From assembly GCF_000022485.1 (NCBI RefSeq), contig NC_012623.1, forward strand, positions 2,506,501-2,570,500: DNA of 64,000 nt. The letters are read 5' to 3'. Every line of letters starts with the position of its first letter. Position 1 is the first letter of the stretch. Shown here piece by piece: positions 1-64,000 of this stretch. Both the position numbers and the translations under genes were made by a program. Source of the stretch: Sulfolobus islandicus Y.N.15.51. Its GTDB lineage: Archaea > Thermoproteota > Thermoprotei_A > Sulfolobales > Sulfolobaceae. The notes beneath the pieces are model-generated. The model did not search any database. It was given only the letters and a program-made list of their open reading frames with translations, and had not been told where the DNA came from.

Positions 1-2
1 CA

Positions 3-152
3 ATTCACCTTTATACTGAGGTGGAGACGAATAGGGGTGAGGACCCCGTAGGAATTGCTATGAATAAGTATAAGGGATCTTATTTTGGTAGGATAGTGAG
101 GAGTGTTAATCCACATAAGTATCATGTGGTAGTTGATATTAAGGTTACTTAG
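3..152 (+). CDS. C-terminal end of an unrecognised gene, cut by the window edge
   Basis: The third forward frame is open from the window edge to a TAG stop at 150-152. It gives 49 residues with a plausible protein composition: charged start, a GSYFGRIVR stretch in the middle and a V-rich end (HVVVDIKV). The other two frames hit stops early, which supports this frame. I do not recognise the family from so short a piece. It is followed by a 328-base gap, so it is probably not in one operon with the glutamine-synthetase-like gene. Confidence 0.5.
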   Translation: MHLYTEVETNRGEDPVGIAMNKYKGSYFGRIVRSVNPHKYHVVVDIKVT

Positions 153-480
153 TGGGAATAATTTACTAACGAGTCCCTAAATCTGTTAACCAGTGCTATT
201 TGGGTTATCCGGCTAATGGGTGGAGGAAAATGGACAATCCAATTCTACGTGACTTTGATGAATTCCAAGGACTGAGAGTTCGATATAAATTCATGAAAAT
301 TCAATTAAGCCCAACCCTATTCAATTTTCTCCTAACATTCAAAACCAATCGTAATTCCTCTAGGATAGTAAGGAGGAGGCAGTAATTTGACTATATTAAA
401 ATTATGACTCATAAAATAAATGCTGAAGCATTCGTGTTAACATTTATTAAATAATTCTACAAATAGTTGATGAGATAAAA
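153..480. other. Intergenic stretch before the GS-like gene
   Basis: No gene I can support. A 61-codon frame at 200-385 has an unconvincing composition and no family resemblance. A 5-bp hairpin (AATGC/GCATT) lies near 419-432. A TATA-like element (TTTATTAAATA) at 443-453 lies about 30 bases before the GTG at 481 and is the likely promoter of the next gene. Confidence 0.5.
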
Positions 481-1758
481 GTGTCTAAAGAGAATATATT
501 TGATGCTTTAAAATCTGGAAAAATAGATTATGTGAGAGTAGAATTTGTAGATATATTAGGGAATACCAAAGGTAGGTCTCTAAGGAGAGCGGAATTTGAA
601 AACGTGATAAATAACAACAAAGGAGTTGACTATCCAGAATCATTAGCATTGATGGACTACAAGGATAGGCCGATAAAGTCGAAGTATGAGGATATTATTG
701 CTATCCCCGATCTTAACACCTTCGTTGCAATACCGTATTTAGAAAGAACTGCTAGAGTACTCTCATTTCTAGTCCAACCAGAGGGTTTATCATATCCATA
801 TTGTAGTAGATCTATACTCAATAAGGCAATAGAGAAGTTAAAGGAAGCAGGGTATACCCTACAAGTTTCGTTTGAACCAACATTTTATCTCTTAAATTCT
901 TCCCTAAATCCAGCAGATTATTCCAAAGCTTTCTCGTTGGAGGGACTATTAGAACAACAAAACTTTCTAAAATTACTTATAAAATATTTGGAAGAGATCG
1001 ACATCCAAGTTGAAACTATTAATAAACACTATGGTCCAGGTCAATACGAGGTTAAGCTTTCTCAAAAATCTGTTTTAGAAGCTGCAGACTCCTTGATTTC
1101 CAGTAGGGAAGTGATAAGGGATACTGCAAAAATGAATAATGTAATTGCTACTTTTATGCCGAAACCATTTAAAGACTACCCTAGTAGTAGTATGGACATT
1201 ACATTAAGCTTGCAAACAACGGATGGAAAAGACATTATGTACGATCCCAATGACGCCAAGGGAATTGGTCTTAGCAAGATTGCATACAATTTCATTTCTG
1301 GAATATTGGAGCATCTCCCTTCAATACTATCTATCGCTGCACCGACTGTCAATTCATATAAGAGATTTAAGGAAGTAGTGACTCCAAATATGCCGGGGAT
1401 AGGCACTGAAAGACATTACATAGTCAGAATTCCAAGTTATTATAAGGATACTCGTCAAGTAGAATTCAGATTAGCAGATCCATTAGCGAACCCGTATATT
1501 CTATTAGCCAGCATAATATATGCAGGCTTAGATGGTATTGAAAGAAATCTTATGGTTAATATAAATGAATATTACGGTAACTTACCACAAACCCTAAAGG
1601 AATCGTTAAGTAGATTAGAGAATGATATATACATGAAGTATAATTTGGGCCAAGATTTAATCACTACTTATATTAATATCAAAAATATAGAGATAGAAGA
1701 ATACGAATCAGAAATAACTGAATGGGAAAAAGAGTACTATTTAAAGGCAGGATGGTAA
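481..1758 (+). CDS. Glutamine-synthetase-like protein lacking a metal-site histidine
   Basis: GTG start, 425 residues. It has the GS-I layout. The beta-grasp N-domain holds [13 protein letters not shown] (about 20-32). The catalytic domain keeps FEPTFYLL with E132, [10 protein letters not shown] (184-193), NSYKRF with R295, VRIP (315-318) and [13 protein letters not shown] (327-339). The segment that is normally GSGMHxHxSL reads [10 protein letters not shown] (235-244), so the usual n2-metal histidine is Asp here. The tryptophan/glycine loop after NSYKR is also replaced. The fold is clear. Classical glutamine synthesis is doubtful, and a gamma-glutamyl-amine ligase or other GS-like ligase is possible. 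The downstream dehydrogenase begins at the very next base, implying co-translation and perhaps shared amine/alcohol metabolism. Confidence 0.8.
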
Positions 1759-2745
1759 ATGCTAGCTGCGATTCTAAGAAGTTTCGGTGAGGAATTAAGT
1801 CTCGAAGATGTAAGAGAGCCTTCCAATGGAATTATTCTAAAAGTTCTAGCTACTGGGCTTTGTCATGGGGACTTGCATGTAATGAATGGCGATTGGAAAT
1901 ACGAAATCAAGATTGAATTACCGAAAATATTAGGACATGAAATTGTCGGAGAAGTTGTTAAAGGCAATCACAATTTTAAGGAAGGGGATAAGGTACTAGT
2001 TTATAATAATGTTGGTTGTGGAAAATGTAAGTATTGTGTCTCCAGAAAGTATCAATACTGCGAAAAAGTGAAAATTGTTGGGCTTAATATTGATGGTGGT
2101 TTCGCGGAATATGTGAGTGTTCCTACTGATAATATTCTCTTAAGAGTAGATGGTAATCCCGTTGAGTTAGCACCACTAGCAGATGCCGGAATAACAGCTT
2201 ATAGCTCAACCAAGGGCATAGGTGAGGTGGATAATGTATTAATTATTGGAACTGGGGCTGTCGCACTATTGGCATTACAAATTTTAAAACTAAAAGGAGC
2301 TAGAATTACCGTTATTGGGCATAATAAAAATAAGCTAGGTAAGGCTAAGGAAATAGGAGCTGATGAGGTAATTGATATACAAGATGGCAGTACGATAGCT
2401 AGTGAGATTAAGGAGTCTAAGTTTGATTACATTATAGATTACGTGGGCAGTGATTACACACTTTCTGATTCCATGTGGTTGCTAAATAGGGAAGGAGAGC
2501 TAAGAATTGTCGGAGAATTTGGTGGTACTCTAACTGTTCCGGAGCAGTTACTAGTATTAAAGGGGTTAAAAGTAAGGGGTATATTATACGGCAGCTTTGA
2601 TGATTTGATAAGTGTTTATAAGCTATATAATGAGGGAAAAATTAGACCTATAGTAAATACGTACAGATTAAGGGATATCAACAAGTCGATTAAGGGTTTA
2701 AGAGAGGGCAAAGTGATAGGCCGTGCAGTCATAGTGCCTCCTTAA
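1759..2745 (+). CDS. Zinc-dependent medium-chain alcohol dehydrogenase
   Basis: 328 residues, ATG directly after the stop of the GS-like gene. Catalytic zinc ligands are the Cys of GLCHGDLH and the His-Glu pair in LGHEIVGEV. The third ligand position reads PLADAG, an Asp as in some bacterial ADHs. Four structural-zinc cysteines lie in GCGKCKYC...YQYC. A Rossmann motif GTGAVA (about 167-172) binds NAD(P). Cytosolic oxidoreductase, substrate unknown. The tight junction with the GS-like gene suggests one operon. It meets rpl13e tail to tail with a 4-base overlap. Confidence 0.88.
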
Positions 2746-2981
2746 GATTTTTGATTTGAAAGTTGCTCTAAAAACTTCTTTAGTACTTCTACATTTTCTT
2801 CATGAACCGATTTTCTTCTTATATCTACTATTATCCCCAGTTTTCTAGCGTTATTTATATTTAAGCCGGCTTTTTCAAGTTCTCCTATACTAAATCCTCT
2901 ACCTATTCTTTTATCCTTTCTTTTATGTGGGTGTTCGAAATGATAATTTGGTCTTTTTATTAAAGCTTTAGGGAACTCCAT
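2742..2981 (-). CDS. rpl13e: 50S ribosomal protein L13e
   Basis: 79 residues from the ATG at 2981; a TTG at 2993 would add four residues. Rich in Lys/Arg, with [17 protein letters not shown] and a C-terminal helical part containing ELEKAGL and [12 protein letters not shown], as in crenarchaeal L13e. L13e is a component of the large ribosomal subunit in some archaea and all eukaryotes. The gene lies 32 bases downstream of rtcA on the same strand, so it may be the second gene of an rtcA-rpl13e unit. Confidence 0.85.
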
Positions 2982-3013
2982 AAGAGTCCCCAAAATTAAA
3001 TAACGTAGTTCCT

Positions 3014-4027
3014 TTAAAAGATTTTAGCTTTAAACCTAAATGGTCTCTTACCGCTAACGTCGATTTTAATATCTAGAAACTTCTTTATAATCTCCATATT
3101 CGTATAGGCGTGAGATGTCAATTCCGCACCAATGTATTCCCCACCGTAAAGTGATGCAAATATCATGAGCATATCGCTCATGTGTATATCCACAGAGGCC
3201 TTAGTGTTAAGATTATTAATAAGTATCCTCGCAGCCTCTTCTCCAACTATTTCAGCTCTTTTACCTCTCTCTCCCAGCGAATCAGCTCCAATAATACTCT
3301 TCTCCCCTATGGCAGCCAATGCAATACCACTGCCTTTACTTACTTCACCTTGTCTTACGTCAGTTTCTATTTCAATTGGAACTCCAAGTTTAGATAGGAT
3401 TTCCCTAGCTGAATTCATCTGTCTCTCTGCGATATGGGCTGGTAAAGATGAAACATGTGAAATTCCCTTTATTATTGTTAATTTACCTAGCTCTAGTAAA
3501 CTAAAGGCGGATGGGTTTCCATTGACATTTTCAATTATCACTTCTCCTCCACCTTCTGGATAGTGGCCTCTTTTTATCAGGTTCAGCTTTGCTTCAATTC
3601 CTATTTTTCTTAAAATTTCCAAATATACAAGTCTAATATAGTCAATGGTAGGAGATTTCGGTACATCAGTACCACCTTTAATTCTAATTCTCACGTTCTT
3701 GTTAATTATGGCCGGTAGGACAGTTTGTATTATTAGGGTTACGCTTCCAGCTGTACCAACGTCCATATCTATATTGGTATTTCCCTTGATTTCATGAGGC
3801 ACAAATATCAGTTCTTTGGATCCTACTTCATCCCCCTTTGTTTCAGCATTTGATATCATCTTCATAGCTTTTACTGCCCATAGATGTTGTCTTTGTAATC
3901 CGGGATTAGGTCTATTAGCTCTTATATTAAATATTCTAAATGGTTTACCAGTTATGATAGATAGCGTTAAAGACGTTCTCAGAATTTGTCCTCCTCCTTC
4001 ACCAAAGGATCCATCTATTTCAATCAT
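3014..4027 (-). CDS. rtcA: RNA 3'-terminal phosphate cyclase
   Basis: 337 residues. The ATG at 4027 is preferred because family proteins begin with [15 protein letters not shown]; an earlier start would add an unconserved eight residues. RtcA converts RNA 3'-phosphate to a 2',3'-cyclic phosphate using ATP, through a histidine adenylate. Visible signatures are EGGGQ near the N-terminus, [38 protein letters not shown] and the C-terminal [12 protein letters not shown]. Length is typical. It diverges from the gene at 4041 with only 13 bases between start codons. Confidence 0.92.
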
Positions 4028-4040
4028 TAGGTGAATTATC

Positions 4041-4484
4041 TTGAAGATCAAATTAAAGTCTCTTGCAAAGGTTGTTGGAGAAGAGGAATTAGCAGTAATA
4101 CCTTTAGCTGAAAATGAATATTTTATAGAATGTCTAAATTTTTATGAAGATGTAGAAGGAGGAAGACAAGCTAGATTGGTTGTTATAGTAGATAAATATG
4201 GAATAATAAGACAAGATCAAGTTAATTTTATAAAAGGTAAAAAGACATTTGTTGACGCTATAGGAATAGAGGATGATTTCAGAAAAATACAAAGTGTGTT
4301 GAAGCTGGATAGAATAGCTAGAATGTTTAAAGTTCCATTATATTTTGATGTCGAAATAATTGAGAAACCAGATGTTTCTAAGAGGGGAATAAAGGGATTT
4401 TATAACTATTTGTCAGTTCATAAGGAAATAGATATGAGTAAGTTGAAGGGTTTAGTAAGTTTAAGTATCGAAGAACTTGTCTAA
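4041..4484 (+). CDS. Uncharacterised 147-residue protein
   Basis: TTG start with a good Shine-Dalgarno (AGGTGA at 4029-4034, six bases ahead), which decides this start. The protein is charged and soluble with no membrane segment; it alternates strand-like stretches ([17 protein letters not shown]) with a helical C-terminal half. I do not recognise the family; it may be restricted to Sulfolobales. It overlaps the 3' end of dpo4 by 24 bases in convergent orientation and diverges tightly from rtcA. Confidence 0.7.
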
Positions 4485-5519
4485 CCCTATCGCCTCGATG
4501 AATTTGCTAAACCTTACTCCAATTCTCCTTATTTTTCTCTCATCCTCTTCCAATATTTTTTGCAGTAACCTTACTGCCTCTCTATACGCTGTTTCCTTAC
4601 TTATTCCATGAGTGAAAGTTCTTCCTCTACTTACAATATCTAAATCTTCAGTTACTGCAACTACGTGAATAGCTTTAGGAATCTTCTTATCTAACTTATA
4701 ATATGCCTCTTCTATTGCTCTAAATAAATACGGCTTTATTTCCTCTAAATCCCTGCTATTTCTCTTCATTGTTACGATCCTCCCAATACTCTTCCGTACT
4801 CTAGCTCTTATAGGTTCGTTATACTCATCTCTGGCTAAAGAGAACAGATATTTGGCTTTAGCCTCACCAATTATTCCTTTTAGTTCGTCAAATTCAATTC
4901 TTAATGTGTCAACTAGTTTGTTGACACCTAACTTTTTTAGTTTCTCCGCAGTAATATCGCCAATTCCGGGTATATCAGCTATATCTAGCTCTACTATTAA
5001 CCTTTTAACTTCTTCATCATCAATAACCTTTATCCCATTTGGCTTTGCCATATCAGCCGCAATTTTTGCGAATACTTTATTCTTAGAAATTCCCACAGTA
5101 ACTGTAATTTTCTCTTTTTCAAGTATTTTGTTCTTAATCTCCAACCCTAGGTTATATGCATCTTGATAGTTCTTAACCTTGTCTGAGATATCGAGATAAG
5201 CTTCATCTATACTTGCAATCTCGATTTTCTCAGAGTATTCCCTTAGCAGTTTCATTATTCTATTGGAAACTTGCTGATATACTTCCTTTCTCATGGGTAA
5301 GTAAACTGCACTAGGTAAAATTTTCTTTGCTTCAACTATTGATATTCCAGCCTTTATTCCAAATTTTCTAGCTTCATAGTTTGCAGTAGCAACAGCTCCA
5401 CTATCCTCAAATCTTCCCGAAAATACACAAACAACAACGGGCTTTCCTTTCAATGATGGGTTTAAAACTTCCTCAACTTGAGCGTAAAAGTAGTCAAAAT
5501 CAACGAAAAGAATAATCAT
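4461..5519 (-). CDS. dpo4: Y-family translesion DNA polymerase Dpo4 (DinB/Pol IV)
   Basis: 352 residues, the length of S. solfataricus Dpo4. Copies past damaged template bases at low fidelity. Metal-binding carboxylates are D7 in LFVDFDYFY and the Asp-Glu pair in [12 protein letters not shown]. Two helix-hairpin-helix-like segments follow ([20 protein letters not shown]), then the linker and little-finger domain ([14 protein letters not shown]). The C-terminal [10 protein letters not shown] matches the PCNA-interacting tail. The sequence differs from the P2 protein I remember at scattered positions, pointing to a related strain. Its ATG overlaps the pfkB stop by four bases, so it is translated from the pfkB message. 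Confidence 0.96.
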
Positions 5520-6367
5520 TTACATATAACATTTGGTTTCTTCTTCCTTAAATACTCTCTTACCTCTTCTAATGTTGGTGAAGAAATTCCTCCTATCTTC
5601 GTAACCTTAAGACCAGATGCAACGCTGGCAACCTGTAGACTCTTTATAATATCCTTTTCCTCAGAATATGTTACATTAAATGCTGCATCAAAAGTATCTC
5701 CAGCTCCGGTAGTATCAACTACCTTTTCTACTTGTACTGGTTCAACTGAACACTCTTCAGTCTCAGTAATTATCTTTGCCCCTTTCTTGCCCATCTTAAT
5801 GACGATAAATCTGGCCTTTATGTTCTTACCTTCTATCATTTCATACTCTTTTTCATTAATATATAAGATGTCTACGTCAATCGACTCTATATTTTTAGCT
5901 TGTGGGCCAGGATCATAGCTTACTAATTTTGCATAAGGATCTCTCACAACAACGTTTGGTGATACTGAGGCGAAGTGAATAACGTCAAACAGTCCAAAAC
6001 GCCTTTTTACATCTTCTCTTGTTAGCAATATTGATGCGCCAAGTCTTCTTACCATAGATAGTGTTCCATCACTTCTCAAGAAGATTAGTGTTGCACTAGG
6101 TTTCTCGTTTAATTCCTCTACGTATTCTAATCCTACCCCTAATTCTACTACTTTTTCCATTAGACTTCTAACTACTTCGCTTTTCCCAACCTTTGCTAAT
6201 AGTTTAGCAGAGTGACCCAGTTTAGTCACTGCCACTGCATAGTTTGTTGCAGCTCCTCCGGGCATGATTTCAAGAACATCCGTCATATGACTGGAATCTA
6301 TAGGTGGAATAGAATCCAATTTTACTATAATATCAATGTTAAATCTCCCCACTGCTAGGTGTATCAA
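5516..6367 (-). CDS. PfkB/ribokinase-family carbohydrate or nucleoside kinase
   Basis: 283 residues from a TTG at 6367 preceded by a Shine-Dalgarno (AGGTGA on the minus strand, near 6375-6380). The C-terminal signature [13 protein letters not shown] carries the catalytic Asp and anion hole; the N-terminal [11 protein letters not shown] is the sugar-binding PfkB motif. Substrate cannot be read from sequence: ribokinase, KDG kinase and nucleoside kinases share this fold. It is the first protein gene of the pfkB-dpo4 operon. Its leader contains a C/D box sRNA that ends just before the Shine-Dalgarno. Confidence 0.85.
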
Positions 6368-6377
6368 CTAAAATCAC

Positions 6378-6436
6378 CTATGTCAGACAGCCGCCACTCA
6401 ATCACTTTGTCAGTCCCAAAGGTCTTCATCACATGT
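6378..6436 (-). ncRNA. C/D box guide sRNA in the pfkB-dpo4 leader
   Basis: Read on the minus strand: C box GTGATGA (6432-6426), 12-nt guide AGACCTTTGGGA, D' box CTGA (6413-6410), 4-nt spacer, C' box GTGATTG (6405-6399), 12-nt guide AGTGGCGGCTGT, D box CTGA (6386-6383). Box spacing is exactly that of archaeal dual-guide 2'-O-methylation sRNAs. A short ATG/CAT pairing flanks the boxes. The D guide pairs with the archaeal 16S 530-loop core CAGCCGCC over eight Watson-Crick pairs plus a flanking G-U and G-C. That target is my inference. Confidence 0.85.
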
Positions 6437-6451
6437 TATCTTTACATAATG

Positions 6452-6465
6452 TTATATTAATAAAG
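6452..6465 (-). promoter_or_regulatory. TATA element for the sRNA-pfkB-dpo4 transcript
   Basis: Minus-strand TTTATTAATATA lies about 25 bases upstream of the expected 5' end of the C/D box sRNA. This places the transcription start at about 6433-6436. I see no closer TATA element for pfkB, so one promoter may serve both sRNA and operon. Confidence 0.55.
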
Positions 6466-6642
6466 CTTTCATAATTCACGTGATTCGGCTTCCAACCCCT
6501 TTCACCTTAAAAGGCTAAGCTTTTAACTATTGCAACGGAAACCCTTTGACCGTAATATTTTATATGCAAGCTTTCTCGCTATACAAGGCCTCATAGATTT
6601 AGAGTTAATCTCAAAAACTTTATTATATATTATTATTGTGAG

Positions 6643-7990
<1,348 letters not shown>

Positions 7991-7999
<9 letters not shown>

Positions 8000-8048
8000 T
8001 GTCTGGTGACGGCTCTGAGTCAGTGATGTCGCCAAAAAGTCTGATCAA
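7991..8048 (+). ncRNA. C/D box guide sRNA overlapping the TIP49 stop codon
   Basis: C box ATGATGT (7996-8002), 12-nt guide CTGGTGACGGCT, D' box CTGA (8015-8018), 4-nt spacer GTCA, C' box GTGATGT (8023-8029), 11-nt guide CGCCAAAAAGT, D box CTGA (8041-8044). TTGA (7991-7994) and TCAA (8045-8048) can form the closing stem. Both C boxes are the same one-base variant of RUGAUGA. The RNA starts inside the last codons of TIP49 and ends just before the guaA promoter. I could not assign targets. Confidence 0.82.
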
Positions 8049-8052
8049 TATT

Positions 8053-8061
8053 TTTTAAATA
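8053..8061 (+). promoter_or_regulatory. TATA element for leaderless guaA amidotransferase gene
   Basis: TTTTAAATA centred about 26 bases before the GTG at 8083, the usual spacing for a leaderless transcript. It sits directly after the C/D box sRNA. Confidence 0.6.
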
Positions 8062-8082
8062 TCCAAAAACTTAGATTCTAGT

Positions 8083-8649
8083 GTGAAAGTAGGTTTAGTA
8101 TATTATGGCGGACAATATAATCACCTAATACTTAAGAACGTAAAGTATTTGGGAGCGGACATTGAGGTAATTCCCCCACATAAGCCAGTGGAGGAACTTA
8201 AGAAATTCGATTGCGTTATATTTAGTGGTGGCCCCTACTCAGTGTCAGAGGAAATTCAAAAAATGGGAAATTCTCCCCTTTATATAAAAGAACTGAAAGT
8301 CCCAATGTTAGGCATATGCCTAGGTCATCAGCTAATTGCCTATGTATTGGGTGGGGTTGTAAGAAGAGCCCTAAATCCAGAATACGGACTCACTAGGATA
8401 AATATATTTGACGAAGATACTATTCTGAAAGGTTTCTCACAGCAACTTAACGTTTGGGAAAGTCACAATGATGAGGTAGTTGAACCGCCTAGCGGATTCA
8501 GAGTGTTAGCTAGTAGCGCAAATGCAAGAGCCCAAGCAATGGCGAACTCAAGTAATTCAATATTTAGTGTGCAGTTTCATCCTGAAGTTAAACATACAGA
8601 AAGAGGAATAGAGATATTTAAGAACTTCTTAGGAGTATGTAGAAAATAG
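8083..8649 (+). CDS. guaAA: GMP synthase, glutamine amidotransferase subunit
   Basis: 188 residues, typical for the separate archaeal subunit; GTG start consistent with a leaderless message. Class I glutaminase: nucleophile Cys in [12 protein letters not shown], and the catalytic His and Glu in [18 protein letters not shown] forms part of the oxyanion region. It hydrolyses glutamine and passes ammonia to the separate ATP-pyrophosphatase subunit, which converts XMP to GMP; that subunit is not in this window. It is convergent with the RadA paralogue, two bases apart. Confidence 0.92.
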
Positions 8650-8651
8650 AT

Positions 8652-9440
8652 TCACTTCAATTCCTCCTCAGTCTTTTTGCCACTCTCAATGATCTTTCTC
8701 TTTACCTTTTCTGGCAATGTATAATCTTCCCTTCTTTCCTCTAATCTTCCCTTCAAGACTATTCCTTTACCATTAACTATATCTATTTCCCATACATGCT
8801 TATCGTGATCGGTTTGTCTCATTTTCTCAATTAATATGTACCTATGTAGTTCTCCATTCCTTATCATCCTTCTGAATCTGATTATCCCATCTGCCACATG
8901 CTCTACTCCAAATCCAAATGCTTGTGATGTGGTTATTGCGTATTGTGAAGTAGCATATATTGTGAAATTCCATTTATTTAGGACTCTCTTAAGATAGTAG
9001 CTTATTTTTCTTGCCATTGCGGGTTTATCCAAAAATAATGCACTTACTGAATCAATTACCAATCTAGCTTTACCATAACCTAATTTTTGTTTAGCCTCAA
9101 TTACCTTATTCACTAATTCCTCAGGGGTTAAGTTCACTAAAGACCATTGGTCCTCTTTTTCCTTCATTAGTGCATCTATTATTATCAACTTCTTCTCTAT
9201 ATATTCCTCAAAATCCCAATTAAACTGCTTAGCTTGTCTTATTATTGAATCCCTACTTTCCTCAGTTGTAACGTATATACAAGGATCTCCGTCCCTTAAT
9301 CCCTTAGCAATGAAGTGAAGTGAAAATATCGTCTTTCCAGTTCCAGGCTCTCCAGTCAACGCTATGAAAAATCCTTGAGGAATCCCACCTTGTATTAGTT
9401 TATCAAAATCCAATATTCCAGTAGATAATCTACTTACCAT
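8652..9440 (-). CDS. RadA paralogue / KaiC-like RecA-fold ATPase
   Basis: 262 residues, a single RecA/KaiC ATPase core: STGILDFDKLIQGGIPQG, Walker A GEPGTGKT (about 30-37), catalytic glutamates in TTEESRD and Walker B LVIDSVSALF. There is no N-terminal helix-hairpin-helix domain, which separates it from RadA itself. Crenarchaeal paralogues of this type bind DNA and modulate RadA strand exchange. C-terminal tail is charged. Its position among dpo4, endonuclease V and Hel308 supports a repair role. Confidence 0.88.
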   Translation of the reverse strand: MVSRLSTGILDFDKLIQGGIPQGFFIALTGEPGTGKTIFSLHFIAKGLRDGDPCIYVTTEESRDSIIRQAKQFNWDFEEYIEKKLIIIDALMKEKEDQWSLVNLTPEELVNKVIEAKQKLGYGKARLVIDSVSALFLDKPAMARKISYYLKRVLNKWNFTIYATSQYAITTSQAFGFGVEHVADGIIRFRRMIRNGELHRYILIEKMRQTDHDKHVWEIDIVNGKGIVLKGRLEERREDYTLPEKVKRKIIESGKKTEEELK

Positions 9441-9518
9441 AATCTTAAATATCGATTTTGAGAATTTTAAAATGATCTGTGACGCTCAGCGGATCTTCTG
9501 ATATGGAAGTGATGAATA

Positions 9519-10004
9519 ATGTATTGGGTTAGAAGGAAAACCATAGGAGGTTCTGGATTACCATATACCGAAAACGAGATTTTAGAATGGAGGAAAGAAG
9601 GAGTGAAAAGAGTATTAGTTTTACCAGAGGATTGGGAAATCGAAGAGAGTTGGGGAGATAAGGATTATTATCTGTCTATTCTCAAGAAAAATGGACTTCA
9701 GCCCTTACATATTCCAATTCCAGATGGGGGAGTTCCATCGGATTCTCAATTTCTTACAATTATGAAATGGCTATTAAGTGAAAAAGAAGGTAATCTAGTT
9801 CATTGTGTAGGTGGAATAGGAAGGACTGGTACAATTTTAGCTAGTTATCTAATTTTAACTGAAGAATTGGAAGTAGAATCTGCTATTGACGAAGTTAGAT
9901 TGGTAAGACCTGGTGCAGTACAAACATATGAGCAAGAGATGTTCTTATTACGCGTGGAAGGGATGAGAAAGAGTTGGTTGAAAAACATCTACTCGAATTC
10001 TTAG
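9519..10004 (+). CDS. Dual-specificity-type protein tyrosine phosphatase (SsoPTP)
   Basis: 161 residues, the length of the crystallised S. solfataricus enzyme. P-loop [11 protein letters not shown] has the nucleophile C96 and R102. The general-acid loop PIPDGG supplies D69. Dephosphorylates phosphotyrosine proteins in the cytosol; Sulfolobus uses reversible tyrosine phosphorylation, including in archaellum control. A TATA-like TTTTAAAAT lies near 9467. Its 3' end overlaps the endonuclease V gene by 31 bases in another frame, so the two are translationally linked. Confidence 0.93.
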
Positions 10005-10570
10005 AGAAATTACAATTCCTTATCTCAAAAAACGTTAAAATAAGTCATTACGGAATTGAGAACGTTAAGAAAATCTGTGGGGTTGATATTGCATATAAGG
10101 GTAATCTAGGATTCTCAGTAGGTGTAAGTATGGATATTAATAGTGGAGATTATAATTACAAATCTTATGTTGGTGAAGTGAATTTCCCATATATTCCAGG
10201 TTTCCTTTTCATGAGGGAAGCTCCATTAATGATAAAAGCAATAGAGGGTTTGGATTGTCACCTTCTTTTGGTTGATGGTCATGGGATAGCTCATCCTAGG
10301 AAAAGCGGAATTGCTACAGTTATAGGCGTTCTCCTAGACTTCCCAACAATTGGGGTAGCGAAATCTAGGCTTACGGGTGATTTGGTTAATGAAAGTGAAA
10401 TTACCTATGTATATCTAAATGGAGAGAAAGTAGGGGTTAAATTCGGTAGATATTTTTATAGTCCAGGAAATAAAGTCGACTTACAAGATTGCATTGAACT
10501 AGGTAAGAGGGGTTATCCTAAAGTTCTAAAAATAGCTGATATGCTCACTAAGAAGATAAAAAAGGAATAA
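9974..10570 (+). CDS. nfi: Endonuclease V (deaminated-base repair)
   Basis: 198 residues from a TTG inside the phosphatase gene. Cleaves DNA one base 3' of deoxyinosine. Visible catalytic carboxylates: Asp in CGVDIAYKG, Glu in [17 protein letters not shown] and Asp in [13 protein letters not shown]. The YIPGFL wedge motif that recognises the damaged base and GVAKSRL follow in order. In a hyperthermophile, where deamination is fast, it fits the repair context. Confidence 0.93.
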
Positions 10571-10595
10571 AACTGTGCGTGCAGTAAATTTAATT

Positions 10596-11192
10596 ATGAA
10601 AATTGAAGTACCATCTATTCCCGAGCATAAAGAGGTAATATTAGATCCTACTAATACAGCATTAATAATTGTAGACATGCAAAACGACTTTGTGAGGAAA
10701 AACGGTAAATTATCAGTTTCTACTGCAGAGGCTACTATACCATTTATAAAGAGATTAGTCGATAAGGCAAGAAGTTCCAATGCGTTGGTAATATATACAC
10801 AAGATTGGCACATGAAAGATGACCCAGAATTTAAAATATGGGGAGAGCACGCATTGGCTGGAACTTGGGGTGCAGAAATAATTGACGAATTAACTCCAGA
10901 AAAGAGCGATTTCATAGTTAAGAAGTATAGATATGATGCCTTCTTTGAATCCTCATTAGACTATATTCTTAGAGTTAAGAATATCAAAAATACCATAATT
11001 ACTGGGACTGTTGCAAATATTTGCGTATTACACACTGCTGGTAGTGCTGCTTTAAGATGGTATAATATAATTATGCCAAAGGATTCAATATCTGCAATAA
11101 CGGAGTTTGATTATTATGCTACTTTAAGGCAAGTAGACTTTTTATACAAGGGTATAATAACTACTGCAGATGGCATTAAATTTGAGAGGTAG
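10596..11192 (+). CDS. pncA: Nicotinamidase / isochorismatase-family hydrolase
   Basis: 198 residues from the ATG at 10596; a GTG at 10575 would add seven. Cysteine-hydrolase triad: Asp in IIVDMQNDF, Lys in IVKKYRYDAF and Cys in GTVANICVLHT. The metal-site pattern D-W-H ... G-E-H in TQDWHMKDDPEFKIWGEH is typical of nicotinamidases, which convert nicotinamide to nicotinic acid in NAD salvage. Other isochorismatase-family activities cannot be excluded. It follows endonuclease V closely and is eight bases before the DHH gene. Confidence 0.78.
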   Translation: MKIEVPSIPEHKEVILDPTNTALIIVDMQNDFVRKNGKLSVSTAEATIPFIKRLVDKARSSNALVIYTQDWHMKDDPEFKIWGEHALAGTWGAEIIDELTPEKSDFIVKKYRYDAFFESSLDYILRVKNIKNTIITGTVANICVLHTAGSAALRWYNIIMPKDSISAITEFDYYATLRQVDFLYKGIITTADGIKFER

Positions 11193-11200
11193 GTAAAAAG

Positions 11201-12190
11201 TTGGAATATTATGCAATAGTACATAACGATTTTGATGGAACAGCATCTGCAGCCGTTTACGCTAGGGCAATTAAATCATTACCTAAAAATGTATTTTTTA
11301 CAGAGCCAAACAAATTGCATTCACTTCTAGCTTCATTAGAGTTAAGAGGAGTATATAACGTTATGATAGCAGATTTGGGAATAAATGCCAGTACTTTTAA
11401 TGAAATTATAAGGAATTTGAAAAAACTCATTGACCAAGGTGCTAACGTGGAGTGGTTTGATCATCACGTTTGGAAGGATGAATGGAAAGAGGAATTGAAA
11501 AAAATCGGCGTTTCAGTATATCACGATACTTCGACATGTGGTGCAGGAGTTATATATAAATATAAGAATCCTAATGATGAGTTTTCTAGGAGATTGTCTT
11601 CAGCAGACTGTTCAGTTGATATATGGCTTCATGATGATCCAATGGGAGAAAAATTAAGAAGAATAGTTGAGAATAACAAGGATTACTCATGGAAAAATGA
11701 GCTAATAAAAATGTTTTATAACGGAATATTGTGGGATGATACATTTGATAAGATGTTAGAGGAAGTAGTTTCCAGAGAGTTAGAGGGTTATAAAAAAGTA
11801 ATGAAGAGTTATAAGTTAATACAAATTAACGGTCATAAAGTTGTTGTAGCAGTAAGGTGGAAAGGTCCTCCAGATATAAGCTATGCTTCACAGTTTTTGA
11901 TGACTAGAACTGATGCTTCAGTTTTTGTATCAGCAAATGGAAAAAGTATTTCTTTTAGAAGTAAGGAGATTGATGTTAGACAGTTTGCTGTTAAGTTAGG
12001 AGGAGGAGGGCATCCCTTAGCAGCTGGTGCACAACTAAAAGTTCCCATAATATATAGGTTTTTAAATAGGATTGGAATTAAGGGTCCCATGCTAAATTGG
12101 GTTACTAAAATCGTTCAGAATACCATAGCAGACGTTGGTTTCATAACATATCAAGAGAGTAAAAAGAGTAGCGCTTCTTCGCCGTATTAA
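11201..12190 (+). CDS. DHH-family phosphoesterase
   Basis: TTG start, 329 residues. DHH domain motifs in order: HNDFDGTASAA (motif I), MIADLGI (II), WFDHHVW (III, the DHH signature) and WLHDDPMG (IV). A C-terminal DHHA1 domain has KLGGGGHPLAAGA. Such proteins are Mn-dependent nanoRNases, oligoribonucleases, cyclic-dinucleotide phosphodiesterases or archaeal RecJ relatives; the exact substrate is not readable. It overlaps the metallophosphoesterase gene by four bases, tail to tail. Confidence 0.85.
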   Translation: MEYYAIVHNDFDGTASAAVYARAIKSLPKNVFFTEPNKLHSLLASLELRGVYNVMIADLGINASTFNEIIRNLKKLIDQGANVEWFDHHVWKDEWKEELKKIGVSVYHDTSTCGAGVIYKYKNPNDEFSRRLSSADCSVDIWLHDDPMGEKLRRIVENNKDYSWKNELIKMFYNGILWDDTFDKMLEEVVSRELEGYKKVMKSYKLIQINGHKVVVAVRWKGPPDISYASQFLMTRTDASVFVSANGKSISFRSKEIDVRQFAVKLGGGGHPLAAGAQLKVPIIYRFLNRIGIKGPMLNWVTKIVQNTIADVGFITYQESKKSSASSPY

Positions 12191-12873
12191 AGAGTGTGGA
12201 TAGTTATAATTCTCTTATTAGCAGGTAACGCTACATTGTATACTCTAACGCTTTTCACTACTGAGAGTATTCTTTTTGCGTAATGTGCGTGGCCATGGAT
12301 TGCTATATTTGGTAAACAATCTTTTCCCTTAGTTGATAACTCCTCTAAAACTCTATATCCCAAGTGTGGATATACACTTTTTCTTTCACCGAATACTGTT
12401 TCAAAGGTACTGGCGTAATGAGTTAAAAGAATTTTGATATCTGCCTTAGAGTTACAACTCATTTCAGTGATTTTTTCTAACCTTTTCATATAAAGGTCTT
12501 CAGTTATCCCGTTGCTTGTTTGCCATAATGTTGGCTTTTCCAGAACTCCTTCACTACCAATTATTATAAGTTTTCTATTCTCTATCTTGATTTCTACTTT
12601 TTCATCCTCTAGCCAAATTATATCGCTATAATTTTCTCTATAAAATTTTCTATTTTCTATAAAATCTTCATTACCAAAAATTGAAACTATTTGCTTTACT
12701 CTATTTTTTAGAGCGTTATATACGGGAGTAAAATGTAGATACTCACCTCTCTCAACTAGATCTCCAGCTAATAATGCTAAATCAGCCTTGATATTCCCGA
12801 GTTCTCGTAAGGCTAAGAAGAATTCGGTTAAATACCTAGGTGAGTGTATGTCAGAGGTTGATATGATAAGCAT
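12187..12873 (-). CDS. Calcineurin-like metallophosphoesterase
   Basis: 228 residues. Metal-ligand motifs in order: STSDIHSPRY, LLAGDLVERGE, IFGNEDFIENR (the usual GNHD reads GNED), LLTHYAS and HGHAHY. The Glu for His change at GNxD is shared by some archaeal members. Substrate unknown; a phosphodiesterase or nucleotide phosphatase is likely. It diverges from the DUF763 gene across a 31-base region containing an ATATATATA stretch that may serve both promoters. Confidence 0.82.
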   Translation of the reverse strand: MLIISTSDIHSPRYLTEFFLALRELGNIKADLALLAGDLVERGEYLHFTPVYNALKNRVKQIVSIFGNEDFIENRKFYRENYSDIIWLEDEKVEIKIENRKLIIIGSEGVLEKPTLWQTSNGITEDLYMKRLEKITEMSCNSKADIKILLTHYASTFETVFGERKSVYPHLGYRVLEELSTKGKDCLPNIAIHGHAHYAKRILSVVKSVRVYNVALPANKRIITIHTL

Positions 12874-12904
12874 ATATATACCTTATCTTCAGAACTTATA
12901 AAGT

Positions 12905-14044
12905 ATGGAAGTAGAGGGAATAGCTGACTTACCGCTTCATACTGGTCATGTTCCCCCGTGGTTAGTTCCCATTATGAAAAGGTTAGCTAAGGCCATAGTT
13001 GAAATAATGATTCTTGAATTAGGTCCTCAAAAGGTTGTAGAGAGGTTTTCGAATCCCTTGTGGTTTCAAGGTTTCAATAACATTATTGGAATGGATTGGG
13101 ATTCCTCTGGCTCTACAACCGTAACATTAGGTATTTTGAAGGACATTACAAACCCTAAAGTTCATGGTTTTGCTGTGCTGGGAGGTAAAGGCAAAAATGC
13201 TCTAAAGGTTCCAGATGAGGTAGATATGTTAATTTTTGATGTAGATAAGAATAAAATTAAAAATATAAGTAAAATAGTAGCAAAAGTTGATTCAACCTTG
13301 GTTCAAGATGGACATCAACTCTATCATCACACCATGCTTGTAACCGAGGACGGAAAATGGAGCGTAATCCAGCAAGGCATGAATTTAGAAATAAAGTTCG
13401 CTAGGAGATATCATTGGAAAGAGACTGATAATTTTGTGGTAGAACCTCATTCTGCAATATCTGGTATTAAGACTAATGTTGTAGTTAACGCAATAGATAG
13501 AGATAAGGATAGGACAAGGAAGTTAATATTAGATTTGCTGAGGGAGAATCCCAATAAGATAGTCTCCTTATATACTCAAGCGATGGCTATGCTTAAAGGT
13601 CAATCAACTTTAGACATGTGGATAAAAGGAGGATCAATAGCGTTCGTATCCAAAGAGGCTAGATTAATTTACATGAAGCCCGTGGATGTTAATAGAATCA
13701 AACAAGTACTAAGAGAAATGTATGAATCTAACCCACTTACATTTGAGGAAGCACTAATTAATGGTTTAGGTCCCTCCACAGCTAGGGCGTTGTACTTAAT
13801 AGCAGATCTAATATATAACGAGCCGCCATCTTACAAAGACCCGATGAATTATCCTTATGACCCATTTAAGTACGCATTTGCTATTGGAGGTAAAGATGGT
13901 ATTCCATATCCAGTTAATAGGAAAGCTGCTTGGGAGGTGATATATACCTTAGAAGATTTTATAACTAGAGCTAAGCTTGAAGAAGGCGATAAACGATTAG
14001 CCTTAAGGAAGTTAAAAGAACTTTCTAAAGGTATTGAGAAATAA
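12905..14044 (+). CDS. DUF763 family protein
   Basis: 379 residues beginning GIADLPLHTGHVPPWLV, the hallmark N-terminus of DUF763, and containing DGHQLYHHTM, WSVIQQGMN and a C-terminal helix-hairpin-helix-like INGLGPSTARALYLIADL. The family is found in thermophilic archaea and some thermophilic bacteria. The HhH-like segment and repair-rich surroundings suggest nucleic-acid work, but its function is not established as far as I know. ATG start closely follows a TATA-like stretch. Confidence 0.8.
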   Translation: MEVEGIADLPLHTGHVPPWLVPIMKRLAKAIVEIMILELGPQKVVERFSNPLWFQGFNNIIGMDWDSSGSTTVTLGILKDITNPKVHGFAVLGGKGKNALKVPDEVDMLIFDVDKNKIKNISKIVAKVDSTLVQDGHQLYHHTMLVTEDGKWSVIQQGMNLEIKFARRYHWKETDNFVVEPHSAISGIKTNVVVNAIDRDKDRTRKLILDLLRENPNKIVSLYTQAMAMLKGQSTLDMWIKGGSIAFVSKEARLIYMKPVDVNRIKQVLREMYESNPLTFEEALINGLGPSTARALYLIADLIYNEPPSYKDPMNYPYDPFKYAFAIGGKDGIPYPVNRKAAWEVIYTLEDFITRAKLEEGDKRLALRKLKELSKGIEK

Positions 14045-14153
14045 CCAACGAAAGGAAATATAAATCCAGAACGAGAATAGTCGTTAAGTCAAGTGATCTG
14101 AGCTACAAGTAGAGAAGTACTTAAATATAATTGCCTACAATAATGTTTTTAGA

Positions 14154-14816
14154 ATGTTCAAATTAAGGCTAAATAATAAGGAAGAAGAGGTATTTGAGAG
14201 AATTAGCTTTACTGCAGAACTAATAGGTGAAGCAGTTAAGATTTTGCAAAACGAAGTAAATCACGTAAGAAAGGGTGAAAATGATCAAATTCCGGCAGAT
14301 TTAATTAAAATTAAATCTATTCACGAAAGGGCTGGAATGCTACGTGAGGAAATACTTTCAACTCTTTATGGAGAAGCATTTTTACCAGACTTTAAGGAAT
14401 CAATGGTAATGTTGACTCAGGCTCTTTTTAATACTTTGAGTTCTGTAAAAGATGCGGCTAGAGCTTTGGGGTCTAGGAAAGTTGATCTGAAATGCGTGAC
14501 AATTCTATCAGACATGTTAATTACGTATCTAGCATTGGTCAATGAGGCATCACTTAAGATTCACGAACTAACGAGGCACCTGGGATCAGATGTTGAAGTT
14601 TCATTAAAACTAAGTAGGGAAATACAAGCAATGGAAAGAGAAGGGGATGATATCAAGGACACTCTTTTGCAGAGGCTTTATGAGATAGAGAAGGAAATTG
14701 ATATTATAAGTATACTACAAATGAAAGATGTGATTATATTTATAGACGATATATTGGACTCGTTAGAAGATGCGACACTAAGTGTGGAAGTATTTTATGC
14801 TACACTAAAGTCCTAA
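14154..14816 (+). CDS. PhoU-like (DUF47) phosphate-transport accessory protein
   Basis: 220 residues, all-helical, with E/D-rich helices such as KIKSIHERAGMLREEI and QAMEREGDDIKDTLLQRL, as in DUF47/PhoU proteins that bind metal clusters and partner PiT transporters. TATA ACTTAAATAT lies about 25 bases before the ATG, so the message is leaderless. Its 3' end overlaps the convergent PiT gene by 12 bases, supporting a shared role in phosphate uptake. Confidence 0.85.
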   Translation: MFKLRLNNKEEEVFERISFTAELIGEAVKILQNEVNHVRKGENDQIPADLIKIKSIHERAGMLREEILSTLYGEAFLPDFKESMVMLTQALFNTLSSVKDAARALGSRKVDLKCVTILSDMLITYLALVNEASLKIHELTRHLGSDVEVSLKLSREIQAMEREGDDIKDTLLQRLYEIEKEIDIISILQMKDVIIFIDDILDSLEDATLSVEVFYATLKS

Positions 14817-15767
14817 TATACTCTTTATTACTCCAAAGATTGCCAATGAGAGTATTATAGCGAAAATTGGGGATGTAGCCCAACTCCTAAATATTTGTAT
14901 TACTTGTTTTCTAACATCTGATGTAAAGCTTCTAAAACTAAGCCCTACTATGCCACCAATTATTGTTTGGGTTATCGATAGCGGTATTCCTAGAATTGTG
15001 AAAATTTCATTTATAACATTACTTCCTATTAATGCTGATGATGCACCTAAATATCCTAATTTAGTTATACGAAATCCCACCCTTATTGCTATTCTTTGAC
15101 TAGTCAAAACTCCTAATGCAGCAGATATACCGTAAAGAGGTATCACAAGGTATGCTGGAGCAGAGAGTAATGCAGAAGATACTATTATGCCTATCGCATT
15201 AGCCCCAACTATAAATGAGGTAAAGGCTGACGAGAATAGTATAAGGTTTTTATATATTGTAATCTGTTTAATAATACGAGTCTCTGCACTTACAACCTTA
15301 TTCAACGTTAAATATAATAGAAGGGAAAATCCAATTGCGACTATTGGCGAGATAACCCACGAGCTTACTATTACCCAGAATTTTACCCAGTCTAACTCTA
15401 TAAATCCATGCGACATTAAGGTTAATATCGCAATTGACGGATAAAACGTTTGACTTAAAGAGGAAGGGATACCTGATTTGTTTAAATAATAAAAGGTGAT
15501 TATTGATGAGGATAATGAGGTAAAAATACCTATAGCCACGTATAAACTATTTCCATACACTACCCCATAAACACTGTGTAACATAGTCAAACTACCTAAT
15601 ACTACACCAACTAAAATAGAGACCATATTTAATATGTAAGCATATCTTCTTTTTATGGCATTAGTTGCGAACAATATACCTAATGATGTTGCATTATTAT
15701 TAGCTCCTATCACGTAACTGGATATTAGCCCTACAATAAATAATAGGTATTCAATAATGTTCTGCAT
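14805..15767 (-). CDS. pit: PiT-family inorganic phosphate permease
   Basis: 320 residues from the ATG at 15767 (an ATG at 15791 would add eight). About ten hydrophobic helices in two inverted halves. Each half carries the PiT signature: GANNNATSLG near the N-terminus and VGANAIGIIVSS about 170 residues later. Couples phosphate entry to a cation gradient across the plasma membrane. Starts inside the end of the ribbon-helix-helix gene, so the two are likely co-transcribed, and faces the PhoU-like gene. Confidence 0.85.
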   Translation of the reverse strand: MQNIIEYLLFIVGLISSYVIGANNNATSLGILFATNAIKRRYAYILNMVSILVGVVLGSLTMLHSVYGVVYGNSLYVAIGIFTSLSSSIITFYYLNKSGIPSSLSQTFYPSIAILTLMSHGFIELDWVKFWVIVSSWVISPIVAIGFSLLLYLTLNKVVSAETRIIKQITIYKNLILFSSAFTSFIVGANAIGIIVSSALLSAPAYLVIPLYGISAALGVLTSQRIAIRVGFRITKLGYLGASSALIGSNVINEIFTILGIPLSITQTIIGGIVGLSFRSFTSDVRKQVIQIFRSWATSPIFAIILSLAIFGVIKSILGL

Positions 15768-15981
15768 TGAGATTATTATTGTGATTGCCATTTCTTTTCA
15801 GATACCCTAAATAGTAGATTATAGCATCTCTTATAAAATCGCTTCTGTTAGTATATCCTAAATTCCTTGCAACATTATCAACTTCTTTTATAAATTCGTT
15901 CTCCAATTTAAAAGATATCGTCACAGTCCCAGTAATTTCTAACTCAAATGTTTGATCATCCACCTTTTTCAAAGTCGTCAT
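15751..15981 (-). CDS. Ribbon-helix-helix (CopG/NikR-type) DNA-binding regulator
   Basis: 76 residues from the ATG at 15981; in-frame ATGs up to 16020 would add 13. The RHH core is strand TVTISFKLE, helix NEFIKEVDNVARNLG and helix NRSDFIRDAIIYYLG. Such dimers bind operators through the ribbon. It overlaps and precedes the phosphate permease, making it a candidate local regulator of phosphate transport. Two TATA-like elements upstream (near 16040 and near 16005) leave the true start open. Confidence 0.78.
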   Translation of the reverse strand: MTTLKKVDDQTFELEITGTVTISFKLENEFIKEVDNVARNLGYTNRSDFIRDAIIYYLGYLKRNGNHNNNLNAEHY

Positions 15982-16148
15982 GTGAATCATAAATAGTATA
16001 TGATATAAGTACATAAACATTTTGTCTTGTTTTCCAACACTATACTTATATAACTCTATCTACTACAATGAAAAATTTTCAACGTATTTCTTTACGGAAA
16101 ATAGGGTGATAGTGCTTAAAAACCTTCTGCGAGAATTAAAATAAGTTT

Positions 16149-18296
16149 ATGAGTTTAGAATTAGAGTGGATGTCAATAGACGACCTAAAATTACCTAGTA
16201 ACGTTATTGATATAATAAAAAATAGGGGTATAAAAAAACTTAACCCACCTCAAACTGAAGCGGTAAAAAAAGGTCTATTAGATGGAAATAGACTACTATT
16301 GACTTCGCCTACTGGTTCTGGGAAGACATTAATAGCAGAGATGGGAATAATTTCATTTCTTCTAAAAAACGGAGGAAAAGCAATATATGTGACCCCACTT
16401 AGGGCTCTTACGAATGAAAAGTATTTAACTTTTAAGGATTGGGAATCGATAGGTTTTAAAGTGGCTATGACTTCAGGTGATTATGATACAGATGATGCTT
16501 GGTTGAAGAATTATGATATTATAATCACCACTTATGAAAAGTTAGATTCCCTATGGCGTCATAGACCAGATTGGCTTAATGAGGCTAATTATTTCGTACT
16601 GGATGAACTACATTACCTTAACGATCCTGAAAGAGGGCCAGTAGTTGAGAGCGTCACAATAAGGGCTAAAAGGAGAAATCTATTAGCATTGAGTGCTACA
16701 ATAAGTAACTATAAGCAAATAGCTAAATGGTTAGGAGCAGAATCAGTGGCAACGAATTGGAGACCAGTTCCCCTCATGGAGGGTGTTATGTATCCAGAGA
16801 GGAAAAAGAAGGAATATACTATACTTTTCAGAGATAATACTGCCAGGAAGGTTCATGGAGATGACGCCATAATAGCTTATACTCTAGATAGTCTAAGCAA
16901 AAATGGACAAGTTTTAGTTTTTAGGAATTCCAGGAAAATGGCAGAAAGCACAGCATTAAAGATTGCAAATTACATGAATTTTGTAAGTTTAGATGAGAAA
17001 GCCATATCTGAGATTTTAAAACAATTGGATGATATCGAGGAAGGTGGAAGTGATGAAAAAGAGTTACTAAAATCTCTTATAAGTAAGGGAGTCGCATATC
17101 ATCACGCTGGACTATCAAAGGCGTTAAGGGATATAATAGAGGAGAGTTTCCGTAAAAGAAAAATAAAGGTGATCGTAGCAACTCCAACCTTGGCAGCTGG
17201 CATAAATTTACCTGCTAGAACAGTAATAATAGGAGATATTTATCGATTCAATAGGAAGATAGTTGGATATTACGATGAAATTCCAGTTATGGAATATAAG
17301 CAAATGAGCGGAAGAGCTGGTAGACCTGGTTTTGATCAGATTGGCGAGTCAATAATTGTGGTAAGGGATAAGGAAGACGTAGATCGAGTATTTAAGAAAT
17401 ATATACTATCTGATGTTGAACCCATTGAATCTAAACTGGGTAGTGAAAGGGCATTTTACACGTTCTTACTTGGCATACTTTCTGCTGAAGGTAGTCTGAG
17501 TGAAAAACAGCTGGAAGCCTTTGCATATGAATCTCTGCTTGCAAAGTCAGTAGTTGACGTTTATTTTGATAGGGCCATAAGGTGGCTATCAGAGCATTCT
17601 TTTATCAGAGAGGAAAATAATACGTTTACTTTAACTAATTTTGGAAAGAGGGTTGCTGATCTATATATAAATCCATTTACTGCTGACATCATAAGAAAGG
17701 GGCTTGAGGGATATAAGGCTTCGTGTGAAATAGCTTACCTCCATTTACTAGCGTTTACTCCAGATGGACCATTAGTATCAGTTGGAAGGAATGAGGAAGA
17801 AGAGCTAATTGAATTGCTGGAAGACCTAGAGTGTGAGCTGTTAGTAGAGGAACCTTATGAGGAAGACGAATATTCCCTTTACTTAAATGCGTTAAAAGTG
17901 GCGTTGATAATGAAGGATTGGATAGATGAAGTTGATGAAGATACCATATTGGGTAAATATAACATAGGTTCTGGAGATTTGAGAAATATCGTTGAAACTA
18001 TGGACTGGTTAACCTATAGTGCTTACCATTTATCTAAAGAGTTAAGGTTAGATGATCACAGCGATAAACTTAGGATCTTGAACTTAAGAGTGACTGATGG
18101 TGTAAAGGAAGAGCTATTAGAATTAGTTCAAATAGGTGGTGTAGGTAGGAAGAGAGCTAGATTATTGTACAATAACGGAATTAAAGGACTAGGTGATGTT
18201 GTAATGAATCCAGATAGAGTTAGGAACTTGTTAGGCCAAAAGCTAGGTGAGAGAGTTGTCCAAGAGGCTGCAAGATTACTTAATAGATTTCATTAA
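16149..18296 (+). CDS. hel308: Hel308 (Hjm) superfamily 2 DNA helicase
   Basis: 715 residues, as in characterised Sulfolobus Hel308. RecA1: Q-like motif NPPQTEA, Walker [16 protein letters not shown] box and LSATISN. RecA2: [22 protein letters not shown] and motif [11 protein letters not shown]. The winged-helix and ratchet domains follow. The C-terminal Hh[18 protein letters not shown] is the autoinhibitory/binding domain. A 3'-5' helicase acting on stalled forks. Coding runs past the start of a small overlapping gene. Confidence 0.96.
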
Positions 18297-18432
18297 TTTG
18301 CCAAACGGAGAAATATTCATTGTAAGGGATGAGTGTAATACATTAAAAAGGCTTAGGCTAATCCTTTTAGCCTTGGGTCAAGAGGTACAACTTAACAATT
18401 GTGAAGAGTTGATTTGTAGAAAAAAGATTTGA
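18247..18432 (+). CDS. Small hypothetical protein overlapping the hel308 3' end
   Basis: 61 residues from a GTG inside hel308, in another frame. A TTG at 18298, just after the hel308 stop, would leave about 44. The part beyond hel308 ([27 protein letters not shown]) has a convincing alpha/beta composition, so a small gene here is plausible. It ends where the convergent carboxyltransferase gene ends. No family recognised. Confidence 0.45.
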
Positions 18433-20004
18433 TCAGAGAGGTATGTTGCCATGTTTCTTGGGGTATCTGAATTCCCTCTTATTTCTTAACATTTCTAATC
18501 CTCTAGCTATTACCTTTCTGGTGTCCTTAGGCTCAATGACGTCATCTATTAAACCTTTCTCAGCTGCCCAATAAGGATTAGCGAACAATTTCTTGTATTC
18601 TGTAATTTTTTGTTTCAAGAGTTCCTCTGGATTTTGAGCACTTTGTATTTCCCTTCTATATAATATTCTAACTGCACCTTCTGGACCAGTTACAGCTATC
18701 TCCGCAGAAGGCCAAGCATAAACTAAATCAGCACCTAAACTTTTAATGCTCATTGCAATATGAGCACCACCATAAGACCTTCTTACAATAACCGTAATTT
18801 TTGGTACTGTGGCCTCAGCGAATGCGTATAACATTTTAGCACCATGCCTTATTATCCCTTTATACTCTTGGTCCGTCCCTGGAACATATCCTGGAGTGTC
18901 AACTAAGCTTATTACCGGTATATTGAACGCATCGCAGAATCTGATAAATCTAGCAGCCTTATCCGCAGCGTCAATATCTATTGCTCCTCCATAATATGCT
19001 GAATTATTTGCGACAATTCCCACAACGTTCCCATTTATCCTTCCAAATCCCACAGTAATATTTTGTGCCCACAATTTGTGAACTTCCAGGAATTCGCTAT
19101 TGTCAACTATATTGTATATTAAGTCCCTTATATCAAATGGTTTTACTGAGTCTGTAGGTACAATCGATTCAGCACTCTGCACTGCCCTATCAGCAGGATC
19201 ACCGGTATCAACATATGGAGGTTCTTCCATATTGTTTGAAGGCAAGTAAGACAATAACCTCTTAGTTATGTTTATTGCATCTTGTTCATTTACAGCCACA
19301 AAGTGAACTACTCCAGATTTTGTTGCGTGTATTATTGCACCACCTAGGTCTTGATAACTCACTTCTTCGCCTATTGACACTTTAGTAATCTCTGGTCCGG
19401 TTACAAACATGTAATATGCGTCTCCTTTTATCATTATTAAGAAGTCAGTAAGAGCAGGAGAGTAGACTGCACCTCCAGCTGCCGGTCCTGCCATAATGGT
19501 AATTTGTGGAATTACTCCAGAAGCCATTACGTTCATCTTAAACACTGCACCATATCCTTCTAGCGATAGTGCACCCTCTTGTATTCTTGCTCCACCAGAA
19601 TCGTTTATTCCTATTACTGGAGCACCAACTTTTAGGGCTAGCTCATAAGCTCTAACTATCTTATTTGCGTGTGTTTCTCCTAGGCTTCCTCCGAGTATCG
19701 TAAAGTCTTGAGCATAGGCGAAAACTTGTCTACCATCAATTTTTCCCCATCCAGCTATTACTCCATCTCCGTAAAACCTATTCTTATCCAACCCAAATTC
19801 AGTTGCTCTAGTAGTGGCAAAAGTCAATATTTCATTGAACTTTCCTTCATCGAACAGCTGATTTAATCTCTCCCTTGCCGTTAGTTTACCTTTACCATGC
19901 TGGAAGTTTATCTTCTCTTCTCCTCCACCCTTATATACCTTTTCCTTTAATATTTTCAAATCTTCAATTAATTTATCCATTGAAGGTTTTTCATATAGAG
20001 CCAT
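18433..20004 (-). CDS. pccB: Acetyl-/propionyl-CoA carboxylase, carboxyltransferase subunit
   Basis: 523 residues with the two crotonase-like halves of biotin-dependent carboxyltransferases: GKLTARERLNQLFDEG near the start, NDSGGARIQEG and GPAAGGAVYSPALTDF in the first half, VDTPGYVPGTDQE and SYGGAHIAM in the second. Transfers the carboxyl group from biotin to acetyl-CoA or propionyl-CoA. In Sulfolobales this enzyme fixes carbon in the 3-hydroxypropionate/4-hydroxybutyrate cycle. Last gene of the accC-accB-pccB operon, 24 bases after accB. Confidence 0.95.
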   Translation of the reverse strand: MALYEKPSMDKLIEDLKILKEKVYKGGGEEKINFQHGKGKLTARERLNQLFDEGKFNEILTFATTRATEFGLDKNRFYGDGVIAGWGKIDGRQVFAYAQDFTILGGSLGETHANKIVRAYELALKVGAPVIGINDSGGARIQEGALSLEGYGAVFKMNVMASGVIPQITIMAGPAAGGAVYSPALTDFLIMIKGDAYYMFVTGPEITKVSIGEEVSYQDLGGAIIHATKSGVVHFVAVNEQDAINITKRLLSYLPSNNMEEPPYVDTGDPADRAVQSAESIVPTDSVKPFDIRDLIYNIVDNSEFLEVHKLWAQNITVGFGRINGNVVGIVANNSAYYGGAIDIDAADKAARFIRFCDAFNIPVISLVDTPGYVPGTDQEYKGIIRHGAKMLYAFAEATVPKITVIVRRSYGGAHIAMSIKSLGADLVYAWPSAEIAVTGPEGAVRILYRREIQSAQNPEELLKQKITEYKKLFANPYWAAEKGLIDDVIEPKDTRKVIARGLEMLRNKREFRYPKKHGNIPL

Positions 20005-20028
20005 TTATCTCACCTCATAACTGTAAAA

Positions 20029-20538
20029 CTATTTTATAACAACTAAAATATCTCCCTTCTTTACACCTTGTCCTTCCTTGATCAGAATTTTTTGCACGAT
20101 CCCACCTATTGGCGATGAGATTACCGTTTCTGCCTTCATTGCCTCAATGGATAACAAAGGTTTACCCTTATTTACTGCATCCCCTTCCTTTACTCTAATC
20201 TTAACTACCCTTCCAAATAATGGAGATACAATTTCTCCTTCCTTTCCTCTAATTATTTCCTCAACTCTTTCTTCTCCTTTTATGGGAATTTCAGTTACCT
20301 TATCTAACCTTAAGAAATCCTGATGGTTAAATATCAAAGTACCATCAGACTCTATGAAAACATAATATTTTTTCCCATTAATCTCAAATAAATACTCATT
20401 TTCCCTATTGCCTGATCCTAGATATTTTACCTCATAATTTTTATCTCCTATTTTTATTTTATCAAGACTGTTGTTGCTCTGTTCATAAGATACTAAATAC
20501 ATATCTCCCAATTCGCTATAAAGTCTAAATAATCTCAT
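20029..20538 (-). CDS. accB: Biotin carboxyl carrier protein of acyl-CoA carboxylase
   Basis: 169 residues. The ATG at 20538 overlaps the last base of the accC stop (TAATG), the natural start; a longer frame from 20589 would run through accC. The C-terminal lipoyl-type domain contains the biotinylated Lys in SIEAMKAET, followed by SPIGGIVQKILIKEGQGV. The usual EAMKM reads EAMKA. Carries carboxybiotin between AccC and the carboxyltransferase. Confidence 0.94.
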   Translation of the reverse strand: MRLFRLYSELGDMYLVSYEQSNNSLDKIKIGDKNYEVKYLGSGNRENEYLFEINGKKYYVFIESDGTLIFNHQDFLRLDKVTEIPIKGEERVEEIIRGKEGEIVSPLFGRVVKIRVKEGDAVNKGKPLLSIEAMKAETVISSPIGGIVQKILIKEGQGVKKGDILVVIK

Positions 20539-22070
20539 TACCACAACACCCTTGGAGAGGATTGGAATATGATACCATAAGTTTTCCAATTACTTTTACC
20601 ATTACTAGTTGAGATGGGTACTTTCTGTTCAGTTTTTTTCTTCTTCATCAATCCCCTATTATAAATCGAAATGGCTATTGCAATTTGTATCTCTTGTTCT
20701 TCTTTTAATTTGGTCGTAAAGTACTCTGCTTTCTCAGATATATATGCAGTAGTGAAATTACCTTCCCAGAAGTCTGGATCTTGCAAGATCAACTTATATA
20801 ATGGAATTGTAGTTTTAACTCCTCCTATTTTATAATCGTTTAGAGCCCTTAGTCCGACTTGAATCGCGTAGTCTCTACTTTGTCCATAAACAATTAACTT
20901 GGAAACAAGGGGATCATAATATGGTGGAACCCATGAACCAAGTTCTATACCGCTATCCACTCTCACACCGGGACCAGTTGGTTCCTTATAATAGGTTATG
21001 TATCCGGATTGAGGCGTGAAGTTATTTAATGGGTCCTCAGCGTTAATTCTAAACTGTATTGCATGTCCTCTTATTTTCAAGTCTTCTTGAGAAAAAGGTA
21101 AATATTCACCAGCAGCTAGTCTTATCTGTAATTTGACTAAGTCTATTCCAGTTATGAACTCAGTGACTGTGTGCTCTACTTGAACTCTTTTATTAATTTC
21201 TAAGAAGTAAAATTCACGAGTAACTGGTGAGAACACGAACTCCATGGTACCTAAGGTAAAGTAGTTAATTTCTTTCCCAAATCTTATTGACGCCTCAATA
21301 ATCTCCTTTCTTTCCTCTTCTTTAATGGATGGAGAGGGGGCTTCTTCGATTAACTTTTGGTTCCTTCTTTGAATTGTGCATTCTCTTTCAAAGGAGACTA
21401 CGTAATTTCCATACTTATCTCCTATCAATTGCGTTTCAATGTGTTTTGGTTTTATAGCAGCCTTTTCTATGTAAATTTCTGCCCTGCCAAAGGCAGAGTA
21501 CGCTAATCTTTTGCTTCTTTCAAAAGCCTCAGCTAGTTCACTAGGATTATCAACCTTTATAATACCCACTCCTGCTCCACCTCCCGCAGCCTTCAACATT
21601 ATGGGATATCCTATTTCTCCAGCTATCTTTAACGCCTCATCTACATTTTCAATTGGTGTTAAAGGTCCAGGGGACGTGGGGACACCAGCCTTTCTAGCTA
21701 TCATCTTTCCTTCCAATTTGTCCTTGATTCTATTCATTACAGAAGCAGAAGGTCCTATGAAAACCATTCCAGCTTTTTCAACAGCTTCTACAAAAGACGC
21801 GTTTTCGGAAAGGAACCCATAACCGGGATGTACAGCATCTGCATGAGCCTTTTCTGCCGCATCGATAATTCTTTCAATATTCAAGTAACTTTCTAAAGCT
21901 GGAGGTGGCCCTATCCAATAAGCTTCATCTGCATATTTAACGTGGGGGGAATATTTATCAGCATCAGAATATACAGCAACTGCCTTCATTCCCATTTCTT
22001 TTACGGCTTTCATAACCCTTATGGCAATTTCTCCTCTGTTGGCTACGAGAACTTTATTAAAGGGTGGCAT
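20538..22070 (-). CDS. accC: Biotin carboxylase subunit of acyl-CoA carboxylase
   Basis: 510 residues. N-terminal KVLVANRGEIAIRVMKA, ATP-grasp domain with KAAGGGAGVGI (the glycine-rich lid) and the ERECTIQRRNQK, EINKRVQVEHTVTE active-site segments, then the C-terminal domain with FRINAEDP. Carboxylates the biotin of AccB using ATP and bicarbonate. Head of the carboxylase operon with end-to-start overlaps. Upstream on the minus strand is an AT-rich 424-base gap. Confidence 0.95.
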   Translation of the reverse strand: MPPFNKVLVANRGEIAIRVMKAVKEMGMKAVAVYSDADKYSPHVKYADEAYWIGPPPALESYLNIERIIDAAEKAHADAVHPGYGFLSENASFVEAVEKAGMVFIGPSASVMNRIKDKLEGKMIARKAGVPTSPGPLTPIENVDEALKIAGEIGYPIMLKAAGGGAGVGIIKVDNPSELAEAFERSKRLAYSAFGRAEIYIEKAAIKPKHIETQLIGDKYGNYVVSFERECTIQRRNQKLIEEAPSPSIKEEERKEIIEASIRFGKEINYFTLGTMEFVFSPVTREFYFLEINKRVQVEHTVTEFITGIDLVKLQIRLAAGEYLPFSQEDLKIRGHAIQFRINAEDPLNNFTPQSGYITYYKEPTGPGVRVDSGIELGSWVPPYYDPLVSKLIVYGQSRDYAIQVGLRALNDYKIGGVKTTIPLYKLILQDPDFWEGNFTTAYISEKAEYFTTKLKEEQEIQIAIAISIYNRGLMKKKKTEQKVPISTSNGKSNWKTYGIIFQSSPRVLW

Positions 22071-22442
22071 ACTATATTAATATAGTTAGACTGGTTTAAA
22101 AGTTTTTAACATTAGGAATTTGGGCTTAGTCGATTTTTTAAAAAATTTTCATTATAAAATCCTTTATACATGCAAGATTTTGTTTTTTAAACCATTTGTA
22201 TATGGTGTTGGCGATTCACGGATCCATTGCGAATTGTAATTTGTGAATAATATAAATATAAAAGTGTTAACACGATTAAGCATGTATTTCCTTTATAAAA
22301 CGTTTTCACCCGATTAAATTCATCATTGTTTTTGAAATATAGTGAATTCACAATGGAAATCTGAATAGCCCATGGTGTGCAAAGTATGATCTTGTGAGAT
22401 ATAGTTCAGCAAAATTTTTAATGTAATCCTTTTTATAGTAAG
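22071..22442. other. Intergenic stretch between accC and the ABC permease
   Basis: AT-rich with no supportable protein. The promoter of the carboxylase operon must lie in the first 60 bases; a TTTTTAA run is visible near 22100-22110. An ATTCAC ... GTGAAT pair (22213 and about 22240) is an imperfect dyad of unknown meaning. The far end leads into the C/D-box-like sRNA at 22443. Confidence 0.45.
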
Positions 22443-22497
22443 TGAGGATGACGAATCCGGGAACTGATCAGTGAGGACATGCGCGAACGCTGATTCA
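22443..22497 (+). ncRNA. Candidate C/D box sRNA at the permease 3' end
   Basis: C box ATGACGA (22448-22454; alternatively GTGAGGA at 22442-22448), D' box CTGA (22464-22467), 3-nt spacer, C' box GTGAGGA (22471-22477), 12-nt guide CATGCGCGAACG, D box CTGA (22490-22493). TGAG and TTCA can form a short closing stem. Each C box departs by one base from RUGAUGA and the first guide is 9 or 15 nt, so this is weaker than the other three. It overlaps the permease stop codon on the opposite strand. Confidence 0.5.
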
Positions 22498-24102
22498 TGG
22501 TAAATAAATTCCTTCCTCTGCCACATATTTCTCTCTTGCCAAATCCATCATCTTCCTCGTGAAAAATATTGAGTAAATCATTACTACTATTCCAAATATT
22601 AACGAGTCCCATGCTGCAAGAGGGATATTTCCATTTGCAGTAGCTACTGCAATACTCTTCATAATACCATGGCTGACTTGCAATGTGTAACTGTTTGAAA
22701 TTTCCCAATATTCTCCTATTGCCAAACCTCCCCATGCACTATTTATCGTGCTGGAAAGTCCTGAAATTATATATGGAAATGTTGAAGGTATAATTACATA
22801 TCTTAACTTATGCCAGAAGGAGAAGTTATAGTTTTTCATTATCTCCCAGTATTGATTAGGCACGTTCTTTATCCCAAGCCAATAACTATAGAAAACGTAA
22901 TAGAAAGTTGATATGAAACCTAAAAGTATTACGTAAAATTCATCAGTCCAACTTCCAAATACAGTATGAATAAAACTAATGGTAGCTGTAAAAAGTAATG
23001 GAAAGTAGGCCGGAGCTGGAAAAGACGCATATGTTTGTATTGCCGGGATTAATACTTTTTCTACTCTTTCACGAGTTGCGATGAAATATCCTAGAAATAT
23101 TGAGAATACTAGACTAACAATTGCAATGAAAAGAACTCTTATGTAGTCTATCAAAAGGTTGAAAAGAACGTTGGGAGTGGTTGAGATTAAGTAAAGCCAT
23201 ACCGATTTAGGTACTGAGGAAATTGTAGAGAAAGCCCCATAAACTAATAATCCCAATAAAAGTACCGAGATTCCAATGCCCAAATATCTCCAAGGTAAGT
23301 TCCTTCTAGTCTCCTCTTCGCTACTTGCGCTTCTGCTTCCAATTCTCGTTACATATTTAGATAACTTGACAAAAGGAGCTATTGTGTTTGACATTCTCGT
23401 GGCATATCTTATTCTCATTCTACCTCTTTTGGTTACTTTTATTTCAGTGTCTAACCCATATTTGGACACTGTATAGTTGGCAAATCTTCTTAATAAATAT
23501 GTAAATATAATTATAGGAATTGCAAGAATTCCTAATCCATCTAAGGCTAGAGTATACTCTTGCGATGCAGTAAACTCCCCAATTAATGTACCTATACCAA
23601 ATACGTGGTAACTAGAACTGCCTATGGAGAAAACCTCACTAACGGTAATATAGAAGATCGCGTCAGCGAAACTGGGTATAAGGTTAGCTGCTATTCTAGG
23701 CCATGAATAAGGGATATATAGTTTTGCCATTTTACCTAGAAAGCCTAATCTATAGTTTTCACTAACTTCTAAAAGGTCGCTCGGAACAGTCTTGAAAGCC
23801 TGATATATCCCTATCCATATATTCCATACTACAGCAGTGAAAACTAGAAAATCCACGGCTAATTCTATACCGATATATCCACCTATCCTATATACAAAGA
23901 ATATTAGAACAACTGGAAAGAATGAAATAACTGGAACTGATTCGAAAATTTCTACAACTGAAATATAGATATTTTCAAACGCCTTACTTTTTATTGCTAT
24001 ATACCCTAGAAACCACCCGGTAATTATTGACAATCCTATTGTAAGAAAAACCCTACCTAATGATGCTAGAGAGGCCAAAAATATCAGCAAAATCTCATTC
24101 AT
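22495..24102 (-). CDS. ABC transporter permease with two fused membrane domains (NitT/TauT-like)
   Basis: 535 residues, about twelve hydrophobic helices. It contains two inner-membrane permease halves, each with an EAA-type loop: ENYRLGFLGKMAKLYIP in the first and KNYNFSFWHKLRYVIIP in the second. A basic, Ser/Glu-rich linker (KRGRMRIRYATRM ... SASSEEE) joins them. Such duplicated permeases need no second permease gene. No substrate-binding protein is adjacent, so the substrate is unknown. Its ATG overlaps the end of the ATPase gene by eight bases. Confidence 0.87.
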   Translation of the reverse strand: MNEILLIFLASLASLGRVFLTIGLSIITGWFLGYIAIKSKAFENIYISVVEIFESVPVISFFPVVLIFFVYRIGGYIGIELAVDFLVFTAVVWNIWIGIYQAFKTVPSDLLEVSENYRLGFLGKMAKLYIPYSWPRIAANLIPSFADAIFYITVSEVFSIGSSSYHVFGIGTLIGEFTASQEYTLALDGLGILAIPIIIFTYLLRRFANYTVSKYGLDTEIKVTKRGRMRIRYATRMSNTIAPFVKLSKYVTRIGSRSASSEEETRRNLPWRYLGIGISVLLLGLLVYGAFSTISSVPKSVWLYLISTTPNVLFNLLIDYIRVLFIAIVSLVFSIFLGYFIATRERVEKVLIPAIQTYASFPAPAYFPLLFTATISFIHTVFGSWTDEFYVILLGFISTFYYVFYSYWLGIKNVPNQYWEIMKNYNFSFWHKLRYVIIPSTFPYIISGLSSTINSAWGGLAIGEYWEISNSYTLQVSHGIMKSIAVATANGNIPLAAWDSLIFGIVVMIYSIFFTRKMMDLAREKYVAEEGIYLP

Positions 24103-24928
24103 TATTATTCCCTCCCTTCTTTACTGGGGTTAAGAGCGCATAAAGTATATCTAAATACTCTTGAAAACTTTCATCCTTTGGATTTCTTGGTCTTTCCAGT
24201 TTTATTTCTACTTCTCCAATTACTGTAGCTGGTCTTCCGTTCAAAACATAAACTCTATCAGCTAATTCCACTACTTCGCTCAAACTATGAGATACTAAAA
24301 CTACGCTATGGAGTGTAGTAGATTCATAAAATAGCATTGAATGTACTTCTTGCCTTAAACCCTCTGCAGTTAATTCGTCTAAGTGTGAAAACGGTTCATC
24401 CATTAAAAGCACTAATGGATTAGCAGCTAAAGCCCTAGCTATTGCTATTCTTTGTCTCATTCCTCCACTCATTTGTTTTGGATAAAAGTCCTCAAAACCT
24501 TGAAGCCCTACTACTTCTAGCATATGCTTAGCTAATCTGTCTTCTTCTTCTTTGGGTAATTTCCTATATTTTAAGCCTAGTTTAACATTTTCCAACGCAG
24601 TTAACCAAGGAAAAGTGGCTATTGACTGGTGTATTAGTGCAATTTTTGGCGTTGGGCTAGTTACCTTTTTTCCTAATAATCTAATTTCCCCCTTAAGTGG
24701 TTTTACGAATCCCCCTAATACTCTTAGGAGTGTTGATTTACCAATCCCAGACGGACCTACTATAGCTATAAGCTCCCTATCCTTAGTATACATGTTGATA
24801 TTTTCGAACACTAAATATCCGTTTGGGTAAGCGTAAGCTATATCTACGGTCTCTAGGATTCTTCCAACAGCTTCACCGTTTTCTCTCTTCTTATAAATTC
24901 TTAAAAGCTTTTCGACTGTTTTTCCTAT
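24095..24928 (-). CDS. ABC transporter ATPase with a probable ATA start
   Basis: Walker A GPSGIGKST, Q-loop ALIHQS, signature MSGGMRQRIAIARAL, Walker B VLLMDEPFSHLDE and H-loop VSHSLSE are all present, with the TauB/NrtD layout. The first ATG/GTG/TTG in frame is the GTG at 24811, but the frame stays open and family-like upstream: RILETVDIAYAYPNGYL supplies the first strand and the aromatic A-loop that stacks on adenine. No standard start exists between the TAG at 24935-24937 and 24811. An ATA at 24928 could begin a 277-residue protein. The end coordinate is therefore an inference. Energises the permease at 22495. Confidence 0.8.
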   Translation of the reverse strand: MGKTVEKLLRIYKKRENGEAVGRILETVDIAYAYPNGYLVFENINMYTKDRELIAIVGPSGIGKSTLLRVLGGFVKPLKGEIRLLGKKVTSPTPKIALIHQSIATFPWLTALENVKLGLKYRKLPKEEEDRLAKHMLEVVGLQGFEDFYPKQMSGGMRQRIAIARALAANPLVLLMDEPFSHLDELTAEGLRQEVHSMLFYESTTLHSVVLVSHSLSEVVELADRVYVLNGRPATVIGEVEIKLERPRNPKDESFQEYLDILYALLTPVKKGGNNNE

Positions 24929-24934
24929 TGTAAA

Positions 24935-25174
24935 CTACATTGGGGATTTATCTTTATGACGAAAAATATTGAGAATTCTTCTTAATTTCAAAAACGAATT
25001 TATTATTAATAATTCTATTAGGAAAATCAAACAAAGATATACAACATTAAATGGCATTGTAGTTAAAAGCTGGTATACTGCATACCCATAAATGACTTTA
25101 ACACTCTCTATTCCAATCCCATAATCAACGATTGTAAGCATTAGGGAGACCAAACCGATAATAATCCACTTCAC
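24935..25174 (-). CDS. Small two-helix membrane protein upstream of the ABC ATPase
   Basis: 79 residues with two hydrophobic helices (WIIIGLVSLMLTIVDY and VVYLCLIFLIELLII) and a basic C-terminal end LRRILNIFRHKDK. No family recognised. Its TAG stop is in the same frame as, and nine bases before, the putative ATA start of the ABC ATPase, so the two are tightly coupled or represent a split gene. It may be a small subunit of the transporter. Confidence 0.6.
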   Translation of the reverse strand: MKWIIIGLVSLMLTIVDYGIGIESVKVIYGYAVYQLLTTMPFNVVYLCLIFLIELLIINSFLKLRRILNIFRHKDKSPM

Positions 25175-25207
25175 AATATTAGTATTAAAAACTAAAAAAT
25201 AAACTTT

Positions 25208-25705
25208 TTAGTTTCGGTTTACTGTCTGCATCTTCTTTAGATATTCCATTATTCCTCCAGCTTGTAGAATCTCTAGTGCCATCTCTGTTATGCCCTTTCC
25301 CTTAAGCACCTTATTACCAACCAAGATTTCACCAGTCTCCACGTCAATTTTGACGTAACTGTTTTCATCTATCTCCTTCGTGGAATTAGGTAACGTTATG
25401 ACTGGTAAACCATTATTTATCGCATTCCTATAGAATATTCTAGCGAATGACTCAGCAACTACTGCCTTAACTCCAGCAGCCTTTAGGGCTATGGCAGCTT
25501 GTTCTCTTGAGGATCCCATTCCAAATACTTTACCCGCAACTATTATAACACCCTTTGATGCCTTCTTGTAAAACTCTGGGTCTAATGGTTCCATAACGTG
25601 CTGTGCTAAATACTGTGGGTCAGTATATTTTAAGTACCTAGCTGGAATTATTATATCAGTATCTATTTTATCACCAAACTTAATTACTGGACCTTCTATT
25701 ATCAT
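25208..25705 (-). CDS. leuD: 3-isopropylmalate dehydratase small subunit
   Basis: 165 residues, aconitase swivel domain: [17 protein letters not shown] near the start, [10 protein letters not shown] (the substrate-binding loop), [17 protein letters not shown]. With LeuC it isomerises 2- to 3-isopropylmalate in leucine synthesis; archaeal versions may also act on related substrates. ATG begins directly after the leuC stop, so the two are co-translated. Confidence 0.93.
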
Positions 25706-26956
25706 TCAGATCACCCTGGGATCTGTAATCTTACCTTCTAATGCGCTAATTGCAGCAACAGCGGGACCAGATAAGTAAACTTTAGCCTCATTACTTCCCA
25801 TTCTCCCTTTAAAGTTTCTGGAACTTGTTGATACAATATTCTCACCTGGACCAGCTATACCGAAATGACCACCTAGGCATGGTCCACAAGTTCCATACGT
25901 TACAATACAACCAGCATCAACTAATGTTTGTATATAACCTCTTTCTAAAGCCTCCTTAAACATTCTGTAAGACGCAGGGATGGCGATGCACCTACTCTTG
26001 ACCTTCTTTCCTTTCATTATTTTAGCAGCTATTTCGAAATCGCTCAACCTACCATTTGTACAAGAGCCTATGTAAACTTGATCTACTGGAGTACCTTCTA
26101 ACTCATTTACGACCTTAACATTATCTACACTATGCGGAGCAGCAACTAGTGGTTCCATTTCGTCTAGTTGAATAGTGTATTCATCAACGTATTTAGCGCC
26201 GTTATCTGGTGTAACAAGTTCTGGTTCGTATCCTCTCATCTCTTTGATGTATCTCTTAGTCTCTTGATCTGGTATGAACATTAATGCATCAGCATTCATT
26301 TCAATTCCCATATTTGATACTGTTGCCCTATAATCCATTGGAAAACTTAACGGATCCTTGACGAAGATTTCTAACGTCATTCCATTAAAGTAATCTGCCT
26401 TAAAGTCTCCTAGCAATTTTAGTGCAACGTCCTTTCCAGTTATCCATTTAGCAGGTTTTCCTTCTAAAACTACTTTAAATGGTTGTGGCACTACTAGCCA
26501 AGTTTTACCAGTTATTAAAGCGGCTGCAATATCACTAGCTCCCATACCTTGAGCAAATGCTCCTACAGCACCGGATGTGGTTGTGTGACTATCAGCTGCT
26601 AAAATAACTTGTCCAGGGTTGGCGTATTGCTCTATCATGACTTCATGTAAAATTCCGTAATTTATATCATAAAAATTAGGAATACCTTCCGATTTCACGA
26701 ACTTTCTTATATAGCCTTGAATTTCTGCACTCCTTACATCTGGAGGTGGAGCTAAATGATCAAAAGCTATTACTAATTTACTTTTATCGAAAACTTTAAT
26801 CATGTTAGCCTTTTCCATTACCTCAATCACGTGATAACCAGTTAAGTCATGAAATGCTACTAAGTCTACTTTAGCCTCTATAACGTCTCCAGGCGAGACA
26901 TCCTTTCCCGATGCTCTGCTTAAAATTTTCTCAGTTAACGTTTTTGCCGACATCAA
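25706..26956 (-). CDS. leuC: 3-isopropylmalate dehydratase large subunit
   Basis: 416 residues. Iron-sulfur cysteines in [11 protein letters not shown] and [12 protein letters not shown]; catalytic HDLTGYH and [19 protein letters not shown] segments as in the short archaeal LeuC/homoaconitase large subunits. It binds the 4Fe-4S cluster and, with LeuD, interconverts isopropylmalates. Two ATGs in tandem (MMSAKTL) leave a one-codon start ambiguity. The lysine-pathway paralogue is presumably elsewhere. Confidence 0.93.
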
Positions 26957-27036
26957 TAAGGAGTTAAAATTATTAATAAATAAGCATTTCTTACGAAGAA
27001 ATTACATTTACATCGTACTAAATCCGAAAAAGAAAC

Positions 27037-28338
27037 CTATTTTATTTTAGATTTCCTACATACCTCGTAAAGTCTCTTTGAGAGATTTACCCTTATTCTC
27101 CAATCTACTATAGGTTTAGGGTAGCTCTTCAGAGTATATTTGTATGCATTATGTATGATCTCTGCGTCATAGCTTTCCAATTCATCTACCCACCTTTTTA
27201 TATACTTTGCCTCCGGATCATATGTAACCTGTTGTTTCCAAGGGTCAAATACTCTAAATATATAATCAGTACCTACAGAGGCTATCCATTGCCAGTTTCC
27301 ATTGTTAACCGAAGGATCATAATCAATTAATTTACTTGCAAAGTATTTCTCACCTATCCTCCAATCAATTATAAGAACCTTAACTAGGAAAAATGCGGTT
27401 AACATTCTAACTCTGTTCGGCATATCACCAGTCCGGTTCAATTGTCTCATTCCAGCATCTATTATTGGATATCCAGTTTTTCCCTCAAGCCAAGCTTGAA
27501 ATAACCTTTCATTGTTCTCCCACTCAATGCAATTATATTCCCTTTTTAACGGTTCATGAAATACTCTCTCATTATAGTAAGCCAATAAAGTATAGAAATC
27601 CCTCCAGTATAACTGCCTAATTATAGCTTGACTGTCTAATAGAGAATAATAAACCTCTCTAATTGACAAGGTTCCAAATTTCAGATGGGGTGAAAGAAAA
27701 GTTCTATTATCCTCTGCTACGAAATCTTTCCTATCGTAATTAATTTGCCTTGCTCTCTCTATTAATTTAATGCCCTCTTTTCTTCCTCCTCGTTCTCCTT
27801 GTCTAGGTGGTAATTCATGCTCGTCACCTAAAGAATTTTTATAGTAATTTGTATAATTATTTTGAACTGGTTTCCTTATTTGTTTATTTTTTACTACATT
27901 ATAAAATGTTGTGAAGTTCCTATAGTTTTTAAAATCGTTCTTTGATGTGAGTAAGTAATCCTCAAAAGATTTCATAATTTTTCCGGTATCTTCACAGTAC
28001 TTGCGAATTCTTTCGTCCCTCATTTTACTAAATGGAGTATAATCCTCATTTAGATAAACTGCATCAACATCTTTAAGTAAGTTCTTTATTACCTCCTCAG
28101 CTAGTCCGAAGTAGACATAAAGTCTGGATCCTCTTTTTCTTAACTCGTCATTTAGCTCATTCAATGAATTAATCATGAAGTTTATGGCAAACTCTGATTT
28201 GTATTCGTTTTCATTACCGACTTGTCTAGGATCTAATATAAACGCTGGAATAACTTTCTCGCAATCCTCTAAAGCTTTAATTAATCCAGTATTGTCGTCT
28301 AGTCTCAGATCTCTTCTAAATATAAATAGGCAGAGCAC
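27037..28338 (-). CDS. phr: Deoxyribodipyrimidine photolyase
   Basis: 433 residues. N-terminal antenna domain (FIFRRDLRLDDNTGLIKAL) and C-terminal FAD domain with LKFGTLSIREVYY, QLYWRDFYTLLAYY, GKTGYPIIDAGMRQL, PNRVRMLTAFFLVKV and NNGNWQWIASVGTD. The Trp-rich end is typical of class I CPD photolyases. Repairs UV-induced pyrimidine dimers with light. It diverges from the GH15 gene. Part of a run of repair genes across this window. Confidence 0.94.
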   Translation of the reverse strand: MLCLFIFRRDLRLDDNTGLIKALEDCEKVIPAFILDPRQVGNENEYKSEFAINFMINSLNELNDELRKRGSRLYVYFGLAEEVIKNLLKDVDAVYLNEDYTPFSKMRDERIRKYCEDTGKIMKSFEDYLLTSKNDFKNYRNFTTFYNVVKNKQIRKPVQNNYTNYYKNSLGDEHELPPRQGERGGRKEGIKLIERARQINYDRKDFVAEDNRTFLSPHLKFGTLSIREVYYSLLDSQAIIRQLYWRDFYTLLAYYNERVFHEPLKREYNCIEWENNERLFQAWLEGKTGYPIIDAGMRQLNRTGDMPNRVRMLTAFFLVKVLIIDWRIGEKYFASKLIDYDPSVNNGNWQWIASVGTDYIFRVFDPWKQQVTYDPEAKYIKRWVDELESYDAEIIHNAYKYTLKSYPKPIVDWRIRVNLSKRLYEVCRKSKIK

Positions 28339-28418
28339 ATTTCTTTTCAGTTCTCGAGTTATTAGATTTATATTAAAAAGAGTTAGAATAAAAGGAAGCT
28401 TTTAACATTATATGTTAT

Positions 28419-30257
28419 ATGACTAGATATTTGATCTTGGGAAACGGTTCATTGACAGTTCTATACGATAGTAATTTTACAATAAGGGAAATATACTGGC
28501 CATTAACTACTACAAATAATTTACATAGGGGCAGGTTTGGTGTTTTTGTTAATGGTAAGTTCTCATGGTTAGATAATTTAAATCCAAAGATTGGATATTT
28601 AGATGATACTTTAGCGGCATATTCATCTTTTTCCTTTGAGGGAGTGAATTTTTATTTAGAAGATGTAATAGATATGGCTTATGATATTTGGATAAGGAAA
28701 GTTTCAGTAAAAGACGTAAAGGATAGGGACGTTAGAGTTTTTACCGCTTTTGATTTTCATGTTGGGGGAACACCAGATGGTAATACTGCACTTTTTGACC
28801 CTTATTCTGAGTCTATGATACAATATAAAGGTTCTAGATGGTTTTTACTTTCATCTCCGATTCCCTTCTATCAGTACGCTACGGGAATTAAGGAATATAA
28901 GGGACTTTTAGGGACATGGAAAGATTGCGAAGATGGTGAACTTTCCGGTAATCCAATTGCTCAAGGTTCAGTTGATTTTGCTAGTAGTTTCAAATTGTAT
29001 GGAGAAGATTTATATATATGGTTAGTAGCCGGTAAAAATTATAATGAAGCTAAGGGTTTAAGCGATTACGTGAGGAAGAGAACACCCGCGATTTTATTCA
29101 AGAGGGTTAAGGACTATTGGAGAGCGTGGTTAAGTAAAGTAAACGATTACGGTGAATACGATTCGATTTTAAGGAGAAGTTTACTGATTTTGCAATCCCA
29201 TGTACAGAACAACGGTGCCATAGTAGCGTCACTAGATACTGATATTATGAAGTTTAATAGGGACACATATAACTACGTGTGGCATAGAGATGCTGTATTC
29301 TGTATTTTAGCTCTTGAACTAATGGGGTATTTTGATAGATCTAGACAGTTCTTTGAATTCACTAGGAGGCTCTTCACAATAAACGGTGCGCTATTTCATA
29401 AATATACTGTTGATGGACATTTCGGTTCCACATGGCATCCCTGGACTTTGGACTATTTGCCTATTCAAGAAGATGAGACTGCATTAGTACTTTACGCCTT
29501 ATGGTTTCATTTTTCAAAGTGGAAAGATGTTGATTTTATAAAGACTTACTATAGGTCCATGGTTAAGGGTATAGCTGATTTTCTAGTAAATTATAGAGAA
29601 AAGGCTACCGATCTTCCACTTCCCTCATTCGATCTATGGGAAGAGAGGATTGGTACTCACTTTTATACTACAATAACTGTAATCGCAGGATTAAGGGCTG
29701 CAGCGGATTTTGCAAGATATTTTGGAGAAGACGAGCTAGCACAAAAATATGAAACTGTCGCAGATCAAATGCGTAATTCATTAGATTTATTCTGGGTTGG
29801 TGATCATTACGCTAGAACGATATATATGAAGGAAGGTCAAGTTCATAAGATCGATGAAACTGTTGACTCAAGTATATTGTTGGCACCAATATTTAATGTA
29901 ATTCCGATGAGCGACTCCCGTTTTGTAAAGAATTTAGAGACTGTTATAGAGAAGTTAAGTGTTAAAAGGGGATTAGTTAGGTATGAGGGTGATCAATATT
30001 TAAGAGGAGGTAATAATTCCAATATCTGGTTTATATCTACATTATGGTTATCTCAAGTTTATTCGTTAATGGGTGAGAAAGATAAGGCTAAGGAAAAGAT
30101 AGATTGGGTCTTGTCGAAATCTTTACCAACTGGAGTTATACCAGAACAAATTGACGATAATGACAAATATCCATCAGTTTCTCCCTTAGCGTGGAGCCAC
30201 GCAGAGTTAATAAGGGCAATATATGCATTAAGAAATGGCACATTAGATCCTAAATAA
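28419..30257 (+). CDS. Glycoside hydrolase family 15 (glucoamylase or trehalase)
   Basis: 612 residues. N-terminal beta-sandwich (LGNGSLTVLYDSNFTIREIYWP) and the alpha6/alpha6 barrel. Landmarks include YNYVWHRDAVFCILAL, PLPSFDLWEERIGTHFYTT (catalytic acid Glu in WEER) and PLAWSHAELIRA (catalytic base Glu). Archaeal GH15 enzymes hydrolyse maltooligosaccharides, and some Sulfolobus members are trehalases; sequence alone does not separate these. No signal peptide is seen, so cytosolic glycogen or trehalose turnover is likely. Confidence 0.9.
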   Translation: MTRYLILGNGSLTVLYDSNFTIREIYWPLTTTNNLHRGRFGVFVNGKFSWLDNLNPKIGYLDDTLAAYSSFSFEGVNFYLEDVIDMAYDIWIRKVSVKDVKDRDVRVFTAFDFHVGGTPDGNTALFDPYSESMIQYKGSRWFLLSSPIPFYQYATGIKEYKGLLGTWKDCEDGELSGNPIAQGSVDFASSFKLYGEDLYIWLVAGKNYNEAKGLSDYVRKRTPAILFKRVKDYWRAWLSKVNDYGEYDSILRRSLLILQSHVQNNGAIVASLDTDIMKFNRDTYNYVWHRDAVFCILALELMGYFDRSRQFFEFTRRLFTINGALFHKYTVDGHFGSTWHPWTLDYLPIQEDETALVLYALWFHFSKWKDVDFIKTYYRSMVKGIADFLVNYREKATDLPLPSFDLWEERIGTHFYTTITVIAGLRAAADFARYFGEDELAQKYETVADQMRNSLDLFWVGDHYARTIYMKEGQVHKIDETVDSSILLAPIFNVIPMSDSRFVKNLETVIEKLSVKRGLVRYEGDQYLRGGNNSNIWFISTLWLSQVYSLMGEKDKAKEKIDWVLSKSLPTGVIPEQIDDNDKYPSVSPLAWSHAELIRAIYALRNGTLDPK

Positions 30258-30347
30258 ATCGTAATTTTAACTATTATCTTTTATCATTATAAATTAAGTT
30301 TACAAGTTACCAAAAGATTTTTAAGAGTTTTATGAAATCCTCTAACT

Positions 30348-30743
30348 ATGCAAGGTAAAACTGAAATAAACATGCCAGATGGTAGAGTAGCTGATATATT
30401 TAATGTAATAAAGTTCCTTTATGGACTCAGTGATAGGGATATAGAAATTTTAAAATTGTTACTTAAATCTCAAAACCCTCTCACCATGGAAGAAATTTCA
30501 AGTAAATTGAATATTACAAAATCTGTTGTGAATAAATCTATACTGAATCTTGAGAAGAAGAATATAATAATTAAAGAAAAAATAGAAACTTCTAAAAAAG
30601 GGAGAAGGGCATATACGTATAAGGTGGATTCAAATTATTTAAACAAGAAATTACTTGTTGATCTAGACCAATTAATGAAAGATTTAAAGGTAAAGATAGC
30701 AAATGTTATAGGCGTAGAGATAGAAAAAACTGCTAATATTTAA
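30348..30743 (+). CDS. Lrs14-like winged-helix transcription regulator
   Basis: 131 residues, basic. Winged-helix core: LSDRDIEILKLLLKS, PLTMEEISSKLNITKSVVNKSI (HTH), LEKKNIIIKEKIETS and wing KKGRRAYTYKV, then a C-terminal dimerising helix VDLDQLMKDLKVKIANVIG. This is the Sulfolobales Lrs14 arrangement, whose members include biofilm and archaellum regulators. Target unknown. Convergent with Sso10a. Confidence 0.8.
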   Translation: MQGKTEINMPDGRVADIFNVIKFLYGLSDRDIEILKLLLKSQNPLTMEEISSKLNITKSVVNKSILNLEKKNIIIKEKIETSKKGRRAYTYKVDSNYLNKKLLVDLDQLMKDLKVKIANVIGVEIEKTANI

Positions 30744-30760
30744 AGAAAAAAATCCTTTTA

Positions 30761-31048
30761 TTATTTAATGGATAGCACGCTATTAATTTTCTCCTTTAAT
30801 TGATCCATATTCTTTCTCATATCATTAAATCTCCTTATATCTTCAAGTAGTTCCTCTCCCTTCTTAGTTAACATGTACTGTTTTCCTTCTTGTTTTATGA
30901 TTTCTAAATCCATTAACATCTTTATATATCTCCCAGTTAGAGCATAGCTTAGATTGGCACCATACATTATTCTGGTCTTAGGAGATCCAGATTTACATGC
31001 CTCAAGTATTGCTTGTATAATTTCTAGCTTGCTTCTTTTCTTAGCCAT
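30761..31048 (-). CDS. sso10a: Sso10a-type DNA-binding chromatin protein
   Basis: 95 residues, nearly identical to the Sso10a protein I remember: [17 protein letters not shown], a winged helix with [18 protein letters not shown], and a long C-terminal antiparallel coiled coil ([20 protein letters not shown]) that makes the dimer. Abundant nucleoid proteins of this type bridge or stiffen DNA. Diverges from the ParA-like gene with about 150 bases of promoter region. Confidence 0.93.
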
Positions 31049-31195
31049 GATAGACTTTCTATATATTGCAGTTTATAAACTTTTGCTTTACATCCAATGT
31101 ATTACTAGTCTTTTTAGCTTTGAGTTGTCTCTACTTTGTCATATTGTTGAAAAGTATTAATTTATTTAAGCTCTAATGATTAAGTTACTCTTATA

Positions 31196-31930
31196 ATGGA
31201 AAGAATTGACATAGTAAGCGTTAAAGGTGGTGTAGGGAAATCATTTATAGCTTATTTTCTGAGTAAAACACTTGCTGCAAGTCATAAAATATTACTGATA
31301 GATAAAGATTTAACATCTACACTTAGTAGGGTCTACAATATAAAAGGCAACTTACTATCTTATTTGACAGTGGGTCAATCCTCTTTAGCTTATTTCAAAG
31401 AAGTTGACAGTGGACTTACAGTAGTTAATGTAGGCTGCAGTAGAAAGATAAAAAATGTAGAACCTAAAAAAATTGCAGATATCTATAGTGGCTTTTCGGA
31501 TCACGATTTGATGATAGTTGATAACCCATCAATACCCTCAGATGTTTGTTTAGATACTGAGCTTCAAGCTTATTATACTTATTTGAATGAAAAGAGATTA
31601 GATTACAATTTGATCTTAATATTACCCCCAAATCAGCTTTTGTTAGATGAAAGTCTGGCATTCATGCAACTATTTAAGGATTATATTAAGAATGAATTAA
31701 GTATATCTCTGGGAAATGATTTAGTAAATTTTGATGTAATATCCTCAGTAATAAACATGTATAATCCTAGGGAAAGAATAGATATTAGTAAGATTAAAGA
31801 TTTAACTAGTAAAATAGTTAAAATTCCATTCAAGAAAGAAGCAATTTATACACCCTTTAATCAACTAAACACGCCAATGGAAATTAGTGAATTGGCAAAA
31901 TATGTGCTAGAGTATCTAGAAAGTAGGTGA
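31196..31930 (+). CDS. ParA/MinD-type ATPase
   Basis: 244 residues. Deviant Walker A VKGGVGKSFIAY with the signature lysine (K of KGG), Walker A' segment LLIDKDLTSTLSR and a Walker B-like LMIVDNPSIPSD. Members of this superfamily form ATP sandwich dimers that position DNA or proteins. No ParB or partner gene is adjacent. A second, related ATPase lies at 48565-49170. Function unknown. Confidence 0.78.
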   Translation: MERIDIVSVKGGVGKSFIAYFLSKTLAASHKILLIDKDLTSTLSRVYNIKGNLLSYLTVGQSSLAYFKEVDSGLTVVNVGCSRKIKNVEPKKIADIYSGFSDHDLMIVDNPSIPSDVCLDTELQAYYTYLNEKRLDYNLILILPPNQLLLDESLAFMQLFKDYIKNELSISLGNDLVNFDVISSVINMYNPRERIDISKIKDLTSKIVKIPFKKEAIYTPFNQLNTPMEISELAKYVLEYLESR

Positions 31931-32056
31931 GATATAACTATTCTTACTATTAGTTTATAAAGTTAATACCATTCTATAAATACTTTAATGTTTCAAACGA
32001 TATAATGAAAGAAAGAATTATATACAAGAATTTCTGATCATAAAAATTGTGGTTAA

Positions 32057-32251
32057 ATGGTAAGTGCGAAAAGTATTTTAGCGGGAATCCTACTTCTAAT
32101 ACCATTTATCGTATATTTTGCAATACCAACATATAATAAAGTAGAGCCAGACTTAGGGAGTTTGCCGTTCTTCTATTGGTATCAAACAGTGTGGTTGGCA
32201 ATATCAACAATACTTTTCTCAATAGCTGCGCTCCTTCTTGCCAGAAGGTGA
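32057..32251 (+). CDS. Small membrane subunit (DUF3311-like) of the adjacent symporter
   Basis: 64 residues with two membrane helices (SILAGILLLIPFIVYFAIP and TVWLAISTILFSIAALLLA) separated by PFFYWYQ, the usual DUF3311 pattern. Such proteins are encoded immediately before sodium:solute symporters; here the symporter ATG follows five bases after the stop. A stabilising or regulatory subunit is likely. Confidence 0.75.
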   Translation: MVSAKSILAGILLLIPFIVYFAIPTYNKVEPDLGSLPFFYWYQTVWLAISTILFSIAALLLARR

Positions 32252-32256
32252 TATAA

Positions 32257-33774
32257 ATGTTAGGGCTAGCTGGAATAATCGTCTTTATAGCACTTTTCAT
32301 AGTATTCATATTCCTTGGATTTTATGGGGCTTTTTGGAGAAAAGGAAATTTGGATTTGCTTCATGAATGGGGATTAGCAGGGAGAAGGTTAGGTACTGTT
32401 CTAGTATGGTTCTTAATGGGTGCAGATTTATACACAGCATATACATTTATTGCAGTACCATCAAGCCTTTACGCAAAAGGTGCAATATATTTCTTCGCAG
32501 TACCATATGTTTCTTTAACCTTTGCCATAGCGATGTTAACAATGCCTAAACTATGGATTGTTTCGAGAAATAGAGGTTATGTGACGGCAGCTGATTTCGT
32601 GAAAGATAGATTCAACAGTAGCATTTTAGCTGCTTTAATAGCGTTAACTGGTGTAGTCGCTGAATTACCTTATATAGCATTACAAATAGTAGGTATGAAG
32701 TCGGTCCTACAGATGATGTTATTAGGAATAGGTAACGCGGCCTTAGTGTCTGAAATTTCCCTAATAGTTTCCTTCATAATTTTAGCGGCATTTACGTACA
32801 CTTCCGGCCTTAGGGGTGCTGCGTTAACTGGAGTTTTTAAAGATATTTTGATCTGGATCACGGTTATATCGGTAATCGTAATCGTACCACTACAATATGG
32901 GGGTTTCACTCACGCCTTTAGTGTTATAAACTCAGCAAACCTTTCAGCAAGATATACTACACTACCAAGTAACTTACAAATAGCATATTGGAGTTTATTC
33001 TTAGGTAGTGCACTAGCCCTATACCTTTATCCACATTCAATAAACGGTTCATTAAGCGCTGATGATAAGAATAGATTAATGTATAGTACAGCATTGTTGC
33101 CAATTTATGGTATTGGTCTAGCAATAATAGCATTATTTGGTATTTTAGTTTATGCGGTACCAAACGCATTGAGTGTTGTATCTAAATATGGGGGTGCCCT
33201 TGTAGTTCCTGCATTAATAACATCAACCATGCCAGATTGGGCTGCTGGTATAATGCTACTAGGTATATTTGTTGGTGGCCTAGTCCCAGCTGCAATTATG
33301 GCAATAGCGGCATCCAATTTACTAGTTAGAAATGTAATAAAAGAGGTAAATCCAAGCATTACACCCAAAGGGGAGACAACACTAGCTAAGTGGATATCAG
33401 CTGTTATAAAGTTCTTAGCTTTAGCCTTCGTCTTCCTAGTCCCATCTACATATGCCATCAACCTCCAATTGCTAGGAGGAATACTTATAACACAGACATT
33501 ACCGGCAGTGTTCTTAGGTTTATACACTAAATGGTTTAATCCATGGGCATTAACTGCGGGATGGGCTACTGGAATTATAAGCGGGACCTATATGTTCTTC
33601 ACATTTGGACTACCTCGTGCCACGTCTCTATATCCTACGCTTTTCGGTTTAATGTATGCTGCAGTAATAGCGTTAGTACTGAACCTGGTAGTTTCAGTCA
33701 TAGGTACGCTTGTAGCTAATGCCCTAGGGTTCAAGACTAAAAGCAATATATCTGCAGAGGATCTAAAAGGATGA
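32257..33774 (+). CDS. Sodium:solute symporter family transporter
   Basis: 505 residues, about thirteen hydrophobic helices, SSS/LeuT-fold pattern. Landmarks: [20 protein letters not shown] in helix 1-2, [41 protein letters not shown] and [17 protein letters not shown]. These carry small solutes such as acetate, amino acids or sugars with Na+ or H+. Substrate not readable. Second gene of a two-gene unit; a T-rich tract follows. Confidence 0.87.
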
Positions 33775-33788
33775 AAGTTAAACTCAAA

Positions 33789-33800
33789 CCTTTTTTATTT
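33789..33800 (+). terminator. T-rich tract after the symporter gene
   Basis: CCTTTTTTATTT lies within 30 bases of the stop, before the promoter region of sir2. Oligo-T tracts are the usual archaeal intrinsic termination signal; no strong hairpin is needed or seen. Confidence 0.4.
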
Positions 33801-33837
33801 TAAAATCTTATTTACCTACTAGTAGTATATTCTAATT

Positions 33838-34581
33838 ATGATATACGAGAAAGTAGCTGAAGAACTTATTTCCTCTTCTTACACCATAGCCTTTACCGGA
33901 GCCGGTATTAGTACAGCTTCTGGTATTCCCGATTTCAGAGGTCCTCAAGGATTATGGAAGAAGTATTCACCAGAGTTAGCTAGTATAGAATATTTTGAAA
34001 AAGATCCTAAAAATTTTTGGGGATTCTACTCATTAAGAATGAGGGGATTATTCGAAGCCCAACCTAATAAGGCACACTACTCTTTGGCTGAGTTAGAAAA
34101 GATGGGCATAATAAAGGTAATAATAACACAAAATATTGACGGTCTACATCAGAAGGCTGGTTCTAAGAACGTTATTGAGCTTCACGGAACTATGAGGAGG
34201 TCATATTGCGTTTTATGCTTAAGGACTTATGATTCGCTAAACGTCCTAAGTATGATAGAAAAGGGTAATCTTCCACCTAGGTGTGATTGTGGTGGGATAA
34301 TAAGGCCAGATGTTGTGCTTTTTGGGGAACCAGTTAAGAACATTTATGAGGCACTAAGTATTGCCTATGAATCTGATCTCGTAATTTCAATTGGTTCTTC
34401 ATTAACTGTATATCCAGCCAATTTAATTCCACAGACCGTAAAAGAAAGAGGTGGTAAGCTAATAATTTTAAATATGGAAGAGACCCCGTTGGATAGTATT
34501 GCGGATTACGTTGTAAGGGAACCAGTGGAAATTTCATTGCCCAAGATAGTTGAGAACGTGAGACAGAAAATACTTTCGTGA
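33838..34581 (+). CDS. sir2: Sir2-family NAD-dependent protein deacylase
   Basis: 247 residues. GAGISTASGIPDFRGPQGLW (NAD pocket), TQNIDGLHQKAG, the catalytic His in ELHGTMRR, and zinc cysteines in YCVLC and CDCGG. GSSLTVYPA and the C-terminal NMEETPLD complete the Rossmann fold. In Sulfolobus, Sir2 deacetylates the chromatin protein Alba, raising its DNA affinity. ATG start follows a short promoter region. Confidence 0.95.
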   Translation: MIYEKVAEELISSSYTIAFTGAGISTASGIPDFRGPQGLWKKYSPELASIEYFEKDPKNFWGFYSLRMRGLFEAQPNKAHYSLAELEKMGIIKVIITQNIDGLHQKAGSKNVIELHGTMRRSYCVLCLRTYDSLNVLSMIEKGNLPPRCDCGGIIRPDVVLFGEPVKNIYEALSIAYESDLVISIGSSLTVYPANLIPQTVKERGGKLIILNMEETPLDSIADYVVREPVEISLPKIVENVRQKILS

Positions 34582-34615
34582 ATCTCGGTAGTGTTTTTTA
34601 AGTAAAATTTCTGAT

Positions 34616-34816
34616 ATGATTGAAGAGGAAGAGGAATTAAAATTAATAAAACAAATATTTTTAATAATTAATGAGAATGTGCCAGATGACTGTAGAGATT
34701 TGGTAATTAACAGATTAATGAATAGACTAATGGATGATATTAAGGAACTAGGTGTTAAGGAGACAATAAAAAAATGGTTAGGTGAGGAAGATGAGGAACT
34801 TATCATAGTTGATTAA
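34616..34816 (+). CDS. Small acidic helical protein, unknown
   Basis: 66 residues, strongly acidic at both ends (IEEEEELK and GEEDEELIIVD) with amphipathic helices between. A TATA-like TTTTTTAAG lies about 25 bases before the ATG, as for leaderless genes here. The opposite strand is also open over this stretch but with poor composition. No family recognised. Its 3' end runs against the C/D box sRNA on the other strand. Confidence 0.5.
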   Translation: MIEEEEELKLIKQIFLIINENVPDDCRDLVINRLMNRLMDDIKELGVKETIKKWLGEEDEELIIVD

Positions 34817-34872
34817 ATCAGTCGCGGATTTGATCTTCACCTTTCAGAGCTTAGCCCGTTCTTCATCTTTAT
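34812..34872 (-). ncRNA. C/D box guide sRNA overlapping the nucleotidyltransferase 3' end
   Basis: Minus-strand order: C box ATGAAGA (34866-34860), 12-nt guide ACGGGCTAAGCT, D' box CTGA (34847-34844), 3-nt spacer, C' box GTGAAGA (34840-34834), 12-nt guide TCAAATCCGCGA, D box CTGA (34821-34818). AAA and TTT flanks can pair. Both C boxes share the same U-to-A variant. The RNA spans the last eleven codons and stop of the nucleotidyltransferase gene, so it must be processed from that mRNA or have an internal promoter. Targets not assigned. Confidence 0.8.
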
Positions 34873-35541
34873 TAAATCTTCAGAGACCTCCTCTATATCT
34901 TTTATTGTATCTATTGATCTCCAGTAGACATCATAATACTTTATGCCAATCAATAACGATTCCTTTGCAAGTTTAGGAAAAGTGAGTTTTTCCATGTCTC
35001 CCTTTTCTGGTAAGTATTTGAATATTTCCTTTCTCATTAGATAAACTCCCGCATTTATCCAGTAGTTTTCTAAGATTGGCTTCTCCTTAAAATCTATAAT
35101 CTTGTCATCCTTAGTTTCGACTATTCCGTATGGGCTCTTCAAGGGAACTAGTGACATTGTCATTACGTTTTCATTAGATATTTTTAACTTACTTATATCT
35201 AGGTTAGTTATTATATCACCGTTGAGAACTATAAACGTGTTTTCCGTACTTAATAATCTCTCGACCTTCCTGAGTGCTCCTCCAGTACCTAAAGGTTCCT
35301 CTTCTATAGAAAAATACGTTGAAATTCCCAATCTCTTTTCGTTTTCACTTAACCACTTTATGAGAACCTCCCATTTATAGCCTGTTAATATTACAAAGGA
35401 TGTAATACCGAATTGTTTAAGCCAAGAGATCTGCCATTCAATAATTGGTCTCCCAGCCACTTCAATCAAAGGCTTAGGCCTATCATCTGTAAGTGGTCTT
35501 AATCTCTTACCATACCCACCCGCTAAAATAACCGCGTGCAT
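34837..35541 (-). CDS. Sugar-1-phosphate nucleotidyltransferase
   Basis: 234 residues from the ATG at 35541 (an ATG at 35550 would add three). Signature [26 protein letters not shown] binds the [16 protein letters not shown] carries the metal-binding Asp; [10 protein letters not shown] binds sugar phosphate. Likely makes NDP-glucose or GDP-mannose for glycosylation. It lacks the left-handed beta-helix of bifunctional relatives. Its 3' end doubles as a C/D box sRNA. Confidence 0.88.
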
Positions 35542-35550
35542 AACATACAT

Positions 35551-35666
35551 ATTATTTCCAATTTAATAAACATTTTCCAATACTAGCCTAAAAGTCTCAT
35601 AGCGTAGAGGACTATTTTGAAAGTTCTTTCCTTCGAATTCTTCAGCTCTAGACTCCAACTCTTTTA
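35551..35666. other. Short flank between nucleotidyltransferase and the insertion sequence
   Basis: No gene seen. The first 40 bases hold the promoter of the nucleotidyltransferase (minus strand). The rest leads to the left inverted repeat of the insertion sequence. Confidence 0.4.
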
Positions 35667-35698
35667 CGTAACCACTGGTTATTTTTAATTACTTCTAA
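35667..35698 (+). repeat. Left inverted repeat of the insertion sequence
   Basis: Begins CGTAAC and ends TTTTAATTACTTCTAA. It matches the reverse complement of 37119-37150 at 26 of 32 positions, with the last 16 identical. Confidence 0.75.
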
Positions 35699-35880
35699 AT
35701 ATCGTTTTGATTAAATAATGTTTATATAGTATTACAATGTATTTTCTATTGGTGATCTCCCAACTGATGACGGGTACTACTCACGAGGTTTGGGGAGTGA
35801 TAAAATTGAGGTCTAAGAACTTTCCGGCGTTCAGTAATAAATCTTTCGCTCAAACTTCAAGCATAGTATTAGCTAACATT

Positions 35881-35909
35881 GCCACGTGGGTCCTTTCAAC
35901 CCACGTGGC
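35881..35909. repeat. Strong hairpin beyond the transposase stop
   Basis: GCCACGTGGGT (35881-35891) and ACCCACGTGGC (35899-35909) form a perfect 11-bp stem with a 7-base loop, 21 bases from the transposase stop. It is a likely structural part of a non-coding RNA or a transcription stop. Confidence 0.75.
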
Positions 35910-35929
35910 GATTCGGGGGAGGGATTCAC

Positions 35930-36988
35930 CTATTTAGGCTCATAAGGCTTATTATTATACCAAACACTCCAAACAACCCTTGCCAACTTCCTAGCCAAAG
36001 CGACATACAACTTCTTACCCTTCAACCTATCCTTGTGTGTTTCATAAAACTTCAGCAAGGTTGGATTCCTAGAGTAATTCCTCATTGCTAAAAAGTAGAA
36101 CAAGCTACGCAAGTACTTATTACCCCTCTTGGAAATCCCCCTACTTATTACAGCCTTCCCGCTCCTCTCCACTACGGGATCTAAACCGCAATAAGCAACA
36201 AAGGACTCAGGCTTAGGAAAACGCTTAACATCACCAACAATACCAGCTGCAAGCCTCCCAACACTTGGTATCGTTAATAGGACGTGGTCTTGAGGGACTT
36301 GCCCCTCAATCATCCTCCTAACCTCCTTCAACCTCTCTTGCGTTTCTAGGATGTTTTTAGCCAGGATTTTGATTTCCTCAAGTACTATTGGCGTATATTC
36401 AAGTTGGTATAGTTCTTCCTGTGTGAAATCTCCTTTCGCAAGTTTTTCCAACCTGTCCTTGCTTACCTTATCGTTATCGCTTACTAGGAATAGTGCTCTC
36501 TTTAGCCTGTTCTTGTATTTCGTCTCTATGTCCTTTAGGAAGAGGTAGAGTGTTACTAATTCCTTTAAGGGGTTGTAATCGTACTCCTTAGCCTTGTCGA
36601 CCATGTTTTCTAATTTTTCTGCGTCGTAAAAATCTGTTTTCTTTCCCCTAAACTCCTTTTCCCTTGATAACACGTTTGGGCTGACTTGTAGTACTCTTAC
36701 CCCTCTCTCCTTGAAGTATTGTGAAGGCCTTATTGCGTATACTCCGGTAGGCTCTAGGACTATTACGCAAGGTTTCATCTTGAGGATTTCCTCATAACCC
36801 TTCTTACTGTTCTCGTATCTTCTCACCCTCCCCCTGCTAGTTATTAAATGTTCTTTTGATATATCTATTCCTATTATCCCTACCTCTTTGTCACACCTAT
36901 ATGCGTGAATTTTATCACAATGTTCAGTCCGACGGTAGGGGTTAGTCACGCCCGTAGCCGAAGACTTTGCTTCAGAACTCACGTCGAC
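35930..36988 (-). CDS. IS110-family DEDD transposase
   Basis: 352 residues from the ATG at 36988; a TTG at 37066 would extend it but would put the TATA element and a hairpin inside the gene. N-terminal RuvC-like DEDD domain: GIIGIDISKEHLI (first Asp), VIVLEPTGVYA (Glu) and FRGKKTDFYDAEKL (paired Asp). The C-terminal transposase_20 domain has LLTIPSVGRLAAGIVGDV, FVAYCGLDPVVERSGK and a serine in ISRGISKRGNKYLRSLFY. It catalyses RNA-directed recombination of the element. A minus-strand TATATAGG element near 37034-37042 is its promoter. Confidence 0.9.
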   Translation of the reverse strand, partial: VDVSSEAKSSATGVTNPYRRTEHCDKIHAYRCDKEVGIIGIDISKEHLITSRGRVRRYENSKKGYEEILKMKPCVIVLEPTGVYAIRPSQYFKERGVRVLQVSPNVLSREKEFRGKKTDFYDAEKLENMVDKAKEYDYNPLKELVTLYLFLKDIETKYKNRLKRALFLVSDNDKVSKDRLEKLAKGDFTQEELYQLEYTPIVLEEIKILAKNILETQERLKEVRRMIEGQVPQDHVLLTIPSVGRLAAGIVGDVKRFPKPESFVAYCGLDPVVERSGKAVISRGISKRGNKYLRSLFYFLAMRNYSRNPTLLKFYETHKDRLKGKKLYVALARKLARVVWSVWYNNKPYEPK

Positions 36989-37157
36989 CATGTTTCCCCA
37001 GTCGAGGAGAGTATTACTCTCCTCGACTAATAAACCTATATAGGCGTTTCCCTCGACCAGCCCCAATGATTTAAGGGTGACTGCGTATGATCCCTTAAGA
37101 GGGGTGCCCGTGGCAGAATTAGAAGTAATTAAAAGTAAGGAAAAGTTACGCCACGGG
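36989..37157 (-). ncRNA. Structured 5' region of the IS, possible bridge RNA
   Basis: Three inverted repeats lie in 169 bases upstream of the transposase: GTCGAGGAGAG/CTCTCCTCGAC (37001-37027, 11 bp, 5-base loop), TTAAGGG/CCCTTAA (37071-37098, 14-base loop) and CCCGTGGC/GCCACGGG (37107-37157, 35-base loop). This stem-with-large-loop pattern resembles bridge RNAs of IS110 elements. In IS1111-type elements the RNA is instead on the 3' side, so assignment is tentative. Confidence 0.45.
37119..37150 (-). repeat. Right inverted repeat of the insertion sequence
   Basis: Inverted copy of 35667-35698 (26 of 32 identical). It lies inside the 35-base loop of the CCCGTGGC/GCCACGGG stem. Confidence 0.75.
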
Positions 37158-37461
37158 TAAACACTCTTATATAGTAAAGAGGACCAATATACATTTCAAA
37201 CAATTATAGGTATTATTTGTTTTTACGTAGCCTAAAACTACCCAACCCTCATGGAAAACATTATCAAAATCCACCCTCATAAAGTTAAAAAGTTAAAGCC
37301 TTTGAATAATTCTTTCCAGATAAAATTTAGTAAATAGTAACTTATATTTAAGAACTTATTTAACAAGATTAAATAGGTACAAGAAAAGCTAATATCTTAA
37401 TAAAATGTGTTAAAGTACATTATGGAAAAGTTTTAAAAAGAGAGAGTACGGACATTATCTT
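37158..37461. other. AT-rich gap between the IS and the AbrB-like gene
   Basis: No gene or clear structure. TATA-like runs occur; AAGTTTTAAAAAG near 37428-37440 is placed to start the gene at 37462. Confidence 0.4.
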
Positions 37462-37662
37462 ATGAAAGAAAGAGAAGTAGAAGCTAAAAGATTAGTTGGA
37501 AAGAAGAATGTGAGAGGAAAAATATACGAGTATGAATACTTCACGTTACCGTTGAACCTATACTTGCCTAAGTCAATGGTAGAGAAATTCGGAACAAAAT
37601 ATATGCTTCAAGTTGATGAGGATAGTGGAACAATAACAATAAAGCCTAAATCTGGTCAGTGA
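37462..37662 (+). CDS. Small AbrB/MazE-like protein
   Basis: 66 residues. A basic N-terminus (KEREVEAKRLVGKKNVRGK) precedes a swapped-hairpin-like segment: LPLNLYLPKSMVEKFGTKYMLQ ... GTITIKP, the pattern of AbrB-type DNA-binding or antitoxin folds. No toxin gene is adjacent. It overlaps the next gene's end by 17 bases, tail to tail. Likely a small regulator, target unknown. Confidence 0.65.
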   Translation: MKEREVEAKRLVGKKNVRGKIYEYEYFTLPLNLYLPKSMVEKFGTKYMLQVDEDSGTITIKPKSGQ

Positions 37663-38008
37663 AACCAAGGATTTTTCCCCTATGTATTATAAACGTTTTG
37701 TTAGAAGTGTGAATCTTAATGATTTTATCCTTTATCTCAACCCTAGTTATTTTTTCATAAATTTCAGGTTTATAGAGATGTAATGAGATCGCAATAGTGA
37801 ATAGATAGACTAAAATGGGTATTATAAAAAGTGTTAGGACTAAAATATATCTAAAAATCACATATAAAATGGAAACCAATAAGACAATAATGAATGAGAT
37901 ATAATACATCTCGTTAATTTGAGTCTTTTTATACCCTATCTCACTCTCCGATATGAAAAATATTACATAGTAACCGTCATCACTTAGCCCAATTGCTTTC
38001 TTTTTCAC
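37646..38008 (-). CDS. Small membrane protein, unknown
   Basis: 120 residues with two long hydrophobic helices in the middle (YISFIIVLLVSILYVIFRYI and LVLTLFIIPILVYLFTIAIS) and a soluble beta-rich C-terminal part (VEIKDKIIKIHTSNKTFIIH) resembling a small pleckstrin-like sheet. Family not recognised. Convergent with the AbrB-like gene. Confidence 0.6.
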   Translation of the reverse strand: MKKKAIGLSDDGYYVIFFISESEIGYKKTQINEMYYISFIIVLLVSILYVIFRYILVLTLFIIPILVYLFTIAISLHLYKPEIYEKITRVEIKDKIIKIHTSNKTFIIHRGKILGFTDQI

Positions 38009-38239
38009 AGTATTAATTTGACATCAGGGATATTTAATCAATAGTCGTTTAAGGATACGGTACTTTGTGGATGACTTCAATTTTTATCAAAGCTAACGTC
38101 AAGCTTACTTTTAAATCAACGCTTGATTTTGAATTTAAGAAAGATTGATGAGCTTAACATCTTAGAAAATTGAATTAGTCCATAAAGCAAGGATGCGGAT
38201 AAATAATAAATATTAATAAAAAATACAGTACTACTCGAG

Positions 38240-39289
38240 ATGAAAAGATACCTCATATTATTTTTAGTTTTAACAAGTATAATATTTATACCAATAACTT
38301 ACTCTTCTAACCAATTTAGTTTTCTAAATATTGGAAATACAATTAGCTATAACATTTATGAAACATCATCTAGACTTGGAACTTACTTAACCTTTAATAT
38401 AAGTATGAACCTAGTTTGGAATGGAACTGTCTTTGTGATAAATGGTAAATCAGTAAATAAAGTGTTTCCCGCAATAAATACAAACAATTTAACAATAGAG
38501 AACATAAGTGGTTCGTATCCATATCCTCTGAGTGTATGGATTAACACTGCAGCTGCTGGCACTCCTAGCGGATTTCTAGAAACCGGCAAAGAATTCACTA
38601 CTTATAATGGCATTCCTGCTGTGGAATTCCTAGACTATAATAACTATACCTACATTTCCCTACAATATATGATACCTCTAAAGTCATACTACAGTATAAA
38701 TATAGACCCTGCTTCAAATTTAACATATAGCGCTACCGCCACGTTGACAAAAGGTGACTTAAACTTCTACACTGGACCGTATAACTTGTATAACGTTTCA
38801 TTCAATTATTTATACCAAAACTACACCGTAAATCTGTTCTTACTGGTAGCGTCATCAAATGCAGAGATTAATCTCTTGAATTACTCTAATCATGTAGCGT
38901 TGAATATAACTGGTTTAAAGTTTATAAGTCTGTTAGTACCCATAACTACATTCCATGACTTACTTGGAGTATCTAAGTTTATCTATAATGGAAGCCCTTA
39001 CATCATTATATTAACATCAACGGGATCAACGGGAAGTGCGTATTATTACAATACATCTGTGCCAATAATCGGAAGCTATATACCTGGAACAAATTACTAC
39101 ATGATATCTATACCGTATTCTGGAAATATAGTAATTATATTTGGTAATTACTACTCAAATTATGTTAATGGAAGTATTAACATAAAAAATAATGATGTTG
39201 GTCATGGGTTCTCCCTACTCTACGCATTATCTGCAGTTATAGTAGTTGCAGTTGTAATTACAGCTACTTATATGTTAAGAAAGAAGTAA
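38240..39289 (+). CDS. Secreted, C-terminally anchored glycoprotein candidate
   Basis: 349 residues. N-terminal signal peptide ([17 protein letters not shown]), a Ser/Thr/Asn/Tyr-rich extracellular part with many N-glycosylation sequons (for example NIS, NGT, NLT, NYT, NTS, NGS), and one C-terminal membrane helix ([17 protein letters not shown]) ending RKK. The C-terminal helix would anchor it outside the cell under the S-layer. Family not recognised; it resembles many Sulfolobus surface proteins. The 3' end overlaps sucD by 15 bases, convergent. Confidence 0.7.
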
Positions 39290-40126
39290 CTTGGGGATAT
39301 CGTAGGGGGTATTAGCTATTGGAATTCCAGCTTCTTTAAATGCCCTTATTTTACTCTCGAATGTACCCATACCCATATAAACTACTGCTCCTGCATGTCC
39401 CATCCTTTTCTCCCTAGGTGCAGTCATTCCTGCTATGTAAGCTATAATTGGTTTCTTAATTTCTCCCCTCTTATACGCCTCTGCTAATCTCTCCTCCATG
39501 GTACCACCTATTTCTCCTATTACAACAATTTTTTCCGTCTCTGGATCTTGATCAAACATCTTTGCAACTTCTAAAGTACTCGTACCTATTATTGGATCCC
39601 CTCCTATACCTATAACAGTAGATTGGCCCATACCAGAGTTCTTAAGTAATTCTGAAACCTCATATGTTAGTGTACCAGATCTAGACACTATTCCTATTTT
39701 ACCCTTCTTAAATGCTCTGGCTGGAAGTATTCCAACTAGACTTTCCTCTGGAGCTATTATTCCGGGACAATTGGGTCCTATTATTCTAGCTCCCCTAGCT
39801 CTGGCATACTTTATAGCTCTAGCCATGTCCAAAACCGGTATGTGCTCGGTTATAGTTACAATTAATTTTATTCCTGCATCAACTGCCTCATATATGGCAT
39901 CCACTGCGTATCTGGCTGGAACGAAAATTATTGAAGCATCTGCCTCATGTTCTTTCATTGCATCCTTTACCGTGTCGTAAACTGGAACACTGTTAACTTG
40001 AGTTCCTCCCTTACCCGGAGTAACACCAGCAACTATTTTTGTACCGTATTTTAGCATTTGCTGTGTATGGAAGCTCCCTTCTCTTCCGGTTATTCCTTGG
40101 ACAATTACCCTAGTATTCTTATTTAT
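39275..40126 (-). CDS. sucD: Succinyl-CoA synthetase alpha subunit with an apparent ATA start
   Basis: The first ATG in frame (40057) would remove the invariant CoA-binding start [14 protein letters not shown]. The frame is open and conserved back to [10 protein letters not shown], just after an ATA at 40126-40124 that overlaps the sucC stop (ATAA). In a normal coupled operon this would be ATGA. Starting at ATA gives 283 residues, the normal length. The active-site His is in [11 protein letters not shown]. With SucC it makes succinyl-CoA or ATP in the citric acid cycle. The end coordinate rests on the ATA interpretation. Confidence 0.9.
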
Positions 40127-41136
40127 GAGCGTACTGCATCACCTATCATTTTTAATACATCATCATATACGTTTACACCGTTCTCTCTTAATATTTTCTT
40201 CCCTAATTCCTCGTTAGTTCCTAATAATCTAACAAATATTGGCTTCTTCACCTCCTTTAGCGCATCAATTATACCTAACGCTACCTCATCACATCTAGTA
40301 ATTCCACCGTAAATATTTATAACAATCTTTTTGACTCTAGGATTGCTACCCACTTTGAGAACACTTTCTTTAACATGTTCCCTATTAGCTCCTCCACCAA
40401 CATCCAAGAAATTTGCTGGATTTCCGCCATTTAATTTAACTAGATCCATTGAAGCCATGGTTAATCCTGCACCATTGCCTATTATTCCTATATCTCCCTC
40501 TAGTTCCACATAACTATCACGAACTTCTTGCCTCCCTAACTCCTTTAACAAATCCTCATGTCTATATAACGCGTTATCCTCTAAAATCACTTTAGAGTCT
40601 AAAGCTAATATTCTACCATCATTAGTCAATGCTAATGGGTTTATCTCAACTAGTTCAGCGTCGTAATCTACAAATAATTTATATAAACCTTGTATTATTT
40701 GTCCTAATCCCTTAACTCCTAGATACTTCTCAGCCTCAACAATATCATAACTCCTAACTCCCCTCTCTAGTGGTATTATCATCTTCTTAACGTCCTTAGC
40801 TTGTTCAACATCAATGCCTCCTTCTCTTGATAAAACTAACATTGGTTCCGCAGTTTCCCTATCTAACAATACTGAAGCGTAAATCTCCTTCTCGTGAGGA
40901 ACAAATTCCTCTACTAAGAATTTCTCGACTCCTAGTTTTTTCAGTTCTAAAATAGTATTATAAATGTCTTCAGTTACTCTTACTAATCCTCTTTTACCTC
41001 TAGCGCCTTCCAATAGTTGAGATTTCACTACAGCTTTTCCTTGCCATCTTATTGGTTCAGAAGTTACAACACCATTAGGCACTGGTATCCCTACACGCTT
41101 AAAAAGACTCTTTCCCTCATATTCATATAATTTCAT
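40123..41136 (-). CDS. sucC: Succinyl-CoA synthetase beta subunit
   Basis: 337 residues, short archaeal form. ATP-grasp N-domain ([32 protein letters not shown]) and flavodoxin-like C-domain ([32 protein letters not shown]). Grasps nucleotide and assists phosphoryl transfer to the SucD histidine. First gene of sucCD; its TAA stop overlaps the presumed sucD initiation codon. Confidence 0.95.
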
Positions 41137-41220
41137 ACCACATACTTATCACATAAAAATTTAAACATTACTATGCATTACTTAAATTTAGTAAAAGTAT
41201 TTAAAGAGGCCTATTTTGTA

Positions 41221-41904
41221 TCACGAGGAATTTTCTCTATAATATTTACATACTTTCTTCAAAATACAGTCTTTACATTTGGGATTTTCAATGAAACAAA
41301 ATGCTCTACCTACAGTGACTATTCCAGCGTGTAGTAATTTGTATTCGTAGACGTTTCGCTCTAAATTCTCCTCTACTAGTCTTTTAACCTCATTCTTTTT
41401 CTTTATACTAATTCCTAATACTCTAGATAATACTCTCTTACCGTACTCTGATGGTGGAAAGTTTGGTTTGTGACCTGCGAAAAGCAAGATTGAGTCAGCT
41501 GTTTCTTCGCCTATACCATCAATGCTTAAAAGTAAATTTCTATTATAAAATTTCTCAACACTACCTAGATTTATTATGATTTTAGATAAATTAATTAACC
41601 TCTTAACCTTAGTCTTATAGAAGTTAATTCCTTTCAATACATCATATAATTCTTGTTCAGTAGTATTGCATAATTTATAAAAATCAGTCAAACCTTTACT
41701 CCTCATCTCCTCTACTTTGCTCTTTACAATTTCCCATCTTGACATTTGAACCAATATTGCTGAAATAATTATTTCTTCTGCACTTTTTAGTCCGTCCCAC
41801 CATTCATAAGAAGTTTCGGACGAAACTATCCAACCTTTTTCCTTCAATATGCTTTTATTATTTTCAAATATTTTCAGCAATGTGTCAAGTATTTTACGAA
41901 CCAT
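41221..41904 (-). CDS. HhH-GPD (endonuclease III-like) protein without the usual catalytic residues
   Basis: 227 residues. The HhH motif reads SIDGIGEETADSILLFAG, where EndoIII has a catalytic Lys (GVGxKTA) and this has Glu. The Asp normally in FVVDxxxxR is replaced: FPPSEYGKRVLSR. The C-terminal 4Fe-4S loop is intact (C-x6-C-x2-C-x5-C, from FCFIENPKC to KVCKYY). It keeps DNA-binding features, but its chemistry is uncertain; a specialised glycosylase is possible. It overlaps the glycosyltransferase gene by one base. Confidence 0.82.
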   Translation of the reverse strand: MVRKILDTLLKIFENNKSILKEKGWIVSSETSYEWWDGLKSAEEIIISAILVQMSRWEIVKSKVEEMRSKGLTDFYKLCNTTEQELYDVLKGINFYKTKVKRLINLSKIIINLGSVEKFYNRNLLLSIDGIGEETADSILLFAGHKPNFPPSEYGKRVLSRVLGISIKKKNEVKRLVEENLERNVYEYKLLHAGIVTVGRAFCFIENPKCKDCILKKVCKYYRENSS

Positions 41905-42860
41905 TATAGTTCACTTAATACATGTTTAACCAGATTTGGAGTACCTGTATCAAAAACGTTAGGCTCATTAGCGTTTTCTATAGCTTCTAATAAAACGTTA
42001 TAATCGCTCCACGTTATTGGATCACTTAAAAACGTAGCTCCCAATATCTCAGCATACTTCTTGGCATCACTTAACGTAGTTGCACTCTTCCAATCGTTGT
42101 TGTAAACCATTATTACCGGCTTCCTATACATTACTACTGCCTCCATGGCAGTTTTACCTTGATGCGTTATTACCAAAGATGCATTAGCAATCCACTTTTC
42201 TAAATCTGGATCAAAACTAAACGTAGTAACATTTTGATTACGATAAATTGTGGGATCTATTTTCCCCGTCTGTATGACAATCCTCTTCCCTATAACGGAT
42301 TTCACTATTGCGTCAAATAACCTCTTAAAACCCATGCTACCAGTTGTAACTAATATGTAGCCTTCATCCTTACTCTCATACTTAGGCTTTTCAACAATGG
42401 GTCCCACGACAATACCCTTCTTTTCATAAAGTTTCCTTTGCTCTTGCCAATGAAGAAATACACCCTTTGCGTAATTTGATATTATGCCTATCGCCTTTCC
42501 CTTGGTGATAAGTCTATCTTGACTTTCGATACCGTAAACCTTCCCACCTTTTAAGAATTGAAAAAAGGAAGGAAATATGGAGTGATTGCTCCCGGTGGCT
42601 ATGATTAAATCGTATTTCTTAATACTGGCGCTCTTTACTATTATAGAGAATAATCTCTTAAATAATACTAGACTACTTTCGTCTGGTTCTCTTCCTTTAG
42701 GTATCTCGTAGATTTTATTTGCATATTGCGATATCATTTGTCTACTATAAGGGTCATTTGTTGGTATCACGAAATCTACTTTTTCGGGTAAATATTGGGC
42801 AATAGCCCTGGCGAAGCCTGTATGACCACCACCACTGGCTATTATTAAGATTCTTGTCAC
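41904..42860 (-). CDS. agl24: Agl24-like (Alg13/Alg14-type) N-acetylglucosamine transferase
   Basis: 318 residues, GT-B fold. The N-terminal Alg14-like half has [14 protein letters not shown] with the conserved His. The C-terminal Alg13/MurG-like half has [15 protein letters not shown] and [21 protein letters not shown], the sugar-nucleotide site. In S. acidocaldarius Agl24 adds the second GlcNAc to make the chitobiose core of the dolichol-linked N-glycan; this gene looks orthologous. MurG-like function is excluded by lifestyle, as Sulfolobus has no peptidoglycan. Confidence 0.72.
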
Positions 42861-42911
42861 AATACTCTTTGTAACAGCTAAAGATTTAAGTTAAATGACA
42901 TAGCGATATTT

Positions 42912-44549
42912 ATGGAAAGTTATAAGCCAGTGTGGCTAAAGGGTGCGGTAATTTTAGCCATAAACCTAATAGATAAGGGATATAAGCCAGTTGCTGTTGG
43001 CCTAGGTGAAAGGGATTTCTACATTGATGTGAAATCAGACACTAGCATTACCTTAGATGAGGTAAAGAAGGCAATCAATGAGAACGTTCTAGCTAATGTA
43101 TCCATTGAGAATAATCAGATAGTGTATAAAGGAAACAAGGTTTCAATAATAGAGGATAAGGTTTCAATTTCGACCAATTTAAATCCTAAGTATTTTGAAA
43201 TTTTAAATATCTCAACTCATCATCCAAATCCCAATGAACAATACGTCAGAATTAGGGGTGTGGCTTTCGAGACTGAAGAACAGTTAAAGGATTACCTTTC
43301 TTGGCTAGAAAAGGCTGAAGAGACTGACCATAGGCTGATTGGAGAAAAGTTAGACTTATTTAGCTTTCATGAGGAAGCTGGATCAGGATTAGTACTATTT
43401 CATCCTAAGGGACAAACGATAAGAAATGAACTCATTGCGTTTATGAGAGAGATAAATGATAGCATGGGGTATCAAGAAGTTTATACTAGCCACGTTTTCA
43501 AGACTGATATATGGAAAATATCCGGTCATTATACCTTGTATAGGGATAAACTAATTGTCTTTAACATGGAAGGTGATGAATATGGAGTAAAACCTATGAA
43601 TTGTCCTGCTCACATTCTAATTTACAAATCTAAACCTAGAACCTATCGTGATCTTCCAATCAGATTTTCAGAGTTTGGCCATGTATATAGGTGGGAAAAG
43701 AAAGGAGAATTATATGGGTTACTGAGAGTTAGAGGTTTCGTCCAAGACGATGGTCACATTTTCCTTAGGGAAGATCAACTAAGGGAAGAAATTAAGATGC
43801 TTATTTCTAAGACAGTGGAAGTTTGGCACAAGTTCGGCTTCAAAGATGACGATATTAAGCCTTATTTGAGTACAAGGCCGGATGAGAGTATAGGTTCTGA
43901 TGAACTGTGGGAAAAAGCTACTAACGCGCTGATTTCCGCGTTGCAAGAATCGGGCTTAAAATTCGGTATTAAGGAAAAAGAAGGTGCGTTTTATGGGCCT
44001 AAAATCGACTTCGAGATAAGGGATAGTCTAGGTAGATGGTGGCAATTATCCACAATACAAGTTGACTTCAACTTACCTGAGAGGTTTAAGTTGGAGTACA
44101 TTGATAAGGATGGGATAAAGAAGAGGCCAGTAATGGTACATAGAGCAATATATGGATCAATAGATAGATTTGTTGCAATACTACTTGAGCACTTTAAGGG
44201 TAAGCTACCAACGTGGTTAAGTTCAGTCCAGGTTAGGGTTTTACCGATAACTGATGAAGTAAATGAATACGCTGAAAAAGTGCTAAACGATATGAGAAAG
44301 AGGAGAATAAGAGCAGAGATTGATTATGCAGGTGAGACCTTAAGTAAGAGGATTAAGAACGCATACGATCAAGGAGTTCCATACATATTGATAGTAGGTA
44401 AGAAAGAAGCTAGTGAGGGTACAGTAACTGTTAGAGCTAGGGGTAACATTGAAGTGAGGAACGTTAAGTTTGAAAAGTTCCTAGAGTTATTGATTACCGA
44501 GATTGCGCAAAGGGATGTAGAACAAACTACAGTAAAAGCGTTAAAATAG
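42912..44549 (+). CDS. thrS: Threonyl-tRNA synthetase, catalytic form without editing domain
   Basis: 545 residues. Class II core: motif 2 [25 protein letters not shown], zinc ligands in MNCPAHI and around DDGHIF and MVHRAIYG, motif 3 [13 protein letters not shown]. The C-terminal anticodon-binding domain starts near [16 protein letters not shown]. The N-terminal part is short and lacks the archaeal Thr editing domain, matching the ThrRS-cat of Sulfolobales, which works with a separate editing protein. TATA-like ATATTT precedes the ATG. Confidence 0.94.
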
Positions 44550-44586
44550 TGAATTTTTTATAACAATATATACTATATTAATACTT

Positions 44587-45042
44587 GTGCTAGTGTATGG
44601 GTTGTATAAAAGTCCTCTTGGCTATATAACTGTTGCTAAGGACGATAAGGGATTTATTATGTTGGATTTCTGTGACTGTGTGGAAGGAAATTCAAGAGAC
44701 GATAGTAGTTTTACTGAATTCTTCCATAAGCTAGATCTCTACTTTGAGGGTAAGCCAATAAACTTAAGGGAGCCTATTAACCTAAAGACCTATCCTTTTA
44801 GATTATCAGTATTTAAGGAAGTAATGAAGATCCCCTGGGGAAAAGTTATGCCGTATAAACAGATAGCAGATTCACTGGGAACTTCTCCAAGAGCTGTTGG
44901 TATGGCTTTATCTAAAAATCCCATTCTTTTAATCATACCATGCCACCGAGTAATAGCTGAAAATGGTATTGGAGGATACTCCAGAGGAGTAAAGTTGAAG
45001 AGAGCCTTATTGGAACTAGAGGGAGTCAAAATACCAGAATGA
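44587..45042 (+). CDS. ogt: O6-alkylguanine-DNA alkyltransferase (Ogt)
   Basis: 151 residues from a GTG, identical in length to characterised SsOGT. The alkyl acceptor is C119 in IIPCHRVIAENG. C29 and C31 (FCDCVE) form the stabilising disulfide known in SsOGT. The HTH segment PYKQIADSLGTSPRAVGMAL enters the minor groove; the arginine finger is in SPRAVG. A suicide enzyme that takes alkyl groups from O6-guanine. It follows thrS by 37 bases. Confidence 0.95.
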   Translation: MLVYGLYKSPLGYITVAKDDKGFIMLDFCDCVEGNSRDDSSFTEFFHKLDLYFEGKPINLREPINLKTYPFRLSVFKEVMKIPWGKVMPYKQIADSLGTSPRAVGMALSKNPILLIIPCHRVIAENGIGGYSRGVKLKRALLELEGVKIPE

Positions 45043-45402
45043 TGTGGAAAAATTTAACAATATTAACCAATTAATTTTTAACAAAAAGAGCTTTTATATC
45101 GTATTCGAGTTACTTGAGCATTCTCCAAAGTCCGAATAGATAAATCTCTCGTTATCTAAATTATTATATTTTTAGGCTACTTCAATTGTAGATTACATGC
45201 ATAAAAGTTAACTATCGGCGTTTGATAATATTATTTCGTCAAATGAATATATAAAATCTAATAAAAAGTAATTATTAAATTTAGTCAAAGCTATTAGTCA
45301 CCTAAACTTAAATAGATTTGCTATTCCATATTATTTTGATAATAGAGTTAATTACTATATTTGGGAAAACATTTAAATACGGTCCCATGGGACTTGGTAG
45401 TC
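45043..45402. other. AT-rich gap upstream of sulfocyanin
   Basis: No gene seen in 360 bases and no C/D box pattern. The TATA element ATTTAAATA at 45371-45379 lies about 25 bases before the GTG at 45403 and decides that start for sulfocyanin. A TTG at 45361 would lie upstream of the promoter. Confidence 0.5.
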
Positions 45403-46152
45403 GTGAATACATCAATAATTATAGCTGTTATAGTTATATTAATAATAGTAGTAGGAATAGTTGCTTATCTAACGCTAGTACATCATCCTGCCACGATATC
45501 TTCTACAACAAGTTCAGTTGAGACAACCTCAACAAGCTTCACTTTAACCTCAACATCTACCACAATCTCAACAAGTTCGACTTCAACATCTTCCACAACT
45601 ACAACAAGTTCATCTACCACATCTTCCACTACCATTACCACGACACAGTCGGTAACTTTACCTCCTGGGGCTAATATGTTGCCTTATAACCCTAACAATA
45701 AGACTGTATTTATCTATCTAGCTGTTACAGCTACTGGTCCAGCATTTAATTATAATGGTACTTCAAATGGGCAGATGAAAATTTACGTTCCTGCAGGATG
45801 GAATGTGATGATAATTTTAACGAATGAACAATCCATTCCCCATAATGCGAATATAGTATTAAATGATACTCAAATCCCTAACAATCCCAATATCTCCGCA
45901 GATGGTAAAATCTTACTATATGTAGGTGACTCACCATCAAATTTTGCAAATAATGGAATTCTATCTGGTCAGACTGCAGTTGGAATATTAGATAACATTT
46001 CAGCTGGTTACTATTGGATTGCGTGTGGAATAACTGGCCACGCTGAAAATGGAATGTGGGCTGATTTAATAGTATCAAACTCTGTCTCAGTCCCATACTT
46101 CATAATTTCTTCCTCATCCTCTTCAACCTCAACAACTCATAGCTGGGGCTAA
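45403..46152 (+). CDS. soxE: Sulfocyanin-like blue copper protein
   Basis: 249 residues from the GTG at 45403, chosen because the TATA element lies about 25 bases ahead. An N-terminal membrane anchor (TSIIIAVIVILIIVVGIVAYL) is followed by a Ser/Thr-rich linker of about 60 residues, presumably glycosylated, and a cupredoxin domain. Copper ligands: His in SIPHNANIV and the Cys, His and Met of ACGITGHAENGMW. A membrane-bound electron carrier facing outside, used by SoxM-type terminal oxidases; a second Ser/Thr tail ends the protein. No oxidase genes are adjacent. Confidence 0.9.
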   Translation: MNTSIIIAVIVILIIVVGIVAYLTLVHHPATISSTTSSVETTSTSFTLTSTSTTISTSSTSTSSTTTTSSSTTSSTTITTTQSVTLPPGANMLPYNPNNKTVFIYLAVTATGPAFNYNGTSNGQMKIYVPAGWNVMIILTNEQSIPHNANIVLNDTQIPNNPNISADGKILLYVGDSPSNFANNGILSGQTAVGILDNISAGYYWIACGITGHAENGMWADLIVSNSVSVPYFIISSSSSSTSTTHSWG

Positions 46153-46191
46153 GGGAAAATTTTTTATTTAATATTTTTCTTAAATATCAAT

Positions 46192-46956
46192 ATGATTAAA
46201 AGGCTAACAATATCCCCTTTATTTTTGATACTCTCCTTGATAGCTTATTATCTCAGTAGAAATGACATACTTCTCTACTCAACATTATCCACAATATTGT
46301 TTTGGACATTCATAATTTTAATCTTACCGACTTCTTTCTATAATTACATCAAAGATGGTATTGTAAAATATTGCAAAAAGAAAATATTTTGGTTCACAAT
46401 AGGATTATATATATCATATCACGTGATTCTCTATTCGTTCTTCTTCTATTTATTGCTTCCTGGCTCTATAAAGAACATAAGTTTTTGGTTCTCGTTTAAT
46501 GCGGGAATAGGATATTCCATACCGCCCCCAATCACTTACTTTCTTGAATGGGTATCAAATAGTCCTGCAATATGGTTTTTCATAGGTCCTTATGAGGGGG
46601 ATGTTATACCTTTCTCAACTTTCTTAGGAGTAGTTCTAGCATTATTAATAGGCTTAAATGTTATGAAAATATTGGAATTATGGGGAATTTCAAATAAACT
46701 TAGCAAATCAATAGTTTTGATCCCCTCTTTGGGAGTCGTATCTGGCTCATCTTGTTGTGTATTCCTACCAAGTATAGTAATGTACTCTATTGCTCTCTCA
46801 ATAAGCTCAATTACTGCGACAATACTTTCCATTTTGTCCTCATTCGCGTATTTCATATTAGCCTATTACGCCCTACCAATAGTTTCAGCTATTGTTCTAT
46901 TTCACAATCTTACCATGCTTAATAGACTAATCAAGAAACTATCATTTACCATGTAG
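46192..46956 (+). CDS. Polytopic membrane protein, unknown
   Basis: 254 residues with about seven hydrophobic helices. The most conserved-looking segment is VVSGSSCCVFLPSIVMYSIA, with two adjacent cysteines inside a helix. It follows the sulfocyanin gene by 39 bases on the same strand. A role in copper delivery or in the sulfocyanin electron path is suggested by position only. No family recognised. Confidence 0.65.
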   Translation: MIKRLTISPLFLILSLIAYYLSRNDILLYSTLSTILFWTFIILILPTSFYNYIKDGIVKYCKKKIFWFTIGLYISYHVILYSFFFYLLLPGSIKNISFWFSFNAGIGYSIPPPITYFLEWVSNSPAIWFFIGPYEGDVIPFSTFLGVVLALLIGLNVMKILELWGISNKLSKSIVLIPSLGVVSGSSCCVFLPSIVMYSIALSISSITATILSILSSFAYFILAYYALPIVSAIVLFHNLTMLNRLIKKLSFTM

Positions 46957-46999
46957 AGTTTTGTAAGTTTATTAATTTATTTGTCATACATTAATACAT

Positions 47000-47983
47000 A
47001 TGTTCAAAGTAGAGTACCCTATTACACAAGTAATTTATGGACTTAACGCACTAGATTGGTTAGCAAGTGTGAAGGGGAAAAGGATAGCTTTAGTCACTAC
47101 TAGGAGCTTGCTTAAAAGTAAAATTCTTGAACAAATATTAAGTCTTATAAACGCTGAGGTAATTGAGGGACCAAGACAACACACTCCAGTAGGTGATGTA
47201 AATAATTTAACGGAGAGACTTAAGGGATATGATGTTGTAATAGGCTTAGGCGGAGGAAGTGTAATAGATGGTATTAAGCTTTCATTTAATGGTTACTATA
47301 TAGCAATACCTACTACTTTTTCTGGAGCGGAGCATACTAGATCTGGAGGAGCAACAATTGATGGAATAAAGAAAAGTAGAATAGGAAAAGAGGCAGATGC
47401 AATAATCTTAGATCCTAGAGCCACACTTGAAACACCAAAATGGTTGCTTATAGCGAGTGGAGTAAGGGCAATAGACCACGCGGTCGAGGCATTATACTCT
47501 AAAGACTCTACACCCTTTACTGATTCCTTAGCTATAGAGGGTTATAAAAAGCTAGTTAAATGCATAAGAGATCTAGATTCAATTGAAAATAGGGCATTAT
47601 GCCAAATAGGCACGTGGTTATCGTCATTAACGATGAGATATGCTAAAATGGGGATAAGTCATAATTTCGGTTACGTTTATGGTCCTAGATTTAATATACC
47701 TCACGGAGTAACCTCTTGTATCTCATTGCCATCAGCAATTAAGTTAAACTATAGTGTTGCCAGAAATAAATTGAGGGAGATAGAGAATGAAGGTGAGCCA
47801 TTATACGAGTTCATGGATAAATTCCTAAAGGATATCGGAGCTAAGCGGAGACTATCTGAATTTACTACCTTGGATGAGGCATTAAAATATGTGCAAACTT
47901 TCATTCAAATTGTGAACAATAGTGGAAATCCGGTTAAAATTGACATAGAAACAGCTAAGAGGTTTATAGAAGAGGTCTTTTAA
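47000..47983 (+). CDS. Iron-containing alcohol dehydrogenase family protein
   Basis: 327 residues. NAD-binding [15 protein letters not shown] and [17 protein letters not shown]; metal ligands Asp/His in [14 protein letters not shown], and His residues in SHNFGYVYG and [10 protein letters not shown]. The pattern is closest to maleylacetate-reductase or group III alcohol dehydrogenases, not glycerol-1-phosphate dehydrogenase. Substrate unknown. Its stop is one base before the next gene. Confidence 0.83.
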
Positions 47984-47984
47984 A

Positions 47985-48431
47985 ATGATAGAGTGGAAGG
48001 GCTTTGGAAAAAGATGGGGTAAGTGTGAAGAGTGTTGGTTAGCTTATGAAAGGCGAATTCAACATGAAAATTCTTTGAACTGTTATAAACTGGGAATTCC
48101 AATAGATGCGCTAAAAATTCCCCTGGATCAATTTTTAAATATAGTTAAGGATGTCCCTGGAAAATATGCGATTTTTGGATTTCCCCTAAACCTATTAAGT
48201 AAGGGAGTCATAATTTTTTATTTTGATACTAAAGAAGAGATGGAAAACTTTATAGAAAATATAATGAATTATATTAAGAGTGAAATATCCTTTAGAGAAA
48301 AGAAGTTTTATGATATTTTTGTTAATACAGAGTGGATTGGAAGTATAAATTGGAGAAGAGGGTGTCCAGAATACGATAAGAAGTTTGGCGATTGGAGAGG
48401 ATGGAGGAATCACAGTAATGAAGATTACTAA
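47985..48431 (+). CDS. Uncharacterised 148-residue protein
   Basis: Starts one base after the iron alcohol dehydrogenase, so co-transcribed. Trp-, Lys- and Glu-rich; a CxxC (KCEECW) near the N-terminus and a later Cys pair (LNCYKLG, RRGCPEY) could bind metal. The middle ([18 protein letters not shown]) looks alpha/beta. No family recognised, no membrane segment. Confidence 0.62.
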
Positions 48432-48564
48432 TGTTTAAACGAGAAATAATGTCGTGAATACTTCTATAGATATTCTTCTTTATTATATATTTTATATTAG
48501 GATGAAAGTAGTTAGAATCTTCCTAACTAATCTTTATTAAGGGAAATGCTTACCTAAAATAGAT

Positions 48565-49170
48565 ATGTCTATTTCAATTTTTGTCCTAAGCCTAAAAGGT
48601 GGAATAGGGAAGAGTAGGCTATCTTATGAGTTATCCAGATATATCTCTAAAAGGAAATTTAAGAAGGTACTGCTTATCGATAATGATTCTCTATCTACTT
48701 TATCGAATTTACTAGGTCATTATGGTGATGGATTACTAGATGGTTTCGATTTAAGGTCTTCATTAAAAGAAATAGACGATATTTTCATACTTAAATTACG
48801 TAATAAAGTATATTTTTTAGATAATTTTTATGACAATGAAAGATTGAGGCAACTTAAATTCGTTTTATCCAGAAATTGGGATTATATTATAATAGATAAT
48901 TATGTTGGAATATCAGAGACAAATCCAATAATTAAAATCATCTATGAGTTTTCTCAGCTCAAAATAGGTATTTTTCTTAGTGATGACTTCTCGCTAAATT
49001 CTACAACCGAATATTCCAATAGTTGGAACTATCTAGATTCTAAGTATGTATTATTAACAAATAAGCCTTTTGATGTTCATTATATTATAAACAGAACTAT
49101 TATTGACGCTATATTAAACCAGTGCGAAGAGAACTATGATGAAAAATTTAACATAGAGAAAACTAATTAG
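48565..49170 (+). CDS. Second ParA/MinD-type ATPase
   Basis: 201 residues. Deviant Walker A LKGGIGKSRLSYELS and LLIDNDSLSTLSNLLG, plus a Walker B-like YIIIDNYVGIS. Similar in order and spacing to the protein at 31196, but shorter at the C-terminus, so the two look like paralogues. No ParB-like partner nearby. Role unknown. Confidence 0.72.
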   Translation: MSISIFVLSLKGGIGKSRLSYELSRYISKRKFKKVLLIDNDSLSTLSNLLGHYGDGLLDGFDLRSSLKEIDDIFILKLRNKVYFLDNFYDNERLRQLKFVLSRNWDYIIIDNYVGISETNPIIKIIYEFSQLKIGIFLSDDFSLNSTTEYSNSWNYLDSKYVLLTNKPFDVHYIINRTIIDAILNQCEENYDEKFNIEKTN

Positions 49171-49182
49171 GATAAATACATC

Positions 49183-49206
49183 TTAGAATTCATGACAAAA
49201 TTCTAA
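49183..49206. repeat. 8-bp inverted repeat between ParA-like and esterase genes
   Basis: TTAGAATT (49183-49190) and AATTCTAA (49199-49206) are perfect inverted copies around an 8-base loop. It may be a weak terminator hairpin or an operator; its position 13 bases after the ParA-like stop favours the former. Confidence 0.4.
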
Positions 49207-49300
49207 CATGAGGTACTAAAATCAAACTATATAATACTAGTTTAGAAATCATAAATGTGATATGTAAAAAGATTTTATATTTCCAATTTCAATATAACAT

Positions 49301-50218
49301 ATGCCCCTAGACCCTCGAATCAAAGAGCTCCTAGAATCAGGTTTTATCGTACCAATTGGTAAAGCCTCGGTAGATGAGGTAAGAAAAATATTTAGGCAAT
49401 TAGCATCAGCCGCGCCTAAAGTTGAAGTTGGAAAAGTAGAAGATATAAAAATACCAGGTAGTGAAGCCAATATAAACGCTCGAGTATATTTGCCAAAGGC
49501 TAACGGTCCATATGGAGTTTTAATATATCTTCATGGAGGAGGCTTTGTTATAGGAGATGTGGAATCTTATGACCCATTGTGTAGAGCTATCACCAATGCA
49601 TGCAACTGTGTCGTAGTATCAGTTGATTATAGGTTAGCTCCAGAATATAAGTTTCCTTCTGCTGTCATCGATTCATTTGATGCTACTAATTGGGTTTATA
49701 ATAATTTGGACAAGTTTGATGGAAAAATGGGCGTCGCTATTGCAGGGGATAGCGCTGGGGGAAATTTGGCAGCAGTTGTAGCTCTTCTTTCAAAGGGTAA
49801 ACTTAATTTAAAGTATCAAATTCTAATTTACCCTGCTGTAGGTTTCGATAGCGTTTCAAGATCCATGATAGAATACTCTGATGGTTTCTTCCTAACTAGA
49901 GAACATATAGAGTGGTTCGGTTCTCAATACTTACGAAGTCCTGCAGACTTACTAGACTTTAGGTTTTCTCCAATTCTAGTACAAGATTTAAGCGGATTAC
50001 CTCCAGCCTTAATAATAACAGCAGAATATGACCCATTAAGGGATCAAGGAGAAGCTTATGCGAATAGATTACTACAAGCTGGAGTACCGGTTACCAGTGT
50101 TAGGTTCAATAACGTTATACATGGATTCCTTTCATTTTTCCCGTTAATAGAGCAAGGAAGAGATGCTATAGGTTTAATAGGCTCTGTTTTAAGGCGCGCA
50201 TTTTATGATAAAAGTTAA
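49301..50218 (+). CDS. Carboxylesterase of the hormone-sensitive-lipase family
   Basis: 305 residues. Oxyanion motif LHGGGFVIGD, nucleophile Ser in GDSAGGNLAAV, acid in EYDPLRDQGEAYA and catalytic His in NVIHGFLSF: the complete family IV esterase set. No signal peptide, so cytosolic. TATA TTTTATATT at 49273-49281 gives a leaderless start at the ATG. It hydrolyses short to medium acyl esters and fits the acyl-CoA gene island that follows. Confidence 0.92.
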   Translation: MPLDPRIKELLESGFIVPIGKASVDEVRKIFRQLASAAPKVEVGKVEDIKIPGSEANINARVYLPKANGPYGVLIYLHGGGFVIGDVESYDPLCRAITNACNCVVVSVDYRLAPEYKFPSAVIDSFDATNWVYNNLDKFDGKMGVAIAGDSAGGNLAAVVALLSKGKLNLKYQILIYPAVGFDSVSRSMIEYSDGFFLTREHIEWFGSQYLRSPADLLDFRFSPILVQDLSGLPPALIITAEYDPLRDQGEAYANRLLQAGVPVTSVRFNNVIHGFLSFFPLIEQGRDAIGLIGSVLRRAFYDKS

Positions 50219-50243
50219 TAATCTTTTTTATTTTAATTTTTGT
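50219..50243 (+). terminator. T-rich tract after the esterase gene
   Basis: Directly after the stop the plus strand runs ATCTTTTTTATTTTAATTTT, typical of archaeal oligo-T termination. The next gene has its own promoter region. Confidence 0.45.
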
Positions 50244-50295
50244 TTTAAGGCATTTATTAAAAACATTTAAAAAGAGTCAATAACAAATTAAGACT

Positions 50296-51306
50296 ATGAA
50301 AGCTGTTATTCTTCCAGCTCATAAACAAGGTTATAGAATTGAGGAAGTACCAGATCCTAAACCGGGTAAGGATGAAGCCATTATTAAGGTTAACAAGGCT
50401 GCACTGTGTTATAGGGACTTATTGCAAATAAAAGGATTCTACCCCAGATCTAAATACCCGTTAATTTTAGGTCATGAAGTTGTGGGAACTGTAGAGGAAG
50501 TTGGAGAAGACGTTAAGGATTTTAAGAAAGGGGATAGAGTTACGTCAATGCTTTTTGTCCCTGACTGGTCATGTGAATATTGTAAAAGTGGAGAAGAAGT
50601 TTACTGTAAGAATAGGGTTGTATACGCTCAAGAATTAGATGGATTTTTCGCAGAAAAAGCTAAAGTTAAGGCAAGCAGTCTAGTTAAAGTACCTGAGAGT
50701 GTTTCCGATGAGGGAGCTGTTATAGTACCATGTGTTGCTGCAATGGTTTATAGGGGTTTGAAAAAAGCTGGAATAAAAAAAGGAGAAATTGTATTGGTTA
50801 CTGGAGCAAGTGGTGGTGTAGGTATTCATGCTATTCAAGTAGCTAAGGCTTTAGGGGCTAAGGTAATAGGAGTTACTAGTGGGGAAAGCAAGGCTAAGAT
50901 AGTTTCTAAATATGCTGACTACGTAATTGTAGGTGAGAAGTTCTCAGAAGAGGCTAAAAAGATAGGTGACGTTTCCATTGTAATTGAAAATGTGGGTCCC
51001 TATACGCTAGAAGAAAGTATGAAGAGTCTGAGGAGTGGCGGTAAGATTATACAGATCGGTAATTTAGATCCTTCTGTAACATTTAATTTAAGGCTGGGCT
51101 ATATTATTCTTAAAGACATAAGTTTAATGGGGCATATAGGCGCAAATAAAAATGATATAATAAAAACTCTAAACCTTGTTAAGGAGGGTAAAATAAAACC
51201 TGTTATTGGAAGTGAGGTTAGCTTAGAGAATTTTGGAAAAGCTCTTGACTTGCTTAATGACAGTAAAAATAGGTACGGAAAAATATTGATCTCAAACTCT
51301 TTCTAG
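50296..51306 (+). CDS. Zinc-type MDR enzyme, acryloyl-CoA reductase-like
   Basis: 336 residues. KAVILPAHKQGYRIEEVPDP, zinc-region LGHEVVGTVEEVG, structural cysteines in SCEYCKSGEEVYC, dinucleotide loop VTGASGGVGIHAIQVAKALG. The protein closely resembles, from memory, Sulfolobus enzymes assigned as acryloyl-CoA reductase of the 3-hydroxypropionate/4-hydroxybutyrate cycle. It reduces acryloyl-CoA to propionyl-CoA with NADPH. Other alcohol or enoyl-CoA reductase roles remain possible. Convergent with the thiolase gene by 15 bases. Confidence 0.8.
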   Translation: MKAVILPAHKQGYRIEEVPDPKPGKDEAIIKVNKAALCYRDLLQIKGFYPRSKYPLILGHEVVGTVEEVGEDVKDFKKGDRVTSMLFVPDWSCEYCKSGEEVYCKNRVVYAQELDGFFAEKAKVKASSLVKVPESVSDEGAVIVPCVAAMVYRGLKKAGIKKGEIVLVTGASGGVGIHAIQVAKALGAKVIGVTSGESKAKIVSKYADYVIVGEKFSEEAKKIGDVSIVIENVGPYTLEESMKSLRSGGKIIQIGNLDPSVTFNLRLGYIILKDISLMGHIGANKNDIIKTLNLVKEGKIKPVIGSEVSLENFGKALDLLNDSKNRYGKILISNSF

Positions 51307-52479
51307 AACTATTGCCCCACCTTGACCTCCACCAACACACAGCGTTGCAACACCATAATCCTTTCCTTCTATTATTAATTGCCTAGCCAAGGTACCCACT
51401 AGTCTAGCCCCAGTGGCTCCTAGTGGATGCCCTATAGCAATAGCACCTCCCTTCTTATTTACTGTGCTCTCATCCAATTCTAATTGTTTTATAGCATATA
51501 ATACTACAACTGCAAATGCCTCATTTATTTCCCATAAGTCTATTTTTCTTGTACTTAAATTTGCCTTTTCTAAGGCCTTCTTGGAAGCCGGTACTGGTCC
51601 CTTCCCCATTACTGCTGGAGGTACTCCAGCAAACCCAAAACTCCTTATTTTTGCCATTGGAGTTAATCCATATTTCTTCAATGCATTTTTTGACATTAGA
51701 AGTACATAAGAAGCTCCAGAATTCAAAGGTGCTGAATTTCCAGCAGTTATTGTACCATTAGGTTTAAAGGCTGGAGGCAATTGGCCTAATTTTTCTATGC
51801 TAGTGTCTGGTCTAACCGATTGATCTACATTCACTACAGTTTTCTTCCCTTCAACTTCTACCTCAATAGGTAGGATCTCGTCTTTGAAATACCCCTCTTG
51901 TATAGCTTTCCATGCTAATTGATGACTCCTTAAAGACCACCTATCCATTTCCTCCCTTTTTATTCTAGCTTCTTCAGCTAATTTCTCAGCAGTTAATCCC
52001 ATAACATATCCTGTAGTTAAATCGTATTCAATATATTTACTATCAGTTAGAAACTTAGTGTTAACTTCAATATGTGGATTATCAAACATTGGCGTTCTAG
52101 ATAATTTTTCAACTCCACCCGCTAATACTATATCAGCCATACCAGTTGATATTTCCATGGCTCCTATAGAAACTGTAGTTAATGATGAAGCGCATTGCCT
52201 ATCCACAGCCATAGTTGGTATGTTATATGGTAATCTCGCTGCGAAAATTTCATGCCTACCTCCGAAAGCCCATTGTTCGCCTACTTGGAGCGCACATCCA
52301 GTGATTATTTCGTCTATTTCTTCTGCCTTAATTCCGTTTTTCTCTATTAACCTATTTATTACCATTCCAGCTAATTCCTCTGGTCTTATATTGTAAAATG
52401 GATCTTTTTGATAGTCCTTGCGTGAAAACCTCGTAAATGCCGTTCTCGCATAATCTACCAGATATACATCCTCTAACAT
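51292..52479 (-). CDS. Acetyl-CoA acetyltransferase (thiolase)
   Basis: 395 residues with a full thiolase active site: nucleophile Cys in VDRQCASSLTT, EINEAFAVV, catalytic His in GHPLGATGARLV and the second Cys in LCVGGGQGGA. It catalyses acetoacetyl-CoA cleavage or formation, or beta-ketothiolysis in fatty-acid breakdown. Contrast with the thiolase-fold protein at 62075, which lacks these residues. Part of the acyl-CoA island. Confidence 0.92.
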   Translation of the reverse strand: MLEDVYLVDYARTAFTRFSRKDYQKDPFYNIRPEELAGMVINRLIEKNGIKAEEIDEIITGCALQVGEQWAFGGRHEIFAARLPYNIPTMAVDRQCASSLTTVSIGAMEISTGMADIVLAGGVEKLSRTPMFDNPHIEVNTKFLTDSKYIEYDLTTGYVMGLTAEKLAEEARIKREEMDRWSLRSHQLAWKAIQEGYFKDEILPIEVEVEGKKTVVNVDQSVRPDTSIEKLGQLPPAFKPNGTITAGNSAPLNSGASYVLLMSKNALKKYGLTPMAKIRSFGFAGVPPAVMGKGPVPASKKALEKANLSTRKIDLWEINEAFAVVVLYAIKQLELDESTVNKKGGAIAIGHPLGATGARLVGTLARQLIIEGKDYGVATLCVGGGQGGAIVLERV

Positions 52480-52517
52480 CTTATCATCTAACCCACTATA
52501 TTATTTTATTTGATAGA

Positions 52518-53417
52518 TTATATAGGTTGCAGGAACTCAGAGATATTCACTTTACTATTGTATAACTTACTTAATGTAAGCGCTCTCCTTAAATGGAGGT
52601 GAATATCAAGATCATCTGTAAATCCTATCCCGCCATGGACTTGGATACCACTTAATATAGCCTTAGGTATCTTCTTATTAGCTAAATCCTTAGCTATCCA
52701 TGCGTACTTTATATTTTCTGCTGCTTCCAATATTAAAGATCTAGCTAATTCCACATCAATTGCGTCATTAACCACTCTATGCTTTATTGCCTGATACGAA
52801 CCTATAGGTTTTCCAAAAGCGACTCTCTCTTTACTATACTTAATTGACATACTAACTACTTCTTCACCACTTCCCACCATCTGAGAGGCTAATGAAAGTG
52901 CGATTTCAGCGTTATTAACTTCTATATCTTCATGGTTTCCAATGTTGTCTACTTTACTAATTTTCATGGAGTTATCAAGAGAATTGAAAGTGCGAATTGT
53001 ACAGTTGCTTCTCTTAATCAGTCTATTTCCTATTATTATATAATCAGCCTCATCAGCCGAGGGCACTAAGTTTGAATCAGATATTGCTATTCTAATTTCA
53101 CCGGCGTATACTCTATTCAAAATGTCCTTGTTCTTAATACCCCTAGATGCTACTATACTACTTACCACAATTCCAGGCAGTAATTTTCTACCAATAACTT
53201 CATTTATTATCACGTTATCTCTTAATGATAGTGTGGAAAGGTAAGGTAAGATATCAAGCTTAATTATTTCCTTCCATATTTCCTCAATATAATCCTTGTT
53301 TCCCTCCATTACTGCCCTTAACTTTTTTGTGGACCACCTTGATTCCAGTAATTCATTTAGACTGCTTAAAATCAGTTTAAGATCCTCGCTAATTTCGAAG
53401 TTAAGATCTAGGAGCAT
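52518..53417 (-). CDS. Short acyl-CoA dehydrogenase-like protein
   Basis: 299 residues, about 80 shorter than a normal acyl-CoA dehydrogenase. The N-terminal helical domain and middle strand domain are reduced. The C-terminal domain keeps SKERVAFGKPIGSYQAIKHR and IQVHGGIGFTDDLDIHLHLRR, where the usual catalytic-loop TEE reads TDD. It could be a divergent dehydrogenase or the minor subunit of a two-protein dehydrogenase; no larger partner is adjacent. Its start lies four bases after the R2lox stop. Confidence 0.75.
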   Translation of the reverse strand: MLLDLNFEISEDLKLILSSLNELLESRWSTKKLRAVMEGNKDYIEEIWKEIIKLDILPYLSTLSLRDNVIINEVIGRKLLPGIVVSSIVASRGIKNKDILNRVYAGEIRIAISDSNLVPSADEADYIIIGNRLIKRSNCTIRTFNSLDNSMKISKVDNIGNHEDIEVNNAEIALSLASQMVGSGEEVVSMSIKYSKERVAFGKPIGSYQAIKHRVVNDAIDVELARSLILEAAENIKYAWIAKDLANKKIPKAILSGIQVHGGIGFTDDLDIHLHLRRALTLSKLYNSKVNISEFLQPI

Positions 53418-53421
53418 TTAA

Positions 53422-54348
53422 TCACCATGATTCAATTACATCCAAATCCTTTGGTAATAACATTTCCAATTTCATCCGCCTGGCTCTATTTATTGCATCA
53501 ATCCTAGTATTCAAGAGCTTTTTAGCGTAGTCTACTAGCTCTATATTAGTTAGATTAAAAGGTAGACTTTCAACTTGGGGCATTGTAGGTTCAGAGAATA
53601 TTCCTATAGCATAAGGTGCAAGATAATTTATGTGATCCATGGCAGCCTTATATACTCCCTCTCCATATTCCTTTACTAATCTTGTAATTAAATATATTCC
53701 AAATGCTATATGTCTAGACTCATCAGTAGCTATGAGGTTTACCATTTTAGCCAAGCCGGGTAGGATCTTTCTTGTATTTGTTATCTGCCTAAAAATATTG
53801 TAACCTCCTTCAGCTGCTACTCCTTCAACTATTAAATTGTAAGTTACCACGGCTCTAACTTGATTTTCAGGAGAAGGATCTCTAGATAAATTCCACATAG
53901 CCTTTGGTAATTCTTCATAGAATATCTTCTTATAATTAGGCGAAAGATCCTTTGTATATGCGCTCAGATCTTCCATAACATTGACTATATCAAAAAATCT
54001 TCTAAATGCCTCAACGTGTTTAGATTCCTCATAAACGAATTGTTCTAAATACATTACCTCTTCTACCCTTCCCTCCTTAACTAGTGTCACGATTAATGGA
54101 TGGAGGTCTAATGCTACGGCTTCTTCTCCCGCAGCGAACTTTGAACCAACATTTATTATAAACATTTTCTCTAAATCATTTAATTTTTTCCAGTCTTCTG
54201 CATCTTTACTTAGATCTATATTGGCTGGATCCCAGAAAAGCTTCTTTCCAAGCTGATATAATTTCATTGGGAAAAGTGACCAATTTAAGCCTCCAGATCT
54301 TATAGACTTAAAGTATTCATGCTTATATTCTTCAAAACTCATACCCAT
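53422..54348 (-). CDS. R2-like ligand-binding oxidase (R2lox)
   Basis: 308 residues, ferritin-like di-metal protein. Ligands align with known R2lox: E75, E108 and H111 (EESKH), E175, and E210 with H213 (DESRH). The residues that form the unusual Val-Tyr ether crosslink, V78 and Y170, are at the right spacings (E+3 and E-5). R2lox binds a Mn/Fe cofactor and a fatty acid and activates O2. It is not a ribonucleotide reductase subunit. Position inside an acyl-CoA island fits a lipid substrate. Confidence 0.88.
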   Translation of the reverse strand: MGMSFEEYKHEYFKSIRSGGLNWSLFPMKLYQLGKKLFWDPANIDLSKDAEDWKKLNDLEKMFIINVGSKFAAGEEAVALDLHPLIVTLVKEGRVEEVMYLEQFVYEESKHVEAFRRFFDIVNVMEDLSAYTKDLSPNYKKIFYEELPKAMWNLSRDPSPENQVRAVVTYNLIVEGVAAEGGYNIFRQITNTRKILPGLAKMVNLIATDESRHIAFGIYLITRLVKEYGEGVYKAAMDHINYLAPYAIGIFSEPTMPQVESLPFNLTNIELVDYAKKLLNTRIDAINRARRMKLEMLLPKDLDVIESW

Positions 54349-54437
54349 AATTAACTATAAATGATTTGTTTATATTTAAATTTTGCCTTAGATACGATAA
54401 AATAAAGTTTTAGTTAAGCCAGAGAACGAAAAGACCC

Positions 54438-55196
54438 TTATTTTATTCCACCTTTTAAACTCTCTCCAGAGTCTAACACGAAAACTTGCCCTGTGAGAGA
54501 CTCTATCTTAAGAATTGCTGCAGTGAACTCGGCTACCTCTTCTGGGTCAAGAATTTTACCCATTAAAGTGAATTTTTCACCAAATTCCTTTTCACTCATT
54601 CCTAACACTTGAAACATACTTTCACCTAGTTTAGTCTTCACGAATCCTGGAGCTATAGCATTAACCCTTATTTTAGGGGCTAGTTCTAAAGCTAGGTACT
54701 TGGTTAGTGCAATTACTGCAGCTTTCATAGCGCCATATATTGATAAGCCATAGGCTGGTGATACTCCAGCAACTGATGCTATGTTAACAATTGCTCCTCC
54801 ATCTCTCATTTCCTTTGCTAAACTTTGAGAGCAGTAAACTACAGATTTAAAGTCAGTCGAGATATGCTTATCTAGAAGTTTATCATCTACATTTAAAAAG
54901 GGAGAGAATAGTCCTAAACCAGCATTATTTATCAATATGTCAGCTACTCTATACCTGTCGATGGTCGCTTTAGCTAAAGTTTCACACCCCTCTCTCGTAG
55001 AGACATCAGCTAAGATTCCAATAGCTTCTCCTCCGTTCTCCTTTATGATTTTTATTGTTTCATTCATTTCATCAGCTCGCTTTTTAGCGTTTACTACAAC
55101 TAAACTACCTTCTTTAGCTAATCTCACAGCTATTGCCCTACCAATACCCCTACCAGAACCCGTTACTACAACGACCTTATCCTTTAGGGAGTACAT
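54438..55196 (-). CDS. Short-chain dehydrogenase/reductase
   Basis: 252 residues. Cofactor loop GSGRGIGRAIAVRLAKEG, NNAG, catalytic Ser/Tyr/Lys in IASVAGVSPAYG and YGAMKAAV, and PGFVKTKLG. Classical SDR; with thiolase and acyl-CoA genes around it, a 3-hydroxyacyl-CoA dehydrogenase or 3-oxoacyl reductase role is likely. Substrate is an inference from context. Confidence 0.85.
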   Translation of the reverse strand: MYSLKDKVVVVTGSGRGIGRAIAVRLAKEGSLVVVNAKKRADEMNETIKIIKENGGEAIGILADVSTREGCETLAKATIDRYRVADILINNAGLGLFSPFLNVDDKLLDKHISTDFKSVVYCSQSLAKEMRDGGAIVNIASVAGVSPAYGLSIYGAMKAAVIALTKYLALELAPKIRVNAIAPGFVKTKLGESMFQVLGMSEKEFGEKFTLMGKILDPEEVAEFTAAILKIESLTGQVFVLDSGESLKGGIK

Positions 55197-55230
55197 GAAT
55201 AATATAAAATTTTTAGCAATAAAAAACTTT

Positions 55231-56277
55231 CTAATTCCATCTTATTATAGCCCTTATGTGTAACCCTTTCTTTAAATTCTCATAAGCCTCATTTATCCTG
55301 TCTGGAGTGTAAATATGCGAAACTAACTTCTTAATGTCGATTTTCCCGGAAGAGGCCAAACTTACTAGATCGGGTAAATCAATTCTAGGTCTGTAGCCTA
55401 AACTTCCTATTAAGGTTATACCTCTGGAGACGAATAGTGTTACGGGAATTTGTGCTAATGTAGAGAATCCTCCCAATCCCGTAACAACTATAGTCCCACC
55501 GCTTTTAACTACTTCTAACGATAATTTGAAATCTGGATAAGGTTTTGTCTCATATACTATATCAGCACCATCTTCTAAAGCTTCCAGAACTTTCGCCCTC
55601 GCATCATTTTCGTTAGCGTTAATAATATGGGTTGCGCCCAGTAATTTAGCACTCTTTAACTTATTCTCATCTATGTCGACTGCAACAATAGGATTTAATC
55701 CAATTGAGTTAGCCAATTGTATTGCAGCAGAACCTACACCACCAGCTCCCACTATAACAACACTCTTTCCTGAAGTAGCGTTCGCACTCTTTAATGCATT
55801 ATAAGCAGTACCATATGCACATGCAATTGGAGAAGAATAGTATGGATCAAGATTTTTGTCCAGAGGAATTACTGCTATCTCTGGAACAGTTAAATACTCA
55901 GCATGACCTCCATTAATACCAATTAGACCTACTAGTCTCTTTGCATTATCTTTACAATAATTCTCCTTACCATTTGCGCAATATCTACATATACCACATG
56001 GAACTATCCAAGATACTAGAACTGGATCTCCCTCCTTTAGTCCATATGGATTCTTAACGTTCTCACCTATCTTCTCTACCCACCCAGCTATTTCGTGACC
56101 AATTATAAACCCGTTAGGAAGTGGCCCTACCAATTCACCACTTAATAGATGTAAATCGCTATGGCATATTCCGGTCGATGCTACTTTCACTAAGACTTCT
56201 CCTTCTTTTGGAGCTGGATTGGGAACTTCTTCTATTTCTAATGGTAATCCATACCCTTTATATACGGCTGCTTTCAT
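55231..56277 (-). CDS. Zinc-dependent alcohol dehydrogenase
   Basis: 348 residues. Catalytic zinc: Cys in TGICHSDLH, GHEIAGWVE and SPIACAYGTAY. Structural zinc cysteines in CGICRYCANGKENYC. NAD loop VGAGGVGSAAIQLA. Closely resembles the tetrameric NAD-dependent Sulfolobus alcohol dehydrogenases. It ends 34 bases before the SDR gene starts on the same strand, so the ADH, SDR, R2lox, acyl-CoA dehydrogenase and thiolase genes may be one long operon. Confidence 0.9.
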   Translation of the reverse strand: MKAAVYKGYGLPLEIEEVPNPAPKEGEVLVKVASTGICHSDLHLLSGELVGPLPNGFIIGHEIAGWVEKIGENVKNPYGLKEGDPVLVSWIVPCGICRYCANGKENYCKDNAKRLVGLIGINGGHAEYLTVPEIAVIPLDKNLDPYYSSPIACAYGTAYNALKSANATSGKSVVIVGAGGVGSAAIQLANSIGLNPIVAVDIDENKLKSAKLLGATHIINANENDARAKVLEALEDGADIVYETKPYPDFKLSLEVVKSGGTIVVTGLGGFSTLAQIPVTLFVSRGITLIGSLGYRPRIDLPDLVSLASSGKIDIKKLVSHIYTPDRINEAYENLKKGLHIRAIIRWN

Positions 56278-56558
56278 TGTTTCTTTCTATATCTTTAATA
56301 GAATTAATTTCTTCCTTTATAATAGTCGACTTTTTATTTAATACCTCTCTATTTATATATAAACTCCCCTAGAGATATAGGATATAATTTTAATGTGAAA
56401 TCATATATTGTATAAATTGTATATAATATAAGATACAAACATAACAGTCAACTTTTAATGGTAGTAGCCTACTATTTTCAAACAATTTATCTAAATTGAT
56501 AATAGAGTCAGAATTCAATTTTCCTTATTAAGAGAAATAGCTTTTTAACAAAATTGGC

Positions 56559-56963
56559 TCAGATCTTTCTCTTAATTCTTTCTAACCTTACTTCCTCGTC
56601 AAATCTTTTGATATTTTTCTCAATTTTTCTTCTTAGTGAGAATTTAATAAAAGAAGCAAATCTACCTTCAAATTCTACTATTAGTCTAATCTCACCCTCT
56701 TTAAATAAGTCAAATTCTAAAACTCCACCTTCTCCCTTTTGTGTTCCCACACTATAAAACTTATAAGACACCTTATTATTCCCTACATAGACCGTACCGT
56801 GTAGAATTAATGATGTAACTCCTAACGATATCAAGGCATCAAATTCATTACCCTTTACAGATACTGTTTCAGCTCCTAATATCTTGTATAACGTAAAAAT
56901 AGGATCTGACAGAATTTTTGCTAAAGCTTGTATATCATGCTGTGTAGGGAACGTGATTTCCAT
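56559..56963 (-). CDS. START/SRPBCC-like small protein (DUF3211-like)
   Basis: 134 residues. Strand-rich sequence (VSVKGNEFDALISLG, SLILHGTVYVG, EIRLIVEFEGRFA) ending in a long basic helix (FSLRRKIEKNIKRFDEEVRL), the helix-grip pattern of small START-like proteins described from Sulfolobus. Such folds hold a hydrophobic ligand. In this lipid island it may bind an acyl or isoprenoid compound. Family call is from memory of the pattern only. Confidence 0.55.
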   Translation of the reverse strand: MEITFPTQHDIQALAKILSDPIFTLYKILGAETVSVKGNEFDALISLGVTSLILHGTVYVGNNKVSYKFYSVGTQKGEGGVLEFDLFKEGEIRLIVEFEGRFASFIKFSLRRKIEKNIKRFDEEVRLERIKRKI

Positions 56964-57025
56964 AGATTTATTTTCCTATTTATTCTTTTTATGTTTTTCT
57001 ATTATTAAATCAAAAGGAAAAAAGA

Positions 57026-58417
57026 CTAGCTTAATACCCTTTTAACTAAGTTCTCGGCCTCCTTAAAATTATAACTTCTGAATAGCTCTATTTTGCTAGC
57101 TTCCATAGAACCTTCCGCATGTATCATACCAGTTAGCAAATAGCCAGTAAACGTACTAGCCCCTAATTCCTTAGCTAGTTTTAACACTTTTGCTCTTTCC
57201 TCTCCATCAACTGAGCCCCTTAAATATTTAACAATATTCTTTCCTTCATCACTTTCCAAATCTTCTTGAGAGGGCATAGTAGCTATTATCCCCCCAGCAA
57301 TGTCAATTAAATCTCTTACAACATCATGGAAATGCATATTGGAGTATAATTTACCAACATTAGTAAAAAGCGGGTTGGGCACAGCTATACCCTCCATGTT
57401 TACTGGATACACAGCCGCAGCTATCGCGCTACTCCTCATAATTTCCTTGTAGAGAATTATATCAACTATATCATCTCTCACATGCTTTTCATTCTCAATG
57501 CCATTTACTTGAGATGCCACTTTAGATGCTCCCAAATATAGATTCATGGTCGCTGACCTATACGATAATGCAGTAAACCTATGGAAGGTTGCAAATAGCA
57601 TAGCCAATGTTCCAGCGTAGTCGTATTCCTTAAATAAAAATACCCTATCCCAAGGAACGAAAACGTCGTTGAAGACGGTTAATGTTTCTAGCTCATAATC
57701 TTTTCTACTGAGTACTGAGGAGGAATTGCCCTCAATTTCATCAATTGGTCTAATATACATCTTCAAACCTTTAGTATTAGCTGGAACCGCAAAGGCTACT
57801 GCGTAATCTTTATCGCTATCCCTCATTACTCTGGTTGGTATGACAATAATCTCATCAGATACCGCAGATTGAGTTGTATGAGCCTTTGCTCCTCTAACAA
57901 CTATTCCATCGCTTTTCACATCAACTACTCTAACATACATATCTGGATCAACTTGTTCAGAAGGCCTCTTACTTCGATCTCCCTTAACGTCAGTCTGGGC
58001 AGTGGCTAACGTTAAATCTTCTTTAGCAACTCTCTCAAAATATTTTTCAACACGTTTTGAGTAATCAGTTCCGTATTTTCTATCAACTTGTTTTGCCGTG
58101 ATCATAAGGGCAAAGATCGCATCACTTCCTATTGCTTGTGAAATGTTAAATACCCCATTACAATACATCGTTAAATCGTAAATTAGTTTATGTCTATCTA
58201 GCAAATCTTGAGATGTCCAAGGTACCTTAAAGAACTTGCTCATTTTTCCCATTTTATTATCCTCATAGACTCTATCAGCGTATTCATATAACTTAGCTGC
58301 GTGCAATGCGGCTGTCTTTAAGATCTGATGTGTTGTTATATCTTCTACTAACTTCCCCCTATAATACAAATTTCTTCCATCTTTTAAGGACTTTAGGAAA
58401 TCTTCTTTTGATCTCAT
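57026..58417 (-). CDS. HpaB-family flavin enzyme (4-hydroxyphenylacetate 3-hydroxylase-like)
   Basis: 463 residues. Acyl-CoA-dehydrogenase-like fold of the HpaB family: TDVKGDRSKRPSEQ, GAKAHTTQSAVSDE (flavin/substrate loop), NDVFVPWDRVFLF and DIAGGIIATMPSQED. The family includes hydroxylases and 4-hydroxybutyryl-CoA dehydratases. The dehydratase iron-sulfur cysteines are absent: only a lone Cys (MYCNGVF) is in the first segment, and none is in HRFTALSYRS. So a FADH2-dependent hydroxylase is preferred; no reductase partner is adjacent. Confidence 0.82.
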   Translation of the reverse strand: MRSKEDFLKSLKDGRNLYYRGKLVEDITTHQILKTAALHAAKLYEYADRVYEDNKMGKMSKFFKVPWTSQDLLDRHKLIYDLTMYCNGVFNISQAIGSDAIFALMITAKQVDRKYGTDYSKRVEKYFERVAKEDLTLATAQTDVKGDRSKRPSEQVDPDMYVRVVDVKSDGIVVRGAKAHTTQSAVSDEIIVIPTRVMRDSDKDYAVAFAVPANTKGLKMYIRPIDEIEGNSSSVLSRKDYELETLTVFNDVFVPWDRVFLFKEYDYAGTLAMLFATFHRFTALSYRSATMNLYLGASKVASQVNGIENEKHVRDDIVDIILYKEIMRSSAIAAAVYPVNMEGIAVPNPLFTNVGKLYSNMHFHDVVRDLIDIAGGIIATMPSQEDLESDEGKNIVKYLRGSVDGEERAKVLKLAKELGASTFTGYLLTGMIHAEGSMEASKIELFRSYNFKEAENLVKRVLS

Positions 58418-58594
58418 AAATAATATAACTCATGTTAGTCTATTAACTTTTTCTTTACCTTAAAGAAATAACTCTATGATATGGGTTGGGAACATACCGC
58501 AAATTGATTGACCTAAAATCAACCCTTTAAAATAAATCTGTATTATTAAAAAGCACTTCTTTTACTTTAACTAAATACCACACTATGTCAAAGA

Positions 58595-59100
58595 GATTAT
58601 TAATAAATGGGAGAATAGATAATAATCTGAAATCCTCTTTTTCAGTTTGAATACGTTGAAGAGTGAATAGATAAGCGTTGCAATCAAGAAGGCTAAAATG
58701 CAAAACAAGAACTTAGTTGAACTAGTAGATAGGAAACGTTCCTATAAGACGTCTCTATGGGATTTCTCATCTCATCATATACTCTCAAGGCTTGTTGGGT
58801 AGATCAAGGTTAGTAGCTCTAACTATTTATTCAACTCTCATTCCCTTCTTCCTCCTCATCTTCTCCTTACGATTAGCGATAAACTTAGACTTGCTCATCT
58901 TTCTCGTGCCTCTTACTATTCGTAATTTATTCCCAATCACGTTCCTCGTAGATTTTAACGTCATCAACTGGTACTGAGATAATGTATTTGAATTGTGAGA
59001 TGAAGTCTACTACGTTAACCGAGTGGAATCCTTCGTCAAGTTTTATTAAGTTATTGAATTCTCAGCATTATTATAATAAGTTCCAGTCTTTTCTATAAAT
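58595..59100 (-). pseudogene. Degraded DDE transposase, IS remnant
   Basis: Conceptual minus-strand translation recovers transposase pieces broken by stops and frameshifts: LDEGFHSVNVVDFISQFKY and SVPVDDVKIYEERDWE (near 59040-58930), IVRATNLDLPNKP (near 58840-58790), MRNPIETSYRNVSYLLVQLS (58770-58710) and a hydrophobic end LAFLIATLIYSLFNVF. The second Asp region and the YR-type motif next to the catalytic Glu are those of IS4/ISH3-like DDE transposases. It fills most of the 795-base gap between the hpaB-like and MFS genes. Confidence 0.72.
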
Positions 59101-59212
59101 CTGATCTTGCATAACTAGGAATTATTTTTGTAAAAAGATCTTGAATATGCTAGTGAAAGTAAGGTAACTCCAAAAAAAAGTTTTCTTCAAAAATTATCTT
59201 TATTCTTGGTAC

Positions 59213-60634
59213 TTACTTCTCGCTTTTTATAATTCCTCCTTGAGGTTGTTGTGGAGTTAGATGGATTTCGTTTATCTCCTCTAATCTTACTCCAACAGTC
59301 CTAGGAACGGTAAACCATAAGATCACTGCAGCTATAACTACCGGGAATGCCTCAATAGCCCAGGCATTTATTGGTCCAGTGGCTACTACTAATGGGAAGA
59401 GCAATAATGGTCCTATAGCTCCTCCAAGATGTCCTAATCCATCAGTTATAGCAAATCCAGTAGATCTAGCTGCTGTAGGGAAGGACTCACTACTCATTAA
59501 ATATCCAGCTAAATATGACATACCACCCCCAATAGCGTTCGTAATGAGTCCTAAAGTCAATGCCATACCTAATAAGTTAAAGTGTACAGCAAAATACGAT
59601 GCAACTATCATACCTACTAACCAACCTATGGAGCCTATTTGGGTAATCAATCTCCTATCTGTTCTCTCTATAATAATTAATAGAAGAAATGCCATAAGAG
59701 TATCTCCCAATGCTGAAAATCCTGTAAGGAGAACAAACTGGTTAAGCATAGTGCCAGAATAACCTATGAATTTTCCATAGTAATCCCATAATGTTGAAAA
59801 TGTATACTGTACGAAGTATATGAAAAACCAGAACAATAGAAGTCCTACTAAACGTTTTGTAAATACTCTCTTGGCTAATATTGAAAATGGATTTGTAGTT
59901 TGATACGAATAATTTATTATTTTAGGTTCTGGTAATGACTGGACTCTTGCTCTCTTCATGGCAGTCTCTTCCATTATTCTTACAATACTCTCAGCTTCGT
60001 TTATCCTGCCCTTTTTGACTAAGAATCTTACAGTTTCTGGAGCCCTTATTCTAATTACTAGTGCCGCAACCGCCATTATAGCTGCTATTCCAAAGGCTAA
60101 TCTCCATCCTATTGAAGGTAGACCAGTAACCAATAATGCGGCAATTGTTGAACCGATACCAACTGCTATCCATCCAGCTGCGTAGATCCAGTTTGCGTAC
60201 TTACCTCTTTTTGCACTTGGAGCAAATTCAGATATATAAACCATTGCTAGATTTAAGTCGCCGCCTATTCCTGCTCCTTCAATGAATCTAAATACTGCTA
60301 GCATGGGAAAGTTGACAGATAATGCCATCCCCAAACTGCCTATTGCAGTCAATAAGACAGTGATTATTAGTACAGTCCTTCTGCCTATTCTATCTGCTAA
60401 GTAACCTAATCCTAGAGAACCTGGAATATAACCAAAGAGACCTAGAGATGCTATCAAAGAAGCTTGAGATGCGTTGATAAAGGGTATATACGGTAGTGCA
60501 GCTCCTATATTTCCCACGGCATCATAGAGTGTTATGAAGTAGCTAAATCCTATAGCCCATAGTAGTGCATATGATAGTCCCCATGTAGGTAGTCTATCTA
60601 TTCTAGCCAGATATTCATCTAATTTACTACTCAT
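59213..60634 (-). CDS. Major facilitator superfamily transporter
   Basis: 473 residues from the ATG at 60634. A longer frame to 60700 would place the TATA element (TGTATAAAT) inside the gene. Twelve membrane helices; the MFS loop GYLADRIGRRTVL after helix 2, RFIEGAGIGGDLNLAMVYISEFAP in helix 4-5, and a long central loop. Pattern of the sugar/organic-acid:H+ symporters, such as aromatic-acid or metabolite permeases. It diverges from the TetR regulator across an operator-like dyad, so it may be a target. Confidence 0.85.
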   Translation of the reverse strand: MSSKLDEYLARIDRLPTWGLSYALLWAIGFSYFITLYDAVGNIGAALPYIPFINASQASLIASLGLFGYIPGSLGLGYLADRIGRRTVLIITVLLTAIGSLGMALSVNFPMLAVFRFIEGAGIGGDLNLAMVYISEFAPSAKRGKYANWIYAAGWIAVGIGSTIAALLVTGLPSIGWRLAFGIAAIMAVAALVIRIRAPETVRFLVKKGRINEAESIVRIMEETAMKRARVQSLPEPKIINYSYQTTNPFSILAKRVFTKRLVGLLLFWFFIYFVQYTFSTLWDYYGKFIGYSGTMLNQFVLLTGFSALGDTLMAFLLLIIIERTDRRLITQIGSIGWLVGMIVASYFAVHFNLLGMALTLGLITNAIGGGMSYLAGYLMSSESFPTAARSTGFAITDGLGHLGGAIGPLLLFPLVVATGPINAWAIEAFPVVIAAVILWFTVPRTVGVRLEEINEIHLTPQQPQGGIIKSEK

Positions 60635-60834
60635 GTGGTTACTTACGTCAATTACTTCATAAAAATATCTTATGAAAGTCAATTTTGTAGATTTATACAT
60701 TTATTCTATAATAAGGAATTCTCAAGATTCTATTTTGAAGCATACTATATAGCTTTATACTCATTTGTTAATTTAGCTTACGTTTAGAAAAAAGAGGTTA
60801 TCGCTATACTGACTGGGACTTACCTATATTTTTA

Positions 60835-60869
60835 AATAATACTTATTTATAAATTAGGAAAGTATTATT
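60835..60869. promoter_or_regulatory. Perfect 10-bp dyad, candidate TetR operator
   Basis: AATAATACTT (60835-60844) and AAGTATTATT (60860-60869) are exact inverted copies with a 15-base spacer. It lies between the divergent MFS and TetR genes, just upstream of the TetR TATA element (GTTTATATAC, about 60893-60902). AT-richness raises the chance of coincidence, but 10 perfect pairs in this position suggest an operator. Confidence 0.5.
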
Positions 60870-60939
60870 ATAATATCATTCCTCTTAGAAAGGTTTATAT
60901 ACGATGACAATAAATTATAAATTGACTCAGTAATCAAAA

Positions 60940-61539
60940 ATGGTGATCCAAATGTATAGGTACCCAAAAACTGAAAAGGGAAAGGAGTCATTAAATAAAA
61001 TAATAACTGCATCACTCGACTTAATTTCAGAGAAAGGCTTTTTGAATACTAGTATAAGTGATATAACTAACAAGGCTGGCGTTGCTTACGGCTTATTCTA
61101 TTTCTATTTTAAGAGTAAACATGATATATTAGATGAGTTAATTAGAAAATTCAATACCGATATGAGGTATTATTTAAAGGTAAATACAATGGGTATTCAA
61201 AATAGGATAGAGATGGAAAAAGAAGGTTTAGCTAAATTCCTAGAATGGATGAGTCAAAATAAAAAATACTACAAGGTATTCGTAGAGGCTCAAGTGCATA
61301 GGCCAGAAATGTACATATGGCATTTCACTAAATTGGCAGAGAGATACAAGATTGGCCTAAAAGAGGCTATGGATAGGGGAGAGATTGTTAAAGTAGATCC
61401 AGAATTATTAGCCTATGTATTAATAGGAATAGGCGAGATGATAGGTAGAAGATATATTCTGTGGACAAATCAAGGGTTAAATAAAAAACAATATAATGAC
61501 TTGGCCATTCTTATAGAAAATATGCTAAGACCCAAGTAG
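60940..61539 (+). CDS. fadR: TetR-family regulator, FadR-like
   Basis: 199 residues. TetR HTH: KIITASLDLISEKG, TSISDITNKAGVAYGLFYFYFKSK, then KHDILDELIRKFN. The ligand domain is helical with many aromatic residues. In S. acidocaldarius the TetR regulator FadR, relieved by acyl-CoA, represses a lipid-degradation cluster of esterases, acyl-CoA synthetases, dehydrogenases and thiolases. The same gene types surround this gene, so orthology is likely. Start at ATG 60940, with an ATG four codons later as alternative. Confidence 0.82.
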   Translation: MVIQMYRYPKTEKGKESLNKIITASLDLISEKGFLNTSISDITNKAGVAYGLFYFYFKSKHDILDELIRKFNTDMRYYLKVNTMGIQNRIEMEKEGLAKFLEWMSQNKKYYKVFVEAQVHRPEMYIWHFTKLAERYKIGLKEAMDRGEIVKVDPELLAYVLIGIGEMIGRRYILWTNQGLNKKQYNDLAILIENMLRPK

Positions 61540-61540
61540 T

Positions 61541-61984
61541 CTAAACAAGGAATTTTGTATTTATTTTATTTGAGATATTAGCCATAACCACTGAAGCAGT
61601 AGTGTATCTAGCCAGATCGAAGAGGCTACCCTTCTTAAGCTTTATTGTGCCAGACAACAAGGCTGAGACAACTTGTAGTTTTCCGCTAATTATATCCTTC
61701 CAAGAATTATAACTTGCCTCAAGTACGTATGGGGCATCAGCCTTGGTAATATCGCTGAAAAACTCCGTACCTTGACACTTTCCATTATTTAGATAAAGCT
61801 TCATTGCTATAGCGTTAGTACCCTTTACACCTAAATAGTCCAATACTTGGATAGGGATATCGGTTGCCACGAATAAAATTGGCGAAACCCACCCTTTCCC
61901 TGCGTCATTATATTCCTTGCTTTCATTTAGTAGTTTACACCATTCTTCTGCCCATTCCTTACTAGGATACACAAACTCAGCCAT
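61541..61984 (-). CDS. SCP2-type sterol/lipid carrier-like protein
   Basis: 147 residues from the ATG at 61984; an upstream frame to 62041 adds an unconserved basic stretch. Pattern of small SCP2 domains: WAEEWCKLLNESKEY, LYLNNGKCQGTEFF, APYVLEASYNSWKDIISGKLQVVSALLSGTIKLKKG. These bind fatty acyl chains or acyl-CoA in a hydrophobic tunnel. It diverges from the thiolase-fold gene and belongs to the fatty-acid island. Confidence 0.72.
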   Translation of the reverse strand: MAEFVYPSKEWAEEWCKLLNESKEYNDAGKGWVSPILFVATDIPIQVLDYLGVKGTNAIAMKLYLNNGKCQGTEFFSDITKADAPYVLEASYNSWKDIISGKLQVVSALLSGTIKLKKGSLFDLARYTTASVVMANISNKINTKFLV

Positions 61985-62074
61985 AATAAAAGTTAATCTG
62001 AACTTCTTAATAAGTATTATTAGAAGGATAAATTTGAACAAGATTTTTTAATAAGTAGTAAATCATGATTAACA

Positions 62075-63217
62075 ATGATTGTAGGATTTGCTGGAAAACT
62101 GTCTAAAAATTATGAGAAAGATGGAATAGAGCTATTAAAAGAAGCCATTGATGAGGCCCTAGAGATGGCAGGATTAAATTATGCTGATATTGATGGAATA
62201 ATGGCGAATATAGGTAGAGGTTCATTTCACGGTAATAAGACATATCTTAATCCTCCTGCCCAGATAAGCGAATATTTTGGAATTAAGCCAAAAATTATAG
62301 ACCATGTGCAATACGGTGGACCCTCAGTATTATCAATGATATATAGGGCATATAAGGCAATTAAGACGGGGGATGCAGAGACGATACTTTGCATACAAGG
62401 AGGGAAGATATCACATTTAAAAGATAATCATTTCCAAAAAACAGATATAATAGATAGCCCCTTTGATGATTACATAAAGATTTACGACCAGATGTCTCCA
62501 ATATCTGATTATGCAATGGTTGCTTATAGACACTCCAAACTCTTCGGTACAACTGATGAACAAAGGGCAGAAATTGCAGTAATGCAGAGATATAATGCAA
62601 GTTTCAATCCTAAAGCTCTATTCAGAAATCCTATTACAGTAGAAGACGTTTTGCAATCTAGGATAGTTTCTTATCCTTTGCATCTTCTTGAAATAGTTTA
62701 CCCTATAGACGGCTTTCACGTTTTTGTAGTAAGTAAAAGAAGTAGCAAATCAGCCCTTAGGAATATTGATATTTTAGCATATGGAGAGGCTCATTGGCCA
62801 AATCCACCAGCTGAATGGGATGATATAATTTATACTCCAGCAATTGAAAGCGCGAAAAGGGCTTCATTTGACCTTAATCGTGTAGACACCTTTCAACTTT
62901 ACGACTCATTCACCATAACCGTGATGCTACAAATGGAGGACATAGGGTTAGTTGAGAAGGGTAAGGTTGGGCAATTCGTTGAATCCCATGACTTAACTTT
63001 CAAGGGTGATGTTCCCATTAATACTGGGGGTGGTAGTTTGAATACTGGTCAACCCGCTTACATGAGTGGTGGTGTTATTTTAGAAGAAGCTTTACTTCAA
63101 TTAAACGATATGGCAGATGGCCATCAGGTTAAGGGTACTGACGTTGTATTCCTAAATGGAATTGGGTGGTGGAGTAGAAAGCATAGTGTAACTTTAGTAT
63201 TGGGTGAGCGGAAATGA
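62075..63217 (+). CDS. Thiolase-fold protein lacking the catalytic Cys and His
   Basis: 380 residues. Thiolase/SCP-x-type fold with MIVGFAGKLSKNY at the start, ADIDGIMANIGRG, and a C-terminal NTGGGSLNTGQPAYMSGG. The nucleophile position reads VQYGGPSVLSM with no Cys, the HPxGA motif is replaced by GGGSLN, and the final Cys loop by FLNGIGWWSRKHS. So it cannot be an ordinary thiolase. Its stop overlaps a DUF35 gene by four bases, the pairing seen in steroid retro-aldolases (Ltp2-type) and in archaeal thiolase complexes. Confidence 0.82.
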   Translation: MIVGFAGKLSKNYEKDGIELLKEAIDEALEMAGLNYADIDGIMANIGRGSFHGNKTYLNPPAQISEYFGIKPKIIDHVQYGGPSVLSMIYRAYKAIKTGDAETILCIQGGKISHLKDNHFQKTDIIDSPFDDYIKIYDQMSPISDYAMVAYRHSKLFGTTDEQRAEIAVMQRYNASFNPKALFRNPITVEDVLQSRIVSYPLHLLEIVYPIDGFHVFVVSKRSSKSALRNIDILAYGEAHWPNPPAEWDDIIYTPAIESAKRASFDLNRVDTFQLYDSFTITVMLQMEDIGLVEKGKVGQFVESHDLTFKGDVPINTGGGSLNTGQPAYMSGGVILEEALLQLNDMADGHQVKGTDVVFLNGIGWWSRKHSVTLVLGERK

Positions 63218-63570
63218 GAGATGACGAGATAAGAGAATCATACTTTAAATATTTCAATGAGGAGAAGTTACCGTTTATTCAATGTAAAAATTGTGGTCAT
63301 AGGTTTTACTATCCAAGAGCATTTTGTCCTAAATGTGGCTCTTCAGATCTTGAAGTTAGATTTAGTGAAGGGCGAGGTAAAATATTTGCGATGACTAAAA
63401 TCTATAGGAAAGACGGTAGCTATGTTATTTATGGGATAGTAGAGCTAGAGGAGGGGTTTAGAATGTATTCCAATATAGTCGAGGGGAATCAAGCTGACAT
63501 TGCTAAAAGAGTTGAAGTAATATTTAAGGAGATTAACGGCAAGAAATACCCCCTATTTAAGGTTATCTAG
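63214..63570 (+). CDS. DUF35 OB-fold acyl-CoA-binding protein with zinc ribbon
   Basis: 118 residues. Rubredoxin-like zinc ribbon QCKNCGHRFYYPRAFCPKCGS (CxxC and CxxC) followed by an OB-fold (GRGKIFAMTKIY, VIYGIVELEEGFRMYSNI). DUF35 proteins bind CoA thioesters and form complexes with thiolase-fold enzymes. ATGA overlap with the preceding gene indicates a stoichiometric complex. Confidence 0.9.
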   Translation: MRDDEIRESYFKYFNEEKLPFIQCKNCGHRFYYPRAFCPKCGSSDLEVRFSEGRGKIFAMTKIYRKDGSYVIYGIVELEEGFRMYSNIVEGNQADIAKRVEVIFKEINGKKYPLFKVI

Positions 63571-63637
63571 CTCTTAGTTTCATTTTTTATCTATAAAGGT
63601 AAAAAAGCTTAAATATAGAAAAGATTACATATTACAT

Positions 63638-64000
63638 GTGGAGATAATAAAAGGTTTTCCTTCAACTATGATGGATGACTATCAACTTAACGTCAAGCAA
63701 ATATTAGAACATGCAGGGAAGTGGTATGGGGAACAAGAAATTGTCTCTAGGAAAAAGGATAATACGATCTTTAGATACAATTATAGGGAAGCATTTAGAA
63801 GGGTTAAGAAACTTGCAAGTTCGCTTAAGTCTTTAGGGGTTAAGGTGGGTGATAGAGTAGGTGTACTAGAATGGAACACGCATAGGTTTTACGAATTATA
63901 CTTCGCAATCCCTGCTACTGGTGCTGTAATGTTAGAGCTAAATCCTAGACTTCACCCACTTCAATTGGCAAAGATTATTAACCACTCTAAAGTATCATTT
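63638..64000 (+). CDS. Acyl-CoA synthetase (AMP-forming), 5' part only
   Basis: GTG at 63638, with the TATA element CTTAAATATA (63608-63617) about 25 bases ahead, so leaderless. In-frame ATGs at 63668 and 63671 come later, but the residues before them (EIIKGFPSTMMDDYQ) are conserved in Sulfolobus medium/long-chain synthetases. The 121 codons visible include TIFRYNYREAFRRVKKLA and GVKVGDRVGVLEWN, the start of the ANL adenylate-forming fold. The window ends before the nucleotide motifs. Activates fatty acids for the island. Confidence 0.9.
   Translation, partial: MEIIKGFPSTMMDDYQLNVKQILEHAGKWYGEQEIVSRKKDNTIFRYNYREAFRRVKKLASSLKSLGVKVGDRVGVLEWNTHRFYELYFAIPATGAVMLELNPRLHPLQLAKIINHSKVSF

Follow-up and report, generated by a model that had tools for sequence, protein, structure and literature searches.

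Positions 35667–37157 of a 64,000-nucleotide stretch of the Sulfolobus islandicus Y.N.15.51 genome (contig NC_012623.1; the whole stretch is referred to as the window) raise the question of which DNA segment is mobile and how it selects its insertion sites. A preliminary description had read these positions as one intact 1491-bp IS110/IS1111-type element with structured non-coding sides that could encode a guide RNA. Here, we compare copies of the element within the genome and among relatives. It is very likely that a complete ISC1229-like insertion sequence (IS), residing in an IS200/IS605-derived mini-element, moves by bridge-RNA-guided recombination like that of IS621.

The locus contains two nested elements

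A BLAST search of the own genome with the window element returns 61 matches. One class of matches spans just 37044–35826 and another just the outer arms; the inner ~1219 bp is found without outer arms, the outer arms are found without the inner part, and many IS copies are truncated. Window 35667–37157 is therefore two nested elements, an IS110-family IS inside a non-coding repeat of ~300 bp. Comparison of copies, a check that the preliminary description had proposed, fixes the ends of the IS at 37044 and 35826 and its core as CC (Table 1). The family assignment stands, whereas the original ends were wrong, and an annotation pitfall, in which a nested element is taken for a single IS, is thereby corrected. 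Empty outer repeats and solo inner elements elsewhere rule out both the outer arms as IS ends and a single IS1111-type element with structured outer sides. No match was found among named plasmid records.

The IS starts with CC-TATATAGG at 37044 and ends with CTGAACG-CC at 35826 (hyphens set off the core), giving a length of ~1217 bp plus one CC (~1.2 kb with CC at both ends). The right end reads TTATTACTGAACG-CC in dozens of aligned copies with unrelated flanks. Empty sites carry a single CC, as against CC at both ends of the IS, indicating a 2-bp core and no longer target duplication. The ~230 bases without a gene noted at the 3' side consist of 104 bp of the IS together with outer-repeat sequence.

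Table 1 Features of the nested elements, in window coordinates
Feature	Position	Strand	Basis or remark
Outer repeat (~300 bp when the IS is left out), split by the IS110 element	35650..37164	minus	constant ends and varied flanks in 21 empty copies
IS110-family element, ISC1229-like	35826..37044	minus	sharp junctions common to dozens of copies, flanks unrelated
Left core dinucleotide CC	37043..37044	minus	precedes left end TATATAGG; single CC in empty sites
Right core dinucleotide CC	35826..35827	minus	junction alignment of copies
Predicted bridge RNA (5' stem-loop, target-binding loop, donor-binding loop, closing stem)	36878..37028	minus	fold and covariation
5' stem-loop of bridge RNA	37000..37028	minus	14-bp perfect stem; compensatory changes in 4/10 consensus pairs
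Left target guide, CGTGAGTTC in the window copy	36975..36983	minus	hypervariable; many copies show a match to their own left flank
Right target guide, GCTACGGG in the window copy	36951..36958	minus	CCCGTAG, its reverse complement, fits the right flanks of L007, L006 and L019
Left donor guide, GGACTGAACA	36921..36930	minus	matches IS right end ACTGAAC(G)
Right donor guide, CATATAGG	36896..36903	minus	complementary to core and left end, CCTATAT
IS110 recombinase	35930..36991	minus	start ATG 36991 or GTG 36949; overlaps the bridge-RNA region
3' hairpin with TTGAAAG in the loop, possible Cbp1 site	35881..35909	minus	11 bp, perfect
Conserved right-end motif CGAAAGATTTATTACTGAACGCC, BRE/TATA-like	35826..35848	minus	conservation over 47 right ends
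Foreign right flank, GGAAAGTTCTTAGACCTCAA + TTTTATC, in place of ACTACCCTCCCATCCACAC of the outer repeat	35799..35825	minus	identity to other flanks

The outer repeat was aligned over 21 empty copies, drawn from this genome and from three relatives; its ends GTGTTTACCC...GTTACAGTCT are constant and the flanks differ. The intact empty site reads GAGGGAAACA-CC-ACTACCC, with variants GAGGGAAACA-CC-A(C/A/T)TACCC, and the own genome holds five near-exact unoccupied copies of it. The 32-nt repeat and the long-loop stem that had been noticed are present, and lie in the outer repeat, outside the true IS: the 32-nt repeat (35667–35698 and 37119–37150) is 81% complementary, and the long-loop stem (CCCGTGGC at 37150–37157 and GCCACGGG at 37107–37114) encloses 35 nt. 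Since both belong to the outer element and not to the IS ends, the assignment to the IS1111 group that the 32-nt repeat had suggested fails. Likewise, the placement of the right repeat in the large loop had been thought suited to donor recognition; both are parts of the outer repeat, and the donor loop matches the true IS ends, ACTGAAC and CCTATAT, instead.

The right end of the outer repeat and the 3' terminus of a tnpB gene fall together at locus L196, where TnpB-family profiles score weakly, and for this reason the outer repeat looks like a non-autonomous deletion derivative of an IS200/IS605 element. A left-end hairpin is present, and the flanks of the 21 aligned empty copies are without evident target duplication. 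Neither a full autonomous partner nor a tnpA gene was identified for the outer repeat.

The recombinase and the predicted bridge RNA

The transposase is full length, as first described, with a DEDD reading frame on the minus strand from 35930 to about 36949–36991. It scores above the cut-offs for Pfam PF01548 and PF02371 and reaches 177.5 bits against NF033542, 'IS110 family RNA-guided transposase' (cut-off 140). Its solved relatives are IS621 and ISCro4 only. In alignments, all five catalytic residues of IS621 (listed in PMC11208158) are kept: DEDD (GID, E, KTD..DA) and, in the Tnp domain, Ser-Gly.

The first ~170 nt of the IS are highly structured (window 36860–37044; minimum free energy −71.4 kcal/mol, z = −6.5), and the predicted bridge RNA occupies IS positions 17–167 (window 37028–36878). 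On the 5' side, the aligned copies share a covarying structure: over the whole of it, 26 aligned copies contain 20 double-change cells compared with 6.5 in shuffles, and 96% of the cells are paired, compared with at most 56% for slid structures. A covariance model of it matches in 10 of the 147 genomes of the order, and Rfam has no family on this stretch (best 21.7 bits, cut-off 63). As the comparison of copies shows, the IS very probably encodes an IS621-like guide RNA on its 5' side, overlapping the start of the recombinase frame. The guide-RNA claim of the preliminary description thus holds in substance, but the RNA is formed by other structures than those it named.

The frame from ATG 36991 stays open through the guide segments into the recombinase in nearly all copies checked (window 36991–36890), so RNA and protein may overlap; if translation begins there, changes of the guides would alter N-terminal residues of the recombinase. 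Copies in genome G083 break this frame.

Two miniature copies, L024 (477 bp between ends) and L095 (301 bp), consist of the left end, the bridge-RNA region and the right end without the recombinase gene, and are possibly mobilised in trans. At L213, in a Candidatus Marsarchaeota metagenome-assembled genome, a 62% identical recombinase accompanies a clear match to the bridge-RNA profile, and the guides do not fit their own flanks in the expected manner. The sequence suggests either transfer between archaeal phyla or a binning error.

Target guides match insertion sites

Two segments of the RNA are hypervariable amid near-invariant neighbours, one of nine nucleotides after ATGGTCGA and one of about six before GGCGTGAC. 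The first corresponds, on the same strand, to the left flank of the copy that carries it, and the second, as the complement, to the right flank. The left guide scores 5.90/9 against its own flank compared with 4.21 ± 0.21 for shuffled flanks (49 unique pairs), and the right guide scores 2.93/5 compared with 1.82 ± 0.20 (30 pairs); none of 20,000 shuffles reaches the observed value for either guide. The test still holds when one copy per guide cluster is taken (median p of 0.002 for the left and 0.009 for the right guide).

Both guides match their own site in L032, in the outer repeat (guides GAGGGAAAC and GGTAGTGG; site GAGGGAAACA-CC-ACTACC), L140 (CCCCTTAAC and TATGGGGG; CCCCTTAA-CC-CCCAT), L171 (GACATTATC and GAGTGTGG; GACATTATGT-CC-ACACT), and L007 (CGTGAGTTC and GCTACGGG; CGTGAATT-CC-CGTAG). 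The distance from the left-guide match to the core differs by 0–2 nt among site types. About half of the 49 left-guide/site pairs are at chance level (at most 5/9), including window-type copies in the outer repeat, and for these pairs recombination after insertion must be invoked.

The left guide comes first and matches the top strand, and the right guide comes second and matches as the complement; both are on the 5' side of the IS. Comparing loop segments with the element junction and the empty site, as had been proposed, places the donor loop on the joined IS ends and the target guides on the flanks and the empty site. The donor guides are nearly invariant between copies, and therefore provide no covariation test.

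These correspondences are consistent with the following mechanism. The recombinase would bind an RNA expressed from the 5' part of the element. The first loop of the RNA would pair with both strands of the target, the left guide with 8–9 nt of the bottom strand and the right guide with 5–7 nt of the top strand, covering the CC core. The second loop would pair with the joined IS ends of a circular form, whose junction is predicted to read TTACTGAACG-CC-TATATAGG, and strands would be exchanged at the CC core.

The right end may also serve expression. In 47 right ends the last 26 positions are 96% conserved compared with 88% for the preceding 50, and the right end contains CGAAAGATTTATTA, resembling an archaeal BRE/TATA box. 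In the circle this putative promoter would lie ~30 nt upstream of the 5' stem of the RNA and would drive its synthesis; it would face the RNA only once the element had circularised. The element is presumably active.

No unoccupied site for the window-type guide CGTGRRTTCCCCGTAGGA was found in the own genome. At L125 (own genome, about position 545807), TTAGTATTTCTGGAAAA fits the guides of L013 and L014 (TAGTATTTC and GTTTCCGG), and may be the unoccupied form of their target. At L105, the bridge RNA and the right end enclose a decayed second IS110-type gene that replaces the recombinase of the IS, and the left guide, CTTGACGTC, is an exact fit to its own left flank. A second IS110-family element (L101:1639–2856, also at L102–L104; 231.7 bits against NF033542) interrupts the same IS at four loci of a related genome, lying in the spacer that separates bridge RNA from recombinase; its end together with half of the target forms the site that fits the guides of the window copy.

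Spread of the composite

The position of the IS within the outer repeat could also trace back to one ancestral insertion, the composite now being moved by its outer ends (HUH, IS200/IS605 type) with the IS110 element as a passenger. Six or seven composite copies with identical junctions are found in one genome, the base ahead of the core is G in the window copy, L002, L003 and L010 but A in empty copies, and the outer arms of the window copy and L010 group together in a tree. Against this, the tree of outer arms, which is poorly resolved, requires no fewer than two switches between filled and empty states, and the copies in genomes G003 and G124 (L032 and L166) keep A before the core. We regard passenger movement as possible but somewhat less probable than its opposite. 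It concerns the spread of the composite, and a guide-directed first insertion, as we favour, stays compatible with it.

The window copy does not fit its own site

The window copy resides in the outer repeat (GAGGGAAACG-CC) but carries the guides CGTGAGTTC and GCTACGGG, both of which fit sites of the L007 type rather than its own; the left guide also fits sites of the L011 and L022 type. L010 and L032, at the same site in the outer repeat, carry a fitting guide. In addition, the 20 bp that follow the IS in the window are foreign: they equal the right flank of L013 and L122 and chromosomal sequence at L123, and TTTTATC marks where they meet the outer repeat. A variant IS end does not explain the odd right junction (GGAAAG...), because it is chromosomal sequence found also at L123 and L125.

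This foreign flank at the right end suggests that recombination followed insertion of the window copy. Most simply, recombination with another copy would have replaced all of the IS body or, at a minimum, its right end. A GAGGGAAAC/GGTAGTGG-type guide, like those that L010 and L032 still have at the same site, would first have directed the window copy into the mini-element; its CGTGAGTTC/GCTACGGG guides would have come later, probably through recombination with a different copy. Once guide and flanks cease to match, a copy may be poor at excising.

Alternatively, a sister copy's bridge RNA could have guided the insertion of the window copy, the mismatch then arising without recombination. The donor ends and donor loops are nearly identical among copies, so their RNAs should be exchangeable, and ISEc11 is known to function with a guide provided in trans (PMC11187229). 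We nevertheless consider guidance in trans unlikely here, since the foreign flank at the right junction and the mixed guide pairs described below show that recombination occurred.

Left and right guides occur in different pairings. The left guide CCCCTTAAC is paired with four right guides and GACACTATC with three, and the right guides GCTACGGG and GGCGAGGG are each paired with several left guides. Mixed pairs are found in L144, L018 and the truncated L004, the last of which joins a window-type left guide to an outer-repeat-type right guide. The site of L005 and L006, AAGGGAAAA-CC-CGTAG, fits the opposite mixture, a mini-element-type left guide with a window-type right guide. Within single archaeal genomes, sister copies would swap left and right target-guide halves and so change their target, a proposal to which we give even chances. 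The halves would be exchanged by gene conversion, or by recombination through the conserved hairpin that separates the two guides. No complete set of the four combinations was found among the copies, and the exchange is therefore put forward as a hypothesis. If true, insertion sites record past guide combinations, and retargeting in nature is modular.

Ordinary drift of the variable segments in a decayed element with a non-functional RNA would account for the unmatched half of the guide/site pairs and the many truncated copies, and is scarcely credible given that shuffled flanks never reached the observed match and that exactly the guide positions vary next to nearly invariant bases.

Relation to known systems

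Several features are shared with IS621 (PMC11208160, PMC11208158): an RNA on the 5' side with a 5' stem-loop followed by a target loop and a donor loop, a left guide for 8–9 nt of the bottom strand and a right guide for 4–7 nt of the top strand, a DEDD recombinase with a catalytic Ser, and a 2-bp core. Left-then-right guide order is the rule for the IS110 group (PMC11208160, PMC11187229). In contrast to IS621, the core is CC rather than CT, the host is archaeal, the bridge RNA overlaps the recombinase frame, several targets are other mobile elements or repeats, and guides vary between copies in one genome. Durrant et al. predict bridge RNAs for most IS110 elements in ISfinder (PMC11208160), and this kind of system is therefore already known.

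Elements of the IS1111 group, which use seekRNAs (PMC11187229), share an RNA-guided DEDD transposase, and natural reprogramming has been reported for ISEc11/ISXne4. They differ in having the RNA on the 3' side, a reversed guide order and long subterminal inverted repeats, none of which was found in the inner element; in particular, the 25 longest pairs include no inverted repeat of at least 8 nt between the two inner ends (IS1111-type repeats are 7–17 bp). The element shows the IS110-group (IS621-like) features that could be tested and lacks the IS1111 ones. A single 1491-bp IS1111-type element, with the 32-bp repeat as its subterminal inverted repeat and a guide RNA in the outer non-coding sides, is accordingly very improbable: the repeat and hairpins are real and several whole-composite copies exist in the genome, but outer parts and IS occur without each other, it is the inner ends to which the donor guides correspond, the guides follow the IS110 order, and none of the 25 longest inverted repeats connects the inner ends.

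What is added here is an archaeal set of guides and sites, the nested anatomy and the mixing of guides. The copies form an archaeal, thermophilic bridge-RNA family with dozens of members, in which both guides can be read against actual and empty sites. In the papers found, natural retargeting in IS110/IS1111 elements is documented by one pair, ISEc11/ISXne4 (PMC11187229); here, single genomes hold a whole series of such changes, guide halves are mixed, and other transposons serve as landing sites. A thermostable bridge recombinase could be of practical use.

The outer repeat resembles, by description, Sulfolobus MITEs such as SMN1 (~320 bp; PMC3718332), a short non-coding repeat of similar length that an IS transposase mobilises; the outer repeat differs in that its right end matches a tnpB-bearing IS200/IS605 element.

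The IS itself is likely ISC1229, a name given by size, family and host rather than by sequence alignment. ISC1229 of Saccharolobus solfataricus P2 (PMC10883916) is, like the present element, an IS110-family member of ~1.2 kb with many partial copies in Sulfolobales and TTGAAAG in its 3' flank; guide RNA and target choice are not subjects of that paper. The 3' flank of ISC1229 is bound by Cbp1, and a Cbp1/CRISPR-repeat motif has been reported there (PMC10883916). The perfect 11-bp 3' hairpin of the preliminary description was found as described, and the TTGAAAG in its loop (window 35881–35909) resembles that motif.
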